This document shows, one piece after another, positions 1 through 64,000 of a stretch of DNA of 64,000 nucleotides (the stretch's first letter is position 1; the number at the start of each line of letters is the position of its first letter). The stretch lies in contig JAKPFT010000018.1 of NCBI GenBank assembly GCA_029551285.1, positions 50,847-114,846 on the forward strand. The letters are read 5' to 3'. The translations under genes and the position numbers were made by a program. Source of the stretch: a bacterium (GTDB lineage: Bacteria > Ratteibacteria > UBA8468 > B48-G9 > DSTR01). The notes beneath the pieces are model-generated. The model was not told where the DNA came from, did no database searches, and worked only from the letters and a program-made list of their open reading frames with translations.

Positions 1-912
1 ACCAATCATTTTCCACTCGGCGCCCAGTACCAGCCAGGAAAGAAAAGACAGTGCCGTTTCCGTGGAAAGTTGTCCCGCCACCTTGAACTTCTCCACCGTC
101 TCCCTCAAACGCTTTCTCCACCGGTAACTCTCAGCCATCTCCTGCCGTATTTTTCTTTCCTCTTCCACCACTAATTTTACCACAATTTCCATCTGATGAA
201 TAACTTCGGCTTCTGTTTTCCCTAAATTCTCCCCTGAGGACACCTGAAAAAAATGGCCGGCCGGTGGAGTGCCCTCACCGTACCAGCCGCGGATGACAAT
301 GCCGATATCCTTCAGCGCTGAAAAGAGAAGGTGATGTTTCCTGGTGAGGACCAGTCCAGGCAGATGAATCAACACCGATGCCCGGAAGCCACTACCCAGG
401 TTGCTCGGACAGGCGGTGAGGTAACCAAGAACCGGGTGGAAGGCAATCTTCAGATGCTGGTCCAGCAGGTTATCCAGCCGGTCAATTTTCTTCCATAACG
501 ACTTGAGGGAAAGGCCCGGAGAAAAACCCTGGAGCCGAATGTGGTCTTCCTCATTGACCATCATGGAAATACGTAAATCTGGAAAGACAACCACGGCCCG
601 GGGATAGTTTTCCTGGGCAAACTCCAGACTGATCAGGTGTTGTTCCACCAGAACTGCCCGGTCAATCTCGGAAAGGCCTTCTATCTCCAGTATGATGAAT
701 TCGTCCTGGCTGTTTTCGGTAAGAACCCGGGCTACCTGGTGGAGCAATTTCCAGGACTCTTCGGCCGTGGCCTGGTGAGGGAAAGGCAAACCCTGGAAGT
801 TACGAGCCAGTCGAAGACGGGAACCAATAATAATGGAATGGCTGATTCTGTCAAAAAGCCAGTCCGTAACAGGTGTCAACTTTTCCCAGGGTACGGTGTC
901 CAGTACTTGCAT
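1..912 (-). CDS. mcsB: Protein arginine kinase McsB (ATP:guanido phosphotransferase family), C-terminus cut off by window edge
   Basis: Translated by hand from the minus strand: MQVLDTVPWEKLT...IIIGSRLRLARNFQGLPFPH...MMVNEEDHIRLQ...GYLTACPSNLGSGFRASVLIHLPGL. NEEDHIR and TACPSNLG are guanido kinase signatures. The ORF is open at position 1, so the supplied track missed it. Confidence 0.93.
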   Translation of the reverse strand, partial: MQVLDTVPWEKLTPVTDWLFDRISHSIIIGSRLRLARNFQGLPFPHQATAEESWKLLHQVARVLTENSQDEFIILEIEGLSEIDRAVLVEQHLISLEFAQENYPRAVVVFPDLRISMMVNEEDHIRLQGFSPGLSLKSLWKKIDRLDNLLDQHLKIAFHPVLGYLTACPSNLGSGFRASVLIHLPGLVLTRKHHLLFSALKDIGIVIRGWYGEGTPPAGHFFQVSSGENLGKTEAEVIHQMEIVVKLVVEEERKIRQEMAESYRWRKRLRETVEKFKVAGQLSTETALSFLSWLVLGAEWKMIG

Positions 913-951
913 GGTTGTTAACAGATAGCCCCGGTAACACAGGCTCTTTTC

Positions 952-1398
952 TTAGGACGTTTTCCGAAGGGGAAAGGTTGCTTTAGCACTTTCGTCCAGC
1001 AACTTTTTTAACCTGGCCAGTCTTCTTCTATCTGCTGGAGAAAGACTGACCCGGGGCAGATTGTTTTCCATCTTTTTCTTAAGAGTTTCCGGAATCTTGC
1101 CCCGGTGTTGCCACCAGAACTGGCCCCGCGCTTTTTCCTGAGAGAGAAAAGGTGAAAAGTGCTGATAGCAGTCCGGGCAACCAAGGAAGCGATACCGCCG
1201 GATGTCCTGCCAGCGATATCCGCAGGCCGGACATACCCGGCCAGTTCGTTTCCGTTCCTTCCTGACCGGTGTCCGTGTTTCCTCCAGCGAAACCGCCGCG
1301 ATACAGACCTCCGGGGCGGCCGGGTTTTTTTCCGTCAGGGTCACCACCAGTTTTGTCCAGCCTCCGGCAAGAAAAAAATCTGTCTTACTCGGTTTCAT
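952..1398 (-). CDS. mcsA: McsA-like protein (CxxC zinc motifs)
   Basis: VCPACGYRWQDIRRYRFLGCPDCYQHF double CxxC motif; lies directly upstream of mcsB on the same strand. Confidence 0.85.
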   Translation of the reverse strand: MKPSKTDFFLAGGWTKLVVTLTEKNPAAPEVCIAAVSLEETRTPVRKERKRTGRVCPACGYRWQDIRRYRFLGCPDCYQHFSPFLSQEKARGQFWWQHRGKIPETLKKKMENNLPRVSLSPADRRRLARLKKLLDESAKATFPLRKTS

Positions 1399-2269
1399 AC
1401 ACAGGAATACCTTCCCTTATCGCTTTTTCCTTGAAGGCCTGTCTGATTCTTCCCGTGGTCGGCCCGGGCCGGCCGGTGCCGATAGGACGGCCGTCCAGGG
1501 ATGTTGCCGGGATAATCTCCGCCGCAGTTCCTGTAAGAAAGCATTCGTCGGCCACATAGATGTCGTGTCGGGTAAGGTTTTGTTCCCTGACTTCCAGTCC
1601 GAGACTCCGGCCCAGTTCCATTACTACCTTGCGGGTGACCCCGGCCAGCACGCCGGCGTGCACAGGAGGCGTGGCCAGGACCTGGCCGTGGACCACGAAG
1701 ATATTCTCCCCGGTGCACTCGCTCACATATCCGGCATGATTGAGGATTAAACCTTCGTCGGCGCCGGCGTGATTGGCCTCTATCTTGGCCAGGATGTTAT
1801 TAAGATAATTCAAAGACTTGATGGCCGGGTTGACCGATTCGTGAAGGTTGCGTCTGGTCGCCACCGTCACTACTTTCAATCCTTTTTCGTAGTAACTTTC
1901 CGGATAAAGTTGAATTTTGCTGGCAATAATGAAGATGGTTGGCCGGGGACATTTTCTCGGGTCCAGGCCTAAATCGCCCACCCCCCGGGTGACCACAATC
2001 CGAATATAACTGTCTTTCAACTTGTTGGCTTTCACCGTTTCCATGACTGCCTGCCGCAGGGCCTGCCTGCTCAGCGGCACTTCCAGCATAATCCCGTGAG
2101 CCGACCAGTACAGCCGCTGCAGGTGTTCTTCCAGACAGAAAATACGGCCCTGGTAACTGCGCAACCCTTCAAAGACACCATCTCCGTACAGAAGGCCATG
2201 GTCAAAAACAGATATTTTAGCCTGTTCTTCTGGCACCAGTTTTCCGTTCAGATAGATCAGCAAACCCAT
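1385..2269 (-). CDS. ilvE: Branched-chain amino acid aminotransferase (class IV PLP enzyme)
   Basis: MGLLIYLNGKLVPEEQAKISVFDHGLLYGDGVFEGLRSYQGRIF; AIKSLNYLNNILAKIEA; ECTGENIFVV. Overlaps the mcsA start by 14 bp. Confidence 0.93.
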   Translation of the reverse strand: MGLLIYLNGKLVPEEQAKISVFDHGLLYGDGVFEGLRSYQGRIFCLEEHLQRLYWSAHGIMLEVPLSRQALRQAVMETVKANKLKDSYIRIVVTRGVGDLGLDPRKCPRPTIFIIASKIQLYPESYYEKGLKVVTVATRRNLHESVNPAIKSLNYLNNILAKIEANHAGADEGLILNHAGYVSECTGENIFVVHGQVLATPPVHAGVLAGVTRKVVMELGRSLGLEVREQNLTRHDIYVADECFLTGTAAEIIPATSLDGRPIGTGRPGPTTGRIRQAFKEKAIREGIPVYETE

Positions 2270-2375
2270 TCTCTCCTCCTGTGCCCTGCCCGGGTCCTGT
2301 GACAGACTTTAATTTTTCAGTTTTTTCTTGTTTCTGTCAATGGTTTTGCAACTGCTTCTTTCCCTACCCTTCCCC

Positions 2376-2643
2376 TGTCTAAAAAAGGAAGGGGACAGCT
2401 GGCGAACGAATTGCGAAGGCACAGATACAAGACAAGATGAAAAGCGGCAGCGTTCGGTAAGCGGACCGGAGAAGTTTATCCGGGACGCAATACCTTACTC
2501 GGCGGTGTCTCCAGCTCGCCACCTGGCGAGCGAGTTCGCCGAGCAACCGATTTCGGCGTAGTCCTTGTCTGTGCCGGAGCACTTTGAGTGAGCCAGTTCG
2601 TTCCCTTTCTTTTCATTCCTTAATTTCTTTTCTTTTTTTGACA
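2376..2643 (-). repeat. Dispersed structured repeat, copy 1 (element sense on minus strand)
   Basis: The reverse complement matches 63869-64000 (GTAGTGTCAAAAAA...AGGAATGAAAAGAAAGGGAACGAACTGGCTCACTCAA...GGCACAGACAAGGACTACGCCGAAATCGGTTGCTCGGCGAACTCGCTCGCC). It matches 47567-47798 more distantly (AGTAAGGTATTGCGTCCCGG). Imperfect ends TGTCTAAAAAA / TTTTTTTGACA. Confidence 0.85.
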
Positions 2644-2653
2644 CTACCCCTGC

Positions 2654-3343
2654 CTACGTGATTTTTGTTTTTTCGGTGCGTTCAATCCGGCCATCTTTTA
2701 AGTATACGACCTTCGTGGCTATCTGTAAAAAGATTTCGTTGTGGGTGGCGATGACAAAAGTGGCTGTCTGCTGCTGGTTCAACCGGCCGATGAGGTCAAG
2801 CAGAGATGCTGCCGCCTGCCGGTCAATGGAGCCGGTGGGTTCGTCGGCGAAGACAACCTGGGGCTGGCAGATTAAACTCCGGCAGATGGCCACCCTTTGC
2901 ATTTCTCCTCCGGAAAGCTGGGCCGGGTAAGCATTTTTCTTCCCCAGCAGGTCAAACCTGGCCAGAAGTTCCTCGGCCTGCCGGCGATAGCCGTTGAGCC
3001 CGCTGGCCTGCCTTTCTTTAATCCATAATGGCAGGAAGACATTTTCCCGGACCGTCAACTCCGGCAGGAGATGAAAAAACTGGAAGACAAAGCCAAAGTT
3101 CCGGTTGCGCAGACGAGCCGCCTCCGGGTCAGGCAGATGGGTAATTTCCTGGCCGTTAAGGAAGACCCGACCAGAACTCGGCCGGTCTAAAATGGCCAGG
3201 AGATTTAAAAGGGTGGTTTTCCCTGACCCGGATGGACCCAGCACCACCACGATGTCACCCTGCTGGATCTCCACGGTAACATCAGAAAGCGCAGTCACCG
3301 CTCCGTACTTTTTGGTTAAGCCTTCGCCTCTTAACAGAGCCAT
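2654..3343 (-). CDS. ABC transporter ATP-binding protein (LolD/MacB-type)
   Basis: Walker A GPSGSGKTT, signature LSGGEMQRVAICRSL, Walker B VVFADEPTGSID. Confidence 0.93.
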   Translation of the reverse strand: MALLRGEGLTKKYGAVTALSDVTVEIQQGDIVVVLGPSGSGKTTLLNLLAILDRPSSGRVFLNGQEITHLPDPEAARLRNRNFGFVFQFFHLLPELTVRENVFLPLWIKERQASGLNGYRRQAEELLARFDLLGKKNAYPAQLSGGEMQRVAICRSLICQPQVVFADEPTGSIDRQAAASLLDLIGRLNQQQTATFVIATHNEIFLQIATKVVYLKDGRIERTEKTKIT

Positions 3344-3353
3344 TTTTCTTCAC

Positions 3354-4538
3354 TCACTCATACTTCAACGCTTCCACGGGGTTGAGTCTGGCAGCCCGAC
3401 GGGCCGGGTAAAAACTGGCCAGGCTAACAATAACCAGAACCGCCAGTGAAATAAAACCCACATCTTTCCATGCAATCTCAATGGGCAGCCGGGAAAGGTT
3501 GTAGACAAATTCAGGCAGCCGGATGAACTGGTAGCGGCGCAGCAGGTAACTGAGCAGTCCTCCCAGAAGCAAACCAGCAAGCAATCCTTCCACTCCCAGA
3601 AGTAATCCCTGGCAGAAGAAAATTTTTCCGATATCCCCGGCGGAAAGGCCAACCGCCCGCAGAATTCCGATTTCCCTGGTTTTGCGAAAGACCGTAATCA
3701 TCAGGGTGGAAACGATGTTGAAGGAAGCCACCAGAATAATAAGCACCAAAATTATCGCCATCGCCTTTTTTTCCAGGGCCAGGGCCGCGAAAAGGATTTT
3801 GTTTTTCTGAATCCAGGTGGTTACCGGATAACGGTCTTTCAGAAGCCGGCTGATTTTCTCAGCCAGTGCCTCTGAGGCGTAGATATTATCGCTGCGTATT
3901 CCCAGGCCGTGAACCACATCGCCCAGACCGAAAAGTTGTTGAACATTGGTCAGGGCTGTCAGACCCACGGAAACATCGTAACTGTAAACTCCGCATTCAA
4001 TGATGCCGGTAACCTTAAAGGTTTGCTGCCTGGCCAGCAGACCGCCGATGACCGTGACCTGGTCTCCGACATCCACTTCCAGTTCCCGGGCCAGTTCGCT
4101 TCCTAAGACCAGACCCTGATGGAGACAGTCCAGCCCGCCTTTCCTGAAAAATTCAGCCAGATTGGTCACCTTCGGTTCAGCCAGCGGATCCACCCCCTTC
4201 AGAATACCACCAAGCAGATAGTGGGAGGAACGATAAATCACCTGGGAAGAAAGGAAAGGGGCTATTCCCTGAACGCCGGCCAGCGGGGAAACCTGCTTCA
4301 TCATCTGGCGGTAATCGTGAAGAAGGGGTCTTCCTTCAATGTAGATGGTGGGATTGGCCCCGACAATTTTTTTCTTCAGTTCGTTGGAAAAGCCATTCAT
4401 AACCCCCAGAACTAACATCAGGGTGGTCACTCCCAGGGCAATGCCCGCCACGGAGAAAAGGCTGAGGAACCAGAGAAAATTTTCCTTAGCCCCCCGGCCA
4501 GCAAATTTCTGCGAGAGGAAGAAGATCAGGGAGAACAT
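3354..4538 (-). CDS. ABC transporter permease (LolC/LolE-type, FtsX domain)
   Basis: N-terminal TM and periplasmic domain, then ...LILVASFNIVSTLMITVFRKTREIGILRAVGLS... and C-terminal PARRAARLNPVEALKYE. Confidence 0.9.
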   Translation of the reverse strand: MFSLIFFLSQKFAGRGAKENFLWFLSLFSVAGIALGVTTLMLVLGVMNGFSNELKKKIVGANPTIYIEGRPLLHDYRQMMKQVSPLAGVQGIAPFLSSQVIYRSSHYLLGGILKGVDPLAEPKVTNLAEFFRKGGLDCLHQGLVLGSELARELEVDVGDQVTVIGGLLARQQTFKVTGIIECGVYSYDVSVGLTALTNVQQLFGLGDVVHGLGIRSDNIYASEALAEKISRLLKDRYPVTTWIQKNKILFAALALEKKAMAIILVLIILVASFNIVSTLMITVFRKTREIGILRAVGLSAGDIGKIFFCQGLLLGVEGLLAGLLLGGLLSYLLRRYQFIRLPEFVYNLSRLPIEIAWKDVGFISLAVLVIVSLASFYPARRAARLNPVEALKYE

Positions 4539-4616
4539 GATTAATAAGAAGTGGTGCCATGTTACTCTGTCGCAGAATGATACTGCGGTGACCGATGGCT
4601 GTCAAATGGAAGTCCC

Positions 4617-4644
4617 GGGTTAAACTTGTTGGGAAGTTTAACCC
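4617..4644. promoter_or_regulatory. 11-bp perfect inverted repeat (operator- or terminator-like hairpin) in a divergent promoter region
   Basis: GGGTTAAACTT-gttggg-AAGTTTAACCC upstream of TGGTATACTATAAT and the ATG at 4681. Confidence 0.65.
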
Positions 4645-4680
4645 TGGCCAGGAGAATGCTGGTATACTATAATCCACCAG

Positions 4681-6810
4681 ATGCAGGAAAAGGAAATGAT
4701 TGCCGGGAAAGAAGCAGTCAGTAATGTGTCCCTGCCCTTCCAGCCTGAGTGGATCTGGACAGAAGCCGGTGGCCGGAGAAACCAGTATGTGGCTTTCCGT
4801 CTGGTGGTTGAAGGGCTGTCGGGAGAAAAATTTTTAGAATCGGTGCCGGTCTGGGTCAGCGCTGGCAATCTTTATCGGCTTTATCTCAACGGCCATTACC
4901 TCGGTCGGGGACCGGTCCGGGAATGGTCCGGCTGTGCCGGCCTGGACCGTTATGAACTTGCGCCCTGGCTCCAGCCCGGTCGCAATGTCCTCAGCGCTCT
5001 GGTCCACTACTTCGGGGAAAATGTGGGTGGCTGGCCGCTATCACCGCCGGGTTTCCTTCTTGCAGGCTCCCTCGGAAAAAAGCCGCTTTCCACCGGGGTG
5101 GCTGCCTGGGAAGCTGTTCAAATAACAGCCTGGAACTCAGCCTCGCCCCGGGTAAATCTTTACAATGGTTTCACAGAAGAAGTAAATCTCAGACGCTGGG
5201 ACAGGGCCATCTGGGAGACAGGCAGTGACAGGGCTGGATGGCAAAAGGCTGTGGTCGTTGCCACGGCCAGGGGAGAAAGGCGTTTTCTCCAGCCAAGACA
5301 GATTCCGCCTCTGAAAGAAATATTGTTGTCGCCCCTGACGCTTGTTAAGGCTGGCAAAAACTTCAGTCTTTACGCTGCTCCGCGCTTGGTCTCCGGCAGT
5401 CTGGAAATGGAACTAATGGCGGAGAAACCGGTAAAGTTAAAAGTGTGGTATAGCGACCGACTTTCCAGGGGGAAAATTGAACCCGGAGTTGAGCCAGAAA
5501 ATTCCAATACTTCCTGTGACCGCTTAAAAGTCCCGGTCGGCCGGCACCGCTGGTACGGCGCTTTCCTCCTGCGGGGATTTCGTTATGTCCAGATTAACGG
5601 GAAAGACCTTCAGTCCCTGAAAATGGAGTTGCAGCCCCGGGAAATCCTCTATCCCTGTGTGAACCGGGCTGTTTTTGAGACAAGCGACGGCTGGCTGAAC
5701 CGCTGCTGGGAAATGGCCCGGCTAACGTTGCGTCTGTGCCTGGCGGACACCTACCTGGATAATCCTTCCCGGGAAAGACAGCAGTACGGCGGAGATGGCT
5801 ATCTTCAGTCACTTTACGCCTTTGACCTCTTCGGGGACCTGGCGCTGTGGCGGCAGTTTCTCCGCCACTTTGCCCGGGGGCAGGGAAGTGACGGTAGCCA
5901 TCAGTCAGGCGGTCCGTGGTGCTGGAACCAGATTATTCCAGCCTGGACGCTTCTCTGGATTGAATCGGTGGGTGAATACTGCCGGCATACCCGTGATTTC
6001 TCGGTGGCCAGCCAGTACCTCAGCGTGATAGAGAAAGCCCTGAAATGGTTTTCCGCTCTGGAAGAGGCCGATGGTTTATTGAGGGTGAAAGAACAGTTTG
6101 ACTGGAAAGGCGGCAAGGTCGTCTGGAACTTCATAGACTGGCAGAAGGAAAAAGGTCAGTTGACCGGAGAAGAGGCCCGATTGGCGCTGAACGGTTTCTA
6201 CGCGATGGCTTTAGGTACCGCGGCCTGGCTTTTTCTGCTGACGGGAAAACACAGCCTTGCCTCAGCCTTAAAGCGGAAAAGAGCAGCGCTGATAAAGCGG
6301 CTAGGAAGTATTGAGAGGTTGCCGGAGCACGCGCTGGTGACAGCCACCCTGGCTGGTGCTGTCTCCGGGAAGATGGACCAACTGGCCAGGAAGATTTTCC
6401 AGCACCGCTCCAGAACCGATGTCATGTTTCTGTTTTTTACTCTGAAAAGTCTTCTTCAGGAAGACCAGGTGGAAGCGGCGCTGGTCCTGTTGCAGGACAT
6501 TTTCTCTCCGATGATGAAAGAAGGACCCGGCACCTTCTGGGAGACCAGGCAGGTGTCAAAAGGTTCCACCCGGGCCCTCTGCCAGGCGATTGGCGCGGCT
6601 CCGGCTTACTGGTTGCCCAGACTGGTGACCGGCTTGAGGGAAGTGGATGCTGACCAGAGGCAATTGAGGTTTGGCCGGCCTTTGCCAGGCGTTGAGGAAG
6701 GCTACGTAGTTCTTCCCTGTGTTGATGGTGAGATTGAGCTGCGAAGCAGGAGAGGGAAGCTGGTCTTTTCCCGCTGTCCGTCCGGCTGGAAAACTGTTGT
6801 TTCCGCTTAA
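4681..6810 (+). CDS. Alpha-L-rhamnosidase-like protein (GH78-type)
   Basis: N-terminal VWVSAGNLYRLYLNGHYLGRGP...ELAPWLQPGRNVLSALVHYFGE; (alpha/alpha)6-type region with NPSRERQQYGGDGYLQS, resembling the GH78 DxPxRERxxxGGD motif. Confidence 0.8.
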   Translation: MQEKEMIAGKEAVSNVSLPFQPEWIWTEAGGRRNQYVAFRLVVEGLSGEKFLESVPVWVSAGNLYRLYLNGHYLGRGPVREWSGCAGLDRYELAPWLQPGRNVLSALVHYFGENVGGWPLSPPGFLLAGSLGKKPLSTGVAAWEAVQITAWNSASPRVNLYNGFTEEVNLRRWDRAIWETGSDRAGWQKAVVVATARGERRFLQPRQIPPLKEILLSPLTLVKAGKNFSLYAAPRLVSGSLEMELMAEKPVKLKVWYSDRLSRGKIEPGVEPENSNTSCDRLKVPVGRHRWYGAFLLRGFRYVQINGKDLQSLKMELQPREILYPCVNRAVFETSDGWLNRCWEMARLTLRLCLADTYLDNPSRERQQYGGDGYLQSLYAFDLFGDLALWRQFLRHFARGQGSDGSHQSGGPWCWNQIIPAWTLLWIESVGEYCRHTRDFSVASQYLSVIEKALKWFSALEEADGLLRVKEQFDWKGGKVVWNFIDWQKEKGQLTGEEARLALNGFYAMALGTAAWLFLLTGKHSLASALKRKRAALIKRLGSIERLPEHALVTATLAGAVSGKMDQLARKIFQHRSRTDVMFLFFTLKSLLQEDQVEAALVLLQDIFSPMMKEGPGTFWETRQVSKGSTRALCQAIGAAPAYWLPRLVTGLREVDADQRQLRFGRPLPGVEEGYVVLPCVDGEIELRSRRGKLVFSRCPSGWKTVVSA

Positions 6811-6818
6811 ACAGGGTC

Positions 6819-7823
6819 GTGAAAATGAAAAAAGAAAAAGGGTTAGATGGCAAAGGACAACCATTTTCCTTCGGCTTTTGCGATAGCCTTCTGGCTGAAG
6901 TGGCTGGCGTCGGCCTGGACCGGCTGCACCGGGATTTAGCCGCAATTCTCAAAGCCCACGAGGCAATCAAACCGGTGGCAGAACGGTTGGGAGTGGAAGC
7001 CCCGCGGCTTCACCTGCCTGGTTTCGCTTACTGTCATCTGGCGGCCCTTGGTGCGGAGATTGTCTTCCCGGAAAATTCTGAACCGAAGCCGCTGCCTCTT
7101 TTGAAGACGCCGGAGGAGATAGACCACCTGAAGGAACCCCGTAACTACCTGGCTGCGCCGTTAATCCGGGAAAGACTGGACCTGGTTGCCCGGTTAAAGG
7201 AAAAAGACCCTCAGGCTTCTTCTTCCATCGGTCACCTTTTTGAAGGACCGCTGACTACGGCCATGCTCCTCCTGGGCGAGAAATTTCTTTACCTTTGCTA
7301 TGATGACCCGGCCCGAGCTCATAAGTTACTGGACTTCTGTGTCAGCAGTGCCCTGAATTACACCAGGGCAATTGTTCAGACCCAGGGCGAGAAACTGGAG
7401 CCTGGTCCCAGAGGGATACCTGATGATTTTGCCGGTCTTCTTCCGCCGGCTCTTTTTCAGGAGTTTGTCCTTCCTTACTGGGAAAAGTTATACCGGGGAC
7501 TGCAGGCGACCCAGCGCCACCTTCACAGCGAACTTCTTCGGGCAGAACACCTGGGTTATCTGAAGGAAGTTAACATTGGTTGTTTTGACCCCAGCGCTGA
7601 CCAGTATCTGACTCCGGAGATTCTTAAAGAATACTGCCCCTGCCCTTTCACTTTAGGGATTCTTTCCTGGCATCTGCGGGACATGAGCGCGGACAAGTTA
7701 GAAGAGTTTTACCTGAAACTGGCCGGTTTTCAACCAGCGATGATTTCCTTTTATATGAGCCGGCTGCAGGAGGAAGAAAAAATCCGCCGTCTTTTGAAGG
7801 TAGCCCGGGAGTGGCAAGAGTAA
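6819..7823 (+). CDS. Uroporphyrinogen decarboxylase (UroD/MtaA-like) family protein
   Basis: Fold-typical segments: SSSIGHLFEGPLTTAMLLLGEKFLYLCYDDPARAHKLLDF; LPPALFQEFVLPYWEKLYRGL; HLHSELLRAEHLGYLKEVNIGCFDPSAD. Confidence 0.75.
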   Translation: MKMKKEKGLDGKGQPFSFGFCDSLLAEVAGVGLDRLHRDLAAILKAHEAIKPVAERLGVEAPRLHLPGFAYCHLAALGAEIVFPENSEPKPLPLLKTPEEIDHLKEPRNYLAAPLIRERLDLVARLKEKDPQASSSIGHLFEGPLTTAMLLLGEKFLYLCYDDPARAHKLLDFCVSSALNYTRAIVQTQGEKLEPGPRGIPDDFAGLLPPALFQEFVLPYWEKLYRGLQATQRHLHSELLRAEHLGYLKEVNIGCFDPSADQYLTPEILKEYCPCPFTLGILSWHLRDMSADKLEEFYLKLAGFQPAMISFYMSRLQEEEKIRRLLKVAREWQE

Positions 7824-7851
7824 GAAAAATACAGAACCCAGGAGGGAACAG

Positions 7852-10653
7852 ATGGAGAAGACTCTTCGGCTGATAGTAGTTTTCTACCTGGTGGTGGCCT
7901 GCCCGTCTTTTTCTCAACCGGTGAGAAATATTCTCTGGGATGGCGGCCTGGAAACCGGTTATGGAAATGGCTACTGGGGCACAATCAGGGGCAACTACGG
8001 GCCCAATCGGCGGTCAGCCTGGTCCAATGGTCTGGTCAGACTCAAGCAGACGGTGGCCAGCCGTTGCTACTGGCTGCAGGAAGGAACCTACAGTCTCTGT
8101 GTCTGGGTGAAACGCGCCCCTGGTTTTGAAAAGGAACCTCTGGAGATAGGTCTTCTTCTGACAAACCTGAACTATTACGGCGACAAAGAAAAAAATGAGT
8201 ACCGGAAAAAATTTTCTGTGCCTGAGGGAGAAGGACTTCACCGGCTGGGATGGAGTTTCACCATCAAGGCGCCAGTGCGGCCGGTCTTCCATGTGGAGAT
8301 TGCCCCCCTCACCGGGAAAGAAGGCGAAGGCCTGTTTCTTGATGCGGTGAGTCTTACGCCGGGAGATAAACTCCCGGAGAAGATGGTCCCGGCCGCTGAT
8401 ATAGAAGCAGGCTTTTTTGTTCCTGAAGAGACCGGTATTTATAATGACGGAGAGGAAAGGGTTGTAGAGTTGCTCATTGCTAACCACGGTCCGGAGCGGA
8501 AAGCCAGGGTTCGCTGGGAAATTTATAATTACCTTGAGGAACCGGTCAGGTCAGGCGTGGTGGAGGAAGTTTTCCCCGCAGGGAAAACGGTCCGCCGGCG
8601 TCTGCCGGTACATGACCTGCCCTGGAACGGGTACCGTTTCGCCTGTGAAGTGGAAGGTCAGCCGGTGTTGGGTGATGGCCTGGCCGCTTTCTTGCCCGAA
8701 ATCTCTCAGGATGCCTTTCCCCTCTATGGCGGGGATGCGGCCATCAATTCTGTTTCCTCTGACTTCACCGGCCGTTTCCTGCGCAAGTTAGGGATGAAGA
8801 ACGGTACCACCCTTTCCTGCGGTGGTCAGATTGGCCGCTGGCTGCTGGTCAATCCGGAAGAAGGTAAATACATCTGGCACGATGAAGAGGTGGACACGGT
8901 GCGAAGGCAGGGCGTGGAAGTGATTGGTTTTCTCGGGCTAAAATACCCGCCGGCCTGGGTGCGACAGAAATACATGAAGGGCAACACCATCGTTGACGAA
9001 GCCGGTTTTACCAGTGCTTTCTGTACCTATGTGGAAGCCTTTGTCCGGCACTACCGGGAAAGGATTCCAGTGGTTCATTTTGAAGATGAAATCCATGGCG
9101 CCTATCCCATAGAGCAGGTTGCCCGGATTTACCGGGCCGCCATGGAGACGGTGAGAAAAGTGGCCCGGGAATGCGGAATCAGGGTTACTTCGGGAATCAA
9201 TGCCACCAAACCTGAGTGGTGGGCAAAATTCATTGACCTGGTTGGTCCGTCCTGCATTGATTTTGTCAGCCAGAATACCAATCTGCGGCCATCCTGGACC
9301 CTTCAGACCTTGACCATTATGCGGGAGAAGAACTGCTTTCCTGAATATTTTTACACCATCGGGGTAGGACAGAAAAGCGTTCTCAGGAAGACCTCCTTGA
9401 TTCTGGACCGGGCCGCCAGCGGCACGCCGCCGGGTCTTTTTGCCTGGCAGTTGATGATGACGGCCTGGTTGAGCCGTCCCTACGGAACAGAGGAATTCAG
9501 GCACGGACCGCTGCTGCGTTTCGGTTACTATGACCTGCGGACCCTGGGCCAGGCCGTTTACATTCCGCAGGCCGGCAAAACCGGTCTGGAGTATGACAAC
9601 TCGCCCACCCTTGGCCTGCAGGCGCTGGCCATGCAGAAATACTGGCTTTCCGGGAAACGGCCGGTTAGAGACTTCCAGAGTCCACTCAGTCTGAAAGGCT
9701 ATCCCACAGCCACAGAACCACTCTTTGCCTACCCCTTCCGGGACGAGAAGTCAGCGGTGATTGTTCTGACCACTGCCGAGGCCGTGGACCTCAACTCCAG
9801 GGACTTTGATTGTCAGTGGCGACTTTCCGGGATTGATTTCAGCCGCTACCGTGGAAAAGACATTTACGGACAACCGCTGGTGGTTGCACCTGACGGCTCA
9901 CTTTCCGTCAAGCAGTTGCCGGTTATCTTCCCGGAGTGTCCGGCCGAGAAACTTTCTGAAACGTTGGCGGCTTTCCGTCAACTCAAGGGGGAAAGGGGCG
10001 TGGCCAGCCGGAGTCAGCAGCTTACTTATGGAAATTATCTTGTCCGGATAAACCCGGATGAGCCAGGTTACCTGTGGATAAGCCGCAAGGAGAAAGACCG
10101 GGAAGTTCCACTCCTGGACCGCCTCACCGGTTATCCTGCCTTACCGAAACCTGAAGTGGAAATCAGTGAAACCAGAACCGCCGGTTCGGTTCTTCTGAAA
10201 TTTGGCCAGTTAATCCAGTTAGGAGTACGGGTCTCATCAGAGGGGGTGTCCCTTCAATGGAGCCACAGCAACAATCAAACCAGCCCGGTGCAGCAGTCAG
10301 TGCGTTTCCGGGTGACCTACGCTGGTGCCGGCCGGGAAATTGTTATTCAGGAGGGAGAAAGGATCATCGCCGGCAAACTGCGGGAAGACTACGGCGAACT
10401 GGTTCCCCTGCCAGCGCCGGCTCCGGCGGCTATTCCGGTTAACTCTTCCCGGGTCACGATAAAGGATTTTGCAACTTTTGACCTTTCCGGCGCTACCGGC
10501 CAGGGAATCTTCAGCCCGTCAACCGGCTTTCGCTGGAAGACCCAGGATGGTGAGGCTTTCCTGGAAGCCGTCTATACAATTAATCCTTATGCCGGCGGTG
10601 GTTCCAGAGGAGTGCAACGGATTCACCTGGAGATTAAAGTTGTTGCGCCGTAA
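7852..10653 (+). CDS. Large secreted protein: N-terminal CBM-like region plus TIM-barrel glycosidase-like domain, family unclear
   Basis: Signal-like N-terminus; GLETGYGNGYWGTIRGNYGPNRRSAW jelly-roll-like start; NGTTLSCGGQIGRWLLVNPEEGKYIWHDEEVD...YPPAWV resembles clan GH-A beta-galactosidase-like proteins. Confidence 0.7.
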   Translation: MEKTLRLIVVFYLVVACPSFSQPVRNILWDGGLETGYGNGYWGTIRGNYGPNRRSAWSNGLVRLKQTVASRCYWLQEGTYSLCVWVKRAPGFEKEPLEIGLLLTNLNYYGDKEKNEYRKKFSVPEGEGLHRLGWSFTIKAPVRPVFHVEIAPLTGKEGEGLFLDAVSLTPGDKLPEKMVPAADIEAGFFVPEETGIYNDGEERVVELLIANHGPERKARVRWEIYNYLEEPVRSGVVEEVFPAGKTVRRRLPVHDLPWNGYRFACEVEGQPVLGDGLAAFLPEISQDAFPLYGGDAAINSVSSDFTGRFLRKLGMKNGTTLSCGGQIGRWLLVNPEEGKYIWHDEEVDTVRRQGVEVIGFLGLKYPPAWVRQKYMKGNTIVDEAGFTSAFCTYVEAFVRHYRERIPVVHFEDEIHGAYPIEQVARIYRAAMETVRKVARECGIRVTSGINATKPEWWAKFIDLVGPSCIDFVSQNTNLRPSWTLQTLTIMREKNCFPEYFYTIGVGQKSVLRKTSLILDRAASGTPPGLFAWQLMMTAWLSRPYGTEEFRHGPLLRFGYYDLRTLGQAVYIPQAGKTGLEYDNSPTLGLQALAMQKYWLSGKRPVRDFQSPLSLKGYPTATEPLFAYPFRDEKSAVIVLTTAEAVDLNSRDFDCQWRLSGIDFSRYRGKDIYGQPLVVAPDGSLSVKQLPVIFPECPAEKLSETLAAFRQLKGERGVASRSQQLTYGNYLVRINPDEPGYLWISRKEKDREVPLLDRLTGYPALPKPEVEISETRTAGSVLLKFGQLIQLGVRVSSEGVSLQWSHSNNQTSPVQQSVRFRVTYAGAGREIVIQEGERIIAGKLREDYGELVPLPAPAPAAIPVNSSRVTIKDFATFDLSGATGQGIFSPSTGFRWKTQDGEAFLEAVYTINPYAGGGSRGVQRIHLEIKVVAP

Positions 10654-10731
10654 TCCCGGGGAAAAGGGAAAAAGTGCGCTGGCGCCGGCGCTGCCTGGGC
10701 GGGAGCGACTTCTGACAGTAGTCCACGATTT

Positions 10732-12291
10732 TCAGGGAGAGACTTTTTCCACGGAAAGGCCGCGCCTTTCCAGGAGGGAACCTTCCAGCCGAAACAGGTC
10801 CACCAGTGAAGTAAGGTAGTTCACCACAGCCTCAATCTCCGCAATCTGGCTGGAGAGAAGGTCTCGCTGGGTCTGGGCAACCAGAAGGGGCGTGGAACGG
10901 CCCACACGAAACTTTTCTGTTTCGGCCCGCAGTTTCTCTTCCTGCAGCACTCTGGTGGCTGCCACCGCCGTAATCTGCTGATAGGTGCGATTCACTTCCA
11001 GGTAAGCGGAGCGGACATCCAGGATGACCAGCTGAGACAGGTTTTCCAGGGCTTCCTCAGCCTGCTGTCGGCTCAGCCTGGCGCGCTGGTACTGGGCCTT
11101 AGCCTGCCGGTTGCCCACCGGCCACTGAAAGGCCAGACCGGCCGCAACCTCATAACCTTTTCCGGTAATGTCCTGAAGTGAGCCACCAAAAGAATTAGCA
11201 TAGCCGGTTTTTCCCAGCGTCAGAAAAAAATCTAATTTAGGTAACAGACCATTTTTTGTTTTCACCAGTTCCACCTCGTTCCGCTGAAGGCTCAAACGCG
11301 CCTGCTGCAGTTCCGGACGAAGCCGCAGCGCCAGGGCACAGTGGTTTTCAATGGCATCAAGTTTCACCTGCGGGACAGCCGGCAGGTCCTTAAGGATAAC
11401 TTCACTTTCCCAGGAGCCATCTGGCGGATTCAACAATCTTAACAGTTGTAACCGGATACTTTCCATTTTGCTGGTGGCGTTGATAAGCGCTTCCCGGCGC
11501 AGGGCCACTTCTGCCTGAGCCGCGGCCAGTTCAATCTCAGCCAGTTTGCCCACACTGATTTTTTCCTCAGTCTCCTTCAGTTGCTGCTCGGCTAACTTCA
11601 GGGAGTCCTGGTAGATTTCTATCTCTCTTCTGGCTAAAGCATACTGCCAGTAAGTTTTTTCAATCTCAGCCACGATGTTTTCCGCCAGTGCCTGCAACTC
11701 GTATTCAGAAGCAAAACTGTCCAGTCTGGCCTGCCGCAGTCTGGCCAGATTGGCTTCTACGTCAGCACCCTGCAGCAACGCCTGGGTCACCGTCAGTCCC
11801 AGTCTGGTGGTGTGCAGGTTGCTGTAAAGGCTGGACCAGTCTTTTGCGGTGCTTAACTCAGTCACGAAACTGGTTCCGCCAGGCAGAAGACGGCTGAAAC
11901 CACCACTTAAGTTAACCTGGCTGCTGGTGGTTCCGGTTAAGGCGCCAGTGGTCCGGGAGGGTGTTTGAGCGTGCTGCCGGGAAAGAGAAAGACCGGCTTC
12001 AAGGGTCGGGTCAAACCTTGCCTTTTCCTCTTCTTCGTATGTTTTGCGAACAGCTGGAGTAAGTTTCTCCACCCGCAGCGCCTGGTTGTTCTGAAGCCCC
12101 AGAAGCACGGCCTCCCGCAGGCCGAGAGTGAGCGTTTTCGCCGCCAGGGCAGTCTCTGACCTGGTGGCGGAACTTAAGGAGGGGGCCGCCTCAGTTCCGA
12201 TAAGTTTTGTCAGAAACAGGATGCTGACCAGCAGGAGAATTTCCTTCCCTGATTTCTGAGAAACCCACCCGGATAGTTTTCTTTCAGGCAT
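10732..12291 (-). CDS. TolC-family outer membrane efflux protein
   Basis: Repeated coiled-coil segments (LRQARLDSFASEYELQALAENIVAEIEKTYWQYALARREIEIYQDSLKLAEQQLKETEEKISVGKLAEIELAAAQAEVALRREALINA). Likely start at the internal Met MPERKLSGW. Confidence 0.88.
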   Translation of the reverse strand: MPERKLSGWVSQKSGKEILLLVSILFLTKLIGTEAAPSLSSATRSETALAAKTLTLGLREAVLLGLQNNQALRVEKLTPAVRKTYEEEEKARFDPTLEAGLSLSRQHAQTPSRTTGALTGTTSSQVNLSGGFSRLLPGGTSFVTELSTAKDWSSLYSNLHTTRLGLTVTQALLQGADVEANLARLRQARLDSFASEYELQALAENIVAEIEKTYWQYALARREIEIYQDSLKLAEQQLKETEEKISVGKLAEIELAAAQAEVALRREALINATSKMESIRLQLLRLLNPPDGSWESEVILKDLPAVPQVKLDAIENHCALALRLRPELQQARLSLQRNEVELVKTKNGLLPKLDFFLTLGKTGYANSFGGSLQDITGKGYEVAAGLAFQWPVGNRQAKAQYQRARLSRQQAEEALENLSQLVILDVRSAYLEVNRTYQQITAVAATRVLQEEKLRAETEKFRVGRSTPLLVAQTQRDLLSSQIAEIEAVVNYLTSLVDLFRLEGSLLERRGLSVEKVSP

Positions 12292-15200
12292 GGTTTTCCT
12301 CCTTCCCCTGATTGAGACGACTTTCAAAGAAATGATAGACGACCGGTACGAAAAGCAGGGTAATCAGCGTGGAACTGAGTAATCCTCCGATGACCGCACG
12401 GGCTAAAGGCGCCTGGAACTCACCGCCCTCACCAAGACCCAGCGCCATAGGCACAAGTGCCAGTATTGTCGTCAGGGCCGTCATCAGAATGGGCCGAAGC
12501 CGGCGCCGGCCAGCTTCTTCAATGGCTTCTTTAAGCTGGAAGCGGTCACGATGACGCAGCAGGTTAATATGGTCCACCAGCACAATGGCGTTATTGACCA
12601 CAATCCCGCCCAGCATGATACAGCCGATAATGGACTGCAGATTAAAGGTTGTCCCGCTCAGGAAAAGCAACCAGAGAACGCCGATGGCCGCTGGCGGGAC
12701 AGAAAACATGACCACAAAAGGGTCCTGCAGGGACTCATACAGGGAGACCATAACCATGTACACCAGTACCAGGGATAATACGAAAACCAGTACCAGTTCC
12801 TGAAATGCCTCCTGCTGCTGCTCATACTCGCCTCCAAAACCGATGGAGAAATCGGCCGGCAGGGTGAGCGAGGAGAGCCGCTCTTTAATATCCCTCAAAA
12901 CGGAGCCGAGGTCGCGGTCACTGATATTGGCGGAAACCGTGACCAGCCGCTCCTGGTCCTTTCTCTGAATGCTGACAGGACCACGGTGCGCCTGAGTCTT
13001 CACCACATTTTTCAGAAGCACCGCTTCTCCCCGGGAGTTGGTCACGGTCAGATTCAGAATCTCGCTTAAAGCCATCCGGTCAGCATCCTTAAACTGGACA
13101 AGTATCCGGTATTCCTTGCCGCCCTCGCGGTAGTAACTGGCGATACTGCCTCCCAAAGTGGTTTCCAGCGTCTGAGCAATCTGGGAGACGGTGAGCTTCA
13201 TATCCGCGGCCTTGCTCCGGTCAATCAGTATAAGTTCCTCCGGAGTGCTGGATTCCCGGCTGATCACGGCATCGGTCACGCCTTCCACATCCTCCACGAT
13301 TTTTTTCACCTGGGCGGCCAGGCCATCGGCTGTTTCCAGGTCATAACCTCTGATTTCCACCTGGACTCTTTCGCCGCCGCCGCCAAAGCCGCGCATAAGC
13401 ATCATGGTAAACATCCCTGTGCCGGCCCGGGTGCGGATGGTCAGTCCGGGAATGCTGGACAACTTCCGGCGTAAGGCTGCGGCGACCTGGTCGCTGGAAC
13501 GCTTTCGCTGACTCTTAGGCTTTAACGCAATCCGCATCTGACCCCTGTGGCTTCCGGTGGAACCATAACCGAAGCCGCCGCCGATGGTGGCTACCATGCT
13601 TTTCCTCTCTTTGACTTCATCGTTGACCACAGTTTCCATGGCCTGGAACTGTTCCTCCAGCACCGCCAGTTTCGTTCCCACCTCAGCCTCAGCCTCCACC
13701 CGAACTTCAGCTTCATCGCTCTGGGGCATCAGTTCCACGCCAATGAGAGGCGCCAGCAGGAAACTGCCTGCCAGCAACAGAAGGACGCTGAGCACCACCC
13801 GGCGCCGATGCGAGAGTGCCCAGTGTAAAGATTGTTTATAAGCCTTTTCCATCTGTTCAAACATTTTTCCAGTAATTATAATGAGTTTATGGCCGAGGGT
13901 CTCGTGGGACCAGGTGGAGAGGTCTAACGGGTGAAGATACCTTGAAGCCAGCATGGGAACAACGGAAAGAGCGACGATTAGAGAACACAGCAAGGCAAAA
14001 GAAACGACTATGGCTAACTGTCGGAACAGCGCTCCGGCCATGCCCCGCAGGAAGACCAGCGGCAGAAAAACCACCACGGTGGTTAAGGTGCTGGCGATGA
14101 CCGCTGCGGCTACCTCCTGACTGCCCTGAATTGCAGCCTGTTCCGAACTGAGACCGGACTCCCGCAGGCGGTAAATGTTCTCCAGCACGACAATGGAGTT
14201 GTCCACCAGCATCCCCACGCCCAGAGCCAGGCCACCGAGGGTCATCATATTCAGGGTGAAGCCAGAAAAATAGATCAGGGCAAAGGTAGTGATAATGGAG
14301 GTGGGAATGGAAATGGCGATGATGGCGGTACTGGCAATATTCCGGAGGAAAAAGAGCAGAACCAGGATGGCAAAGCCGCCGCCGTAGAAAGCCGAGGAAC
14401 CCACGGAAGCGATGGAACGTTTGATATAGTCTGCAGAATCAACAATCGGCACCAGTTCTATCTGCGGCATCTCCCGATTGATTTTTTCCACTTCGGCCAG
14501 GACCAGCCGGGCCACTTCTACGGTGTTTTTGCCTGATTGTTTGGTCACGGCCAGGTAAACTCCCGGCCGGCCATTGACCCGGACAATCCGGGTGACCTTC
14601 TGAGCCCGGTCCTCCACGCTGGCGATCTCCTTCAGCCTGACCGGGACGCCACCAATAACGGCCACCACTGTTTCCCGAATCTGCTCCAGGCTGGTATATT
14701 CTCCTGGCGTGCGAATGATGACATCGTAATGGCCGCGTTCTACACTGCCGGCTGGCTGGGTGACATTGCTGGCTTTGATGGCGTTGAGAATTTGCTCCAG
14801 CGGTATTCCCAGGGCTTTGATGCGGCTGGCGTACAGACTGACGCGAATTTCTCTTTCCAGACCTCCCCGGATGTCCAGGGAAGCCACACCCGGAATTCTT
14901 TCCAGACGGTACTTTATCTGGTCATCAATGACCTTCCGCAATTGGATAGGGTCTAACACGCTGGAGGCGCCCATGATGAGAATGGGCATGCTGGAAGGGT
15001 CAAACTTCATCAATCTGGGCCGGTCCATATCTTCCGGCAGACGGGAAATAATTCTGTCCACCCGGTCCCGGACGTCGTTGGCGGCCACATCAAGGTCTGT
15101 TCCCCAGGAGAAAGATACCCGGACCTGGCTTCGGCCTTCAGAAGATTCAGAAGAGATTTCTTCCACACCGGGGACAGCGCTCACGGCTTCTTCAATGGGT

Positions 15201-15394
15201 CGGGTGACCAGTTCTTCCATTTCTTCCGGACTGGCATTCTCGTAGGTGGAAGAAAGGACCAGGGTAGGGTAGCTGATATCCGGCATGAGGTCTATCGGCA
15301 GTCTTCTTAAGGCAATACCGCCGATGATGAGGGCGCTCAGCATCGCCATCATGGTCAGCTTTGGCCGCCGCACGCAGAAAGCAGAAAGGTTCAC
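12284..15394 (-). CDS. RND-family (AcrB/HAE1-type) efflux transporter, inner membrane subunit
   Basis: RRPKLTMMAMLSALIIGGIALRRLPIDLMPDISYPTLVLSSTYENASPEEMEELVTRPIEEAVSAVPGVEEISSESSEGRSQVRVSF; LGVGMLVDNSIVVLENIYRLRE. Confidence 0.95.
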   Translation of the reverse strand: MNLSAFCVRRPKLTMMAMLSALIIGGIALRRLPIDLMPDISYPTLVLSSTYENASPEEMEELVTRPIEEAVSAVPGVEEISSESSEGRSQVRVSFSWGTDLDVAANDVRDRVDRIISRLPEDMDRPRLMKFDPSSMPILIMGASSVLDPIQLRKVIDDQIKYRLERIPGVASLDIRGGLEREIRVSLYASRIKALGIPLEQILNAIKASNVTQPAGSVERGHYDVIIRTPGEYTSLEQIRETVVAVIGGVPVRLKEIASVEDRAQKVTRIVRVNGRPGVYLAVTKQSGKNTVEVARLVLAEVEKINREMPQIELVPIVDSADYIKRSIASVGSSAFYGGGFAILVLLFFLRNIASTAIIAISIPTSIITTFALIYFSGFTLNMMTLGGLALGVGMLVDNSIVVLENIYRLRESGLSSEQAAIQGSQEVAAAVIASTLTTVVVFLPLVFLRGMAGALFRQLAIVVSFALLCSLIVALSVVPMLASRYLHPLDLSTWSHETLGHKLIIITGKMFEQMEKAYKQSLHWALSHRRRVVLSVLLLLAGSFLLAPLIGVELMPQSDEAEVRVEAEAEVGTKLAVLEEQFQAMETVVNDEVKERKSMVATIGGGFGYGSTGSHRGQMRIALKPKSQRKRSSDQVAAALRRKLSSIPGLTIRTRAGTGMFTMMLMRGFGGGGERVQVEIRGYDLETADGLAAQVKKIVEDVEGVTDAVISRESSTPEELILIDRSKAADMKLTVSQIAQTLETTLGGSIASYYREGGKEYRILVQFKDADRMALSEILNLTVTNSRGEAVLLKNVVKTQAHRGPVSIQRKDQERLVTVSANISDRDLGSVLRDIKERLSSLTLPADFSIGFGGEYEQQQEAFQELVLVFVLSLVLVYMVMVSLYESLQDPFVVMFSVPPAAIGVLWLLFLSGTTFNLQSIIGCIMLGGIVVNNAIVLVDHINLLRHRDRFQLKEAIEEAGRRRLRPILMTALTTILALVPMALGLGEGGEFQAPLARAVIGGLLSSTLITLLFVPVVYHFFESRLNQGKEENHA

Positions 15395-16626
15395 GGACGT
15401 CCTCCAGCGACCTGGCGGCGGGAACTTTTGCCATGGCCAGTGGTGGCCGCACCGGAAGACTCCTTTTCCGGTAAAGTGACCGGTGAGCCATCGCTCAACA
15501 GGTGATGCCCCAGAGTTACCACATAGCCAGCCAGGGCGGGCCTGGTAATCTCCACTTCTTCTTCAGTGATAATGCCTGTTTCCACCGGGACAAAACGAAC
15601 CTTTTTCTCCTTTTCCTCCAGGAGAAAAACTCCCGGCTGCTCGCCCCGTTTAGTCAGGGCGGAAAAGGGCACTACCGTGGCTTGCTCATGGCGGGCCAGT
15701 TCTATCTCTGCCCGGACAAAGCCGCCTGGTTTGAGCAGATGTCCTGGATTGGCCGCGGTCACTTCCACCTGGGCCGCCCGCGCTTCTTCCTTGAGGGCCG
15801 GCGCAATCCTGACTATCCGGCCAACAAATTTTCTGTCGGCACAACTGTCAGTGGTGAAGGTCACCGTTTGACCCCGGTGTAGCCGGTAGTAGTCTTCCTC
15901 GGCTACGTGGAGAACTACCTTCACAGTATCTATATCCAGAATGGAGATGATGCCGTCATTAGCGCGCAGCATGGAGCCGACGTCAACGAAACGCTCGCCC
16001 ACCACTCTAATTTTGCTGCCACCTTCCCAGGTGGCCTGAATTCTGGTGAAGGAGAGTCTTACCTCGGCCGCCTTCAGCGCCGCCCTTTTCTGTTCTACCT
16101 GGGCTAGGGCCACCTTATACCTGGCTTCCCGGGCTTTATAGTTGGCCTCAACCTCATCTAATTCTGCCTGGGAGGCAATTTTCTTTTCCCGGAGAAGCCT
16201 GGTTCTTTCCAGGTCGCGTTTGGCCATCTCCAGACTGCTTTCACAGTCAAGAACATTGGCTTTAGCCACTTCTAATTCCGCCCGGGCGGCTTCCACCTCC
16301 TCCTGGTATTCCTGGCTGTCAAGGAGAGCCACCAGCTGGCCCTGGATGACCGTGTCTGCCACATCCACCAGCAGTTTCTCCAGTCTACCGGCAACTCTGG
16401 GCGCTACCACAAACCGGGATTGCGGCAAAATGGAACCGGTAAACCGGGCTGTTTCCGAAATGGTTTTCTTTGCTACCGGGGCCACCCTGACGGCGACCGG
16501 ACCCCGGGCTGGCTTACCGGCCGGCCCCCTGAGTGCTCTGGCGAGTTTTTGATAAACCTGTTTACCGAAAAGAGCCAGAACAAGCAGCACCAGTACCAGA
16601 AGAAACAACTTCCTGGCCTTTTTCAT
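15391..16626 (-). CDS. RND efflux periplasmic adaptor (membrane fusion protein)
   Basis: GRLEKLLVDVADTVIQGQLVALLDSQEYQEEVEAARAELEVAKANV lipoyl/hairpin domain; start overlaps the RND gene. Confidence 0.92.
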   Translation of the reverse strand: MKKARKLFLLVLVLLVLALFGKQVYQKLARALRGPAGKPARGPVAVRVAPVAKKTISETARFTGSILPQSRFVVAPRVAGRLEKLLVDVADTVIQGQLVALLDSQEYQEEVEAARAELEVAKANVLDCESSLEMAKRDLERTRLLREKKIASQAELDEVEANYKAREARYKVALAQVEQKRAALKAAEVRLSFTRIQATWEGGSKIRVVGERFVDVGSMLRANDGIISILDIDTVKVVLHVAEEDYYRLHRGQTVTFTTDSCADRKFVGRIVRIAPALKEEARAAQVEVTAANPGHLLKPGGFVRAEIELARHEQATVVPFSALTKRGEQPGVFLLEEKEKKVRFVPVETGIITEEEVEITRPALAGYVVTLGHHLLSDGSPVTLPEKESSGAATTGHGKSSRRQVAGGRP

Positions 16627-16854
16627 TTTTCTTTCCTCCGGGTAAAAATCTGTCTCAGTTTCCTTTGACGGACAGAGCAGGCCAATCGTTTATCACAGAC
16701 CTCTGCTGAACAGAAATTCTAACGGATATTTTAATCGCCTATTTGAACCTGTCAAGGAAAAAATTATCTGACTGAAAAGAATGGAACTAATTGCTTGCTC
16801 AGGTGAGTTATGTTATCCTTATAACCACGGCGACCCTGATGGAAAGGAGAAGCG

Positions 16855-17208
16855 ATGATTTACAAGCATGAGGAGTATATTGAAGAGAATGCTGCGGACA
16901 GCAAGTTTCCCATCAAGCAGATTGAACAGTTAACCTCTCTTGACGGGAAGGTGAAGAAGTTTATCGGTCGGGTTAGCCTGGCGCTTCAGACACCCATGGG
17001 AATGACGACTATTCCGGTGACCTTTGAGATTGAGGCCGCTACCATTCAGGAAGCCTTTGCTAAATTTTCCGAGCGGGCTGAAGCCGAAATTGAAAGTGCC
17101 AAACGAGACCTTCATGCGGAGCTGCAGGAGTTGCGGCGGCAGAATGCCAGCCGGATTATTCCCGCCACGGGAATCCCCACCGATATTAACAAGATTAAAC
17201 TGCCCTGA
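16855..17208 (+). CDS. Hypothetical protein, 117 aa
   Basis: Good RBS (ggaaaggagaagcgATG) directly before a cysteine synthase; no domain recognised. Confidence 0.7.
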   Translation: MIYKHEEYIEENAADSKFPIKQIEQLTSLDGKVKKFIGRVSLALQTPMGMTTIPVTFEIEAATIQEAFAKFSERAEAEIESAKRDLHAELQELRRQNASRIIPATGIPTDINKIKLP

Positions 17209-17235
17209 AGTGGAAAAACCCTGAGAGAGGTTTTC

Positions 17236-18123
17236 GTGGAAGTGAAAAGTGTGCTGGAACTGATTGGTCAGACAGCGCTGGTGCGTCTGGGCAAAGAACG
17301 AATTTTTGCCAAGGCTGAGTTTCTCAATCCTGGCGGCAGCATCAAGGATAGGGTAGCCCTGGCTATGATTGAAGGCGCCGAGCGCCGGGGCCGGCTAAAA
17401 CCGGACTCCATTATCGTGGAACCAACTTCTGGCAATACCGGTATCGCTGTGGCTCTGGTTGGCCGTCTTAAGGGTTACCGGGTGCGGATTGTTATGCCGG
17501 AAGGAATGAGTGAGGAAAGGAAAAAAATTATCAGAGCGTTAGGGGCAGAACTTATCCTGACGCCGGACCGTACCGGGATTGCCGGAGCGGTGGAAAAGGT
17601 GAGGGAACTGGCGGCGCAGGACCCAAGAATTTATGTCCCCCAGCAGTTTGAAAATCCGGACAATCCCAGGTGTCATTATGAACAAACGGCGGTGGAACTG
17701 TGGCGACAGATGGACGGCGAGATTTGCGCCTTTGTAGCCGGTGTGGGTAGCGGCGGGACACTTCAGGGCGTGGGCAAGTTTCTGAAAGACAAAAAACCGA
17801 AAATACTGGTGGCAGCAGTAGAACCAAAGGGTGTCTCGGCTCTTTTAGGCCATGAGCCGGGGCTTCATCGTATTCAGGGAATTGGCGATGGTTTTATTCC
17901 GGCCATCCTGGACGTTTCTCTGGTGGACCGGGTGATAGAAGTCAGTGATGAAGACGCCATTGAAACCACCCGCTGGCTCAGCCGGCAGCACGGTCTGCTG
18001 GTAGGCACTTCCTCAGGAGCCAATGTCTGGGCAGCCAGGCAGTTAGCGGCAGAATTAGACGGCAATATCGCCACCGTGCTTCCTGACCGGGCTGAACGCT
18101 ATTTCAGCACGGCTCTGCTTTAA
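17236..18123 (+). CDS. cysK: Cysteine synthase / PLP-dependent beta-family enzyme
   Basis: FLNPGGSIKDRVALAMIEGAE; EPTSGNTGIAVALVGRLKGYRVRIVMPEGMSEERK; GVGSGGTLQGVGKFLK; GTSSGANVWAA. Confidence 0.9.
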   Translation: MEVKSVLELIGQTALVRLGKERIFAKAEFLNPGGSIKDRVALAMIEGAERRGRLKPDSIIVEPTSGNTGIAVALVGRLKGYRVRIVMPEGMSEERKKIIRALGAELILTPDRTGIAGAVEKVRELAAQDPRIYVPQQFENPDNPRCHYEQTAVELWRQMDGEICAFVAGVGSGGTLQGVGKFLKDKKPKILVAAVEPKGVSALLGHEPGLHRIQGIGDGFIPAILDVSLVDRVIEVSDEDAIETTRWLSRQHGLLVGTSSGANVWAARQLAAELDGNIATVLPDRAERYFSTALL

Positions 18124-18142
18124 GAAAAATTTCAGGTGAGAA

Positions 18143-21100
18143 ATGAAAGCCGCTCAGTTTTTCCTTTTTTTTCTCGGGCTGGTTTTATTTCCTTTCAGTC
18201 AGGCCCGGGGTTACCAGCGGACCATTGAAGCCGAAGACTGCAGTCTGGAACCAGGCGGTTTCCGCATCCACCAGAACATAGGCAGTTATTCGGGTGAAGG
18301 GTATATGATTATTCTCTGGAAAGCCGGTCAGAGCCATGGCCGGCTCCAGAAAAAACTGGAATGTTCTCTTCCCCCGGGTCGGTACCGGCTTTCTCTGTTG
18401 ACCTTTGCGGAAGGAGCGGAGAACGCCAATCAGGTACGGTTGGCCCTTAACGGTGCGGCCACTACTCTTTCCTGGCCTGACAGGACAGTGGCGGCTGGAC
18501 AGCGGCACTGGCTTTCCGGTGAGGTGGTGACGCAACAGCCCGGAGACCTTTTTTCTCTTGAGGTTTTGAAAGCCCACGAGCGGTTAATCCTTGATACTTT
18601 CAGGATAGAATCAGTCCTGCCGTCTGAGGGTAAAGTGGCGCCTCCTGGAAACTTAGTGGAAAACAGCAGTTTTGAGGGCCTGACGGCCGACTGGTTCACC
18701 CCCTATCAGTGTGGTTACGCTCTCCTGCCGGGCTACATTGATTTAACACAGGCCTACCATGGCCAGAGCAGCCTGCGTCTGCCCGGACCGATGAGTGTGC
18801 TTTCCCGGCCCTATCAGGTTGAGGCCGGCCAGGTGTATTCTCTTTCTCTGTGGGCGAAAACAGTCCAGGCCACGGAGGTTTCTCTGGCCCTCACCGGAGA
18901 AATGGGCTGGAAAAGTTTTCTTCACAGGAAGTTTACTCTTAGTCCCGAACAGGGCTGGCAGCGGCTGGTCCTTACCGGCGAAGTGCCGGCCAGGCTCGCA
19001 GAGCTCATGATTAAGATAGAAGTTAGCGGACCTGTCTGGCTTGACGCGGTGCAGCTGGAACGAGGTCAGCCCACGGCTTATCAACCGAAGAATCCAGTGA
19101 GTCTCGGTTTTCTCTGGCCAGAAGTGGGCCGGGTCTTTCTTCAGGGGAAAAATGTCACCTGGCAGGTCCTTTTTTCCGGCCAGGGTGAGACGACAGTGGT
19201 TTTTGCTTACTCTGTCTATGACATAAACGACCGGCTGGTTCAGAGGAAAGAAGAAAGGATTGCGCTAAGACAGGGTTTTGCCCGGAAGACGATAGAACTG
19301 CCAGGAGATAAAAGTGGCATCTACCGGGTCCGATGCACCAGCCCGGAGAAGAAGGAATTAACTTACGCGGTCGTGCCTGAATACGCAGAGCCGGATTCGG
19401 TGCTGGGGGCCTACATTACCTTGAAGGAGGAACCACTGGCCATTCTTTCCCGGATGGGCATCCGCTGGAATAATACCTTAAGTTGTGGTGGCATCCTGGG
19501 CACCTGGAGTCTGGTGGAACCGGAGAAGGGTAAGTTTGTCTGGGCGGACGAGGCTGTGGCACTGGCCGAAAAATACGGGTTCAAAATTCTGGCCAATCTC
19601 CACGCCTATTTCCCCCGCTGGGTCCTTTCCCGGGAACCGCCGGAGGAACCGTTCCTGAAGACCGGCAACCAGTATTTCAGACTATCAGACTGGGAAAATT
19701 TCGTGCAGAAAACCGTGGAGCATTATCGGGACAGGATTAGATACTGGCTGGTGATTGACGAGCCCTATCACCTCTTTACGGCCGAGGAGTACGCCCGGCT
19801 GTTGGCCGCCACCTTCAGGGTGATTAAGAAGGTTGACCCGACCGCTAAGGTTTTCGCCCATGGTGGTTTCTCCGATGGTTTCCTGCCGGCCGTCGTGGAA
19901 AAAGTTGGGCCGGATTGTTTTGACGGCATCAGCGACTACTGCCGGAGGAAGGAACACGCTCAGCTGATAGGTTCTCTGGCCCGGCGGTATAACAAGAGTT
20001 TCTGGTCAGTGGAATACGGCGGCTATGCCAGTTTTTTCAGCGAAACCGAGCCGCCTGACTCCATAGGCTCCCGGGATTCCACGCAGCGGCTTCTGGAGAG
20101 CGCCATCCGCTCTCTGTGCTGGGGGCCGGCCGAGAAGTACCTGAGGTACGACGCGCGTTACCCCGGTCCGTACCCATCCTATCAGAAATACTGCACCATG
20201 TTTGAATACGACGGTTCCCTGAAAGCGCCGGCGGTAGCCTATTCTGTGCTGAACAAACTTCTCTGCGGTTATCAGGGCCAGGAAGAGATTGAGGGTGACA
20301 GACGGCTGAAAATTTTCCTTTTTCAGAAGGGTGAAGAAAGACTGGTGGCTTGCTGGAGTGGCAGTGGCCGGCTCTACCGGCTGGTCCTGCCAGAAAGGGC
20401 CAGTTCCTGGAAGATACTGGATATGATGGGGAACGAAGTGGAAAAGGAAGTCGGCCAGGGCAAGGTCAGCCTTCTTCTTGGTCCCCGGCCGGTTTATTTC
20501 TGCCACTTGAAACCGGAAGACATTAAGGTGTTTTCCGCGGCCGGCCTGGAAGAACTGCTTTCTCTGACCACGGCTTGTGTGCCTGACGAAGCAGGTATCT
20601 TAGCCCTGAAGGTGAACCTGAAAAATACCCTGTCGGAAACAGCCAGCGGTAGCCTTGGTTTTTCGCGGGAAGCCCAGTATCTCCTGCGAAATCCAGGCCA
20701 GCGGCAGCGCTTTTCTCTCCAGCCGGGACAGTCCTTTAGTTTCCTTTTCCCGTTAAACTTTGGCCAGCGGGATGTGGTGGAAAACAAACTTCTGGAGTTA
20801 GAACTGGCCGGTCCGGGTCTGGACAGTTACTTCCGCCAGAGACTCAGTTACGCCGGCTCTCGGAAAGTCAGTTTCCCGATAGAAGTGGACGGCGATTTGA
20901 AGGAGTGGACACCATTTCTTGACTGGACCGACGACCGCAGTCTGAGGCTGGACCGAGCCACCGTGAACCAGGAAAAGTCAGTCCGGCTGACAGGGCGATG
21001 TCTGCCAGCCTGGGATGAAGAATATCTTTACCTGACCTTTCAGGTTTCAGCGCCAGAGGCATCCCCTGAGCATCAACTGAGGGTTTATCTCCAGCCGGAA

Positions 21101-21409
21101 GGACGGCAGGGAACAGCTTACCAGTTAGTGTTCAGACCCTTTGAGAAACCGGCGGCTCTTTACGGTTCCTTAGCGGAGAAGGTCGTCTGGGCTTTCAAGG
21201 AGGGGCAGGGGAGAAACTATAACCTGGAGATGAAGATCCCCTGGAAACAAGTGGGCGTTACCGGAAGGGCTGGCAGCAGCCTCTGGTTTAACGCAGTACT
21301 GGTTCAAACTGAGGGAAACCGTCTGGTAGCGGAAAAAGCCTGGGCGGCAGACCTGGTAGCCGGAGAAGAAAAATTAGGGTTGGGTCAACTTTACCTTATC
21401 AGGGAGTGA
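18143..21409 (+). CDS. Large secreted glycosidase-like protein (CBM-like N-terminus, TIM barrel, C-terminal CBM9-like domain)
   Basis: Signal peptide; NNTLSCGGILGTWSLVEPEKGKFVWADEAV...RYWLVIDEPYHLFTAEEY...SFWSVEYGGYASFF; C-terminal VSFPIEVDGDLKEW...AWDEEYLYLTFQV is CBM9-like. Confidence 0.72.
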   Translation: MKAAQFFLFFLGLVLFPFSQARGYQRTIEAEDCSLEPGGFRIHQNIGSYSGEGYMIILWKAGQSHGRLQKKLECSLPPGRYRLSLLTFAEGAENANQVRLALNGAATTLSWPDRTVAAGQRHWLSGEVVTQQPGDLFSLEVLKAHERLILDTFRIESVLPSEGKVAPPGNLVENSSFEGLTADWFTPYQCGYALLPGYIDLTQAYHGQSSLRLPGPMSVLSRPYQVEAGQVYSLSLWAKTVQATEVSLALTGEMGWKSFLHRKFTLSPEQGWQRLVLTGEVPARLAELMIKIEVSGPVWLDAVQLERGQPTAYQPKNPVSLGFLWPEVGRVFLQGKNVTWQVLFSGQGETTVVFAYSVYDINDRLVQRKEERIALRQGFARKTIELPGDKSGIYRVRCTSPEKKELTYAVVPEYAEPDSVLGAYITLKEEPLAILSRMGIRWNNTLSCGGILGTWSLVEPEKGKFVWADEAVALAEKYGFKILANLHAYFPRWVLSREPPEEPFLKTGNQYFRLSDWENFVQKTVEHYRDRIRYWLVIDEPYHLFTAEEYARLLAATFRVIKKVDPTAKVFAHGGFSDGFLPAVVEKVGPDCFDGISDYCRRKEHAQLIGSLARRYNKSFWSVEYGGYASFFSETEPPDSIGSRDSTQRLLESAIRSLCWGPAEKYLRYDARYPGPYPSYQKYCTMFEYDGSLKAPAVAYSVLNKLLCGYQGQEEIEGDRRLKIFLFQKGEERLVACWSGSGRLYRLVLPERASSWKILDMMGNEVEKEVGQGKVSLLLGPRPVYFCHLKPEDIKVFSAAGLEELLSLTTACVPDEAGILALKVNLKNTLSETASGSLGFSREAQYLLRNPGQRQRFSLQPGQSFSFLFPLNFGQRDVVENKLLELELAGPGLDSYFRQRLSYAGSRKVSFPIEVDGDLKEWTPFLDWTDDRSLRLDRATVNQEKSVRLTGRCLPAWDEEYLYLTFQVSAPEASPEHQLRVYLQPEGRQGTAYQLVFRPFEKPAALYGSLAEKVVWAFKEGQGRNYNLEMKIPWKQVGVTGRAGSSLWFNAVLVQTEGNRLVAEKAWAADLVAGEEKLGLGQLYLIRE

Positions 21410-21411
21410 CA

Positions 21412-22482
21412 ATGAATACCAGAGAGTTGTGGCTGAATATTATGCATTACAGGGGTCATGACCGGATGCCGGTAATTCACTGGACCCAGTGGCCGGAAAC
21501 AACCGAACGCTGGCATCGGGAAGGCTGGCCGCAGGAGACAGACATCCATACCTTTCTGGGTACCAGCCCCCACTGGTTCGGCCTGGGCGTGAACCTGAGT
21601 CTTTTTCCGCTTTTTGAACAGAAGGTGCTGGAAGAAACGGATGAGTACCGCATCGTCAGGGGTGACGACGGCGTTATCCAGCAGGAATGGAAAAATAAAA
21701 GTTGTATTCCGCACTACCTTGATTTCAGTTTGAAAACAGCTGGCGACTGGCCGGAGTTTAAGAAAAGGTTGCAGCCGGACAGTCAGAGAATTCCACCGGA
21801 CCTTGACCAGAAAATTGCTGTGGCCTTAGCCAGCGGGTTACCGGTAGTTTTCAGCACGGCTTCCCTGATGGGCTGGATCAGAAACTGGATGGGGGTAGTG
21901 AACATGTCTTATCTGATGTATGATGCGCCGACGGTGTACGCTGATATGGTGATGACCCTGACGGACCTGACCTGCTGGGCGATTGACCAGGTTTTTCCGA
22001 AAATGGGCCGGCCGCCGGATATGGCTTTTGGCTGGGAGGACATCTGTGGCAAGGCTGGACCGCTGGTCAGTCCGGATCTCTTCCGCAAGTACGTGGCGCC
22101 AGGCTACCGGCGGATAAGGGAAAAGATAGAAAGTTATGGGGTCAGTCTCTTAGGAATAGACAGCGACGGCGATGTCCGGAGTTTGGTCGGACCGTGGCTG
22201 GAAGCAGGGGTTAATGTGCAGTTTCCGGTGGAAATCGGCACCTGGCAGGCTGACCCTTACCAGTTGCGGCGGCAGTTTGGCCGGGAACTTCGCATCATCG
22301 GCGGTTTTAACAAACTTGCTCTGGAAAAAGGGCCGGCTGAGATTGACGCGGAGATAGCCAGGCGCTGGCCACTGATGAAGGAAGGCGGTTTTGTTCTTAT
22401 GCCTGACCATCTCATCACGCCGGGTACTTCTCTGGACAATTATCGCTACTTTCTGAACAGAGTGCGTTCTTTGCGTTTTTGA
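21412..22482 (+). CDS. Uroporphyrinogen decarboxylase (UroD-like) family protein
   Basis: GWIRNWMGVVNMSYLMYDAPTVYADMVMTLTDLTCWAIDQV; MAFGWEDICGKAGPLVSPDLFRKYVAPGYRRIREKIESYGV; HLITPGTSLDNYRYFLN. Confidence 0.82.
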   Translation: MNTRELWLNIMHYRGHDRMPVIHWTQWPETTERWHREGWPQETDIHTFLGTSPHWFGLGVNLSLFPLFEQKVLEETDEYRIVRGDDGVIQQEWKNKSCIPHYLDFSLKTAGDWPEFKKRLQPDSQRIPPDLDQKIAVALASGLPVVFSTASLMGWIRNWMGVVNMSYLMYDAPTVYADMVMTLTDLTCWAIDQVFPKMGRPPDMAFGWEDICGKAGPLVSPDLFRKYVAPGYRRIREKIESYGVSLLGIDSDGDVRSLVGPWLEAGVNVQFPVEIGTWQADPYQLRRQFGRELRIIGGFNKLALEKGPAEIDAEIARRWPLMKEGGFVLMPDHLITPGTSLDNYRYFLNRVRSLRF

Positions 22483-22497
22483 CACCGGGAGAGAGCC

Positions 22498-23526
22498 ATG
22501 ATTTTTGAAAATGTTGAGTTGCATAATGTGGCCGAGGTGACCAGGTGTGACGGGCAGTCCGGGGTCAGGCTGCAGCGTGTTCCGGAAGAGGTGCGGTTGA
22601 AACTCAACGCGGCTGCTCAGATGCGGATGCTGCAGCCGGATGGTGCGGAAATCAGATTTCTTTTTGATGGACCTGCCTGCCGGGTGACGCTTTCTTCCGA
22701 GGACCAGACCAGGGTCACCGTTTTTCATGGTCCTTTTGACGGAAGACAGCGCTTCCTCATCGGGAAAGAAGCCCGGACGATAGAGATTTCACAGCCGGTG
22801 TTTTTAGACCAGCTTGACGGGAAATACACTGAGAAGATGTTTTTTTCTCCGCGGGTGGTCCGGCTTATCCTGGGCGGTCCCCAGCGGGCGCCGGTCTGGT
22901 TTCACGGTATCCAGGGGGAAAAGGTGCGTCCTCCTGAGCCGGGAGAACTCCCGCGACAGCGCTATTTGGTCTACGGTACTTCCATCACCCACGGTTTTGA
23001 CGCCGAAGGGCCCCATCTGACCTACGTGGCGCAGACAGCCAGATTTCTCAGAGCCGACCTGATTAACTTAGGCGTTGGCGGTGCCGCCCACTGTGAACCG
23101 GAACTGGCCGATTACATTGCCACCCGTTCTGACTGGGACTTCGCTTCTTTAGAACTTTCCGTGAACATGCTCGGGTTTACACTGGAAGAGTTCTACCAGC
23201 GGGTGGGCTATTTCGTAAATCGGGTGGCTGGCGCGAATACAGGCAGGCCTGTACTCTGTATTACTCTTTACCCCTTCTTTCTTGACTTTGGCGTCGTCCC
23301 TCCTGGCCTTCAGTGCCAGGCTACCCCGGAGGAATACCGGCAGGCTCTGCGCGACATTGTGGCGGCCTGCCCCTGCCCCAATGTTCATCTGGTGGAGGGT
23401 CCCGAGATACTCAGAGAGATGACCAATCTCACCTGCGACTTAATTCATCCCGGCGATTATGGGATGATGGAGATGGCGCGGCACCTGACAGAAAAGTGGC
23501 AAAGTCTTGCCAGCAGAAAACATTAG
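22498..23526 (+). CDS. SGNH/GDSL-type hydrolase with N-terminal accessory domain
   Basis: RYLVYGTSITHGFDAEGPHLTYVAQTARFLRADLINLGVGGAAHCEPELADYIA; C-terminal DLIHPGDYGMMEMARHL (D-x-x-H). Confidence 0.85.
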   Translation: MIFENVELHNVAEVTRCDGQSGVRLQRVPEEVRLKLNAAAQMRMLQPDGAEIRFLFDGPACRVTLSSEDQTRVTVFHGPFDGRQRFLIGKEARTIEISQPVFLDQLDGKYTEKMFFSPRVVRLILGGPQRAPVWFHGIQGEKVRPPEPGELPRQRYLVYGTSITHGFDAEGPHLTYVAQTARFLRADLINLGVGGAAHCEPELADYIATRSDWDFASLELSVNMLGFTLEEFYQRVGYFVNRVAGANTGRPVLCITLYPFFLDFGVVPPGLQCQATPEEYRQALRDIVAACPCPNVHLVEGPEILREMTNLTCDLIHPGDYGMMEMARHLTEKWQSLASRKH

Positions 23527-23542
23527 CCAGAGACCCTTCCGG

Positions 23543-24322
23543 TTAAAGGACCGGCAGAAGTTCCGGCAATTCTTTCAGACTGGAAATAATGGCCTGGGGT
23601 TTGACCCCGGAAGGAAGTTTCTCTCCGTCCCGATTGACCCAGACAGCCTTCATTCCGGTTTTCAGAGCTCCGGAGATGTCGTTGAGCCAGCTGTTGCCGA
23701 CCATGCAGGCTTCCCGGGGCGAGACCGACAGGGCGGAAAGAGCCAGCCGGAAAATTTCAGGGGCTGGCTTGCCGCGGCCCAGGTCTGAAGAAACAACCAC
23801 CACACTGAAAAATCTTGCTAAACCAGCCTGGTTAATCTTCTCACACTGATGGCGCCGCAGACCATTGGTGACCATTGCTAACGGCCAGGAAGAAAGCCGC
23901 TTCAGCACCGGCCGGACCTCTGGAAAAAGCCGGTGTCGCTGCCGGCATTCCTTCCGGTAGCAGGTGGCCATCTCTTCCGCCAGAGAAAGGTCTTCTATCC
24001 CTGATTTTCTCAGGGCTTCCTGCCAGCAGCGCCGGCGAAAATCGGGAATCCACGACTGCATTATTCTGGCTTCTGGTATCTCGTCGGCAAAATCAGCCCA
24101 TAAGGCTTCCCGCGGGGAAATACCGACCTGCTGACACCACCGATAAGCCGGGGCAGTTTTCCAGAAGTCTTCCGCCAGGCCCTGGATGGTCTTAAGAAGT
24201 TTCTCCGGGGAAAGACCATAACGGCGGTAAGCCAGAGACGCGGCAGCGAGAAAAGCCTCTTCCGTGGCTTTTTCTTCCAGAATCAGGGTATCGTCCAGGT
24301 CAAAAAGAACTGCCTTTACCAT
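23543..24322 (-). CDS. HAD-superfamily hydrolase
   Basis: MVKAVLFDLDDTLILEEKATEEAF; LAMVTNGLRRHQCEKINQAGLARFFSVVVVSSDLGRGKPAPEIF; CMVGNSWLNDISGALKTGMKAVWVNRDG. Confidence 0.92.
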   Translation of the reverse strand: MVKAVLFDLDDTLILEEKATEEAFLAAASLAYRRYGLSPEKLLKTIQGLAEDFWKTAPAYRWCQQVGISPREALWADFADEIPEARIMQSWIPDFRRRCWQEALRKSGIEDLSLAEEMATCYRKECRQRHRLFPEVRPVLKRLSSWPLAMVTNGLRRHQCEKINQAGLARFFSVVVVSSDLGRGKPAPEIFRLALSALSVSPREACMVGNSWLNDISGALKTGMKAVWVNRDGEKLPSGVKPQAIISSLKELPELLPVL

Positions 24323-24463
24323 GTCTTTCTCCTGGCCATCAGTGTATCAGCTTTTTTTCTCTTCCCCAAGATGCCGTGAGTCGGAGGTGATAATTTTTTC
24401 TCTCTTTACTAAGAGAGGTTGCCGGGGTATGATAAGTTAACTGCAGAAAAAGGAGGTGAGACC

Positions 24464-24802
24464 ATGAAAAAGTTGATGCTGGTTGTGCTGGCGGTCGTTC
24501 TGGTGGCAGGCTGGGCTGGCTATGTCTTCAGTCAGGAAAAACCTGATGCGGCCAAGATGCAGGAGTACCGGGAAATTAAGATGAAGATGATGGCGATTGA
24601 AAGAAAGGCCATGGCGGAAGACACAGAACTGAAACAGATAGCCCAGCAGATGAAGGAACTGGAAATGAAGCGGAAGGCTAGATTGGAAACGGTTCTGGCT
24701 GGCAACCAGGAGTATCAGGAGCTGAAAAAGAAGGAAGAAGAGCTGAGGCCCACGCCAACGGCGCCGCCCAAGCCGGCCGAGAAACCCGAGGTAAAAAAGT
24801 AG
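24464..24802 (+). CDS. Small secreted coiled-coil, Lys/Glu/Met-rich protein with Pro-rich tail
   Basis: aaggaggtgag RBS then ATG at 24464; MKKLMLVVLAVVLVAGWAGYVFSQ signal peptide; followed by a strong terminator hairpin. Confidence 0.8.
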   Translation: MKKLMLVVLAVVLVAGWAGYVFSQEKPDAAKMQEYREIKMKMMAIERKAMAEDTELKQIAQQMKELEMKRKARLETVLAGNQEYQELKKKEEELRPTPTAPPKPAEKPEVKK

Positions 24803-24824
24803 CAGTTTTTGTCTCATTTCTGGA

Positions 24825-24861
24825 GAAATGGTCGGGAACTTCCCCCGACCATTTCTTTTTT
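24825..24861 (+). terminator. Rho-independent terminator
   Basis: GAAATGGTCGGG-aacttcc-CCCGACCATTTC-TTTTTT, 12-bp perfect stem plus T-tract. Confidence 0.92.
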
Positions 24862-24887
24862 CTCCTTCCTGCTAACTGTCCGGTGAG

Positions 24888-24921
24888 TTGACAGCCTACA
24901 ACGATTTAGTAAAATGTTGCC
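24888..24921 (+). promoter_or_regulatory. Sigma70-like promoter directly abutting the lacI-family start codon
   Basis: TTGACA (24888-24893), 16-nt spacer, TAAAAT (24910-24915), ATG at 24922. Confidence 0.65.
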
Positions 24922-25956
24922 ATGAGACGCCGGGTTACCCTGAAGGATGTGGCCCGAAAATCAGGTCTGGCCGTGGCCACCGTTTCGGCCATCTGCCGCG
25001 GCAAGGGCGATTTTTTTCATATTTCCAGGAAGACACAGGAGCGGGTCCTCCGGATTGCCGAAAAAATGGGTTACCGGCGCAACAGCCTGGCGTTTTCTTT
25101 AAGGACCGGTAGCAGCAATTTTGTGGCCGTGTTAGGTCGAACCTTTCGCATTCCTGTTACCCAGGAAAGACAGAACTTTATTGCCCAGTTGTTTATCCAC
25201 CTTGGTTTTCAGGCTCTTCTCTACGATTTCCACTGGTTTGACGGTAAGGAAGAAGAACTTCTTCACACTGTTGAAGAAATACCCTGTGCCGGTATGGTTG
25301 TCTCCGATGTGAACACCAGGCGGCTCTTTCAGACTCTGAGGCAGGGGCAGACCCGCCTTCCCTGCGTTCTGGTTGATTCTGAATATCACGCCGGTCTTGA
25401 CCATGTTTACCTGGACAGAAGCAGTGTCTCTTACCTGGCGGCCAGCCACCTTTTGAAAACTGGATATACCAGAATTGTCTATACCATCCCGGTAGAAAAA
25501 AAGTTCTGGTTGTTGCAGGAGAGAAGGCGGGGTTTTGTCAGGGCAATGGCTGAAGCCGGCCGACAGGCCAGTCAGGCAAACTTCCTCTGGGTTGAGTCAG
25601 AGGGAAAATTTTCCTACCAGATCGGTCTGGAATTAGGCGAGAAGATAGCCACCAGCAGAAAAAAACCAGAAGCGGTGATGGCTTTAAACGACCAGATCGC
25701 CATCGGGTTAATGCGCGGTCTGCAGAGAAGGGGCCTGCGGGTGCCGGAAGACATTGCCCTGGTGGGTTCAGAAAATCTGCCTGAAGGCGAGTTTTGCCAG
25801 GTCCCGCTGACCAGTGTTGACTTCAGAGTCAAAGAAGTTGCTCAGCAGACAGTGGAGTTGTTTCGTCGCAGGCTTTCCGGGGACTGGTCAGATTTTCCGA
25901 AAGAAATCGTAGTCCAGCCAGAACTGGTGATTCGGTCTTCGTGCGGCTGCCGGTAA
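24922..25956 (+). CDS. LacI-family transcriptional regulator
   Basis: VTLKDVARKSGLAVATVSAICRGKGDFFHISRKTQERVLRIAEKMGYRRNSLA HTH; effector domain with ...PEAVMALNDQIAIGLMRGLQRRGLRVPEDIALVGSEN. Confidence 0.93.
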   Translation: MRRRVTLKDVARKSGLAVATVSAICRGKGDFFHISRKTQERVLRIAEKMGYRRNSLAFSLRTGSSNFVAVLGRTFRIPVTQERQNFIAQLFIHLGFQALLYDFHWFDGKEEELLHTVEEIPCAGMVVSDVNTRRLFQTLRQGQTRLPCVLVDSEYHAGLDHVYLDRSSVSYLAASHLLKTGYTRIVYTIPVEKKFWLLQERRRGFVRAMAEAGRQASQANFLWVESEGKFSYQIGLELGEKIATSRKKPEAVMALNDQIAIGLMRGLQRRGLRVPEDIALVGSENLPEGEFCQVPLTSVDFRVKEVAQQTVELFRRRLSGDWSDFPKEIVVQPELVIRSSCGCR

Positions 25957-25970
25957 AAAGGTTCTGCCGG

Positions 25971-27206
25971 TTAAGTATCTTCCGCCACTTCCATGGCTAT
26001 TTTCGCCCAGCGGAAAAGACGTTCCGGCTGGTAGCCCACGGTGCTAATATCCTTGAGAATGAATTCCAGACTGCAACCATAGCGCTGACAGATTTCTTTT
26101 GTCTGCTGAAGGTCCTTCCGGACCAATTCTTCGTCAAAGGAAGGCCCTGCGAGAAAAGCCGGGTTGGGTTTCCGGGAAAAGACAAAGTCCCGGCCGATGG
26201 CCTCGGCGCCTCTTTCTTGATTAGCCCAGGGGCTCATGGAAATTTTGCGCACATGAGGTATTAAACGGACCTGGTCAATCTTGTCGTGAAGCGGGTCACA
26301 GCAGCCGTAATAAACAAGGCCGAAACGCTCACAGAGCCGGCTGGTATAAGCCACTTCAAATTCCAGAAACATCTTTGGTGAAACTGTCCCCAGCATCTGT
26401 GCCAGGCCAAACATCCAGATATCTTTCGTCCGCGGTTTTTCAGGATTGTAGCCAGGTGCGGGAATCTCATCTGTCCAGGCGCCAGTGCAATGAATGAGGC
26501 TCTGGGGCTGGCAGAGCAAACCCCTGTCTTCTAACTGGTCCAGAAGACTGAGGTAGCCTTCGGTCATCCGGGAAAGAAGCCGGTGCATATAATCTGGCCG
26601 GTCGGCCATGGTGATAAGCGCCGCTTCCACGCCCATCCAGGTGGCGATGGGGTCCCAGAGGGAAAGGTAGGGCTCCATCCCCCAGGCCCTGACATTTAGA
26701 AGTCCGTCAAACAGTTGGTGGGCGACCTCCAGCCGGCGCCGGGTTTCGGCTTCGTCGTGGGTGACAACGGGTTTTTTGATTTTTTCCAGGTCTGCCTCAG
26801 TTTCAAACTGGTTGATAAACTTGTGGCCAACCACGGAACTGGTCGGGTCGGTTACGGCAATTTGTTCCTGCACCTTAATCCCGAAGCCGGTGTTGGTAAT
26901 GGCTTTTGGAATTCTGATAAAGGGTTCCACCACCATGTCCACAGGGAAGTGGTGCCACTGGTAAAGAATTCTGCGCAACTGCCGTTCATACTGCTGACAC
27001 TCCAAGTTCTGACACCGGAGAGTTAACTCCTCGTTGATGTTCATCTCATTCCAGCAGACCTGGTCAATCATCACCATGGGCCTTTCTGCCGCCACCCGGT
27101 TTAATTTACGCCAGAGCCTTCTCTTTTCTTTCTGAACTGGCAGAGCAGCAATTTCCGCCACCTGAGCCGCCAGTTCCCTGACAATAGAGATATCCCGGTC
27201 AGTCAT
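25971..27206 (-). CDS. UroD-like family protein, 411 aa
   Basis: RPMVMIDQVCWNEMNINEELTLRCQN; PYLSLWDPIATWMGVEAALITMADRPDYMHRLLSRMTEGYLSLLDQLEDRG; FGLVYYGCCDPLHDKIDQVRLIPHVRKISMSPWANQERGAEAIGRDFVFSRKPNPA. Confidence 0.75.
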   Translation of the reverse strand: MTDRDISIVRELAAQVAEIAALPVQKEKRRLWRKLNRVAAERPMVMIDQVCWNEMNINEELTLRCQNLECQQYERQLRRILYQWHHFPVDMVVEPFIRIPKAITNTGFGIKVQEQIAVTDPTSSVVGHKFINQFETEADLEKIKKPVVTHDEAETRRRLEVAHQLFDGLLNVRAWGMEPYLSLWDPIATWMGVEAALITMADRPDYMHRLLSRMTEGYLSLLDQLEDRGLLCQPQSLIHCTGAWTDEIPAPGYNPEKPRTKDIWMFGLAQMLGTVSPKMFLEFEVAYTSRLCERFGLVYYGCCDPLHDKIDQVRLIPHVRKISMSPWANQERGAEAIGRDFVFSRKPNPAFLAGPSFDEELVRKDLQQTKEICQRYGCSLEFILKDISTVGYQPERLFRWAKIAMEVAEDT

Positions 27207-27459
27207 CAAACCGCTCCTGGTTAGAATTCAACTGCCGCCGGTGCCTGGCGATTCCCTGTTCCTGTTGTCCGTTTCCTGCAAGGCTAAGACTGAACCTGAG
27301 ATTCAACCTCTTGTCTGCTGACAGCCTCCTTTTCTGCTTCTCCTGGAGGGGGAAGACATGGTGAGCCTGGCGGCTTCCGCCGCAAATCCTCTATGGCAAT
27401 CCAGGGAAAAAACTTTTTTTCTGTCTTCACCGGAACTGAGTCCCTGTCAGAAAAATTGG

Positions 27460-28221
27460 CTATCCGCTACTTTGAATTTTTTTCGCTCCAGCCTGAAGAA
27501 ACTGTTTTTCCGCCTGTTCCAGAAGGATTTCGTGTCCACCGTCAAAGATGTTCAGGAAGACCTTCGCTTCCGGGTCAATCCGGCAGATTTTCTGGTAAAG
27601 GCGAAGGCCGTGGGTGAAGGGGACGGAACGGTCAAACTTACCGTGGTAAATGTAAACCTCCTTTGCCCGGGCAATGGAGGCAGCGTGGAAGAGGGGGGAA
27701 CGTTCACGGTATTCTTTCAGCCTCGCCTTGCCCGGCGGTCCCCCGCAGCAGGCTTCAATGTGAGGCGCATAGTGCGGATTTTCGCCGTGCCAGGCAGTAA
27801 GGTCCGTAATTCCGCAGAAGGAAGCGACAGAAGCCCACAGTTCCGGCCGGTACCCGGCCAGCAAAAGTGCCATGTGGCCTCCGCCGCTGCCCCCGAAGAG
27901 AAAAATTTTCCCCCGGTTTACTGAAACCAGTGAGCAAACCTTTTCCACCGCATCAATCACATCCTGCCTGGCCAGCCGACTTCCACAGGCCTGGCGACAA
28001 CGGTTATTGCTGCTCAGATTCGGACCGCGGAACTCTGGCAGGAGAAGATGCCAGCGCCGACGTTTCGCCAGAGGAAGAAGAGTTGTCACAAGGTTATACC
28101 GGTCAGTACTCCAGGTGTGCAACCCTACCAGCAACGGGGCAGGCTGACCTGTTCTAACCGGCCAGAAAAGACAGACTTCTTCAGCCCTGTCCAGAGAAGA
28201 ACGAACCAGAATTTCTTTCAT
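27460..28221 (-). CDS. Alpha/beta hydrolase, prolyl-oligopeptidase-like esterase
   Basis: PLLVGLHTWSTDRYN; IFLFGGSGGGHMALLLAGYRPELWASVASFCGITDL; IYHGKFDRSVPFTHG. Confidence 0.82.
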   Translation of the reverse strand: MKEILVRSSLDRAEEVCLFWPVRTGQPAPLLVGLHTWSTDRYNLVTTLLPLAKRRRWHLLLPEFRGPNLSSNNRCRQACGSRLARQDVIDAVEKVCSLVSVNRGKIFLFGGSGGGHMALLLAGYRPELWASVASFCGITDLTAWHGENPHYAPHIEACCGGPPGKARLKEYRERSPLFHAASIARAKEVYIYHGKFDRSVPFTHGLRLYQKICRIDPEAKVFLNIFDGGHEILLEQAEKQFLQAGAKKIQSSG

Positions 28222-28326
28222 GGCCTTTTTCCTGTCGGGATGGGTTTCCACGGTTCCAGATTTTGCCGGAAAAAGCCGCCTGTGTCAAACAAACTCGGGG
28301 AAAAATTCCGGAAGGAAAAACTGACC

Positions 28327-29730
28327 TCACCGGTTCTGGATGTAACTGGCCGCTTTCTGGTAGATTCTTTCTATTTCAGCTCGCTGACTTTCCTTCAGTT
28401 GAAAGGTAGAACTGGCGATTTCCTGCCGGGCCTGAGCCCAGGCCTCGTCCAGAATTGACGGCTGACCTTCTGCCTGCCAGCGGCCAAGGTTCCAGTGGCG
28501 GAAGATTTCCGGAAACCAGTAAAACTTCCGAAAGCGAGAAACGGTATCCGGAACACCGACGAAGTTTCCTTCTCTGACCCCTTCTTCTATCAGCGTCAGA
28601 GGATCAACCTCAGCGGACAGGTCTAATCCCTCAACAGTCCTTTTTACATAAGCGAGAATTTCTCTGTCCAGCACCGCCTGCTGCGGGCTGAAGACTTCGT
28701 CAACAGAAAGCTGGCCGACACCGCCGAAAACACGTGCGCCCAGCAGCGCCTGCCAGAGCACAGAAGCCGTTCGCTCACAGGCCGCCTGACTGTCTGGTTT
28801 TTTGGCTACACTGCGGAACATCCCATAACGGGCTGGCTGACCGGTAAGAAATTCATTGGTTTGAATAACCAGAGCCCGGTAAAGACACCACTCCGGCGAA
28901 CCGAAGACAATAAAGGAATACTGAAAGTCAAAGGGTTCCACTCTAATGCTCAAACCGCTGCCGGAAATGCCCAGGGCCGAACAGACCATGTCCAGCGCCA
29001 GGGTTTCGGCAACAGACTGAATGAGGGCACTCCTGGGGTCCAGCGGACAGGTGGTCCCGGCCATAGGGATGAACCCGGTTAAAACAACTTCAACATCCGG
29101 ATTTTCCACAAAACACAGGGCTGTTGCTAATCCCTGAGGGTCTAATTTGAGCGGGCTGATGCCCACCTGTTCTACCAGACGGTAGCGCCTTTCGGCAGCA
29201 GCAAACATGTCAATAAGGTAACGGACCTCCTCCGGGTCAGTCACAGTCAGGCTACCGCCTAAGAAACGAGAATTCTCCAGAGCAATCCGTTCCGCGGTGA
29301 GCGTGGCCAGAGCAGGGGGCACATCGCCGGGCATTACCGGGATCACTCCGTCAAGCCCCCGGCTGTCCCACAGTCGGGCCATCTGGGCTGCTTCCGCACT
29401 GGAAGCAGGCCGGACTTGCTGCGTCTCCGGGTCACAGTAGTTAAGCCCGGCCCAGCATCCTCCCAGTCTGAATTGTGTCTGCTCTTTCTCTGTTTGTTGC
29501 CTCAGGGAAGACCGCCTGTTTTCCAGATGGGCCCGGACCAGGTCTTCGGAAAAATAAACCCTTCGCTCGTCCCAGGAGACACCTTTCCATCTGGCCAGAT
29601 GTTGTCTTACTCTCTGGTGGGTACATTCCACGCCGATTTTCCCCAAAACCCTCACGGCGTCATTCAGAATTTCCTCCAGGTCCGACAGCGACCATGGTGG
29701 AATTATCACTGGCTTCCAGCGGCTCATCAT
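28327..29730 (-). CDS. Trimethylamine methyltransferase (MttB/MtgB-like) family protein
   Basis: LEEILNDAVRVLGKIGVECTHQRVRQHLARWKGVSWDERRVYFSEDLVRAHLE; DGVIPVMPGDVPPALATLTAERIALENS; FGGVGQLSVDEVFSPQQAVLDREILAYVKRTVEGLD. RBS ggaggggATG at 29730. No in-frame TAG. Confidence 0.82.
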   Translation of the reverse strand: MMSRWKPVIIPPWSLSDLEEILNDAVRVLGKIGVECTHQRVRQHLARWKGVSWDERRVYFSEDLVRAHLENRRSSLRQQTEKEQTQFRLGGCWAGLNYCDPETQQVRPASSAEAAQMARLWDSRGLDGVIPVMPGDVPPALATLTAERIALENSRFLGGSLTVTDPEEVRYLIDMFAAAERRYRLVEQVGISPLKLDPQGLATALCFVENPDVEVVLTGFIPMAGTTCPLDPRSALIQSVAETLALDMVCSALGISGSGLSIRVEPFDFQYSFIVFGSPEWCLYRALVIQTNEFLTGQPARYGMFRSVAKKPDSQAACERTASVLWQALLGARVFGGVGQLSVDEVFSPQQAVLDREILAYVKRTVEGLDLSAEVDPLTLIEEGVREGNFVGVPDTVSRFRKFYWFPEIFRHWNLGRWQAEGQPSILDEAWAQARQEIASSTFQLKESQRAEIERIYQKAASYIQNR

Positions 29731-29997
29731 CCCCTCCGTTTTCCTGCTCAAAATCCACGATAAGGGCAGTGAATTAGAACCTGTTGTATGGTAGCATATG
29801 ATAGAGTTTCCGGTGAATGGCACTGGCTTTTCTCCGGACCTAATGATGGGAAAAACAGCGCTAAAAGTCTTTGGCAGGGGTGTCTCCAGAAGCGGATGGG
29901 AAAATTAGTCGTTTTTCTCTAAAAAGGCCGTAGTTCCCTGCAAGGGAAAACACTGACAACCATGCCTTATCAGGGAAAACATTGGAAAGGAGATGGA

Positions 29998-31515
29998 ATG
30001 AAACTTAATCTGCCTGATTTTGCGGTCCCGGACCGGGTGAGTATCGTAAAGGTGTTAAGACCGGGGAAAGGGGAAAGTTATGCCTGTCTTAAAGGGCCGG
30101 GCTGTATCCGGCACATCTGGTGTACTGTTTCCCGCAAAGAAATGGTTAGCCGCAAGGTTATTCTCCGCATCTACTTTGATGAGCAGCCAGTACCTTATGT
30201 GGAAGCGCCGGTCGGCGACTTCTTTGGAGTAATGCACGGCAAGACCTGGTATCCTCTGAATACACCCTATCTTTCGGTGAAAGCAGAGAGTGGCTTAAAC
30301 TGCTACTTTCCCATGCCTTTTTCCCGTTCGGCCCGGGTGGAATTTGAAACCGGTGAGGAACCAACCACCATTTATCTCATGGTTGACTGGCATCGGTTCC
30401 CCGGTCAGGAAATGACTGAGCCGCGACGTTTCTGCGCGCGGTGGCGACGAGAGATGCCGGCGCCCCGTTACGGAGATGACTATCTGGTGCTGGATGCTGA
30501 TGGTCCGGGTCAACTCTTAGGTTTTGTCTACGGGGTGCGGCTGCTGGACGATGCGGACCGGTGGAGTCACGGAGGCGGAGACAATATTTACCTGGATGGG
30601 CAGGCCGAGTTTCCATCTTATCTGCGGGGTATCGGCGGGGAAGATACCTTTGGCGTCTCTTATGGAGGCGCGCTTCATCCTCCTGAGACGCACCTTTACT
30701 CCGGCTTGCCCTATTATGTCCACGAGGATACCGGTCAGGCCAGGCCAGCCCAGCGGCTGGTGGGGTACCGCTTCTTTGTCCCGGACACCATTTCCTTCAG
30801 GGAGTCCATTCATCTTCGTTTTGGCTGTATGGCGAACGACATCTGCAGCACTGCTTACTGGTATCAGGAAAAACCGGTTCGACCTTTTTTCCAGTTGCCA
30901 GACTGGCCAGGCTTGCTTCCTGGAGTGGAACTGCCGCGGGACCGTTGCGACCTGCCCCTGCCTGACACAGGCGAGTGGTGGCTATGTGGCCCCTTTGGAA
31001 ATCAAGAAAACCGGGCGATGAGGGAGACTTTGCCCTGTGAAGTGGAGTTTCATCCAGAGGCAACCTATCCTGGAGGACACGACCCTGGTTCTTTCTGGCT
31101 GAGCGAAGGCTCCCGGAGGTTAGGCCGCGATGTAGCCCGGTGGGTCAGACGAAAGGCCCTCCGCGGCTTTATCGACTTCAACCACGTGTTCCGTCCCTGG
31201 GTCTGCGGCCCTGGAGCAACCTACCCTGGCGTGGCTGTAGCCCGGTGCCTTCTCCACGCTCCAGCCACCGGAAATGTGTCTCTTTTGCTGGGCTGGGATG
31301 AGCAACTCGGGCTGCGGGTCAATGACGGTCCCCTGATGGACCTGGGACACCATGTCGCCTTCCGTACCAGGCTGGTTACGGTACCCCTGCGGGCCGGAGA
31401 AAATCACCTGGTGGTAAAACTTTCTAATGACACCGGGTCCAACCACGGTGGCTGGGTATTCTCCTTTCTGGCGCAGACACCAGACGGAAAGAGACTACTG
31501 CCCCGGGCTTCTTAG
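29998..31515 (+). CDS. DUF2961 family protein
   Basis: GPGCIRHIWCTVSRKEMVSRKVILRIYFDEQPVPYVEAPVGDFFGVMHG...; GGEDTFGVSYGG. RBS gaaaggagatgga before ATG 29998. Confidence 0.85.
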   Translation: MKLNLPDFAVPDRVSIVKVLRPGKGESYACLKGPGCIRHIWCTVSRKEMVSRKVILRIYFDEQPVPYVEAPVGDFFGVMHGKTWYPLNTPYLSVKAESGLNCYFPMPFSRSARVEFETGEEPTTIYLMVDWHRFPGQEMTEPRRFCARWRREMPAPRYGDDYLVLDADGPGQLLGFVYGVRLLDDADRWSHGGGDNIYLDGQAEFPSYLRGIGGEDTFGVSYGGALHPPETHLYSGLPYYVHEDTGQARPAQRLVGYRFFVPDTISFRESIHLRFGCMANDICSTAYWYQEKPVRPFFQLPDWPGLLPGVELPRDRCDLPLPDTGEWWLCGPFGNQENRAMRETLPCEVEFHPEATYPGGHDPGSFWLSEGSRRLGRDVARWVRRKALRGFIDFNHVFRPWVCGPGATYPGVAVARCLLHAPATGNVSLLLGWDEQLGLRVNDGPLMDLGHHVAFRTRLVTVPLRAGENHLVVKLSNDTGSNHGGWVFSFLAQTPDGKRLLPRAS

Positions 31516-31554
31516 CGAAAGGGTCTTTGCGCCGAAAAAAGAGAGGGAGGCTTC

Positions 31555-32553
31555 CTACCTGACGAGGTGGACCAGGTCCAGTTCGCCCCTTTCCCAGTGC
31601 AGAATATTCTCCACCACCATTCTGGCCATTCTGAGGTTGGCGGTGCGGGTATTGGAAGCGATGTGCGGGGTCATAATCACACCGGGCAGTTGCCGCAGGT
31701 CCACTCCATCCGTGGGCTGATACGGCTCTTTCTGGAAAACATCCAGGGCTGCTCCGGCCAGCTTCCCTGATAGGATTGCCTGGGCCAGGTCTTTCTCCAC
31801 CACCAGGCCGCCCCGGGCAGTATTGATGAAAAAACTGCCGGTCTTAAACCTGGCGAAACGGGCCGCATGGAAAAAACCAGCTGTTTTCTCGGTAAGGGGT
31901 AAATGGACGCTGACGATGTCGGACCCGGGAAGGATTTCCTCAACCCGGTCACTCCAGAGGGACCAGCCTAACCTGAGGCGCAGGTTTTCCACGGAGAGGC
32001 CTCTTCGGGAGGCTGTCTCTTCCGGTGAATGGCGACTGAAAATTAACGTTTCCATCCCGAAACCCTGGTGGGCCAGGCAAGCCACCTGAAAGCCGATGTT
32101 ACCCAGACCCACAAGACCTAATCTGAGGGAACTTAACTGTTCACCAACCAGAGGATTCCACTTCCCGGCCTTCACTTCCTGGTCGCTTCGGGTAAGATGG
32201 CGCACGAGCGCACCCATGAGAAAAAGAGTGTGCTCAGCCACTGCCTGGTCCAGTGCCCCAGGGGTATTAGCAATCAGTATTGCTCTGTCCCGGGCTTTTT
32301 CTCGGTCAATGTTGTCTGTGGCCACTCCGAAACGTACCAGCAGCCCTCTCTGTGAAAGCGCCTGGTACAATGGTCCCCGGTACTTGCTGACGCCGATGAC
32401 TGCAGCCCGGCAGCGGTGCTGTCTAACAAAGGCAGCCAGAGTATCTTCCTCTGGAGCCACCGGGACAAACTCAAGGGTTTCAACTGCGCTAAAGACGGTT
32501 TTGCCCTTTTCGTATTCCGGTCTGGTCACAGGCACAATCATTTTCTGAGCCAT
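31555..32553 (-). CDS. D-isomer-specific 2-hydroxyacid dehydrogenase
   Basis: LGLVGLGNIGFQVACLAHQGFGMETLIFSRHS; FINTARGGLVVEKDLAQAILSGKLAGAALDVFQKEP; MTPHIASNT. Confidence 0.93.
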   Translation of the reverse strand: MAQKMIVPVTRPEYEKGKTVFSAVETLEFVPVAPEEDTLAAFVRQHRCRAAVIGVSKYRGPLYQALSQRGLLVRFGVATDNIDREKARDRAILIANTPGALDQAVAEHTLFLMGALVRHLTRSDQEVKAGKWNPLVGEQLSSLRLGLVGLGNIGFQVACLAHQGFGMETLIFSRHSPEETASRRGLSVENLRLRLGWSLWSDRVEEILPGSDIVSVHLPLTEKTAGFFHAARFARFKTGSFFINTARGGLVVEKDLAQAILSGKLAGAALDVFQKEPYQPTDGVDLRQLPGVIMTPHIASNTRTANLRMARMVVENILHWERGELDLVHLVR

Positions 32554-32716
32554 AAAGGTTCGTTTTCTTCGGCGGTCTGCCAGGAATTATAGATGGTCTG
32601 CTGGCCAAAGTAAAGGTTTCGTCATGCAGCAGCAATTTTGTGATGTGTGTTTGCCAGGGGAAATTTTTCTGCGGCTTCGGGGTTGTGGTAGAATTCAGGA
32701 AACGAGAGAGGCGAAG

Positions 32717-33194
32717 TTGGTTCGGGCTTTCCGATTTGAAGACTTACCGGCCGTAAAGGATATTGCCAACCGGGCCTGGCGTCCTGATTATGGAGATGTT
32801 CCGCCAGACCTACGGCGAGGAACTTTTTTCGCTGCTGCGGCCCCATCCGGAGACAGACAAGGGGGAAGAAGTCGCCGCTTTCTGCCTGAAAAAGCCGCAG
32901 TGGTGCCTGGTGTGCGAAGAAGAAGGCCGGGTGGTTGGTTTTATGACCTTCTGGCTGGACAGAAAGCATCTGGTGGCTGAGGTCGGCAACAACGCGGCTG
33001 ACCCTGACTGCGGAATTAAAGGTATCGGCCAGCAGATGTACCAGGCAGCCTTATCCTTTTTCCGGAAGGAAGGGATGAAGTACGCCCGGGTCCACACCGG
33101 GCTGGACCCGGCGCACCAGCGGGCGCGGCGGGCTTACGAGAGAGCCGGCTTCAACATCAAACACGAGCAGGTGACCTACTTCCGGAAATTATAA
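32717..33194 (+). pseudogene. GNAT-family N-acetyltransferase, apparently split by a +1 frameshift near 32791
   Basis: N-terminal LVRAFRFEDLPAVKDIANRAWRPDY is in one frame. EMFRQTYGEELFSLLRP...CEEEGRVVGFMTFWLD...GIGQQMYQAALSFFRKEGMKYARVHTGLDPAHQRARRAYERAGF continues in another. Removing one G in tat-Ggagatgttc joins them. Confidence 0.72.
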
Positions 33195-33200
33195 AAACCT

Positions 33201-33692
33201 TCACCCGGCTAACACTACGGTCACCGGTGTGGGATTAATCAGATTGTCGGAAACCGGGCACCGTTCTTCCACTTCCTTCAAAAAAGCTTTTTTCTCTTCT
33301 AAGGATAGGTCAGCGTCCAGACTGACACTGGCTTTAATCGCAGAAAACCCCACCCTGTCAGCCGCTGGTTTACCCAGAAGCCGGTCAGTGTTTAAGTCGG
33401 CTTCCAGGCTCACCTTTACTGCCCGCAGGGTGAGATTTCTCTGTCTGGCCATAATTCTGGCAATGGCTGCCAGGCAGCCGCCCAGCGCCATTAACTGGTA
33501 GTCCAGCGGAGTCGGTCCAGCGTCAGTTCCGCCCATGACCGCTGGCTGGTCAATCAAGAGCGTGTGTTTTCCGGCCCGGCACTCTGTTTTGAACCCTTCT
33601 CCCTGAACTACTTCTACCTGCACGCGTTTGATCGGCATAGTTCCTCCTGGTGAGATAGGAGCCATTCTACGATAATTACGTTTTCCTGACAA
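33201..33692 (-). CDS. OsmC-family protein
   Basis: GPTPLDYQLMALGGCLAAIARIMARQRNLTLRAVKVSLEADLN; EERCPVSDNLINPTPV. Confidence 0.87.
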   Translation of the reverse strand: MSGKRNYRRMAPISPGGTMPIKRVQVEVVQGEGFKTECRAGKHTLLIDQPAVMGGTDAGPTPLDYQLMALGGCLAAIARIMARQRNLTLRAVKVSLEADLNTDRLLGKPAADRVGFSAIKASVSLDADLSLEEKKAFLKEVEERCPVSDNLINPTPVTVVLAG

Positions 33693-33763
33693 GCCTGAAT
33701 TGCGTTGGTTTCTTGGCTGAAGGAAAGAGTAGTGTTATTATCTATGCTCAACCGGAGCGAAAA

Positions 33764-34828
33764 ATGAAAAAGGTAAAAGTTGGCTACATCGGCTGGCTCT
33801 TCTATGACCGGACAGACTATGCTCAGCCTTATGCGGTTTGCGATATCAACGAGGTAAAACTCAAGGAGTACCGGGAAAGACATCCAGAGGTTAAGGCCTT
33901 TACTGACTGGAAAGCCCTGGCGGAAGATCCTGAAGTAGAGGTGGTAGTTATTTCCACGCCAAACGAGTATCACTGTGAGATGGCCAGTCTTTTTCTGAAA
34001 AGGGGCAAGGATGTCTTTCTGGAAAAGCCCATGGGTGTCAACCGGGAAGAGATTAACCGGTTGCTGGCGATTCAGCGCAGGAGCGGGTGCAGATTAGCGA
34101 TTGATTTTGAACTGCGGGTCTCAGCCGGGATGGTGCGTATCAAGGAAATTGTTGACTCTGGTGAAATTGGCCACCTTCAAGGGATTGAGTTTGTTCACCA
34201 CCGGGGAAGCTGGCTTCTGGAGGACAATGGTATCTGGCGGCTGAACAAGAAAAAAAGCGGGGGTCTTTTTCTCATGGAAGTCTGCCACGAGGTGGACTAC
34301 CTGCGCTACCTGATGGGCGAGGTAGTCCAGGTTCAGAGTTTCAAGATGCCTAACACCCTGCCCCAGTACCCGCCAGATTTCCCGGATAATGTCTTCTCTG
34401 TTCTTTTCTTTGAAAGTGGCTTGCTGGCCACCATCACCGCTACCCACACCCTGAGCTGTCAGGACGCCAGGCCAGAAGAATATCCGGAAAAAGGCCACGA
34501 CATGTTTTTTGTCATTACTGGTACCCGGGGCTCATTGCGGTTTGACTGTATCCAGGAGAAGCTGCTGGTGACCGGACGGGAAGAGTATCCGGCCGGTACC
34601 ACCGGGCAAAGAGTGATGTTTAAGAGGGTGGAAGATTTCAAGGGGAAGAATTCCCACCACGACATCACCCGTAACCGGCTGCTTTTTCTTCAGGCCTGCG
34701 CCGAAGGCAGGCCGCACCACCAGAGCATTGAAGATGCCTGGCGCAGCCACTGCGTCTGTCTGACCGCAGAAGAATCAGCCATCACTCCGGGTTTCCCCAG
34801 GCTGGCGGTAGACTATTCCGAAGGATAA
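33764..34828 (+). CDS. Gfo/Idh/MocA-family oxidoreductase with atypical N-terminal nucleotide-binding motif
   Basis: AVCDINEVKLKEYRERHPEVKAFTDWKALAEDPEVEVVVISTPNEYHCEMASLFLKRGKDVFLEKPMGVNREE. Confidence 0.85.
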   Translation: MKKVKVGYIGWLFYDRTDYAQPYAVCDINEVKLKEYRERHPEVKAFTDWKALAEDPEVEVVVISTPNEYHCEMASLFLKRGKDVFLEKPMGVNREEINRLLAIQRRSGCRLAIDFELRVSAGMVRIKEIVDSGEIGHLQGIEFVHHRGSWLLEDNGIWRLNKKKSGGLFLMEVCHEVDYLRYLMGEVVQVQSFKMPNTLPQYPPDFPDNVFSVLFFESGLLATITATHTLSCQDARPEEYPEKGHDMFFVITGTRGSLRFDCIQEKLLVTGREEYPAGTTGQRVMFKRVEDFKGKNSHHDITRNRLLFLQACAEGRPHHQSIEDAWRSHCVCLTAEESAITPGFPRLAVDYSEG

Positions 34829-34834
34829 TTTTCA

Positions 34835-34860
34835 GGGGAGAAGTTAGGTGCCTTCTCCCC
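34835..34860 (+). terminator. Hairpin after the Gfo/Idh gene (no clear T-tract)
   Basis: GGGGAGAAG-ttaggtgc-CTTCTCCCC, 9-bp perfect stem. Confidence 0.5.
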
Positions 34861-35064
34861 GGGAGAAAACGGCAGGAAGAGATAGTTCCTTATGCTGGCT
34901 GGCTTTTGTGCCTTCCCGTAGTGTGTCAAACCTCTGCTGGCTTTCCGTTTCCCGGGTCTATTTCCGTGCGTTTTTTCAGAGGCTGTTCTGCCATCTTATT
35001 TCTATGCTATCCTTAATAGGAAGCCGTGTAGCAGGTTTGGCCGTCTCAGAGACAGGGGAGAAGA

Positions 35065-36717
35065 ATGAAGGTCTGGTTAACGCTCTGGTTGATGCTAACG
35101 GGTAGCCCTGGGCTTTGGCCGCCTCTTCTGGCAAAAGACATTTATGTGGACAATATTAACGGGAAGGATGCTTACAATGGCTTCAGCCAGGAAGTTGCTC
35201 CTGGCGGCGCCGGACCCCTGGCGAGCATAGATAAGGCTTTAAGATTGGCGGGACCAGGGGATACGGTTCACCTGGTACCGACCGGCCAGCCCTACCGGCA
35301 AACAGCGGATTTTTATGGAGTGAAGGGCGGTCAGCCAGGAAAACCTCTGGTTCTTGACGGGCATGGAGCCACCTTAACGGGTGCGGAAGAGTGTTCTCCG
35401 GAGGGGTGGAAACAGTGGCGGGATGATGTTGTGATGAGAGATGACCTGATTTCGCATGTTTTTCTTCTGGTGAACGACCGGATGGTTTTTGCCACCAGAA
35501 ATGTGGATTGTCTGAAACCGGGCGAGGTCTGTTTTTCCCCGGAAGAGTTAAACCGTTTACACTTCTGGCCACCGCCGGGGAAGAAAGCCGAAGACTGTGT
35601 TGTGGAAGCAGGGTGGTCTGACGGCCGGAGTGTGAAACTTGACGGGAAAGGCTGGAAACGGGCTTCTTCTTCCAATCCGGCTCTGATGCGCTACGAAGGA
35701 CTACAGGAGCCAGCCTGGGTCAAGGTTGATGGAGTATCCGTTTCCCTGGTCAGGGCGAAAGAACGGCTTTCGCCGGGACAGTGGTGCAGTGAGGGCAACA
35801 CTATGTACTACCGACCACCTGCCGGTCAGTCATTGTCAACCTTGAAAATAGCCGCCATTGTCCGGCAAAATGGAGTGCAGATGGCCGGCGAAACAGCCCA
35901 CGTGGTGGTGCGTAACCTGAATGTCCGGCATGTCTACAACGACGGCTACAACATCCACGGCCATGTGACCCGGGCTGAATTTTATAACTGCCACGCCTTT
36001 CAGTGCGGGGATGAAGGGTTCAGCGCGCATGACGCCTGCGAAACTCTTCTGGATGGGGCAATCTACGAATACTGCGATAACGGGATTGCCAATGTTAACC
36101 AGCAGGGTTTCTCCATCACCAGAAATGTGATCCTGAGTAATTCACGTTGCGTTGGTTTTCTCATTCAGGGGCAGGCCAGGCATGAACTGACCGGCGCCAT
36201 TTTAATCAACAATCCCACCCAGATTGTCGCAGTGAACACCAGAGGGGAGGACCTTCTGATAGTTAACACCGCTGATTCTCCTGTTAGGAATAGTAGTGCG
36301 GTCCGGTGCAGTGGAGAATCTTCTTTTGTGAGAATGACCACGGCGGGTAACTCCAGTCTTTTCTTCGTAGCACCTGATAGTCGGCTGACGCTCAATGACA
36401 GTTTACTCACAGAAAGCCAGGCTGTATTTCACTGCCGGCTGGAAGAGCCGTTGACGGCGTTGAAGATGAAGAATGTCCGGGTCGGGGAGGGAGTGATGAT
36501 GGAGTGGTCCAGTACCTATCCCTGGAAGAAAATGACCCTGAAGGACTGGTTTAAGGAAGCAGAAAAAAAGGGCGCAGCGGAAAACTGCGGCCTGGTAGAA
36601 AAGGACCTGGCAGGTTGCTTGATGCAGGGCATCATCCCGGAAAAACTACCCGCCGACGCCGGTTGTTCCACACAGTTGCTGGAAAAATATGTGCGCTACC
36701 GGCAATCAGGCAGATAA
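35065..36717 (+). CDS. Secreted right-handed beta-helix protein (pectate-lyase-like)
   Basis: Signal peptide; DIYVDNINGKDAYNGFSQEVAPGGAGPLASIDKALRLAGPGDTVHLVP; VRNLNVRHVYNDGYNIHGHVTRAEFYNCHAFQCGDEGFSAHDACETLLDGAIYEYCDNGIANVNQQGFSITRNVI. Confidence 0.85.
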   Translation: MKVWLTLWLMLTGSPGLWPPLLAKDIYVDNINGKDAYNGFSQEVAPGGAGPLASIDKALRLAGPGDTVHLVPTGQPYRQTADFYGVKGGQPGKPLVLDGHGATLTGAEECSPEGWKQWRDDVVMRDDLISHVFLLVNDRMVFATRNVDCLKPGEVCFSPEELNRLHFWPPPGKKAEDCVVEAGWSDGRSVKLDGKGWKRASSSNPALMRYEGLQEPAWVKVDGVSVSLVRAKERLSPGQWCSEGNTMYYRPPAGQSLSTLKIAAIVRQNGVQMAGETAHVVVRNLNVRHVYNDGYNIHGHVTRAEFYNCHAFQCGDEGFSAHDACETLLDGAIYEYCDNGIANVNQQGFSITRNVILSNSRCVGFLIQGQARHELTGAILINNPTQIVAVNTRGEDLLIVNTADSPVRNSSAVRCSGESSFVRMTTAGNSSLFFVAPDSRLTLNDSLLTESQAVFHCRLEEPLTALKMKNVRVGEGVMMEWSSTYPWKKMTLKDWFKEAEKKGAAENCGLVEKDLAGCLMQGIIPEKLPADAGCSTQLLEKYVRYRQSGR

Positions 36718-37848
36718 AATCCAGTTCCAGTCAAGGGGTGTTTCCACCCTGGCGCCCTCTCCGATGATTAATGCGGTTTTGCCCTCACGGTCCGGTCTGA
36801 TCTCTTTGACCGCTCCAAACTTCGGCGGCATAGCCACACAGCCCATAAGGTAAGAGATAATGGTGCTGCTCCGGGGAGAAAGCGAAAGGTAAGTCTTAAT
36901 TCCTTCCCGGGAAAAAGGATTGGGGCTGGCGGATTCTTTCAACCCGTAATGGAAGTAACTGGTGACTTCCTCTACTCCCATGGTGTTTCTGTTGCGGCCG
37001 TTCCAGGGAGGATAATGCCGGCCGCCGTTAGACATCCACAGCAGCGTACAGGCCAGCTGCCGTGGATTTTTGAGGCCAAACCAGAGATAGCCTTCCTCAG
37101 GGAAAGAGACGGCTGACCAGGCAAAGGGCAAAGAAGGATTACTGACCAGAGAGACGATGTCCTCGTAACCGGCTCTGGCTGGATAACGCGACAGGTCTGT
37201 CATCTCTCCGGTAACCAGTGGAACTCTGGTGAGCCGGGAAAACCTGGCGCCTGGTTTCAGGATGGAATAGCCACCAGCCGCCGGGTCTTCCACCGGCCCG
37301 GGCGCAACCTGGCCGAAAAGGAACCGGCTGCAGGAAAAAAGACCGCTGCCTGGCTGGTCCGGAAATCTCAAAATGGCATGATGACCCAGACACATCCGCC
37401 CCTGATACCCGGTGAGAAGGTGCCGGCAATAGACTACCTGGTGGCCGGTTACAAGACGAATGACCTTGCGGACAGTGCCTGGCCGGACCGTGGTCTTCAA
37501 CTCCAGTTCCAGCCGCTTTTCCTGGTCAGTCTCAATCCTGCCCACCGGAGTCCAGCGCTCATTGGCCGTTTCTCCATGGACCGGGTGTTTCTCTCCCCGG
37601 TAGGCAGCGTCGTTTCCTCCGAAAGGCAGACAGAAGAAATCTCCCCGGAGCACCTGGAGGAGTTTGGGTTGGTCCGGCCATTTCTCTTCAGCCCAGGGGG
37701 CGATGTAAAAAGGCTGGAATCTTCGTTGGCCGCGGTCAAAAAAAACCGGCGCCAGATGGCCGCCTTCCTCAGTTACCCAGGCTTCAATCTCATCGTTTTC
37801 TATCGGGAAAGATGGCCAGCCAGCCACGACTCTTGTGGTTTCAGCCAT
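36706..37848 (-). CDS. Hypothetical protein, possibly galactose-mutarotase-like fold
   Basis: IENDEIEAWVTEEGGHLAPVFFDRGQRRFQPFYIAPWAEE; LPFGGNDAAYRGEKHPVHGETANERWTPV. Mutarotase-like N-terminal pattern only. Confidence 0.55.
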   Translation of the reverse strand: MAETTRVVAGWPSFPIENDEIEAWVTEEGGHLAPVFFDRGQRRFQPFYIAPWAEEKWPDQPKLLQVLRGDFFCLPFGGNDAAYRGEKHPVHGETANERWTPVGRIETDQEKRLELELKTTVRPGTVRKVIRLVTGHQVVYCRHLLTGYQGRMCLGHHAILRFPDQPGSGLFSCSRFLFGQVAPGPVEDPAAGGYSILKPGARFSRLTRVPLVTGEMTDLSRYPARAGYEDIVSLVSNPSLPFAWSAVSFPEEGYLWFGLKNPRQLACTLLWMSNGGRHYPPWNGRNRNTMGVEEVTSYFHYGLKESASPNPFSREGIKTYLSLSPRSSTIISYLMGCVAMPPKFGAVKEIRPDREGKTALIIGEGARVETPLDWNWILSA

Positions 37849-37897
37849 GATGACTCCTTGCTAATTTCCCTCTCTCACCCGGTTTCTTCTTCTCCAG

Positions 37898-38368
37898 CTA
37901 CTTTCTTACCCTGGTGACACCATTGGCATCTTTGAGGACACGTACCCGGTCACCCACGGTAAATGTCTCGGCCGGTTCTTTTTCCTGGACGACGGCGATG
38001 GTCTGTCCATTATCAAGTTTGACGGTGATTTCCCAGCCGTTCCGTTTCGTGACACCTTTTTCCACTGCGGCTCCAGCCAGGGCACCACCCACCGCGCCGG
38101 CGGCTGTGGCGACATCTTTTCCCGTGCCTTTGCCGATGGTCCTTCCCAGCAGGCCACCGGTAACCCCACCGGTGACCGCACCAACCACACCAGAGGTGCC
38201 TTCAATCTTCACCTCGTTGACCGCGGTCACAACTCCTTCCCGTACGCTGATTTCTGTCCTGGTCTGGTCTCGCGAGTAGGTTGACCCGCCGGTGCTGGAG
38301 ACGCAACCGCTGAGCAACAATCCGACCAGACAGAGAAACGCCACAGCAACGGCTGACTTTCTGACCAT
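37898..38368 (-). CDS. Lipoprotein with glycine-zipper 2TM domain (SlyB/17-kDa antigen-like)
   Basis: Lipobox LLLSGC; GVVGAVTGGVTGGLLGRTIGKGTGKDVATAAGAVGGALAGAAVEKG. Confidence 0.85.
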   Translation of the reverse strand: MVRKSAVAVAFLCLVGLLLSGCVSSTGGSTYSRDQTRTEISVREGVVTAVNEVKIEGTSGVVGAVTGGVTGGLLGRTIGKGTGKDVATAAGAVGGALAGAAVEKGVTKRNGWEITVKLDNGQTIAVVQEKEPAETFTVGDRVRVLKDANGVTRVRK

Positions 38369-38424
38369 GCCAACCTCCTTTTTTTAAGTTGGACGCCGGA
38401 TCATCCTCAGGAGATTATTACTGG

Positions 38425-39807
38425 CTACACTTTTTTCATTTTCCAGTGTCCCCGACTAAAGACCATCCACATCAGTATAGCATGAGCGATGTTGCCCACA
38501 ATACCGGCCAGCCAGATACCTGTCTCCTTCAGCCCCGTATATCGGGAGAGAAACCAGGCTGCTGGAATCTGAACCAGATAAAGAGCCACACCGGTCATTA
38601 TCATCGGCGGGACTACCTCTCCGGCTCCCTGAAGCGCCCGGGAACCCACCACACCAGCTGGAAGGAAAAGTACTCCCAGCGCAAGATACCTCAGATAACT
38701 GGCTGCGCAGGGAATAAACTGTGACTCCCGGTTGAAGACCGCGGCGATCTGATGGGAGAAAACCGCCACCAGGCAACTGCCGGCCAGCAGGCAAAAAAAG
38801 TAGTAACGCATCGCCACCCTGACACTTTTCTCCGCCAGTTCCGGCTGGCCAGCGCCAAGGTTCTGACCAACTAAAGTGGCGGCCGCACCACCGAAACCAA
38901 AACCCGGCAGCAGAAAAAATCCGAAGATTCTACCACCCACACCGTAAGCCGCCACAACTGTCGGACCGAAGAGGGAAACAATCTTGACCAGAACCACGGC
39001 GGAGAAACTGCGCAGCAGCATCTGCAGGGAACTGGGAAGACCAATGGTTACAATCCTGGCCATCAGCCCGGGATTTACCCGGACCGGTTTACCTCTTAGC
39101 TGGATGGCGTCACGACCACGGTAAAGCCAGTGGAAAAGGAAACCGTCGCCCACCGCTCGCGAGAGCACCGTTGCCCAGGCCGCACCAGCTACGCCCATCT
39201 TAGGCAACCCCAGCCAGCCGAAAATCATGATGGGGTCAAGGACGATATTTAGACCGGTACTTAACAGGGCAATCTTCATCGGTGTGACGGTATCGCCGGC
39301 TCCCTGGAAGGCGGAAAAACCCATAAAAGAAAAAAGCATGGTTACCAGCCCTCCAAAGAGAATTCTTAAATAGCCCACTCCGGCGGTGAGCACCTGTCCC
39401 CTGGCACCCAGCGCCTTCAGCAGGTAAGGGGAGACCACCAGGCCCAAACTTCCCAGACCCGCAGCAAAGATGGCTGCCAGGAGAAAGGACTGGATGACCA
39501 CTTCATCAGCCCTCTGGTAGTCTTTCTCGCCGAAGGCCCGGGAGACCAGGGCTACCGTGCCCACACCCAGGCCGCCTCCCAATGTTAAGAGCAGAAACAT
39601 AATCACGCCTGCCATCGCCACAGCCGCCAGCATTTCCGAGCCAAGGCGGCCAACATAGATGGCATCCACCAGCTCCAGCGTACTCACAAAGACGTTGGCG
39701 GTGATCAGCGGGAGAGAAAGACTTAACACCGTCCGGCCTAACTCGCCTTCTTTCACTGCGGTGAGTCCCGCTTTGTTGCGGAGACGGCTCTCAACTTTTT
39801 CTGTCAT
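38425..39807 (-). CDS. MATE-family efflux transporter
   Basis: Twelve-TM pattern; LSLPLITANVFVSTLELVDAIYVGRLGSEMLAAVAMAGVIMFLLLTLGGGLGVGTVALVSRAFGEKDYQRADEVV. Confidence 0.93.
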   Translation of the reverse strand: MTEKVESRLRNKAGLTAVKEGELGRTVLSLSLPLITANVFVSTLELVDAIYVGRLGSEMLAAVAMAGVIMFLLLTLGGGLGVGTVALVSRAFGEKDYQRADEVVIQSFLLAAIFAAGLGSLGLVVSPYLLKALGARGQVLTAGVGYLRILFGGLVTMLFSFMGFSAFQGAGDTVTPMKIALLSTGLNIVLDPIMIFGWLGLPKMGVAGAAWATVLSRAVGDGFLFHWLYRGRDAIQLRGKPVRVNPGLMARIVTIGLPSSLQMLLRSFSAVVLVKIVSLFGPTVVAAYGVGGRIFGFFLLPGFGFGGAAATLVGQNLGAGQPELAEKSVRVAMRYYFFCLLAGSCLVAVFSHQIAAVFNRESQFIPCAASYLRYLALGVLFLPAGVVGSRALQGAGEVVPPMIMTGVALYLVQIPAAWFLSRYTGLKETGIWLAGIVGNIAHAILMWMVFSRGHWKMKKV

Positions 39808-40225
39808 AGCCAGTCCTTCTCTTTGGCAAAACGCTGTAGTTTACTCCTTTTTGGTCTTCCGGGAAAATACAGCCGCTTGTGGCGGGAAATTCAACCGATG
39901 GACACTCTGGTAGTAGCATAAAAGATTTCTCAGATGAGGGTAACTTCAATCAGGATAACTGGGAGAAAGGATAGTCTTTCGCTTAAGGGGTTTTTCTCTT
40001 GAGCGGGATTTTTCCCGGAGCTCTCGGCCGTTACTTTCTTTACGACCGGTGAGGGTGGCAAGCCTTTCTGAAGGCGTCCATGATAACCGGCTTTATTCAA
40101 TAACGAAGTGGAAAGAGATTCTGGCAGCCTGGTTTTCTCCACTGAGAAAGACTGATCTGGGTGAAAAAACTTAAGATTCCCGGGTGTCCCGACGCGTGGG
40201 CTTAACTTTGATTTTTTTCAAGCCA

Positions 40226-40558
40226 TCATTCCAGCCAGACCGTCTCTTTTAAAATTTGCTTGATCCAGGGGCTGTCTTCTTTACCGAGTTGTTCAATTTC
40301 TTTTTCGGTATAAGGGAAGACTTCACAGGCCACCGGTATCCCTTCAGCAGAGTAATCAGCCAGTCTGGCGGGAAATGGTCTGGGGCAATCACGAAGAACA
40401 AGAATAACATCAAGGTCGCTGGAGGGGGTGTAGCTCCCCGTGGCATAAGAACCGAAGTAGCCCACCCTTTTCACTTCAGGATGTTCCCGGGAAAGTTTTT
40501 CTTTCCACTTCTTAAGGGCGGCTACGACTTCCTCAGGCGGAACGGATTTCACCTTCAC
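40226..40558 (-). CDS. MNT-type minimal nucleotidyltransferase
   Basis: RVGYFGSYATGSYTPSSDLDVILVL matches GSxxxGxxxxxSDxDxxV. Likely GTG start near 40558/40552, overlapping the HEPN gene; the open frame extends to 40720. Confidence 0.85.
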   Translation of the reverse strand: MKVKSVPPEEVVAALKKWKEKLSREHPEVKRVGYFGSYATGSYTPSSDLDVILVLRDCPRPFPARLADYSAEGIPVACEVFPYTEKEIEQLGKEDSPWIKQILKETVWLE

Positions 40559-40925
40559 AGAATTCAATAATCTTCTCGGCATGGCCAATTGCCTCACAGG
40601 CATCCTGGTCGGTGTAATAATCAGCCGGCTTGCCCGCGGCAAATCCATTCGGATACCGGGTGAGGATATAGTATTGGTCAAGCTTTTTCCCGGCAGCAAG
40701 CAATTCCTCTGAAATCTCAAGTTCCTCTTTCATCTCTTCCAGCAAATGTTTAACGGAGTGACCCCACCCTTCCAGATGTCGGGAAAGATAAAGCGCCTTG
40801 AGGGCTTTTTCCGCGGCCTGCTGCGCGGCAAAACACGACCAGTTATAGTCCTGGTCATCCCGGGCATTACGGGCGTGTCTCAAGTCTAACTTTGCCTGCT
40901 CCAGCCAGTCCTGCGCTCGCATCAT
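40533..40925 (-). CDS. HEPN-domain protein
   Basis: AQDWLEQAKLDLRHARNARDDQDYNWSCFAAQQAAEKALKALYLSRHLEGWGHSVKHLL; LDQYYILTRYPNGF. Confidence 0.87.
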   Translation of the reverse strand: MMRAQDWLEQAKLDLRHARNARDDQDYNWSCFAAQQAAEKALKALYLSRHLEGWGHSVKHLLEEMKEELEISEELLAAGKKLDQYYILTRYPNGFAAGKPADYYTDQDACEAIGHAEKIIEFCEGEIRSA

Positions 40926-41055
40926 GGGACCATCTTGCCTGTTGGGATTAACGGTTGACCTTCCCGGGTTTATAGTACCCCGCAGGAGAATTTATGGCAA
41001 CCCCCTTCCTCCCCTCTGTACGGATTTCTGATTGATGGCTGCGGCAGGGTGATAA

Positions 41056-41313
41056 AACTGGAAAGGTTGGCCGATAAATACCGGTTCTGGAAAAGCTACT
41101 GCGGCCCTTTATGACCCCAGGCGGCGGCAGGTTCTGGCCCGCTTTCAGGAGAACCCGGCCGGCAAGCCGGGAACCTGGAGTGAGGTTGGGGGAGAGTTTA
41201 TCACGGAAACTGAAGGGTGGCTCCAGCTTTACTTCTACGGCGGCTCTGATGGTCCGGTTTACTACGATAACATCAGACTGCTGGCCGTCAGCCCCGGAGT
41301 TGTTAGCCACTAA
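41056..41313 (+). pseudogene. Orphan C-terminal remnant of a secreted/CBM-like protein
   Basis: Open frame without start after in-frame stops: NWKGWPINTGSGKATAALYDPRRRQVLARFQENPAGKPGTWSEVGGEFITETEGWLQLYFYGGSDGPVYYDNIRLLAVSPGVVSH*. The GTWSEVGGEF...LYFYGG..GPVYYDNIRL pattern is typical of a beta-sandwich CBM end. Confidence 0.6.
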
Positions 41314-42401
41314 TGCTCCAGATACGGGGCAAAAAGTTCTTCATAGAGACGCCGGACATTTTCTTCTGTGCGGGGCATCGGTGGAAAACCTGAGTAACGG
41401 GAAGCCGCCACCACATCTTCGGGCAGATTAACCAGGCTCTGGCTGCGAGAGAGAAACCAGCCCATCTTTTTGTAGTATCTGGAGAGATATTCCTGTTCCA
41501 CCTGACCCGGCGTAGGAATGAGAAGCGCCTTCTTCTTTTCCAGTTCGGCCATTTCCATCATGGTGGTGTAACCGGAACGGCTGATGATAAACTTAGCCCG
41601 GTTCATCAGCCGGCTCATCTCGGCGCGGCTGGCGTGGGAGTAAACTACGGTGTGCTCATTCAGTTGCCGCTGAAACTTCTCTCCAGGCCGGCCCAGCAAA
41701 ATGACTTTTTTCCCGGGCAACGCCGGCGCCTGTTTCAGGACAATAGTTTCCAGCAGTAACCTCTGGGGGCCAGGACCGGAGACGCTGATGAGGAAATCAA
41801 TGTCAGCGGGAAGGTCCAGTTTTTGGACACTGCTCAAAATACCAGCGTAGTAAGCCTTTTGCCGGGAGATTTTATATCTTGGCCAGGCTAATTGGCCGCT
41901 CAAACAGACTGTTCCCGGGGAGTTATCCGGTACGATTACCCGGGTAAACTTAGCGTGAAAAGAAGCATTGAATTTTTCTGAAAGGTAGCGGCCGATGCCG
42001 ATATAAAAAGGGACTTCAAAGCGGAACTGGTGGGAAATAAAAAAGGAAGGAACTTTTTCCGAGTAAACCCCGAAACGGCTGTCGCTGATAATCAGGTCAA
42101 AGCGATTTTCCTGAAGAAGGCGGTCCGTGAGTTGCTTTTCCCGGAAAATAGCATAACGCATTACCGGAACATAGGCGGCAAACTTAAGGTAATGGTAACG
42201 GGTCCTGGTATCTGGAGAAGGGTAGTCCCGGAAGTGGATAAAACGGCACTGAGGAAATTCATCCCTGAGGAGCGTTTCTGCTGCACCGCTGGTAGCAATC
42301 GTCACCTGATGGCCGCGCTGGAGAAGTTCCCGGATGATGGGCAATGTTCGCGTGGCATGTCCCAACCCCCAGGAAAAAGGACTGACCAGAATCTGGCCCA
42401 T
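41310..42401 (-). CDS. MurG-like (GT28-type) glycosyltransferase
   Basis: ILVSPFSWGLGHATRTLPIIRELLQRGHQVTIATSGAAETLLRDEFP; AKFIISRSGYTTMMEMAELEKKKALLIPTPGQVEQEYLS. Confidence 0.82.
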   Translation of the reverse strand: MGQILVSPFSWGLGHATRTLPIIRELLQRGHQVTIATSGAAETLLRDEFPQCRFIHFRDYPSPDTRTRYHYLKFAAYVPVMRYAIFREKQLTDRLLQENRFDLIISDSRFGVYSEKVPSFFISHQFRFEVPFYIGIGRYLSEKFNASFHAKFTRVIVPDNSPGTVCLSGQLAWPRYKISRQKAYYAGILSSVQKLDLPADIDFLISVSGPGPQRLLLETIVLKQAPALPGKKVILLGRPGEKFQRQLNEHTVVYSHASRAEMSRLMNRAKFIISRSGYTTMMEMAELEKKKALLIPTPGQVEQEYLSRYYKKMGWFLSRSQSLVNLPEDVVAASRYSGFPPMPRTEENVRRLYEELFAPYLEH

Positions 42402-42409
42402 GGCGACGC

Positions 42410-43408
42410 TTACAGGAGATCTGCCAGCCGTAGCTGGCGGTTCATCCGATAAACCAAGAAATGCTGGAGTTCAAGGTAGCAGAGGGCCGGTGCCCCGGAT
42501 TTCGCAATAGCAGAGAAGAAAGCCACGGAAGCCTTGCGCAGCGCCGGGTAATCAATCAGTGCCCCTTTGACATAGAAGTTGATTAGCGAATCCACCGGCT
42601 TGATGTGAAGATAAGAAACCTTCTCCAGACGCACGGCGTCCAGGTTGCTGATGAGGTCAATCCAGACAAGAATTTCATCCTTCAACAGTTCCAGGGTTAA
42701 ATCCTGGGGCACCAGATAAGCCCGGCGCTGTTCAATGGAACGGAAGAATTCCCGGAAATTTTTCCCTCTGGCCAGAGTATAGGCCCGGCCGATTTCTCCA
42801 ATGTGGGTGTCAGTGGCGGCTAACACTCCGCGGCCATGTTTTTCAGCCAGGGCCAAGGTGACGGCATTCTTCTGCCAGACACGGTGCATGTTATATTCCA
42901 CCACCGGAAAAAGCGGGATAAGGTCATTGATAACTTTATAACTGGGCTTTTCTCCGTGCTCATACCAGAAGGGATGATTGTAAACGTAGGGCAGATCTTC
43001 CGTGCGCAGATATTCCAGAAATGTTTCCAGATTTTTTTTCTTTCTGGCAATGCTCAGCAATTCATGGAACTGGTTCTGGTTCAGGTAGTAAACATTGATG
43101 TGGAGAGAATGACCCACCCGGCACACATCCTTGATTTTAATTTCCACCCCGGGCACAAGTTTCTCCCTGCTCCAGCCAACCACATCGTAAGCCTCCATGG
43201 TATCGTGGTCTGTGAAGGTGATATAGTCCAGACCGGCCCTTTCTGCCTTATGGTAAAGATAAACCGGGTCCAGAAGTTTTGAAGGCAGCACTCCTTCGGA
43301 ACGGTTGGTGTGGACATGGAGGTCAGCCGCCTGCCAGCCCTGTTTGATAAGGAGTTCCCCCTGCTCAGGGGAAAGGACATTTTCGGGAAGGCTTCTCTTT
43401 TTTCTCAT
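42410..43408 (-). CDS. PHP-domain metal-dependent phosphoesterase
   Basis: ADLHVHTNRSEGVLPSKL; LDYITFTDHDTMEAYD; VLAATDTHIGEIGRAYT. Confidence 0.9.
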   Translation of the reverse strand: MRKKRSLPENVLSPEQGELLIKQGWQAADLHVHTNRSEGVLPSKLLDPVYLYHKAERAGLDYITFTDHDTMEAYDVVGWSREKLVPGVEIKIKDVCRVGHSLHINVYYLNQNQFHELLSIARKKKNLETFLEYLRTEDLPYVYNHPFWYEHGEKPSYKVINDLIPLFPVVEYNMHRVWQKNAVTLALAEKHGRGVLAATDTHIGEIGRAYTLARGKNFREFFRSIEQRRAYLVPQDLTLELLKDEILVWIDLISNLDAVRLEKVSYLHIKPVDSLINFYVKGALIDYPALRKASVAFFSAIAKSGAPALCYLELQHFLVYRMNRQLRLADLL

Positions 43409-43506
43409 AGTCTTGGCTCATTTTACCACGCGTTCGCTCTCCAGGCAAATCAAGCCTTGTCAATTGACCCCGGTTGTCATAAAATTGTCGGTAACCAGGA
43501 GAAACC

Positions 43507-44043
43507 ATGCTCAGAAAAACAGTGGACCCATTTACCTGCTTGAAGGAAACCATCCAGATTCTGGCCCGTCCCGGTGCCCTTCTGGTTACCATGGGAAAAA
43601 GGGAAGTTCCCAATGTGATGGCCATCGGCTGGGGCTCGGTAGGCATCGTCTGGGGAAAACCGGTCTTTGTTGTTCTGGTGAGGCCCTCCCGATACAGTTT
43701 CACCCTGCTGAAGGAACGCGGCCAGTTCACGGTTAATCTTCCTTCTCCGGAACTATCAGAAGTGGTAGCCTACTGTGGCAGTGTCTCCGGCCGGGAGCAT
43801 GATAAATTCAGGGAAACCAGGTTGACTCCTGAGGCGGCTGAAACCGTGGCCGTACCCGTAATTGAAGAGTGCCGGCTAACCTACGAGTGCCAGGTCATTG
43901 CCACGGTGGACCTTCTTCCGGAAGGTCTGGCGCCGGAGGTTAAGTCAGCCTGCTACGCCAGAGGAGATTTTCACCGGGTTTATTATGGGGAAATTTTGAG
44001 AGTGACGGCTGACCCTGATTTTCTGTCAGGCATGGCCAGGTAA
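43507..44043 (+). CDS. Flavin reductase-like (FMN-binding) family protein
   Basis: GALLVTMGKREVPNVMAIGWGSVGIVWGKPVFVVLVRPSRYSFTLLKERGQFTVNLPSPELSEVVAYCGSVSGREHDKF. Promoter TTGTCA-N17-TAAAAT upstream. Confidence 0.87.
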   Translation: MLRKTVDPFTCLKETIQILARPGALLVTMGKREVPNVMAIGWGSVGIVWGKPVFVVLVRPSRYSFTLLKERGQFTVNLPSPELSEVVAYCGSVSGREHDKFRETRLTPEAAETVAVPVIEECRLTYECQVIATVDLLPEGLAPEVKSACYARGDFHRVYYGEILRVTADPDFLSGMAR

Positions 44044-44058
44044 GGGAGAACTCTTAAC

Positions 44059-45333
44059 ATGAAACTGCCACCCACTCACGCCATTATGGCCGAGATTCTG
44101 GAGAGGGCAAAGACCGTTCTGACCGTGGATAGCCACCAGCACCTTTCTCCGGAAACGCCCTTAACCACTGATCTGGTCCGTTTAATCCTCATGGATAGTT
44201 ATGTCAGTACCGACCTGGTCTCAGCCGGTCTTCCGCCAGAAAATCTGGAGCGGTGGCGCGACCCGGACCTGCCTTTAGCCAAAAGATGGCTGCAACTGCT
44301 GCCTTTCTGGAAGCAGGTTCAGCATGGTTCCTACGCCCGGGCAATTCTGGTGACTGCTGGAGACCTCTATGGCGCTTCAGGATTTAAAAGCCTGACTGAA
44401 ATTGAGACTGTTTCCAGCCGCCTTTCTGAAGATTTCAGGCAACCAGGGCTCTTTGAACGCCTTTTTGTTCAACGCTGCCGGATAGATACTGTGCTGACGC
44501 AAAGTCCGGCGCCCTTTACCGGACGGAGACCACGTTTTTACTGGGTTTTTCGGCCACTGGACAGGGCTGATTTTTCTCCCGGCGGCCTGTTTGAACAGGA
44601 CTGCGCGAAAGCGGGTATTCTGCTGCGTTCGGCCAGCGATTTGCCGGCCGCCATGGATGCCATTCTGAAAAAAGCCCGGCAGCAGGGCGCCACAGGTTTT
44701 AAAGGAGTGGCCATGGCCTGGTCAGCGCCGGACGAGGAGGAATTGAGAGAAGCCTGGGCTCACCGGAGCCAGTCTGCGCTTCTGCCCGGGCATCCTTTCC
44801 TGCGGCTTTACCTGGCCCGGATGGCCGCTGTAGCCGCTGAAGTAGATATCCCGGTGGCTTTACACACCGGTGCGCCGTGGACTAACTGGCTGGACTACCG
44901 CCAGTGGGAACCAACCGGATTAATTCCCCTTTTCCTTTCCTTTCGAGAAACAAGGTTTGACCTTTACCATGCGGGTCTGCCTTACCCTGACCAGGCCAGT
45001 CTTTTAGCCAAGACTTTTCCCAATGTCTGGCACAACCTTACCTGGGCGCATCTCATCAGTCCGGAAATGGCCAGAAGATGTATCTCCACCTGGCTGGACA
45101 CCGTCCCCATTAATAAGATTCTGGGTTTTGGCGGCGACTATAGTAATGAAACCGTAGTCTTAACCTATGGACACCTGGCCATCGCCAGAGAAAATGTGGC
45201 TTCTGTTCTGGCGCAGCGGATAAAAGATGGGCTTTTGAATCAGGACGAGGCCCGGTACATTCTGAAAGCCTGGTTTTCGGAAAATCCCCGAAATCTTTAT
45301 CGTCTCCCCGGTCAGACGACAACCAGCCCATAA
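44059..45333 (+). CDS. Amidohydrolase-family (TIM-barrel metal hydrolase) protein
   Basis: LTVDSHQHLSPE (HxH); AAEVDIPVALHTGAPWTNW; NVWHNLTWAHLISPEMARRCISTWLDTVPINKILGFGGDYSNE. Confidence 0.82.
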   Translation: MKLPPTHAIMAEILERAKTVLTVDSHQHLSPETPLTTDLVRLILMDSYVSTDLVSAGLPPENLERWRDPDLPLAKRWLQLLPFWKQVQHGSYARAILVTAGDLYGASGFKSLTEIETVSSRLSEDFRQPGLFERLFVQRCRIDTVLTQSPAPFTGRRPRFYWVFRPLDRADFSPGGLFEQDCAKAGILLRSASDLPAAMDAILKKARQQGATGFKGVAMAWSAPDEEELREAWAHRSQSALLPGHPFLRLYLARMAAVAAEVDIPVALHTGAPWTNWLDYRQWEPTGLIPLFLSFRETRFDLYHAGLPYPDQASLLAKTFPNVWHNLTWAHLISPEMARRCISTWLDTVPINKILGFGGDYSNETVVLTYGHLAIARENVASVLAQRIKDGLLNQDEARYILKAWFSENPRNLYRLPGQTTTSP

Positions 45334-45336
45334 GAA

Positions 45337-45358
45337 AAGGGAGGGTTGCCCCTCCCTT
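45337..45358 (-). terminator. Hairpin terminator between convergent genes (serving HU on the minus strand)
   Basis: AAGGGAGGG-TTGC-CCCTCCCTT. On the minus strand it is followed by TTCTTA. Confidence 0.65.
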
Positions 45359-45384
45359 CTCCTTCAGGTTGTGTTTCCTCTGAT

Positions 45385-45654
45385 TCACTTCACAGCCGCC
45401 TTCAGGGCCGCACCGGCTTTAAACACCGGAACTTTCTTAGCCGGAATTTTAATCGTTGAACCAGTCTTTGGGTTGCGGCCGGTTCTGGCTTTCCGCTTGG
45501 CCACCTTAAAGGTGCCGAAGCCTACCAGCGTAACGTCCTCCCCCTTCTTCAGTGCTTTCTTAATGGAGTCCAGCACCGTATTGACAGCGGCTTCGGCCTC
45601 CTTCTTTCCACAAACAACACCGGCTACCGCTTGAACCAGGTCTGCCTTATTCAT
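45385..45654 (-). CDS. HU-family DNA-binding protein
   Basis: MNKADLVQAVAG...AEAAVNTVLDSIKKALKKGEDVTLVGFGTFKVAKRKARTGRNPKTGSTIKIPAKKVPVFKAGAALKAAV. Confidence 0.97.
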   Translation of the reverse strand: MNKADLVQAVAGVVCGKKEAEAAVNTVLDSIKKALKKGEDVTLVGFGTFKVAKRKARTGRNPKTGSTIKIPAKKVPVFKAGAALKAAVK

Positions 45655-45789
45655 TTTTTCTCACCTCCTTTTTCCCTTGTCAGGCAAGGGTTTTCATTAT
45701 AAAAAAGCCATTTGAGTTAGATTTTCACACGGCCTGAAGAATTTGTCAAGTGGAATTTTGTAGAGCTGGCAAAGGTTTTGCTGAACCGG

Positions 45790-46698
45790 TCAGTGGCCGT
45801 GTCCGGCCAGATGCTTCTTAAGCCGTTTCTCCCGATAAAGTTTCCGGTCCGCGCGGGCAAAAAGAACCTTCTCATCTCTGAGTTCCGGGGTAAAGGTGGC
45901 CAGGCCAAAACTCAACTTCACCAGCACTTTCCTTTTGCAGGAGATTTTAAATTCATCTGTTTTTTCTCGCAGTCGTTTCAATAGTTTTTCCGCGGCCGCT
46001 TCATCAGTCAGGGGCAAAATCAGGGCGAACTCGTCACCTCCGTAACGGAAAACCAAATCTGTCCTGCGGGAAAATTTTTTCAGGCGTCTGGCTGTTTCTC
46101 TGATGGCCAGGTCGCCGCAGAGATGGCCGTGAGCGTCGTTGATTTCCTTCATCCCGTCAATGTCGGCCAGCAGGAGCGAGAATTTGGTTCCGTAGCGACG
46201 GGCTAACTGAAAGTGGTGGTGTAACTGCTCCTGGAAAGAGTTGTAGTTGTTAACACCGGTGAGCCCGTCTGTGGTGGAAACTTTTCGATATTCAGCGGTC
46301 ATCCTGACCGTATTCTCCACCTTCTGGAGAAGTTCCTGCGGCTGGTACGGCTTGGTAATATAGTCCACAACCCCTTCGCGCAGACCGGCCAGTTTGTCAG
46401 TTAGAGTATCTCTCCCAGTGAGAAAGATAATCGGTGTAAGCCAGGTGTGCCTGATTTTGCGCAGCCGCCGGCAAACTTCCAGCCCGTCCAGGTCAGGCAG
46501 GCCGATATCTAAAATTACTAAATCAGGCTTTTCCTGCTGAAACAGCCGGAGGCCTTCCTTTCCGGTGGCGGCTTCCAGGACGGTGAAATTTTTCTCCTGA
46601 AGTAGAGCCTTCAGAATAGCCCGGCCTTCAGGGTCGTCCTCCACGATGAGGACGCGACCCGGGCCACTGCCAGAAATTTTTTTTATCGGTTTTTCCAC
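45790..46698 (-). CDS. Response regulator with GGDEF (diguanylate cyclase) domain
   Basis: RVLIVEDDPEGRAIL...LVILDIGLPDLDG...KPYQPQ receiver domain; TDGLTGVNNYNSF...FRYGGDEFALILP. Likely GTG start at 46698; the longer ORF would overlap the TSUP gene. Confidence 0.92.
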   Translation of the reverse strand: MEKPIKKISGSGPGRVLIVEDDPEGRAILKALLQEKNFTVLEAATGKEGLRLFQQEKPDLVILDIGLPDLDGLEVCRRLRKIRHTWLTPIIFLTGRDTLTDKLAGLREGVVDYITKPYQPQELLQKVENTVRMTAEYRKVSTTDGLTGVNNYNSFQEQLHHHFQLARRYGTKFSLLLADIDGMKEINDAHGHLCGDLAIRETARRLKKFSRRTDLVFRYGGDEFALILPLTDEAAAEKLLKRLREKTDEFKISCKRKVLVKLSFGLATFTPELRDEKVLFARADRKLYREKRLKKHLAGHGH

Positions 46699-47465
46699 AG
46701 CGTATTCAACCAGGCGGTACCAGTACGATTTCCCGAGGAAAGCAGCGCGGCCAGGTTCAGCAGACTGACACCAATGATGACCACTAAAATTACCCGCCGG
46801 AAGGTACTTTCCCTGGCCAGTCTTTTCAGATAAAGGCCGAGGAAACAGCAACCGATAGTCGGCAGAATAGCCAGAGAAACCAGGTGAAAGGCCTCCGGAG
46901 AGAAAAGGCCCAGCGAGAAGAAGGTAAAAGAACCGGTGAGCGACAGAAGGAAGAAGTAAAGCAGCAGCGTGGAACGAAACTGGTCCTTACCCCAGCCAGC
47001 GGATAACCCCCAGATGACCATCGGCGGCCCGGATTGGGAAATACTCCCTCCCAGAAAACCACTCAGCAATCCGACGCCAATCCGCAATCCCGGTCTGTCG
47101 CGAACCGGCAGTTTCACCTCAAAGAGAAAGAGCGCAGCAAACAGCAGTGTCGCCAGACTGATGCCTGATCGCAAAAGTTTCACGGGCAGATAAGCCAGGC
47201 AGATTGCTCCCAGAGGAAAACTTACCATGGCCGGCAGGAGGAAAGAGAGACTTGCTTTCCAGCGAAGGTGGTGTCTGCTCTCCCACAGGAGGACAGGATA
47301 AAGTGAAAGCATCAGCAGAAAGTTCACCGGCACAGCCGTGCGCGGAGACAGCACCAGAGTGTAAAGTGGAATCGCCAGAAGGCCGCCACCAAATCCGGAA
47401 AACGATTGCACCAGCCCGGAAAGAGAGGCCACCATAACAAGGAAAACAAGGGTACCTGTTTCCAT
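46683..47465 (-). CDS. TauE/SafE (TSUP) family membrane protein
   Basis: SFSGFGGGLLAIPLYTLVLSPRTAVPVNFLLMLSLYPVLLWESRHHLRWKASLSFLLPAMVSFPLGA; GLLSGFLGGSISQSGPPMVIW. Confidence 0.88.
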   Translation of the reverse strand: METGTLVFLVMVASLSGLVQSFSGFGGGLLAIPLYTLVLSPRTAVPVNFLLMLSLYPVLLWESRHHLRWKASLSFLLPAMVSFPLGAICLAYLPVKLLRSGISLATLLFAALFLFEVKLPVRDRPGLRIGVGLLSGFLGGSISQSGPPMVIWGLSAGWGKDQFRSTLLLYFFLLSLTGSFTFFSLGLFSPEAFHLVSLAILPTIGCCFLGLYLKRLARESTFRRVILVVIIGVSLLNLAALLSSGNRTGTAWLNTLWKNR

Positions 47466-47530
47466 GGCAAAACCTGGTAAAACAGTATATTAACAGATTT
47501 CGTCTTTGACGGGAAAGTCTGCTGGTTTCC

Positions 47531-47824
47531 CTAAAATTCCGACCAGACGGAGGTTGTCCAGGAGTATGTCTAACTTCGGGAAGATTTCTGTGCACACGCC
47601 TTGTCGCAGACAAGACTACGCAGCCAATCGGTTACTGGTGCGAACTCATTCGCCAGGTGGCGAATTCAGACACCGCCCAGTAAGGTATTGCGTCCCGGTT
47701 GGACTTGCCCGGTCCGCTTACCGACCGCTGCCGCTTTGGCTGCTTGTCTTGTAGCTGCGCCCTCGGCTACCGTGGCTTGAAATCTCCCCTCGTTGACACC
47801 GTGTTTCTTATGTCGGAATTTTAG
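47531..47824. mobile_element. MITE-like unit: 13-bp perfect terminal inverted repeats flanked by a 7-bp direct repeat, containing structured repeat copy 2
   Basis: GGTTTCC|CTAAAATTCCGAC ... GTCGGAATTTTAG|GGTTTCC. TIRs 47531-47543 and 47812-47824; direct repeats 47524-47530 and 47825-47831. Confidence 0.8.
47567..47798 (+). repeat. Dispersed structured repeat, copy 2 (divergent)
   Basis: ATGTCTAA...CGCAGACAAGACTACGC..CAATCGGTTAC...ATTCGCCAGGTGGCGAAT...CAGTAAGGTATTGCGTCCCGG...GGTCCGCTTACCGA.CGCTGCCGCTTT...CTTGTCTTGTAGCTGCG...TTGACA, colinear with the reverse complement of 2376-2643. Confidence 0.85.
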
Positions 47825-47839
47825 GGTTTCCTGATAAGG

Positions 47840-48712
47840 TCACTCAGTGGAGGGGACTTCCTGAACCATGGTCATAATCTGCACTACCCGGTCTTCCTCT
47901 TTCAGCGGGATTTTTCTCGTTTCTGTGAAGTACACCCGACCGGACACCTCTGTCTTTTCCCGGGTAATGAGCTCCTGGCCGGATTGGAAGACCTGTTCAT
48001 ATTCCTGACGCACCCGCGGTGGCAGAAAAGGAAAAACTGAGAAAAGGTTCTGGCCGACTGCTGGCAGGGGCAAACCTATTTTCCTGTTCCACTCCTGAAA
48101 GGCCGGGTTGAAAAGAAGAAGAGAATAACTGCGGTCAATGACATGAATCGGCACCGGAATAACTTCCAGGAGAAGGCGGTATCTAACCTGTTTTGGCGGT
48201 TCTGCGGCTTTTTCCCCGGCCCTTTCGGTGAACTCGCGGCCGCAGTGGAGAAGACCACAGGGTTTGTTTTCTTCGTCCCTGAGAACAAGGCTGCGCCAGG
48301 CAATTGTTTTTGACCAGCCAAACCTGGTCAGCACCGGCGTTTCATAATGCTTGACCATCTCAATTTCGCCTTCTAAGAGTTTTTTCTGGAGAAACCAGAC
48401 CGCTTCGCCCACCGCGGGTTCAAAACACAGTTGGTGCCATAACCGGCCATGATATTCTTCAGGCAGCCGAAGTCCCAATACCCGGCGTCCTTTCTTGTTA
48501 ATCAGGGATAAAGTTCCATCTGGTTTCACCACCACCAGCATCAGGTCAAGAAGGTCAAGACAGTTCTGCCACTGGTTACATTCCTGCTGGAGTCGTTGAA
48601 TGGTATTCTGACTGGAGCGCAACTGTTCCTGGAGAGAATTTACTTCAGCCTGGAGGGCGCTGATAGCCTTCACCAGTTTGTCTTTAGGCGCCAGCGGCCT
48701 TTCTGTACTCAA
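47840..48712 (-). CDS. PAS-domain protein with N-terminal coiled coil
   Basis: QAEVNSLQEQLRSSQNTIQRLQQECNQWQNCLDLLDLMLVVVKPDGTLSLINKKGRRVLG; second PAS-like VIPVPIHVIDRSYSLLLFNPAFQEW. Confidence 0.85.
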   Translation of the reverse strand: MSTERPLAPKDKLVKAISALQAEVNSLQEQLRSSQNTIQRLQQECNQWQNCLDLLDLMLVVVKPDGTLSLINKKGRRVLGLRLPEEYHGRLWHQLCFEPAVGEAVWFLQKKLLEGEIEMVKHYETPVLTRFGWSKTIAWRSLVLRDEENKPCGLLHCGREFTERAGEKAAEPPKQVRYRLLLEVIPVPIHVIDRSYSLLLFNPAFQEWNRKIGLPLPAVGQNLFSVFPFLPPRVRQEYEQVFQSGQELITREKTEVSGRVYFTETRKIPLKEEDRVVQIMTMVQEVPSTE

Positions 48713-48800
48713 GGGATTACCTCCCTGTAATCCACAGGCCCCGGCTGTCGGCTGATGGTAGAATAGCCCTGCTGCCTTTCCCTGTCAAGTACCCTGCCCG

Positions 48801-50081
48801 TTACCTCAGAAAAAGTTCCACCACGGCTACCGCGACATTGGGCCGCAGGACCGGAAGTTCCAGCGTGATATCATCCGGTTTTTTCTGGTCTCTAATGATT
48901 TTCACCTCAGAGGCATCGTGAAGCAGCTGGGCGTAGGCAACTTTCTTGCCGTAGCCGTCAAGATGAAGGTGGCGGAAAGGCCAGGCCAGGATGTGAACGT
49001 AAAGGCAGTTAGTTTCCGGATTGTAGGTAAGGCGGCAGTCAGGCGGCGGTTTAAACTCATCTGGCGCCTGGGTGCATCCGTAAATTGCCCGGCTGTGCCG
49101 GCGCATCCACTGGCCTATTCCTTCCAGGCGGGCCAGCGCTCTTTCGTCAAACTCTCCGCGGGCAGTCGGGCCGACATTAAGCAGAAAGTTGCCACCTTTA
49201 CTGACCGCTTCTATCAACAGCGTCAGCAGTTGTTCCACACTTTTCCAGGAGGCCTCATCCCGGTGATACCCCCAGGAACCGGAAAAGGTATGGCAGGCTT
49301 CCCAGACCACCGGTACTCCGTCAACGGTTGGCCAATCCCGCGGCATGTACTGTTCCGGCGTCATGATGTCCCAGTCTTCCGGCCAGTCCAGGCGATCGTT
49401 CAGGAGAATTTTTGGCTGCAAACTTCTGACTAATTTGACCAACTTCTCACTCTCCCAGTCCTGCCTTCCTTTGCCCACCCAGGAAGAAGGCCGACCATGC
49501 TTGCCGGGTGGATAACTGAAGTCAAACCACATGATGTCCACCGGCCCGAAGTTGGTGAGCAGTTCTCTCACCTGGTGGTGGAGATACTCGGCATATTTTT
49601 CCTGCCGCCGCGTCTTATTGAGCCTGGCGCGGTCAGGGTGATTGCGTAAAGGATGCAGGTCATCAATCACGAAATCCGGATGGTGCCAGTCAATCAGAGA
49701 GTGGTAGAACCCAACTCTCAGGCCCTGCCGCCGGAAGGCTTCCACCATCGGTTTGAGCAGGTCACGACCTGCCGGTGTCCGGGTCGCTTTGTAGTCGGTA
49801 TACTGAGAATCCCACAGACAGAAACCTTCATGATGTTTGGTGGTGACGACGAAGTATTTCATCCCGGCTGCCGCGGCTGTTTTCGCCCAGAGGTCCGGGT
49901 CGTAAAGGTCAGGGTTGAAATGGCGGAAGTAGATATCGTAGACTTCGTCCGGAATCTCTTCCCGCTGTTTCACCCACTCGTGTCTGGCCGCCAGAGCATA
50001 AAGCCCCCAGTGAATGAAGAGCCCGAACCGGTCATGGGAAAACCAGGAACTGTCACCATTTGACACTCTCACTTTTTTCAT
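48801..50081 (-). CDS. Alpha-L-fucosidase (GH29-type)
   Basis: WFSHDRFGLFIHWGLYALAARHEWV; KYFVVTTKHHEGFCLWDSQYTDYKATRTPAGRDLLKPMVEAFRRQGLRVGFYHSLIDW; VDIMWFDFSYP. Confidence 0.95.
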   Translation of the reverse strand: MKKVRVSNGDSSWFSHDRFGLFIHWGLYALAARHEWVKQREEIPDEVYDIYFRHFNPDLYDPDLWAKTAAAAGMKYFVVTTKHHEGFCLWDSQYTDYKATRTPAGRDLLKPMVEAFRRQGLRVGFYHSLIDWHHPDFVIDDLHPLRNHPDRARLNKTRRQEKYAEYLHHQVRELLTNFGPVDIMWFDFSYPPGKHGRPSSWVGKGRQDWESEKLVKLVRSLQPKILLNDRLDWPEDWDIMTPEQYMPRDWPTVDGVPVVWEACHTFSGSWGYHRDEASWKSVEQLLTLLIEAVSKGGNFLLNVGPTARGEFDERALARLEGIGQWMRRHSRAIYGCTQAPDEFKPPPDCRLTYNPETNCLYVHILAWPFRHLHLDGYGKKVAYAQLLHDASEVKIIRDQKKPDDITLELPVLRPNVAVAVVELFLR

Positions 50082-50200
50082 GGCAACTCCTTTCTCTGTG
50101 TGGATTTTCTAAGCCAGAATTATGGCACGGGGGCGCCGAACAGTCAAACAAGAAAATGGTTTCTGGAAAAGGAAACGGCTTCAGGTTAGAATAAGAGGGT

Positions 50201-51082
50201 ATGAGTGAGCGGGTTCAAATTTCTCTGCTGAGTATCTTTGTTATGCTTCAGGTATTTGTGGTTGTCTGGCAGTTAAAACCTTGCCTGAAGCCGTTGCGGA
50301 TTTCAGACATCACATCCTCCCTTCGTTTTTCTTTTCCGGAGATTCAACTCAGGAGGCCGGCCGGAAAGTTGACCCGGCACTCAATCGGCGGTTATGAAGC
50401 AGTTCTCCAGCAGGTGGAAAAACAGCAGGCAAAGATGGTCAGCCGCTATAGACACTCCTGGAAGGAGAGAGAAAGGCAGCGTCTGGTAAAAGAGGCTCGC
50501 GAATTCCTGCTGGAGACAATCTCCAGACAAATTTTTCCGGCCTGGTACGGCACAGCCTGGGCCTTCAGCGGTCAGACTGACCGGCCGGGTCAGGGAGCCA
50601 TTGCCTGCGGTATTTTTGTGGCTACCGTGCTCAACCACGCCGGTTTTGCCCTGGACAGGGTCAGATTGGGTATTCAACCTTCCCGTTACATCATCACCAA
50701 TCTTACCGGTCAGGAGAATCTCTGGCGGCTCTCCGGTCGCTCCCTGAAGCAGATACAGCGCGAAATCACCAGGCGTGGCCGCAACCTTTACATCGTTGGC
50801 CTGGACAAACACACGGGCTTCATCTTTTACGATGGCCGCCACCAGCCTGTCTTTATCCATGCTTCTGGCCAGAAAGGCCTCCGGCAGGTTGTGGCAGAAG
50901 AACTGACAGTTTCAGAGACTCTCCGCCGGTCACGTTACTTCATCCTCGGTCAGATGCTGACGGAGAAGATGATGGAAGACTGGCTTACCAGGAGATTCAT
51001 TCCCATCAGTTCTGACTACTACTGTCAGGCGCGGGCCTTAAGCAGGGAGCGCGCCTGGAGAACCGGGAGAAGACATGGTTGA
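50201..51082 (+). CDS. Putative secreted/anchored cysteine-peptidase-like protein (NlpC/P60-like pattern)
   Basis: YGTAWAFSGQTDRPGQGAIACGIFVATVLNHAGF (candidate Cys) and LYIVGLDKHTGFIFYDGRHQPVFIHAS (candidate His). Confidence 0.6.
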   Translation: MSERVQISLLSIFVMLQVFVVVWQLKPCLKPLRISDITSSLRFSFPEIQLRRPAGKLTRHSIGGYEAVLQQVEKQQAKMVSRYRHSWKERERQRLVKEAREFLLETISRQIFPAWYGTAWAFSGQTDRPGQGAIACGIFVATVLNHAGFALDRVRLGIQPSRYIITNLTGQENLWRLSGRSLKQIQREITRRGRNLYIVGLDKHTGFIFYDGRHQPVFIHASGQKGLRQVVAEELTVSETLRRSRYFILGQMLTEKMMEDWLTRRFIPISSDYYCQARALSRERAWRTGRRHG

Positions 51083-52148
51083 AAAATTTACTGTCAGCCG
51101 CGATGGGAATATTTACCAGGCTTTTCCCGATGTGGCCCTGGCCGCTTCAGGAAAATTAGTGTGCGTTTTCGCTGAATGTATCCACCATCTTGACCGGTCC
51201 TACACCCGGATTATGGTTACCAGTTCTACCGACCGGGGTCGCACCTGGAGCCAGAAGCAGCCTCTGACTGAAGGAACTAAAGGGTTACCTTTCTGGAACT
51301 GTCCGCGGGTCAGCCGGCTTAAGGATAACCGTCTGGTGGTCGTGGTGGACAAACTCTTCTCGCCAGAAGGTAGTGCCAGTCCTGAAGACTGCCGCAACTA
51401 CCTTTTCTTCAGCCAGGACGAAGGGGTTACCTGGCAGGGTCCGGTGGTGACGCCAGCGCTGGGCATTGTGCCGGACAGGATTGTGGAGTTAACCAGTGGC
51501 CGCTGGCTTCTATCCTGTCATTATCGTGACAGGGCTTTCGGTTTTTTAGTCCAGCGGCTGTGGTTTTCCGATGATGCCGGGAAAAGTTGGCAGGGCCCGG
51601 TGATTGTGGCGAAAAAAGATGGTTTGCATCTCTGTGAAGTTAGCCTTGTAGAAGTGGAACCCGGTATCCTGGTCGCATTTCACCGGGAAAATTCCCGGCA
51701 GGGCTGGGATTGTTTCAAAACCATTTCCCGGGATAACGGGGAAAACTGGGGCCAGGTTATTCCTTTCCCTCTGCCAGGCTGCCATCGGCCGGTGGCCGGG
51801 GTTCTCCGGGACGGCCAGCTTTTAATCACTTACCGCTTTCTACCAGGTGGTCGGGCCTGGGCCCATAATTTTTTTGCGGCGCTAACGGATAAAGAATCTG
51901 CTCTGGCCCCGGATAGAAACAGTGTCCGGGTGAGAATTTTCCCGCTGGATTATGACCGTTCACCAGCCTGTGACACAGGTTACTCTGGCTGGGTTCAATT
52001 TCCTGACGGTGAAATTTACGCGGTCAACTATCTGGTGGACGAAGCCGCTAAAGCCTGGATCCGGGGTTACTCCTTTTTCCCGGAAGATATTATCTTGCCT
52101 CAAACTCAATCATCCAGTGAAGCAGGTTCCGCGCATAATCCAGTTTAG
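51075..52148 (+). CDS. Exo-alpha-sialidase / BNR-repeat protein
   Basis: Asp-box-like repeats SSTDRGRTWSQKQ, FSQDEGVTWQGP, FSDDAGKSWQGP, ISRDNGENWGQV. Confidence 0.87.
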   Translation: MVEKFTVSRDGNIYQAFPDVALAASGKLVCVFAECIHHLDRSYTRIMVTSSTDRGRTWSQKQPLTEGTKGLPFWNCPRVSRLKDNRLVVVVDKLFSPEGSASPEDCRNYLFFSQDEGVTWQGPVVTPALGIVPDRIVELTSGRWLLSCHYRDRAFGFLVQRLWFSDDAGKSWQGPVIVAKKDGLHLCEVSLVEVEPGILVAFHRENSRQGWDCFKTISRDNGENWGQVIPFPLPGCHRPVAGVLRDGQLLITYRFLPGGRAWAHNFFAALTDKESALAPDRNSVRVRIFPLDYDRSPACDTGYSGWVQFPDGEIYAVNYLVDEAAKAWIRGYSFFPEDIILPQTQSSSEAGSAHNPV

Positions 52149-52968
52149 CCAGCCGGACCGGCAGGGGACAGCGGTTTTCCCCGGGGATTTCCAGGTTGAA
52201 AAGTCCGGCATAGCGCACCTGCCTTAAGGCTGTCATCGCTTCAGCCCAGGCTACAAGGCCACGGCCGTAGGGCAGCATATGGTCATCGTGGCTGCCCAGA
52301 TTGTCAGAGAGGTGTAAGGCCTGCAGCGCCGCGCCAGCTTCCCGGATAAAAATGGCCGGGTCAACACCAGAAAGAATGGCATGGCTGGTATCCAGGCAGA
52401 GCGCAATGTTGTCCATACCGGTGGCCTGTTTAAGAGCCAGAAGTTCGCCCGCTGTGCGCAGACCAGGAGAGTTCATATTCTCCAGACAGAGAACCGTAGG
52501 ACCGCCGCGGCTGTATTCCGCCACCTGTCGGATGGCTTTTACCCGCTGCTCAAAAATTCTTTCCGGTGACCAACCGGCCTTGCTGGCTTTATCGCCGCCA
52601 GCGTGAATAACTCCGGCCTTAATTCCTAATCCCTGGAAAAGGTCCACCCACCGTTTCATCATCTCCATCGCGGCCTGAAAATCCCTGGTTTCAGGCGGAG
52701 CAATGTCCATTACTTCCCGGCCGGGCAAATCTTCTGGCCGGCACCCTTTAGTACACAGGCAGAGGTGACCCTGAGGAAAAGTAAGCCCGTAGTCAGCAGC
52801 GTAACGCCGGAAGGCTGCTCCGATGGTTAGCGGGTCGCCTTCCTTGAGCAGGTCGTGCCCATGCTCATCACTGAGTTCCAGATAGGCCCATCCGTGCGCC
52901 GCAAAAGTTTTGACCATTTCCCGCGGGGAAAGTTCAATCAGGTAACTGGTCCAGATACCAGGTTTCAT
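52090..52968 (-). CDS. Sugar phosphate isomerase/epimerase (xylose-isomerase-like TIM barrel)
   Basis: FAAHGWAYLELSDEHGHDLL; GVIHAGGDKASKAGWSPERIFEQRVKAIRQVAEYSRGGPTVLCLENMNSPG; IALCLDTSHAILSGVDP. Confidence 0.88.
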   Translation of the reverse strand: MKPGIWTSYLIELSPREMVKTFAAHGWAYLELSDEHGHDLLKEGDPLTIGAAFRRYAADYGLTFPQGHLCLCTKGCRPEDLPGREVMDIAPPETRDFQAAMEMMKRWVDLFQGLGIKAGVIHAGGDKASKAGWSPERIFEQRVKAIRQVAEYSRGGPTVLCLENMNSPGLRTAGELLALKQATGMDNIALCLDTSHAILSGVDPAIFIREAGAALQALHLSDNLGSHDDHMLPYGRGLVAWAEAMTALRQVRYAGLFNLEIPGENRCPLPVRLAKLDYARNLLHWMIEFEAR

Positions 52969-54299
52969 GGTTCATTTCCTTTTTTTTCCGGAGAAGAGGC
53001 CGTTAGCAGACTGCCTGGTTGACCGGCCCAGAGATGGTAAAGAGTGTGGATAGTTTCAGGTGCTTCATCTTCCAGCAAGAGGTAGCGCCACTGCCGGCTA
53101 TAGTGGCTGCGGCAGGCCAGTGCCCGGTCAACAAAGGAAAGGTTGTTCTCCACTGAAGGATAAGGTGTGGTCCGCAGTTGTATCCGGGGATGGAGCGGTG
53201 GCCGATAACTTACCCAGGCTGCCCGTTGGGCGAGGGTGGCCATTTTTTCGTAAAAAACAGCCAGCCCTGTTTTTTCCACGGTATCCTGCCAGGCGAACCA
53301 GCCTTCTTCCGGATTGTCCGTGGCGTAAAGGTTCTCCCAGGGCGAGGCTTCAATCTCCTGTCTGGTTCTGTTGAGGCGTCGGGTGTAGGCTCTTCCGGCC
53401 AGCGGAACAATCAGGACATCATTCTGGTCCAGACTTTTCCCCACCGGCAGGGAGAAGGAATAAGGCCAGGACCAGTCAAAGGCCTGGCTATGGTAGTCCA
53501 CATACTCTTCCCCATCCAGCACCGGGCAACTGTGCCAGAGAGAAAGCAACCGGACGATGCTGGCTGTGAGTATCTCCCGGTTATCTTTTCTGGCGACATA
53601 GTTGGAGCAGCGCACAGCCACCAGGGTGCGGACCGGGCCGTGCTGAATGATTTCCGGTTCAGACCAGACCGGGCCCTCCCGGTCACTGGCTAAGCCGCGG
53701 GGGAGATAGTTTCCCCAGGAAGAACGGAAATCAATCAGGATCTGACCTTTCCAGGAAAGAAAAACGAAACTGCCCCGGCCGAAGTTCTGGATGTCATGAC
53801 GGTGGTCTTCAGTGCCACCTCCCCGCAAACCCACCTTTAGCTGGCCGGCACTGAGCCACAAAGGAATAAGGTCTCCTTTTTTCTCCGTCACCTGTGGCTG
53901 GAGTTCAGCCGGTAGTGGCTGACTGGCCGGACCGTCATAATAAAGGCAGACAGATTTCTTCTCCGGACCCAGTGTAGCCACAAACAGTAACAGGTCAGGG
54001 TCATCAAAAAACCCATCCGGGCTGGCCGGTAACCCGCTGGCCTGTCTTTCTTCCACCTGATAGGCCAGTACCTTTGTTCCCTGATAAAGCCGGAAAGTAT
54101 CTGTTCGCGGTCTGGGAAAACCAGTCCAGTTCCAGAACTCTCTTCCGGTAACAATCAGGGCCGCTGGAGTGGATTTTTCCGCTGGTGGCAGTTGAAGAGC
54201 GAGACGACGGCTGCAGGCAGGTTCTAACCAGTCAGCGGCTGACGCTCCCTGCAAGGAAACCATCAGGACTACCAGCAGGGTTGCAAGCATTTTCTTCAT
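52965..54299 (-). CDS. Secreted protein of unknown family (DUF4861-like?), homologous to 56125-57405
   Basis: Signal peptide MKKMLATLLVVLMVSLQGASA; ADWLEPACSRRLALQLP...; DPDLLLFVATLGPEKKSVCLYYDGPASQPLP parallels DNDELVFQADIPAGGTELWLYWSTQPLPPP in 56125-57405. Confidence 0.65.
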   Translation of the reverse strand: MKKMLATLLVVLMVSLQGASAADWLEPACSRRLALQLPPAEKSTPAALIVTGREFWNWTGFPRPRTDTFRLYQGTKVLAYQVEERQASGLPASPDGFFDDPDLLLFVATLGPEKKSVCLYYDGPASQPLPAELQPQVTEKKGDLIPLWLSAGQLKVGLRGGGTEDHRHDIQNFGRGSFVFLSWKGQILIDFRSSWGNYLPRGLASDREGPVWSEPEIIQHGPVRTLVAVRCSNYVARKDNREILTASIVRLLSLWHSCPVLDGEEYVDYHSQAFDWSWPYSFSLPVGKSLDQNDVLIVPLAGRAYTRRLNRTRQEIEASPWENLYATDNPEEGWFAWQDTVEKTGLAVFYEKMATLAQRAAWVSYRPPLHPRIQLRTTPYPSVENNLSFVDRALACRSHYSRQWRYLLLEDEAPETIHTLYHLWAGQPGSLLTASSPEKKGNEP

Positions 54300-54304
54300 G
54301 GCGG

Positions 54305-56128
54305 TTAGTTCCTTCTGTTTTCTACAATCACCACCGGGTGCTGGTTATCAAGGAGGACATCCTGCTGGCCGCTAACCAGGTCCCGGCCCGAAATACGAAA
54401 AGAAGTTGAACTTCCTTTGTTTCCGTGCTGGTCAGCCTGGAGCACATAGACGGTAAGTTTACCATCAGCCGAGGTCATCCTCAGGTAATCATCTCCCTGA
54501 GAAGGGTCCACCAGGCAGGTGCGAGCCACATTTTCTTTGCCGTGGTAAACTAAGGCACCGCGGCAGAGGTCAGTCAGAAGTTTCCGGTAGTTTTCCCAGG
54601 ATTCTTCATACTGCCAGGGTGGCTGGACATGGCACAAGGCGGTGAGCACCACGATTAAACCCTGGCCATATTGTTTGAGGTAGATAAATTCATCCTGGCG
54701 GCCATCAGGCACCTGAAACTTAGCAAAGATGTCCACGTCCAGCGGGTAGTTTTCCTGAAGTCTGAGGTTTTCTCTCATCCAGCCATCCGGCCGGTAGAGA
54801 AAAGTTTTTCTTTCTCGCCGGGCAGAGACAGAAGAAAAGCCAGCGGTTGATAGCTGCCGGGCTGCAGGCACAACCAAGAGTAATGTCCCGCCACTTTTCA
54901 CCCAGTCCAGCAAATCTTTATGCCACAGTCCCCAGGAAAGGATGGCCTGGTACGGCTTTAAGGAAACGGTTTCCTCAGCCCAGTCCGGGCAGGTGTCAAA
55001 CCAGGCTAATCCGGTTATCCAGAAGTAGGCGTGCTGCAAAGTCGCCCCGAAACTCTTTCCGTGAAGCACTAAAAAGGGTGGCTGGTGCTGAAAACGGGGC
55101 AGTTTCAGAAAAGGTTTGACCGAAGTGTGCACTGTTTCCAGCCATTTTTCTTCTTCCAGTTCTCTGTCTCCGAAGGTGGAAAGGATATCAGCGCCGGCCA
55201 GGTAAGCCGCAGCCATTTGCGCCAGACGGAGGTGGGCTGGTTTTTCCCGGTTGCCCCAGACCATGGCGACCAGTTCTTCTTCTGGTCGCATCACCATCCG
55301 GCAGTCACGCAGGGCCGTATAGACCCAGAGCGTGTTGGCGTAGGGGTCAAGAAAGTGTCCGTCCAGACCCTGACTCTGAGTTATTAAGGCCTGGCCGCCG
55401 TTGAAGGCGTAAACCCGAAGACCAGGGTACTTCCGATGAATATACCGGGCAAAAGAAAGATGGGCACCGGCTTCCATCCTTTGCTGAACCCATTTTCGGT
55501 AAACAGCCATTTCCTGCTCTGACCAGACCGGATAGTAGCGCATGTCCAGCCCGGTCTCCTTCCGGAAAAGTTCGTTGTACCGCCTGATGGTCAGGACATC
55601 AGGTCCGCTGAGGGAGCGCGTCCACAGAAAGTTGGCTGGATTGTCATATGCATTTCCGTTTTCGTACCCATCGTCATCTCTTTCCGGTCGGCCAGGCATG
55701 TCCACATCCCAGCCAAACTGCATTCCCGTTTCTTCCAGAAGGTGAACCGCGTGAAGATTTTCCGGTCCAAGACTTTTCAGCAGGGGGTCAATCGCCCGGG
55801 AGAAAAATTCTGCAGCGATTTTTTCATCCAGCGCCATGTTGGGAAAGTTGTACCTCTCCCAGGAAAAAGGTTCCCCTGGTCCAAACCAGATTTGCAGAAT
55901 AACTTTTTTCCCGCAGGCGGCCGCCCGGGCTATTCTCTTTACGGTTAGCTGGTCTGGCACCCCTGGTCTGACCATCATCTGCAGCCCGAGATACCTGGCC
56001 TCTGACTGGCAGAACCGTTCAAACTGTTCCTGGCTCAAACGGTTAACCTGGTAAGGATAAATCATCCATTCTACGGCCAGGAGCCTGCTGGCCCATAGCC
56101 AGCCGAGCAGAATAAAGCAGCGCCTCAT
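54305..56128 (-). CDS. Secreted TIM-barrel-like protein of unclear family
   Basis: N-terminal signal; IYPYQVNRLSQEQFERFCQSEARYLGLQMMVRPGV...; HAVHLLEETGMQFGWD; beta-galactosidase-like trimerisation-domain feel in the C-terminal half. Confidence 0.55.
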   Translation of the reverse strand: MRRCFILLGWLWASRLLAVEWMIYPYQVNRLSQEQFERFCQSEARYLGLQMMVRPGVPDQLTVKRIARAAACGKKVILQIWFGPGEPFSWERYNFPNMALDEKIAAEFFSRAIDPLLKSLGPENLHAVHLLEETGMQFGWDVDMPGRPERDDDGYENGNAYDNPANFLWTRSLSGPDVLTIRRYNELFRKETGLDMRYYPVWSEQEMAVYRKWVQQRMEAGAHLSFARYIHRKYPGLRVYAFNGGQALITQSQGLDGHFLDPYANTLWVYTALRDCRMVMRPEEELVAMVWGNREKPAHLRLAQMAAAYLAGADILSTFGDRELEEEKWLETVHTSVKPFLKLPRFQHQPPFLVLHGKSFGATLQHAYFWITGLAWFDTCPDWAEETVSLKPYQAILSWGLWHKDLLDWVKSGGTLLLVVPAARQLSTAGFSSVSARRERKTFLYRPDGWMRENLRLQENYPLDVDIFAKFQVPDGRQDEFIYLKQYGQGLIVVLTALCHVQPPWQYEESWENYRKLLTDLCRGALVYHGKENVARTCLVDPSQGDDYLRMTSADGKLTVYVLQADQHGNKGSSTSFRISGRDLVSGQQDVLLDNQHPVVIVENRRN

Positions 56129-57405
56129 TTCTTTTCCACCGGGCTGAAGGTAATCTGGGCTTGGGTGAGGAGCCGGGAAAAAGCCTGAACATCAGCAGTT
56201 TCCACGTCTTTCAGGCCTGAAGCCCAGAAACGATGAACAACGACGCTTTTCTCCGTCAGGACAGGGAACAACCGGCTGGAGCGAAACGCACCATAATTTC
56301 TGGTGTAAAAATTGTTTTCCCTCTTTTCGCCGGGCCAGGCTTTGTCCAGGAAGTAGCCGTAGCCGCTTTTCTCCCCGGGGCAGTACCAGGCAAACCAGTC
56401 TTCCAGACCAGACGCGCTGGCGATAATTTTGTTTTCCGCGGCGGCTTGAAGACCTTGCGCATCCGGCGTGAAAGAGCGACAGCTGCCGGCCTGGCCGTAC
56501 CAGATAGTCTCTGCTTCCGGTCGGCTGAACTGGAAGCCAAAGGAGAACTCCTGCCGGAAGTTTTTAACCTCCTGCGCGGGTGAAAGAAATTCTTCAAAGC
56601 AGACCAGGGCTCCCTGCTGGTAGAGCCAGACCCTGTGCACCAGGTCCATTTTGATTTCTTCGGATGCCGTCTTCACTGCGGCGCCGGAAAGACTGGTAAG
56701 GGCAGAAATTCTAACCGGACCGGATACCAGCGGAGTTGGTCGCTGCCAGCGGTTGGCATCCGGTCCAGGCTGACCGGCGATGGCTCCCAGCGGAAAGATG
56801 GAACTCCAGGCACCGCGTATGTGAAGGACTGGCTTGCGGAAAAAGTCCATCATGACCAGACACCCGGCACCCCAGTTTTCCAGACTATTTCTGGCAGGGT
56901 CAGTTCCGCGAGCCGGACCTTTCAAACCCAGGAAAACATTATCGTTCCACAACTGAAGGTCATGCTGGAAAATGTCAGGGTCCATCGCTTCGGCCAGGAA
57001 AGATGTGGAAGGATAGACAGGTGGTGGCAGTGGTTGGGTTGACCAGTAGAGCCAGAGTTCAGTCCCGCCGGCCGGAATGTCTGCCTGAAAAACCAGTTCG
57101 TCGTTGTCGTCAAGCATGTGGTTAGCCGCTGCTGGATGCTGGCCGCCGTCAAACTCGTCCACCTGGCAGGGAACTTCCCGGCCAGCAGCCACCACCCGCA
57201 GAGAACCAAGAAACAGGTTTTCGCTGCCAGCCAGAGCCTTAAGTTGTTTTCCGGTGATGGTGATTGGGAGGCTGTTTACCTTCCGGCCAGCTCCGGCGAC
57301 GACCAGCCGGCAGCGCCGGTTCCAGGCAGGCTGCCACCAGGTTTCTCCAGCAAAAAGATTCGTCCCGAGAAGAACTACCAACCACACCTGTTTTGGCTTA
57401 AACAT
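56125..57405 (-). CDS. Secreted protein of unknown family, paralogue of 52965-54299
   Basis: MFKPKQVWLVVLLGTNLFAGETWWQPAWNRRCRLVV...; ATGA overlap with 54305-56128. Confidence 0.65.
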   Translation of the reverse strand: MFKPKQVWLVVLLGTNLFAGETWWQPAWNRRCRLVVAGAGRKVNSLPITITGKQLKALAGSENLFLGSLRVVAAGREVPCQVDEFDGGQHPAAANHMLDDNDELVFQADIPAGGTELWLYWSTQPLPPPVYPSTSFLAEAMDPDIFQHDLQLWNDNVFLGLKGPARGTDPARNSLENWGAGCLVMMDFFRKPVLHIRGAWSSIFPLGAIAGQPGPDANRWQRPTPLVSGPVRISALTSLSGAAVKTASEEIKMDLVHRVWLYQQGALVCFEEFLSPAQEVKNFRQEFSFGFQFSRPEAETIWYGQAGSCRSFTPDAQGLQAAAENKIIASASGLEDWFAWYCPGEKSGYGYFLDKAWPGEKRENNFYTRNYGAFRSSRLFPVLTEKSVVVHRFWASGLKDVETADVQAFSRLLTQAQITFSPVEKK

Positions 57406-57508
57406 TTTGTAAGATGGCCTAAATTTATTATGGCAACTACCTGTCTGTCAAATGTGATATATCCGGACGGGCTGGAACAGGCAAAGCCGTGCTAAAATAT
57501 ACAGGAAC

Positions 57509-59482
57509 ATGCACCCGGTCATCCAGGAGATACAAAAGCAGCGCAAGTTTTTCCCGGAACTCTGGGAAATCAGGTTTGAAGAAAGAGGTCTGCCGCTGGG
57601 CAGTGAAGCCGAGGCTGCTGTTCTGGGAAGACTGTACTTCTACGGGAAAAGGTACCGGAAAACGTCTGTCTATGTCGGCACCTCAGGTATTGACTGGTCC
57701 GGGGGACAGGTAAAACATCAGGAGTGGCCGGCCTATCTGAACAGGTTTGACTACCTTTGGCCGCTGGCCTGCCAGTACGCCAGCACCGGGAAAGAAAAAT
57801 ATGCCCGGGCAGCCCGCAACTACATCCAGGACTGGTTGACTTCTCACGATCCTTACCCTGCTGATGGAGGCTGTCTTCCGGGGGACTCTTCACTGAACAT
57901 GGCAATCCGGCTGGGAACAACGGGACACTGGCCAGGCTGGCTGAAAGTTCTGGAAGTTTTTGCTCCTTCCCCGGCTTTCAACCATGATTTCGTGGAATCG
58001 GTTCTGGCCGGGGCAGAATGGCAATTAAACTGGCTGAGGTGGCACCTTTCTGGCACCGGTAACTGGCGGATTGCTGGACTGTGGTGTCTGCTGTCAGCGG
58101 CCTTAGTCATTCCCTCACGGTTTTCGCACTTTGGACCACCGGCAGCCGCTGACCTGGTAACCGAATTTTATTCTCAGATTTTACCTGATGGCGTCCACCT
58201 GGAACGGAGCGCTGGCTACCACCAATGGATGAGTCACTCTTTCCTTCTTCTGCAAAAAATTGGTGAGCGGCTCTCTCCAAAAGTGAGCCTGGAGAAAAAA
58301 AGGGTGGTGGCGATGGACCTGTTTGCTCTGGCTCACACCAGGCCGGATGGCCAACCCTGCCGGTTCAATGACAGTTCCAGCAGTTTGGAGGAAAGCCATC
58401 CGGAAGTTTTGACTTCCCGGCTGGTGGCCCACCGCAGGTTGAGGCAATGGTTGGGCATAAGGAAACCGGTTGCGCTGGATGCTGTTTTTCCGGAAGCAGG
58501 CCTGGCATTTTTCCGCACCGGCTGGGGAGCTGACGCAGCCTGGCTGGCTTTTGACGCCAGCACTGATTTTCCCGGTCCCCACGGCCACCTTTCCCGGCTT
58601 TCCTTTGAATTTCACTACCGGGGCCGCACCCTCATTCCTGACCCGGGAATCTTCTCCTATGAGATGTCTTCCTGGAAGGGCGCGGCTGGGAGGAAGACGG
58701 TTGCCCACGCTACGGCCTGCGTGGACCTGCTGAACCAGGCCGATGTGGCCGCACAGTTGCTGGCCGTTTACGCCAGCCGGCACATTGCTTTGGTCCACGG
58801 ACGCTATAGCGGAGGATACTGGACCGGCCGGTATGAGTGGATTTTCCCCCGGGGTCGTGGCCAGGGCCTGTGGGGATTTCATGACAGGGTCTTAGTCTGG
58901 TTCAAAGAGCGCTGTTTGCTGGTGATTGATACGGTCAGCACCGAGCCTGGGCACACGATTTATCTTAACTACCCGCTACAGCCGGGTCCATGTCAGGTTA
59001 AGGCCAGCCAGTCAGAAGCCTGGACAAAGCATCCGGAAGTGAATGTCTGGATGAAGGTGGTTCCTCTGGGAAAAACCGGCCAGCCGTCCGTGAAACTTTA
59101 CTGCGGAGACAGGAAGGCCGAACTGGGGTTTCTGGGAGTTGGTTTTGAGCAGCTGGTGAAAGCGCCTCTGGTTTCCTGGTTTTTCCCCTCGCCCACCGCT
59201 GAGTGCGTGACGATTATCCTGCCTTACCGGGGAAGGAAACGGCCGGTTTTGAAGGTTAAGATTGAAAGTGAGACTTCTTACAGACATTGTCTGAGACTGG
59301 GCTGGCCTGACGGCCGGCAGGACCTCCTTTACTGGGTGCCTGGCCTGAGGCGATGCCTTGGAAAACCCGCCGACTCTGCGGCGGTCTCCTGGCAGCCTGA
59401 GACAGCGCTGGTTGCTTCTACGGTAGCGGCTGGCCGCCGTCCGGTCATCCTGGGTTGTCTGGAAACCAGGCCAGGGTTTTAA
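57509..59482 (+). CDS. Heparinase II/III-like polysaccharide lyase family protein
   Basis: NRFDYLWPLACQYASTGKEKYARAARNYIQDWL; TGNWRIAGLWCLLSAALVIPSRF; FRTGWGADAAWLAFDASTDFPGPHGHLSRLSFEFHYRGRTLIPDPGIFSYE. Confidence 0.85.
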   Translation: MHPVIQEIQKQRKFFPELWEIRFEERGLPLGSEAEAAVLGRLYFYGKRYRKTSVYVGTSGIDWSGGQVKHQEWPAYLNRFDYLWPLACQYASTGKEKYARAARNYIQDWLTSHDPYPADGGCLPGDSSLNMAIRLGTTGHWPGWLKVLEVFAPSPAFNHDFVESVLAGAEWQLNWLRWHLSGTGNWRIAGLWCLLSAALVIPSRFSHFGPPAAADLVTEFYSQILPDGVHLERSAGYHQWMSHSFLLLQKIGERLSPKVSLEKKRVVAMDLFALAHTRPDGQPCRFNDSSSSLEESHPEVLTSRLVAHRRLRQWLGIRKPVALDAVFPEAGLAFFRTGWGADAAWLAFDASTDFPGPHGHLSRLSFEFHYRGRTLIPDPGIFSYEMSSWKGAAGRKTVAHATACVDLLNQADVAAQLLAVYASRHIALVHGRYSGGYWTGRYEWIFPRGRGQGLWGFHDRVLVWFKERCLLVIDTVSTEPGHTIYLNYPLQPGPCQVKASQSEAWTKHPEVNVWMKVVPLGKTGQPSVKLYCGDRKAELGFLGVGFEQLVKAPLVSWFFPSPTAECVTIILPYRGRKRPVLKVKIESETSYRHCLRLGWPDGRQDLLYWVPGLRRCLGKPADSAAVSWQPETALVASTVAAGRRPVILGCLETRPGF

Positions 59483-59606
59483 GGGAAAATCGCTCCTGGT
59501 AAGCAGCATGAGGCGGCCCTGGCTGGTCAGCGAACCCTTTCATCTGTGGTAAAATACCCTGGATTATGGACACGGCCTTGCGGGTGGATTTTGCAAGGAG
59601 GAGTGT

Positions 59607-60530
59607 TTGCCTGTTTACTGCTATCGGGCCAGGACAGAAAAAGGCAGGATAAAGACGGGGCTGTTGCGCTCGCCAGATAGGGAGACAGGCTGGCAATTCC
59701 TCCAGGGGGAAGGTCTGAAACCTCTGGCGTTGCGTGGTTACTTTCAACCAGACTATCAGGCGATTATCGTGACCGCTCTTTTCTTCATAGTCCTCATCCC
59801 GCTTCTTGTGGCGACCCTGCCCGGTCAGATAACGACCGGCCACTGGCTGGAAGGGTTTCTCCAGACAGGAATTGTTATTGCTGTGCTGACCTGTGTCCTC
59901 ACTGGTTTCCGGGTGCGCTCCCGGCAGACTCTGGCCCGGCGTACACTGTCTTTTCTTGACCGGCCTTCTGACAGCGAAGAATCGTACTTCCTAAAAGTGG
60001 TGAGCGGGCAATTCTTGCCGGAGGAGAAGCCACAGCCGGTTCTGGTGGAAGAAGGTGGTTTCACCAGACAGCGGGTCGTCGTGGGCAAAGTAGAACGAAC
60101 TGGCTGGCCGGCTCAGTTGCACCTTGTTATCTGCGTCGCTGGCTACTACCTGTCTTCCTTCCTGCTCTGGTGCACTCTCTCCGCGGCGGAGCGGACTGCT
60201 TTTGGTAAGACAATTCCCTGCTGGGGCCTGGCTCTGGGTCTGTCCTTGTTGCCGGTGCCAGCCCTGATGATTACCTCAGGGTTGAAGTTGAGATTGCCGG
60301 CGGTGGTCATAACCACATCTCTGGCAACATTTGTTCAGTTCTGGTGGCTCAGGAGTAGTTACTTCCAGAAGGCGTCAGCGGCACCGGTTTATCTTATTCT
60401 GGTCAGACATCCATTCACCACGGTAGCCGCCTGGGTGCTGCCAGTCGCAGTGATGATTTACCTTAACTGGAGTCCGGGAATCAAAAAGTTCCTTGACCTG
60501 GAAGCGCCTGTCTATGAGGAAGAAAAGTAG
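59607..60530 (+). CDS. Membrane protein with GspF/PilC-like N-terminal motif
   Basis: TTG start with aaggaggagtg RBS; MPVYCYRARTEKGRIKTGLLRSPDRETGWQFLQGEGLKPLALRGYF, then several predicted TM helices. Confidence 0.6.
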   Translation: MPVYCYRARTEKGRIKTGLLRSPDRETGWQFLQGEGLKPLALRGYFQPDYQAIIVTALFFIVLIPLLVATLPGQITTGHWLEGFLQTGIVIAVLTCVLTGFRVRSRQTLARRTLSFLDRPSDSEESYFLKVVSGQFLPEEKPQPVLVEEGGFTRQRVVVGKVERTGWPAQLHLVICVAGYYLSSFLLWCTLSAAERTAFGKTIPCWGLALGLSLLPVPALMITSGLKLRLPAVVITTSLATFVQFWWLRSSYFQKASAAPVYLILVRHPFTTVAAWVLPVAVMIYLNWSPGIKKFLDLEAPVYEEEK

Positions 60531-60593
60531 TCTCCAGAAATATTGGCGGGTAACTATAATCTGGCTGAACTGACTGGTAACAGAGGAGAGCCT

Positions 60594-63575
60594 ATGAGGA
60601 GAAAAATAGCCCTGTGTCTAAGTATTTTCTGTGTGACCGGTGTCCTTCTGGCAGAAAACAGAATCAATGTTTACTGGACAGACACGCCGCCGGTGATAGA
60701 CGCCAGGGATAATGACGTCTGCTGGAAGACGGCTGACCGGGCCAAAAACTTTACTCTTTTCAAAAAGGCTGGCCAGCCAACTCAGCCCACCGAGGTGGCT
60801 GTGTGCTATGACGCTGACTGTCTCTATTTGTTCTGGAAACTGTACGATAAGAACCCGGAAAAAATTGTCTTCGGTAACCCGGAAGATGTGCGGGACTTTA
60901 TCACCTGGAAGGATGTGGCGGAACTTTTTCTTGATCCTGGCCAGACGAAGGAACATTACTATCAGTTTGCCGCCTCGCCTTCTGCGGCCAGGTTTGACCT
61001 TTCTTCCAGGAAATCAACCAATTTCAACCCTGACTGGAAGGTGAAAGGGGCTATCTGTGAGTGGGGCTGGGCCTTAGAGATGGCTATTCCTTTCACAGAA
61101 CTGGCTCACCAGAACGAGTTTTTCGGCACGCCGGCGGTCGGCGACGTCTGGGGGATTAACTTCTGTCGGGACCAGGGTTCCTTGCACGAGTGGAGCCAGT
61201 GGGAAGTTTCCATGATGAGTTTCCACGAAGTGAAAAACTTCGGGACAGCTGTCTTCTGCGGCCGGAAAGAAGGGGAGAAACTTCCGACTATAACCGCGGT
61301 GGAGTTTGAGCCGCTTTTCTACGGACCGGGGACTCTCTCTTTCCAGGTGAAGAGCACCCGGCCATACCTGGGATGTGACTTTTTCTTGAGTCAGGACGGC
61401 CAGTCAGTAGTACGAAGAACCGGTGAGAAAGTTGCGCCCGGTCAACTTCAGTTACCTTACCAGATCAGCCGACCTGGCACCTGGCGGCTGGCGGTTTCTT
61501 TCTACGAAGGCAAGAATAAGGTTTATTCTGGCGCCACCTTTTGCCAGTTGCCGCCGGTGGCCGAAAATCTGCTGGAAATCAGGAAAAAGATGGACCAGGC
61601 CAGGATGAAGTTGAAGACATTTCAGCACGCTTACCGGCCCTTGCTGGAAAAGCAACTCAACCGGCTGGAAGAAAACCTGGCCCAAGCCATTCAACAGGTT
61701 CAGCAACCATCTTCCCTGTCCCGGCAGGACTGGCAGAAACTCACTTCCGTGGTGCTGGCGGCTGGCTCAGACTGGAAAAAACTTGATTTTGACCTGGGTC
61801 TGGTGGGCCTTTATCCGGAGAAGAAGACTGCTTCCTTCGGTCTTGTTCCAGTGCCGGCTACAGCCAAAATTTATCCTGACAGCATTCTGACCAGGCCCGC
61901 CGGGCCGGTGAAACTGGCTCTGGCTGGCAACGAATACGAGTCCTTTCAGATGGTGCTGGTTCCTTTCTGGAAAGAGGTGCCGGACATCCAGGTTTCTTTT
62001 TCTGACCTTTCCGGTCCGAAAAAGATTTCCAGAAAAAATTTCTCTTCATTCCGGGTGGAGTACGTCAGGTTAAAAAATGTTGACCCGGAAGACACTCATC
62101 TCCGGGAGTACGAACCGGACATCCTTTTCCCGGCTGAGAAGTTTTCCTTGCAGCCCGGGAAGTTGCAGCCGGTGTGGATTGATTTCTATCTGCCGCCGAA
62201 TACTCCGGCTGGCACCTATCGGGGACGGGTGACGTTCACCACGGGGAAAGAAAGCCGGAGCTGGCCGGTGGAAGTTACCAGTTACGGCTTCAACCTGCCG
62301 CGGAAAAGCAGTATTGAGAACCAGTTCTGGTTCAGTCTTTACCGCTGGAAAAACTTCTACGGCACCCTTGATTATACGCCGGAGCTTTACGCTAAACATG
62401 CGGCAGTACTGTCCCGGTACCGCATCAGTTGTCTTCCTTCTGACTGGATTATTATGTGGGACAAAATCAGGGTCTACTACGAAGAAGACGGTCGTTTCAC
62501 CTTTGATTTCAGCGAACTGGACAAATTTATCAAGATCGGACTGGAGGCTGGTTCCAATACCTACTGGGCTTCCCTTGGCTGCAACTTAGGCTCGCTCACA
62601 CCCTTTTCTCGCCCCTGGACAAAAGTGATTGACCGGAAAACCGGTAAGGAAACTACTCTGGACAGGGTGATGAAGGACTGGCTGGACAAGTTCAGGGAAG
62701 GAAAGACCTACTGGGACGAGAATCCGATGTACCGGGATTACCTCCAGGCATATGTGGCTCATCTGAAAGAACTGGGCCTTCTTGAGACAGCATACTGGGA
62801 GATTTATGACGAACCCAACGACAACAGCCGCTGGCTGGACATGTTGCGGCACCACCGGTGGTTGCGGCAGTTTGTACCGGAACTGAAACTTTTCAATTTT
62901 GGGGTGGAGCCAACCCAGGTGAAGGCTGGCCAGAACGCCCTGGGTCTGATTGATTGCTGGGCGCCGCACATTGACGGTCTTGACGAGCCGGAGATTCTGG
63001 CGGCGATGAAGGAAAGAAGGCAGAAGTACGGTGAGAAGTACTGGTTTTATACCTGCGGAGAAAGAGTAAACAAGGAAGGCGAGTACGCTCCCTTTATCAC
63101 CTATTACCGGCCATACCTGACAGTCCGCATCCATCCCTGGATTGCCTGGAAGTATGAGACCGACGGGTTCTTTATCTTTGCCTTAAGCAGTGTACCTGAT
63201 GATAACGTGAAGAAAAATCCGGAAGAACGCTGGCCGAAAACCGAGTGGTCAGATGGGGCTTACCGGGGCTGCGGCACCCTGGTCTATCCCGGGCCTGAGT
63301 ACCAGGTGATACCCGGAATGAGGCTGGCCCATCTGCGTGACGGATTAGAAGACTACGAATACTTTGCGATTTTGAGAAACAGGTTGAAGTCTGGAGCCGG
63401 CACCAAACAGTGGCAGTCGGCGGCGAAAAAGGCCCTGAAAATTGAACCGGAAATCGTCAGGGATATTTACCACTGGACTAAAGATGTCAGCCTGCTGGAA
63501 GCCAAACGGGCCAGCCTGGCCAGCCTGATTCAGACTTCTTTGAGGCCTCAGAAAAAGTCCGGTGCCCAAAAATGA
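60594..63575 (+). CDS. Secreted GH123/DUF4091-like glycoside hydrolase with N-terminal CBM9-like domain
   Basis: INVYWTDTPPVIDARDNDVCWKTADRAKNFTLFKKAGQPTQPTEVAVCYDADCLYLFWKLYDKN (CBM9-like); AYWEIYDEPNDNSRWLD; GMRLAHLRDGLEDYEYFAILRNRL (DUF4091-like end). ATG 60594 with RBS. Confidence 0.82.
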   Translation: MRRKIALCLSIFCVTGVLLAENRINVYWTDTPPVIDARDNDVCWKTADRAKNFTLFKKAGQPTQPTEVAVCYDADCLYLFWKLYDKNPEKIVFGNPEDVRDFITWKDVAELFLDPGQTKEHYYQFAASPSAARFDLSSRKSTNFNPDWKVKGAICEWGWALEMAIPFTELAHQNEFFGTPAVGDVWGINFCRDQGSLHEWSQWEVSMMSFHEVKNFGTAVFCGRKEGEKLPTITAVEFEPLFYGPGTLSFQVKSTRPYLGCDFFLSQDGQSVVRRTGEKVAPGQLQLPYQISRPGTWRLAVSFYEGKNKVYSGATFCQLPPVAENLLEIRKKMDQARMKLKTFQHAYRPLLEKQLNRLEENLAQAIQQVQQPSSLSRQDWQKLTSVVLAAGSDWKKLDFDLGLVGLYPEKKTASFGLVPVPATAKIYPDSILTRPAGPVKLALAGNEYESFQMVLVPFWKEVPDIQVSFSDLSGPKKISRKNFSSFRVEYVRLKNVDPEDTHLREYEPDILFPAEKFSLQPGKLQPVWIDFYLPPNTPAGTYRGRVTFTTGKESRSWPVEVTSYGFNLPRKSSIENQFWFSLYRWKNFYGTLDYTPELYAKHAAVLSRYRISCLPSDWIIMWDKIRVYYEEDGRFTFDFSELDKFIKIGLEAGSNTYWASLGCNLGSLTPFSRPWTKVIDRKTGKETTLDRVMKDWLDKFREGKTYWDENPMYRDYLQAYVAHLKELGLLETAYWEIYDEPNDNSRWLDMLRHHRWLRQFVPELKLFNFGVEPTQVKAGQNALGLIDCWAPHIDGLDEPEILAAMKERRQKYGEKYWFYTCGERVNKEGEYAPFITYYRPYLTVRIHPWIAWKYETDGFFIFALSSVPDDNVKKNPEERWPKTEWSDGAYRGCGTLVYPGPEYQVIPGMRLAHLRDGLEDYEYFAILRNRLKSGAGTKQWQSAAKKALKIEPEIVRDIYHWTKDVSLLEAKRASLASLIQTSLRPQKKSGAQK

Positions 63576-63852
63576 TTTTCAGAAGAGGATGAGAAGATTC
63601 GTTCAGGAACCAGCCAGGAAAATTCCTGTGAATGAGGAAGCAGAGGTCGTGGTTTTCGGCGGCTGCACCGGAATCTGTGCCGCGGTGGCTGCGGCCAGAC
63701 AGGGTATCAGTGCTCTCCTGGTGATGGTCAACTGCATGCAGTTAGGCCAGGCCGCTGGAGTTGCCGCGGCTCTGGCAGTAAAAAAAGGTCTTAACCCGAA
63801 GGAAGTGCCTGCTGGAGAGATTCAACAACGGCTCAGGGAGTTAGGCGGGTAA
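63562..63852 (+). pseudogene. Internally deleted FAD-dependent oxidoreductase (N- and C-terminal ends joined)
   Basis: RRFVQEPARKIPVNEEAEVVVFGGCTGICAAVAAARQGISALLVM joined directly to VNCMQLGQAAGVAAALAVKKGLNPKEVPAGEIQQRLRELGG. Confidence 0.82.
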
Positions 63853-63868
63853 CAAGGCGGAGAGGTAG

Positions 63869-64000
63869 TGTCAAAAAATGAATGAAAGAGGAATGAAAAG
63901 AAAGGGAACGAACTGGCTCACTCAAGCTGCTCCGGCACAGACAAGGACTACGCCGAAATCGGTTGCTCGGCGAACTCGCTCGCCCAGAGGCGAGCTCAGA
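63869..64000 (+). repeat. Dispersed structured repeat, copy 3 (cut by window end)
   Basis: TGTCAAAAAATGAATGAAAGAGGAATGAAAAGAAAGGGAACGAACTGGCTCACTCAAGCTGCTCCGGCACAGACAAGGACTACGCCGAAATCGGTTGCTCGGCGAACTCGCTCGCCCAGAGGCGAGC, near-identical to the reverse complement of copy 1. Confidence 0.88.

Follow-up and report, generated by a model that had tools for sequence, protein, structure and literature searches.

A MITE-like intergenic element with a covarying multibranched core and a fixed position before start codons in an uncultured Omnitrophota bacterium

A folded intergenic sequence of about 250 bp, repeated within a short stretch of a bacterial genome, raises the question of whether it is a multibranched structured RNA or a folded MITE-like element of high copy number, the two readings offered in an earlier note. 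The stretch analysed here (the window, 64 000 nucleotides, G000:C14:50847-114846) belongs to an uncultured Omnitrophota bacterium, the genome of which comprises 2.72 Mb in 99 contigs.

Elements in the window and their abundance in the genome

The three copies that the earlier note had described were all located where it had placed them; each lies between genes and lacks a conserved ORF, and the shared blocks were confirmed. The following features were assigned:

2293–2648, minus strand: full-length copy 1 of family A, running from GGTAGTGTC (2648) to ...CACAGGACC (2293); boundary conserved across copies, empty site in the same-genus genome G001
2640–2648, minus strand: distal terminal repeat of copy 1, GGTAGTGTC, beside the upstream gene
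2293–2304, minus strand: proximal terminal repeat of copy 1, TGTCACAGGACC (consensus TTTGACAGAACC)
2649–2656, minus strand: left target duplication of copy 1, TAGGCAGG, matching the right one at 6 of 8 positions
2285–2292, minus strand: right target duplication of copy 1, CGGGCAGG
2376–2643, minus strand: module of the earlier note in copy 1, comprising inner inverted repeat and core
2414–2578, minus strand: covarying multibranched core of copy 1 (alignment A1)
1385–2269, minus strand: class IV aminotransferase gene downstream of copy 1; its ATG and the end of the element are 23 nt apart, the Shine–Dalgarno sequence GGAGG lying between them
2654–3343, minus strand: ABC transporter ATPase gene upstream of copy 1, co-directional, with 5 nt between its stop codon and the element
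47531–47824, plus strand: family B element, copy 2, with ends CTAAAATTCCGAC.../...TTATGTCGGAATTTTAG
47524–47530, no strand: left direct repeat of copy 2, GGTTTCC
47825–47831, no strand: right direct repeat of copy 2, GGTTTCC
47603–47764, plus strand: covarying core of copy 2
63864–64000, plus strand: family A element, copy 3, interrupted by the contig end; its start is 11 nt past the upstream stop codon (gene at 63562–63852)

The ends proposed earlier, TGTC(T/A)AA.../...TTGACA, correspond to an inverted repeat that lies further in; the true termini are at 2648 and 2293 in copy 1 and at 47531 and 47824 in copy 2. Those of family A are GGTAGTGTCAAA...TTTGACAGAACC, and its outermost bases form inverted repeats (GGTAGTGTCAAA and GGTTCTGTCAAA) that enclose no conserved ORF, as in a MITE. 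The element starts with GGTAGTGTCAAAAAAGG, usually a few bases past the upstream stop codon, and has the 3' end consensus ...CATTGACAGAAACAAGAAAAGACTAAAAAACAACTTGAAGTCTTTGACAGAACC. Family B carries outer repeats CTAAAATTCCGACATAA and, at several borders, direct repeats of about 7–11 bp. The inner TGTC.../...GACA repeat and a core of about 165 nt are common to both families.

When the host genome was searched with copy 1, 72 matches were listed, most of them 85–94% identical, and copies 1 and 3 were assigned to one family (A), about 90% identical to dozens of other copies. Copy 2 represents a sister family (B) with different outer ends, recovered when copy 2 was used as the query against this genome. 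A covariance model of the core only, which the earlier note had proposed as a check together with a genome-wide search, matched at least 150 places. After the regions had been retrieved, families A and B amounted to at least 108 loci and at least 156 units (72 single, 27 double, 6 triple and 3 quadruple loci, many interrupted by contig ends), these counts being derived from the searches and the retrieved stretches of genome. The original figure of three copies in 64 kb was thus correct in that the copies are real and too low as a measure of abundance, and it had merged two families.

At one third of the loci the units stand head to tail with a period of 300 bp, the repeat consisting of the 268-bp module of 2376–2643 plus a linker. 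Such arrays differ from the short identical repeats and unique spacers of CRISPR arrays: the unit is 300 bp long, the linker recurs, and unique spacers are absent. The true copy number is probably above the count, because the contigs of this genome very often terminate inside family A arrays; the last base of the window (64000) is itself the end of contig C14, within copy 3. The element thus breaks assemblies of this lineage, and it may shuffle operons through recombination between copies. For only 3 of the 62 array units was the closest relative a neighbour in the array; an origin of the arrays by recent local duplication is therefore not supported, and they are probably maintained or rebuilt through exchange between loci. 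Copies of both families appear to exchange sequence, because the core-helix alleles of family A are found in many combinations and family B copies carry the same alleles. A third, divergent core type with an enlarged terminal arm was observed beside a family B copy (L116:3-241, contig C2). The tandem arrays and the two-family split were absent from the earlier note, as were the start-codon position and the homologues in other Omnitrophota families described below.

The covarying core

The fold was assessed in two alignments. In alignment A1 (copies from the host genome, aligned with MAFFT and not fitted to structure), 18 pairs showed double compensatory changes and 93.6% of the cells paired; the covariation score was 0.145, against 0.069 (sd 0.005) for shuffled and at most 0.042 for slid controls, with the kinship of the copies uncorrected. 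When homologues from G008, G013, G015, G017 and G021 were added, 30 of 45 pairs showed double changes and the score was 0.425 against 0.118 for shuffled controls, in an alignment that was fitted to structure and likewise uncorrected for kinship. In both alignments the helices covary above shuffled controls.

The RNAalifold consensus alone lacked helices P2 and P3, both of which were added after the homologues had been viewed. With these helices included, the scores of distant matches increased (L142 from 55.7 to 76.1, L143 from 48.8 to 70.3), and the improved model built from the host genome gained about 10–29 bits over the first model for distant matches. It also revealed a further homologue in another family of the class (G031:C126:6012-6175, L268, E 7e-10), in which the motifs AAATC, AACTC, CTCAGACA and GCGCTnnnGCTTT recur; this homologue is situated among other GC-rich repeats (CCGGTTGATACGGCGGCGG). 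Conservation across families extends to the unpaired motifs AACTC, CTCAGACA and GAACGC...GCTTT. When 85,462 named genomes were scanned with a pattern, all the hits were in Candidatus Omnitrophota MAGs, apart from a single MAG with the label 'bacterium', and no match was obtained in searches of phages, plasmids and viral contigs. The Rfam search suggested earlier, carried out with the window and the homologues at gathering and permissive thresholds, matched no known family.

By these comparisons of sequence, the multibranched fold is real and strongly supported by covariation, which upholds that half of the phrase 'multibranched structured RNA'. The other half fared less well. A transcribed RNA is expected to show a clear G–U excess on its own strand. 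Read on the plus strand of the element, the helix cells contained 1.2% G–T and 2.1% A–C combinations, with 94.1% Watson–Crick pairs; seven tRNAs from the same loci contained 3.3% G–T and 0% A–C. Because the G–T and A–C mismatches are similarly low and neither strand has a wobble excess, the wobble statistics do not indicate whether the core acts as RNA or as DNA.

It is conceivable, if doubtful, that the transposon carries the core as a transcribed non-coding RNA, for instance one that partners an encoded or host protein. Its deep covariation and conserved single-stranded motifs resemble those of structured RNAs, and the strand opposite the downstream genes in the host genome both folds better in copy 1 (z -3.7 against -2.0) and has slightly more wobble pairs; this wobble bias is slight and not significant, however, and the lack of an Rfam match also speaks against such an RNA. 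It is quite unlikely that the pairing is kept by DNA repair (template switching at hairpins) and gene conversion, with no selection for function. Nearly all changes do lead from one Watson–Crick pair to another, with few G–T or A–C cells, and alleles are reshuffled between loci, as such a process would predict, but repair of the arms leaves the conservation of the unpaired motifs across families, and their recurrence in G031, unexplained, and mixed arms persist in 16 copies. In either form the covarying core offers a testable handle, since it predicts a folded DNA or RNA that is recognised by a partner.

Insertion and position before start codons

The two 8-bp flanks of family A elements matched at a mean of 3.67 of 8 positions, compared with 2.28 after permutation (33 loci, z 6.0). 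Matching was confined to the exact boundary register, no other tested register reaching z 2. The match was complete (8/8) at two family A loci in the host genome, and about half of the copies carried no recognisable duplication. An empty site was demonstrated at one locus, that of copy 1, where the same pair of genes in G001 is separated by 23 nt and no element. Near-identical copies with GGTTCTGTCAAA ends and 8/8 duplications (e.g., TTTTCCGA/TTTTCCGA) were found in G021, from another family of the same order, and a related element with the same ends and an 8/8 duplication (TAATATTC/TAATATTC) in G008, from a third family. Judged by its terminal inverted repeats, 8-bp target duplications and empty site, family A is MITE-like; with about 150 copies or more, the earlier description as folded, MITE-like and of high copy number was sound.

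Some further loci bear on the history of individual insertions. A 126-bp deletion derivative in G008 (L188, contig C65) is flanked by perfect 8-bp duplications, and the core would be dispensable for movement if the deletion came before the insertion. In two genomes of one genus (L144 in G013, L152 in G015) an element lies downstream of a thiolase-like gene and a second tandem copy begins, so arrays exist there too; because the site is shared, this insertion may be vertically inherited. The ABC ATPase gene and the gene next to it (mlaF-like and mlaD-like by eye) are adjacent in G001 (G001:C58:2383-3000), and in the host genome mlaF-like and mlaD-like genes occur at separate loci (L128, L084) with a family A element at each broken side. 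This is the arrangement expected if recombination between copies had split the pair, and it suggests shuffling of operons by this route.

In the host genome the GGTTCTGTC end of family A faces a downstream gene of the same direction, and all copies with a resolved downstream gene point the same way. The distance from this end to the chosen start codon, measured on standing copies, was 20–25 nt in 52 of the 61 measurable copies and 22 or 23 nt in 37 of them. In most copies the Shine–Dalgarno hexamer begins 11–13 nt from the element end, which consequently falls just outside it. The consensus motif served to call element ends, and the choice of start codons relied in part on the Shine–Dalgarno score; the alternative rule of taking the 5'-most ATG yielded the same distance mode, and several exceptions to the spacing were traced to an extra in-frame ATG or a mis-set element end. 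The GGTTCTGTC end is also proximal to the gene in G008 (6 of 7 copies 23–27 nt from the ATG) and in G021 (3 of 3 copies, 20–23 nt), the core pointing the opposite way relative to the gene in these two genomes compared with the host genome. The downstream genes are diverse and include those for an aminotransferase, phosphoglycerate kinase, lumazine synthase, a redoxin, RNase PH, Clp and a ferredoxin oxidoreductase subunit, among others. Family B copies in the host genome are without start-codon placement.

Selection alone might produce such a pattern if insertion were random and only the gap between stop codon and Shine–Dalgarno sequence in tight operons tolerated an insert, in one harmless orientation. 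Many loci had short spacers before insertion (13–25 nt) and intragenic insertions would be lost, so this reading has some basis; we nevertheless regard it as unlikely. At all nine loci where 15 nt or more of upstream space was available (spacers of 32–213 nt) the element lies 22–24 nt from the ATG, and 17 of the 19 informative loci fall in the 20–25 nt range, against 4.8 of 19 expected for uniform insertion in the spacer. The recurrence of the spacing in G008 and G021 and its absence from family B copies in the same genome also speak against selection alone. Very improbable is a host regulatory leader, that is, a structured 5' untranslated RNA across a regulon with its spacing fixed by translational control: the fixed spacing, the sense orientation before genes, the strong covariation and the vertical retention downstream of the thiolase-like gene in two g3 genomes (L144, L152) would fit it, but the downstream genes are functionally unrelated, target duplications and the empty site indicate insertion, the core faces the gene oppositely in G008 and G021, the wobble signature of RNA is absent, and in family B the core is found away from start codons.

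Proposed mechanism and relation to known systems

Family A is probably a non-autonomous, MITE-like DNA transposon, directed to start codons and equipped with a conserved folded module, and family B its sister element. Its GGTWSTGTCAAA ends would be recognised by a transposase supplied in trans, possibly one of the IS256 (Mutator-like) type, which would also produce the 8-bp target duplications. Insertion would be directed to translation initiation regions, through targeting rather than selection alone, the GGTTCTGTCAAA end being joined 22–23 nt before the start codon so that the Shine–Dalgarno sequence is spared and the opposite end is turned towards the upstream gene. The multibranched hairpin module between the ends, in tandem at one third of the loci, would be exchanged by homologous recombination and presumably has a function, most likely in the propagation of the element itself as folded DNA or RNA. 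Family B would have the same core with other ends and no start-codon preference.

A more far-reaching proposal, which we put forward as speculative and on balance unlikely, is that the transposition system senses translation initiation regions (either Shine–Dalgarno DNA or the transcription–translation machinery at the start codon) and keeps distance and orientation constant when it inserts, the core being a nucleic-acid component of this machinery and not passive cargo. If directed insertion is correct, it would constitute safe-harbour targeting of a new kind, with the element landing a fixed distance ahead of the start codons of unrelated genes and the ribosome-binding site intact, and a low-cost way of placing DNA inside operons.

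Neither the IS256 nor the ISL3 transposase model matched the host genome, so a resident transposase of either type was rejected as the mover, and no complete transposase with family A ends and no autonomous partner were found. Two decayed IS256-family transposases are present in G001 (G001:C184:2189-4141, L240), with outer ends GGTACTGTCAAG.../GGTTTTGTCAAT...; these decayed copies are bounded by GGTACTGTCAAGTTTTTTCTGTAA and GGTTTTGTCAATTTTTTTCTGTAA, which are similar to the family A ends, with only about 9 of 11 end bases in common. IS256 elements generate target duplications of 8–9 bp. An IS256-type transposase is possibly the mover, which we offer as a lead and not as a demonstration. An IS256 locus in G007 with one TIR-like site was rejected since it has no matching second end, and matches to the TIR pattern in several g3 genomes, single sites with no partner ends, were taken as chance.

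Single sites, tRNA genes, replication features or guide RNAs direct the target-specific transposons known so far, and Tn7, CAST and the yeast element Ty3 insert at a fixed distance and orientation from a recognised feature. Family A resembles the latter three in distance and orientation and differs in that its feature is the start of translation in protein genes unrelated to one another and its targeting factor is putative. It shares 8-bp duplications with IS256, together with ends similar to those of the decayed G001 copies, but lacks a transposase, none being detected in its own genome. REP/REPIN sequences and BIMEs are likewise high-copy, folded intergenic repeats that also form tandem clusters; family A is distinguished from them by its much longer 300-bp unit, its inverted ends with duplications and its fixed position before start codons.

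A search of the available literature found no paper on start-codon-targeted MITEs or on MITEs of Omnitrophota. Position and deeply covarying core set the element apart from ordinary MITE-like elements, and its novelty lies in the fixed choice of start codons as target, for which we found no precedent among such elements. Correia elements, RUP and ERIC are short, non-coding, high-copy intergenic MITEs with inverted repeats and target duplications (PMC10969869), all of which applies to family A; unlike them, it lies in constant orientation at a fixed 22–23 nt from the start codon and has a core that covaries across bacterial families. Correia elements lie mostly immediately upstream of genes, and start codons and Shine–Dalgarno sequences are not mentioned in that review (PMC10969869). 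BrickBuilt of Porphyromonas gingivalis, with 23-nt minisatellite units in 19 copies situated 49–591 nt from coding sequences, is similarly a MITE containing tandem repeats, always intergenic, with a predicted fold, no Rfam match and no internal transposase (PMC4596501), whereas family A has a 300-bp unit with a conserved fold, about 156 units and one end fixed before start codons.

Follow-up and report, generated by a model that had tools for sequence, protein, structure and literature searches.

The window, i.e. the whole 64-kb stretch of DNA analysed here, carries a 294-bp element (positions 47531-47824) between a PAS-domain gene (47840-48712, minus strand) and a TauE/SafE (TSUP) gene (46683-47465, minus strand). 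The element sits directly past the PAS stop codon, between these two co-directional genes, and is flanked on both sides by the 7-bp direct duplication GGTTTCC (47524-47530 on the left and 47825-47831 on the right). Its terminal inverted repeats (TIRs) read CTAAAATTCCGAC on the left (47531-47543, plus strand) and GTCGGAATTTTAG on the right (47812-47824, minus strand). The perfect inverted repeat is actually 15 bp long (47529-47543/47812-47826) and not 13, because two bases of GGTTTCC pair too; 13 bp fall outside the duplication. The body is a long imperfect hairpin with a strong fold on either strand, in which an inner basal stem (left arm GGGAAGATTTC, 47578-47588, plus; right arm GAAATCTCCCC, 47779-47789, minus) surrounds a conserved structured core (47605-47765, plus strand; 178 bits with our covariance model R1). 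Its interior contains no ORF that reaches 100 aa, hence no coding capacity for a transposase. The duplication, the TIR and the 294-bp unit described in the initial annotation of this DNA are thus present at exactly these positions. Moreover, the TIR is the sole perfect 13-mer inverted repeat with a spacing of 150-420 bp in the 64-kb window, while 60 Markov-simulated windows contained a mean of 0.25 such repeats, none of them with a flanking 7-bp duplication.

We designate elements with these ends type A and searched for further copies in the genome that contains the window (G000; 2.72 Mb, 99 contigs, 93% complete). BLAST with the 294-bp element returned at least 66 matches, with 40 of 142 candidate regions scored, so that all copy numbers are lower bounds. 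Among them are at least about 12 interspersed type A copies with ends like CTAAAATTCCGACATAAG, mostly with 291-297 bp between the TIRs, which is what the initial annotation had proposed to look for; two further entries (L011 and L013) are apparently a single copy broken by a contig gap. Exact duplications flank five copies and measure 7, 8, 11, 7 and 8 bp, namely GGTTTCC in the window, AATTTGAC (L002), AAACCCCGATG (L003), TTAGACG (L008) and CAGTTGAA (L010), with the 11 bp of L003 exceeding the length at all other type A copies. The remaining copies have imperfect duplications, such as ATAATC(C/G), and two copies have none. Matches of this quality were never reached with shuffled flank partners (0/5000, P < 0.0002). 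Besides full-length copies, G000 contains deletion derivatives of 54-191 bp that retain both ends and miss parts of the interior. At one locus (L044, G000:C43:11500-14500; 706-1815), a PemK/MazF-type toxin gene (983-1381, minus strand; PF02452) lies between two near-identical 191-bp derivatives, with a small ORF upstream (1320-1523, minus strand) that may encode its antitoxin. The outer edges of this arrangement carry GATTCAT on both sides, as expected of a composite mobile unit.

Read together with the adjoining CTTAT, the right TIR of the window element agrees with CTTATGTCGGAATTTTAG, an 18-bp end that complete insertion sequences have in other genomes. When GTDB genomes were scanned with the 18-bp sequence CTTATGTCGGAATTTYAG, this yielded 25 loci, many from MAGs labelled Candidatus Omnitrophota, and ends of the form CTRAAATTCCGACATAAG bound complete two-gene insertion sequences that encode a DUF6788 protein and a DDE_Tnp_1 transposase. 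The full-length transposon with the same ends that the initial annotation had suggested searching for therefore exists outside G000, in two complete versions. One (L071) spans 2624 bp, has a perfect 18-bp TIR and consists of two ORFs, for DUF6788 (PF20586) and a 594-aa DDE_Tnp_1 transposase with D-D-E positions (D192, D283 and E430). The other (L085), from a Clostridia MAG, spans 2272 bp and has the same ORF pair; the two transposases share only ~26% identity, yet the TIRs are near-identical and the D-D-E positions conserved. At a third locus (L076), a transposase C-terminus lies directly inside the same TIR. Both complete transposases reach the Pfam cut-off for DDE_Tnp_1 and score 45 and 48.7 bits with the NCBIfam model IS4_1, below its cut-off of 115, and we therefore class them as IS4-superfamily, unclassified. 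With that superfamily they share the DDE_Tnp_1 domain and its D, D and Y..R...E positions; the low score and the extra DUF6788 ORF set them apart.

The assembly of G000 (93% complete, 99 contigs) contains neither a DUF6788 gene nor a homolog of the L071 transposase, and so we infer mobilisation of type A in trans from the shared ends. Repeated elements are frequently absent from assemblies of this kind. A clear flanking duplication is missing from two complete elements, L071 and L135. The latter (L135/L143, G008:C67) is an insertion sequence that pairs DUF6788 with DDE_Tnp_1 and whose ends, CAATAATTTCTGATTAAG, have diverged but are perfect over 16 bp or more; it lies in a genome of the same order that also contains copies of the core. 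IS1634 is reputed for variable-length duplications and was considered as autonomous partner; it was ruled out, since the IS1634 genes of G000 and its relatives lack CTRAAATTCCGAC ends. A search of the open-access literature turned up the term DUF6788 in none of the papers it listed.

A strongly folding hairpin right after the PAS stop codon, between co-directional neighbours and stable on both strands, might also be a large transcription terminator or a REP-like palindrome, next to which the GGTTTCC pair occurs by chance. We regard this as highly improbable. Terminator prediction called no terminator within the 294-bp element, leaving unsupported the terminator that the initial annotation had named as an alternative. 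Several copies with the same ends lie at unrelated loci and have different flanking duplications, these ends also bound transposase-coding elements, and the combination of TIR and duplication never arose in the simulated windows. On the other hand, comparison with an empty site was informative in part. In the only other genome of the genus (G001), the two genes follow each other as they do here and have no insert between them, but the single GGTTTCC expected there is unreadable because the intergenic flanks are too diverged (~71% identity to G000). Likewise, copies of the core that lack the type A TIR, which together with non-matching empty sites the initial annotation would have counted against an insertion, do exist; these, however, belong to a second type of element, which is bounded by other ends and flanked by duplications of 8 bp, and are therefore no argument against insertion. 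The segment 47531-47824 is a non-autonomous DNA transposon and falls within the definition of a MITE: it is short, has TIRs and a target-site duplication, lacks a transposase ORF, belongs to a multi-copy set and has an autonomous counterpart with the same ends. Its reading as a MITE in the initial annotation is borne out by same-end copies with differing duplications of their own, by deletion derivatives and by transposase-coding elements elsewhere.

The second element type, type B, is represented twice in the window and has GGTTCTGTCAAA at one side and GGTAGTGTCAAA at the other, with a leader that contains TTGACA motifs. Copy 1 (2293-2648, minus strand; ends GGTCCTGTGACA and TTTTTGACACTACC) is a single unit whose core (2414-2573, minus strand) is 83% identical to the type A core over 161 bp. 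It is flanked by a putative decayed 8-bp duplication, CCTGCCCG at 2285-2292, which matches CCTGCCTA at 2649-2656 in 6/8 positions. Copy 3 (63864-64000, plus strand; core 63936-64000) is cut by the contig end inside the repeat and is thus incomplete through assembly, not biology. Both copies have the end GGTAGTGTCAAAAAA and, on the far side, GGTTCTGTC, in agreement with the initial annotation, which had noted that copies 1 and 3 share the structured core of the window element and have outer ends of another type.

Across G000, type B units are frequently arranged in tandem at ~300-bp spacing, and many arrays reach contig ends. In at least 34 of 46 loci, as judged by a simple ORF criterion, 16-25 bp separate the leader end from a start codon, and a Shine-Dalgarno-like sequence usually occupies this gap; the far end is often within about 20 bp of the stop codon of a co-directional gene. 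Several type B loci (among them L098, L109, L094, L111 and 2293-2648 of the window) share a single orientation directly upstream of the starts of unrelated genes; variant positions at these loci form mosaics, as if recombined between copies. One unit (L128, 660-892; G000:C30) has two inner stems that are entirely different in sequence and still complementary. An anchored test of the 8-bp flanks found at least 6/8 matching positions in 6 of 23 pairs, against 0.5 expected; a longest-common-substring test ignored the register and was uninformative. At the G001 counterpart of the copy 1 locus, the aminotransferase and ABC-transporter genes abut with no array between them. Given these 8-bp flank duplications and the abutting genes, type B is likewise an insertion.

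As to how type B moved, its GGTTCTGTCAAA ends (GGTTCTG-type) and 8-bp duplications resemble the ends and duplication length of the IS6 family. An IS6/IS26-like transposase might have mobilised type B, with type A as a separate capture event. Such transposases are known to target existing copies, which on this account would explain the tandem arrays, and the junctions common to tandem units fit as well. We nevertheless consider it unlikely, as neither G000 nor any of 20 relatives contains an IS6-family transposase that passes the curated cut-off, and a weak match in G000 (L139) has no such ends nearby.

What the two element types have in common is the core. Our covariance model of it matched five further genomes of the same order (G008, G013, G015, G017 and G021; E from 1e-24 to 1e-10) and, with strict filters, none of the other genomes searched, including G001. 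In G021, the copies are complete type B MITEs that end in GGTTCTGTCAAA and are flanked by duplications of 8 bp (TTTTCCGA and TGTGAATG at 8/8, TAAAATTT/TCAAATTT at 7/8). Copies inspected in the other four genomes show neither type A nor type B ends, and most of them lie directly past a stop codon in gene-sense orientation. In two of these genomes (G013 and G015), the core occupies the same position behind a thiolase gene that is orthologous between them and 73% identical in DNA sequence; in both (L169 and L167), a second core copy begins downstream of the first, so that tandem arrangements occur in other genomes of the order too. No Rfam 15 covariance model matched the core at the gathering threshold or at E <= 1. 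A viral origin was dismissed, the lone 17-mer match looking like chance and the longer core pattern having no match.

The fold of the core is conserved and has undergone compensatory change. At the thiolase site, 42 predicted pairs are unchanged between the two genomes, 8 have changed in both partners, 2 have changed in a single partner, and no pair is broken; one stem, for example, reads CTGCC/GGCAG in one genome and CGGGA/TCCCG in the other. The consensus fold of a 24-sequence alignment comprises 44 pairs, 21 of them with compensatory change, and the core copies of G000 show two-sided change in 27 pairs, compared with 14.7 +/- 2.3 after shuffling (0/500). Besides, the motifs CAGACAARACTACG, AAATC and GAACGC..GCTTT are near-invariant across families of the order; their 'unpaired' status is approximate, since they are partly paired in some predicted folds.

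In type B, G-U and A-C departures are about equal in frequency, and in each of the 32 units tested it is the antisense strand that gives the better fold, which does not favour an RNA transcribed from the gene-sense strand. The gene-sense position between stop and start codon, on the other hand, suggests an intercistronic boundary or a regulatory structure, and weakly favours, as the most likely role of the core, that of a structured element between cistrons which would act as a transcription boundary or in regulation; it might instead be a DNA-level element, an antisense RNA or the product of mere palindrome maintenance. Some of the two-sided changes could, moreover, be produced without selection by mutational correction of quasi-palindromes. 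Along these lines, types A and B might both have arisen by decay of a single ancient palindromic transposon, with a functionless core whose symmetry was kept by hairpin-templated repair. The sequence GTGTC...GACAC near the hairpin base of both types would fit such an origin, as would the missing strand asymmetry between G-U and A-C in type B and the many copies, deletion derivatives and tandem arrays, which are like those of selfish repeats. We hold this to be possible, if somewhat doubtful. Three observations speak against it: unpaired motifs hardly vary between families of the order, the core was kept at an orthologous site where 8 pairs changed on both sides and none was broken, and it persists in G008, G013, G015 and G017 without type A or B ends. 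That the core is instead a functional, selected nucleic acid of an undescribed, order-wide family (regulatory, boundary or even catalytic), which survives and spreads by being enclosed in unrelated transposon ends and in G000 has been inserted, always the same way round, some 22 bp ahead of many start codons, is a proposal to which we give a little under an even chance.

Known bacterial MITEs, such as Correia elements, RUP, ERIC and Nezha, are short, TIR-bounded, duplication-flanked, non-coding, hairpin-forming and multi-copy, and share their ends with an IS. Type A has all of these features. The interiors of typical MITEs are lineage-specific, whereas that of type A is a structured core that occurs order-wide and also between other ends. 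REP, BIME and REPIN sequences, which are moved by RAYT, are palindromic repeats found between genes and preferentially near gene ends; the elements described here share this form and placement, but REP-type sequences are much shorter, and ours have a TIR, a target duplication and a multi-helix core. BrickBuilt of Porphyromonas gingivalis is an intergenic MITE with tandem repeats between a leader and a tail, inverted-repeat ends, promoter elements and promoter activity (PMC4596501). Type B arrays resemble it in being always intergenic and in having a leader, a tail and tandem repeats, but the BrickBuilt repeat unit measures 23 nt and the type B unit ~300 bp with a folded core (PMC4596501). TIMEs are described as Tn3-derived inverted-repeat miniature elements that are moved in trans and build mosaic non-autonomous transposons (PMC4133298). 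Such mosaic formation recalls the two 191-bp type A derivatives around the MazF/PemK gene, although TIMEs have Tn3-type ends and type A has ends of the DDE_Tnp_1/DUF6788 type (PMC4133298).

In our best reading, which we give a probability of roughly 0.87, the window element is an ordinary trans-mobilised MITE whose payload is structured, conserved and previously undescribed. The transposase would come in trans from an insertion sequence with two genes (DUF6788 plus DDE_Tnp_1; IS4 superfamily, unclassified) and would recognise the type A ends, which bound such insertion sequences elsewhere, move the MITE and leave a duplication of usually 7-8 bp. Judging from the ends, it was probably the DUF6788-associated transposase that moved the type A copies. 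The MITE body holds a copy of the conserved ~160-nt core, which further genomes of the order contain independently of it and which has also been packaged between transposon ends of another, unrelated kind (type B, with 8-bp duplications). The core most likely persists between cistrons, as a boundary or regulatory structure, and would spread by hitch-hiking on whatever transposon ends enclose it. Our limited search of open-access papers found no description of a conserved folded payload common to two kinds of ends.

MITE interiors are usually regarded as deletion leftovers. Here, the interior is an order-conserved fold with compensatory changes at an orthologous site and two unrelated sets of ends, and type B insertion separates genes that abut in the same-genus genome G001. 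If the core has a function, it would be a structured element not described before, from an uncultured lineage, and would clearly exemplify how a functional structure can disperse on borrowed ends.

Follow-up and report, generated by a model that had tools for sequence, protein, structure and literature searches.

Introduction

REPs are short repeats without a target duplication, which in REP/BIME systems with RAYT transposases are dispersed and folded in intergenic DNA. The large RNAs of Rfam (HEARO, GOLLD, ROOL, raiA and OLE) have a complex covarying fold with conserved unpaired bases, and some of them are tied to mobile elements. Prokaryotic MITEs, such as the Correia elements of Neisseria and QMITE2 of Coxiella, are small and gene-free, have inverted ends and target duplications and are transcribed into stable stem-loops; those of the Correia type are also found a short distance upstream of genes (PMC10969869). 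The BOX elements of Streptococcus pneumoniae are modular repeats that have inverted ends and inner units in tandem; their RNA is extensively structured and is transcribed together with operons, and, like RUP and SPRITE, they are enriched between convergent genes (PMC3049150).

Here, we describe a repeat family with three copies in the window, the 64,000-nucleotide stretch of bacterial DNA that was analysed (Table 1). It is small and gene-free with inverted ends and target duplications like MITEs, modular with tandem units and extensive structure like BOX, dispersed as folded intergenic repeats like REP/BIME, and has a core with a complex covarying fold and conserved unpaired bases like the large Rfam RNAs. 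Unlike in MITEs such as Correia, the structure of the inner core is kept across genera while the ends differ, and one class of elements, class B, forms tandem arrays and lies before start codons at a set distance and in a set orientation. This set distance also separates class B from BOX, to which no sequence relation was found. In contrast to REP/BIME, the units are about 300 bp long and flanked by duplications, and the search revealed no Y1 gene linked to them; unlike the large Rfam RNAs, the family has no Rfam match, no associated protein gene that we could see, more than 100 copies and MITE-like ends.

We consider it probable that these repeats are non-autonomous MITE-like elements carrying a selected RNA (or single-stranded DNA) core, with class B aimed just 5' of Shine-Dalgarno sites. 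With this family, a structured RNA that Rfam does not contain is added, and its covariation spans genera of a little-studied group. The family also points to a target rule under which a bacterial element would leave genes intact and insert directly upstream of ribosome-binding sites, even in operons. If this rule is true, two questions arise: how the transposase would find these places, and how a folded leader of 300-1200 nt can be inserted before dozens of genes and be tolerated.

Copies and classes of the repeat

To collect the family, 99 copies were gathered from the genome itself together with their flanks, and 45 of them were used to build a covariance model (R1). R1 gave at least 150 matches to the repeat core in the 2.7-Mb genome, the last ones being partial copies; the sequence work covers the stretches around the matches. 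With copy 2 as blastn query, 63 places in the genome were found, for which 40 candidate stretches were scored, and a second query gave 73. The true copy number is probably above the match count, because many contigs start or stop within a copy. Class B copies lie at many contig ends of this genome (C9:39, C97:5, C31:42, C32:42, C96:38 and window positions 63864-64000), and class B repeats probably break the assembly.

The same core is carried by elements with different inverted ends, namely class A (copy 2) and class B (copies 1 and 3). Single elements measure 251-356 bp, and the core (about 130-160 nt) has no conserved open frame. Class B is the commonest form and occurs as single or tandem units of about 300 bp, with an array period of 296-301 bp and arrays that reach four or more units. 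At L009:39-204 and L055:1406-1561, the hairpin reads CCCAC/GTGGG; these are a third sequence class, about 71% identical, and a hybrid copy, and judged by their sequence they suggest that segments are exchanged among copies.

Table 1. Repeat copies of the window and helices of the copy 2 core (window positions)
Feature	Position	Strand	Details
Copy 2, class A element, 294 bp	47531-47824	+	TIR CTAAAATTCCGAC 47531-47543, GTCGGAATTTTAG 47812-47824
Copy 2 target duplication GGTTTCC	47524-47530 (left), 47825-47831 (right)		
Copy 2 conserved core	47603-47761	+	R1 match, E 6e-38; = G000:C14:98449-98607
P1/P2 5' strand	47603-47616	+	pairs with 47746-47761; takes in the long-range stem of the sequence-only reading
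P3 5' strand GCAGCCAA	47620-47627	+	pairs with TTGGCTGC 47736-47743
P4 5' strand UCGGU	47628-47632	+	pairs with ACCGA 47720-47724
H1	47634-47681	+	outer stem 47634-47642/47674-47681
H1 hairpin, loop AGGT	ATTCGCC 47648-47654 / GGCGAAT 47659-47665	+	AGGT-loop hairpin of the sequence-only reading
H2	47684-47723	+	helix of this genome only; base competes with P4
Copy 1, single class B element, 356 bp	2293-2648	-	ends GGTAGTGTC 2640-2648, TGTCACAGGACC 2293-2304
Copy 1 conserved core	2418-2575	-	
Copy 3, left part of class B element	63864-64000	+	ends at contig end C14:114846
Copy 3 core portion	63938-64000	+	interrupted by contig end

Structure and covariation of the core

The sequence-only reading had compared copies 1, 2 and 3 by eye and claimed that at least three stems are preserved by compensatory changes; all bases that it quoted are present in the DNA. 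Two of the stems stood up in the 45 own-genome copies. In the long-range stem (CACAG/CTGTG versus CGCAG/CTGCG), the changed pair is A-U in 32 copies and G-C in 13 and is never unpaired. The AGGT-loop hairpin is kept as GCTCGCC/GGCGAGC, as ATTCGCC/GGCGAAT and in the third version CCCAC/GTGGG, with about a quarter of the copies mixing arms at its base and the outermost pair being unpaired in 12 of 45. The stem drawn around the conserved loop (CGCCGA/TCGGCG) did not survive: only 73% of its cells are paired, two of its six pairs show a two-sided change, and other helices take its place. The 3' strand is a better partner for its left arm, the two forming P3, and the TCGGCG of the drawn stem pairs downstream as the outer part of H1 (CTCGGCG with CGCCGAG).

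P3 exists in several variants, which are GCAGCCAA/TTGGCTGC, GCACCCAA/TTGGGTGC and GCAGGCAA/TTGCCTGC in class A and CGAAA/UUUCG in class B. A further helix that had escaped the first description, P4 (UCNNN/NNNGA), lies beside a conserved AATC and covaries in every genome (0 of 5000 shuffles were as good). H2 is shortened or absent in other genera. Near-invariant bases surround CTACG, AATC and GA-CGC-NNNN-GCTTT.

Within the genome, the model structure is paired in 92.4% of the cells of the 45 copies, with two-sided changes in 19 of 45 pairs (8.4 by shuffling) and a covariation score of 0.153 compared to 0.081 after shuffling. For the comparison between genera, we preferred a MAFFT alignment (19 copies, seven genomes), as it is not fitted to the structure. 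Here, the revised structure is 91.3% paired, two-sided changes occur in 26 of 37 pairs, and the covariation score is 0.462, against 0.167 for shuffled and at most 0.12 for slid controls; as the tested structure derives from the same sequences, the slid control alone is no proof, and the evidence lies in the shuffles and in how many pairs are changed. A model-guided cross-genome alignment, which is biased towards the structure, showed 40 of 45 pairs changed on both sides.

That the compensation is a by-product of recombination or chance among close palindromic repeats, without structural selection, is barely credible. It would fit the close kinship of the own copies, some of which mix hairpin arms as recombination between copies would give, and a tree-aware covariation test on the own-genome copies alone, which found no significant base pair because these copies are too alike. 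However, covariation between genera is far above the shuffled and slid controls, and R1, built from own copies, finds homologues in other genera, namely in five genomes of the same order with best E-values of 1e-11 to 1e-20, in which blastn found no homologue. The larger alignments, which include these genomes, could have lacked covariation and thereby contradicted the claim of selection on a structure rather than on a protein; they show strong covariation instead, so that compensatory change as in a structured RNA under selection is seen across divergent homologues.

Conservation of the core while the ends are exchanged argues for selection on the core itself. Most likely, it works as RNA, and less likely as folded single-stranded DNA. 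Its role may lie in the element's own spread or in making the insertion tolerable for the downstream gene. The helices around invariant unpaired CTACG, AATC and GA-CGC-NNNN-GCTTT, together with tandem arrays and insertions between operon genes, would also suit a self-cleaving or self-splicing RNA, by which an operon copy might be cut or removed from the mRNA while the downstream gene keeps its ribosome-binding site. We regard this as improbable, because an Rfam search gave no family above the gathering threshold, ribozymes and introns included.

Ends, target duplications and search for a transposase

Class A elements are about 294 bp long with 13-bp inverted ends (CTAAAATTCCGAC/GTCGGAATTTTAG), and their flanks repeat over 7-9 bp (z 3.0-4.4). 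Class B elements are bounded by GGTAGTGTCAAA...TTTGACAGAACC, with imperfect inverted repeats, and their flanks give a duplication signal only for a length of 8 bp (z 3.7). At C40, AACCATGA is duplicated exactly over 8 bp, at C60 the duplication is exact or near-exact (TGATTAAA/TGATTACA), and around copy 1, 6 of 8 positions match. Most class B duplications are degraded, which indicates that mobility is old or slow. In G001, a genome of the same genus, we found the empty site for copy 1, with 26 nt there compared to 397 nt in the window. In a genome of another genus (G021), 251-bp elements are bounded by GGTTCTGTCAAA ends with inverted repeats of 12 bp and more, and one of them has an exact 8-bp duplication (TCGGAAAA). 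The family is thus short, gene-free and present in many copies, with terminal inverted repeats and target-site duplications, as prokaryotic MITEs are. A solo end (TTTGACAGAACC) in G021:C1 (L103:1489-1550) lies between TACTTA repeats, 23 nt before an ATG; judging by sequence, a deletion or excision may have left it as a scar at this target position.

The search for a transposase was limited to the Y1 and ISL3 families and yielded none with these ends; no ISL3-type partner was found, nor an autonomous partner with exact ends in this genome or G021 (both incomplete). Of the 12 exact GGTTCTGTCAAA sites here, two (L119, L122) were considered as termini of an autonomous element but lie within genes and are due to chance.

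The sequence-only reading had suggested single-strand hairpin transposition by a RAYT-like gene. Movement of the hairpin elements as single-stranded DNA by a Y1 (REP-associated) transposase would agree with their strong hairpin folding and with the Y1-type genes in five of the seven carrier or sister genomes searched. It is nevertheless very unlikely: Y1 enzymes leave no duplication, whereas these elements show duplications of 7-9 bp as well as inverted ends, and the only Y1-type gene of this genome is weak and is also represented in G001, which lacks the element. No Y1-type gene was found in the incomplete genomes G017 and G021, nor one linked to the repeats as in REP/RAYT systems.

Position of class B elements before start codons

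The downstream flank is readable for about 45 class B arrays; these precede a gene and share its orientation. The script called the opposite orientation once, at C8_678, owing to a longer spurious frame; the true gene is visible there. The distance from the right end to the downstream start codon is 20-25 nt in 40 spacers (mean 22.25, sd 1.18), and that to the Shine-Dalgarno core is 13.65 nt (sd 1.15). For these values, mis-picked start codons were corrected by hand, and neither loci whose right ends are degraded nor the outliers C74 (31 nt) and C61 (14 nt) were counted. For copy 1, the distance is 23 nt, and the ATG (2267-2269) belongs to an aminotransferase-like gene.

Class B is often found between operon genes. 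Where an upstream gene shares the strand, its stop codon is in most cases no more than 17 nt away from the element, meaning that the element splits a close gene pair, and at four loci the upstream frame extends 33 nt into the element. The spacing is unchanged where 74-197 nt of free space lie upstream, so that lack of room does not explain it. The G021 elements also lie 20-23 nt before start codons, but in reversed orientation.

After the last class B unit, but not after inner units, a conserved A-rich stretch of about 60 nt follows (for example 2293-2370 of the window, minus strand), which holds the inverted repeat AAAGACT/AGTCTTT and stops before the Shine-Dalgarno site. A sigma-70 scan gave one weak site in copy 1, and a terminator scan gave none. 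The spacing from TTGACA to any -10-like box differs between loci.

In the reading that we prefer, a putative DDE-type transposase acting in trans would place class B just 5' of Shine-Dalgarno sequences. Such a landing would spare the coding sequence, and the copy would join the 5' leader, often inside an operon. Going by the sequences, targeting by the transposition machinery would then be the reason for the class B position. The main rival is leader selection, by which class B would primarily be a host 5' leader (a promoter module, an RNA switch or an mRNA stabiliser) copied before many genes, with the spacing reflecting the need of translation. The fixed position and orientation, the A-rich stretch ending before the Shine-Dalgarno site and the sense leaders in G008 and G015 all speak for a host leader, and the strict spacing, which could come from leader selection, together with the opposite orientation in G021, counts against targeting. 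Nevertheless, we hold a host leader to be unlikely. The translated downstream genes (pgk, clpB, mlaD-like, ilvE-like and others) share no common pathway, and target duplications and an empty site exist. Furthermore, the family is absent from G001 and the G021 copies are antisense. Compared with a riboswitch, the fixed place in the 5' leader is seen for class B and not for class A, which has the same core and no fixed spacing to start codons, and a shared downstream pathway is lacking.

Returning to targeting, we tentatively propose a more specific form of it. Transposition may be aimed at translation-initiation regions, with insertion in a set orientation at about 14 nt from the Shine-Dalgarno core and 22 nt from the start codon, on the 5' side of both, and with a conserved RNA core (possibly catalytic or guiding) that is kept as the ends are exchanged. 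In the open-access papers that were searched, we found no earlier account of such a target rule or of the repeat family.

Distribution of the family

An improved model (R2) matched seven of 291 genomes, which are the own genome, the five of the same order and one of the same class (G031), and none of the about 256 genomes outside the class. A DNA pattern scan of the species collection with a subsequent R1 check left three MAGs of the same group, DRTY-6.bins.152 and FK_Sedi_B_Bin.251 (both Candidatus Omnitrophota) and JPMR_maxbin.046; the scan pattern is narrow and says little about distant homologues. Pattern matches in Clostridia, Uhrbacteria and others had no covariance-model support. Searches of phages, plasmids and viral contigs for an origin or a relative of the repeat gave one short weak plasmid match only. 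The repeat is an undescribed family, so far in only one little-studied bacterial group.

Two genomes of another genus (G013 and G015) have tandem units near genes with other ends (L067 and L075; GGAAAGACAGAAGCATT type in G015). One of the G031 copies (L135, G031:C53) directly adjoins a tRNA-like sequence.
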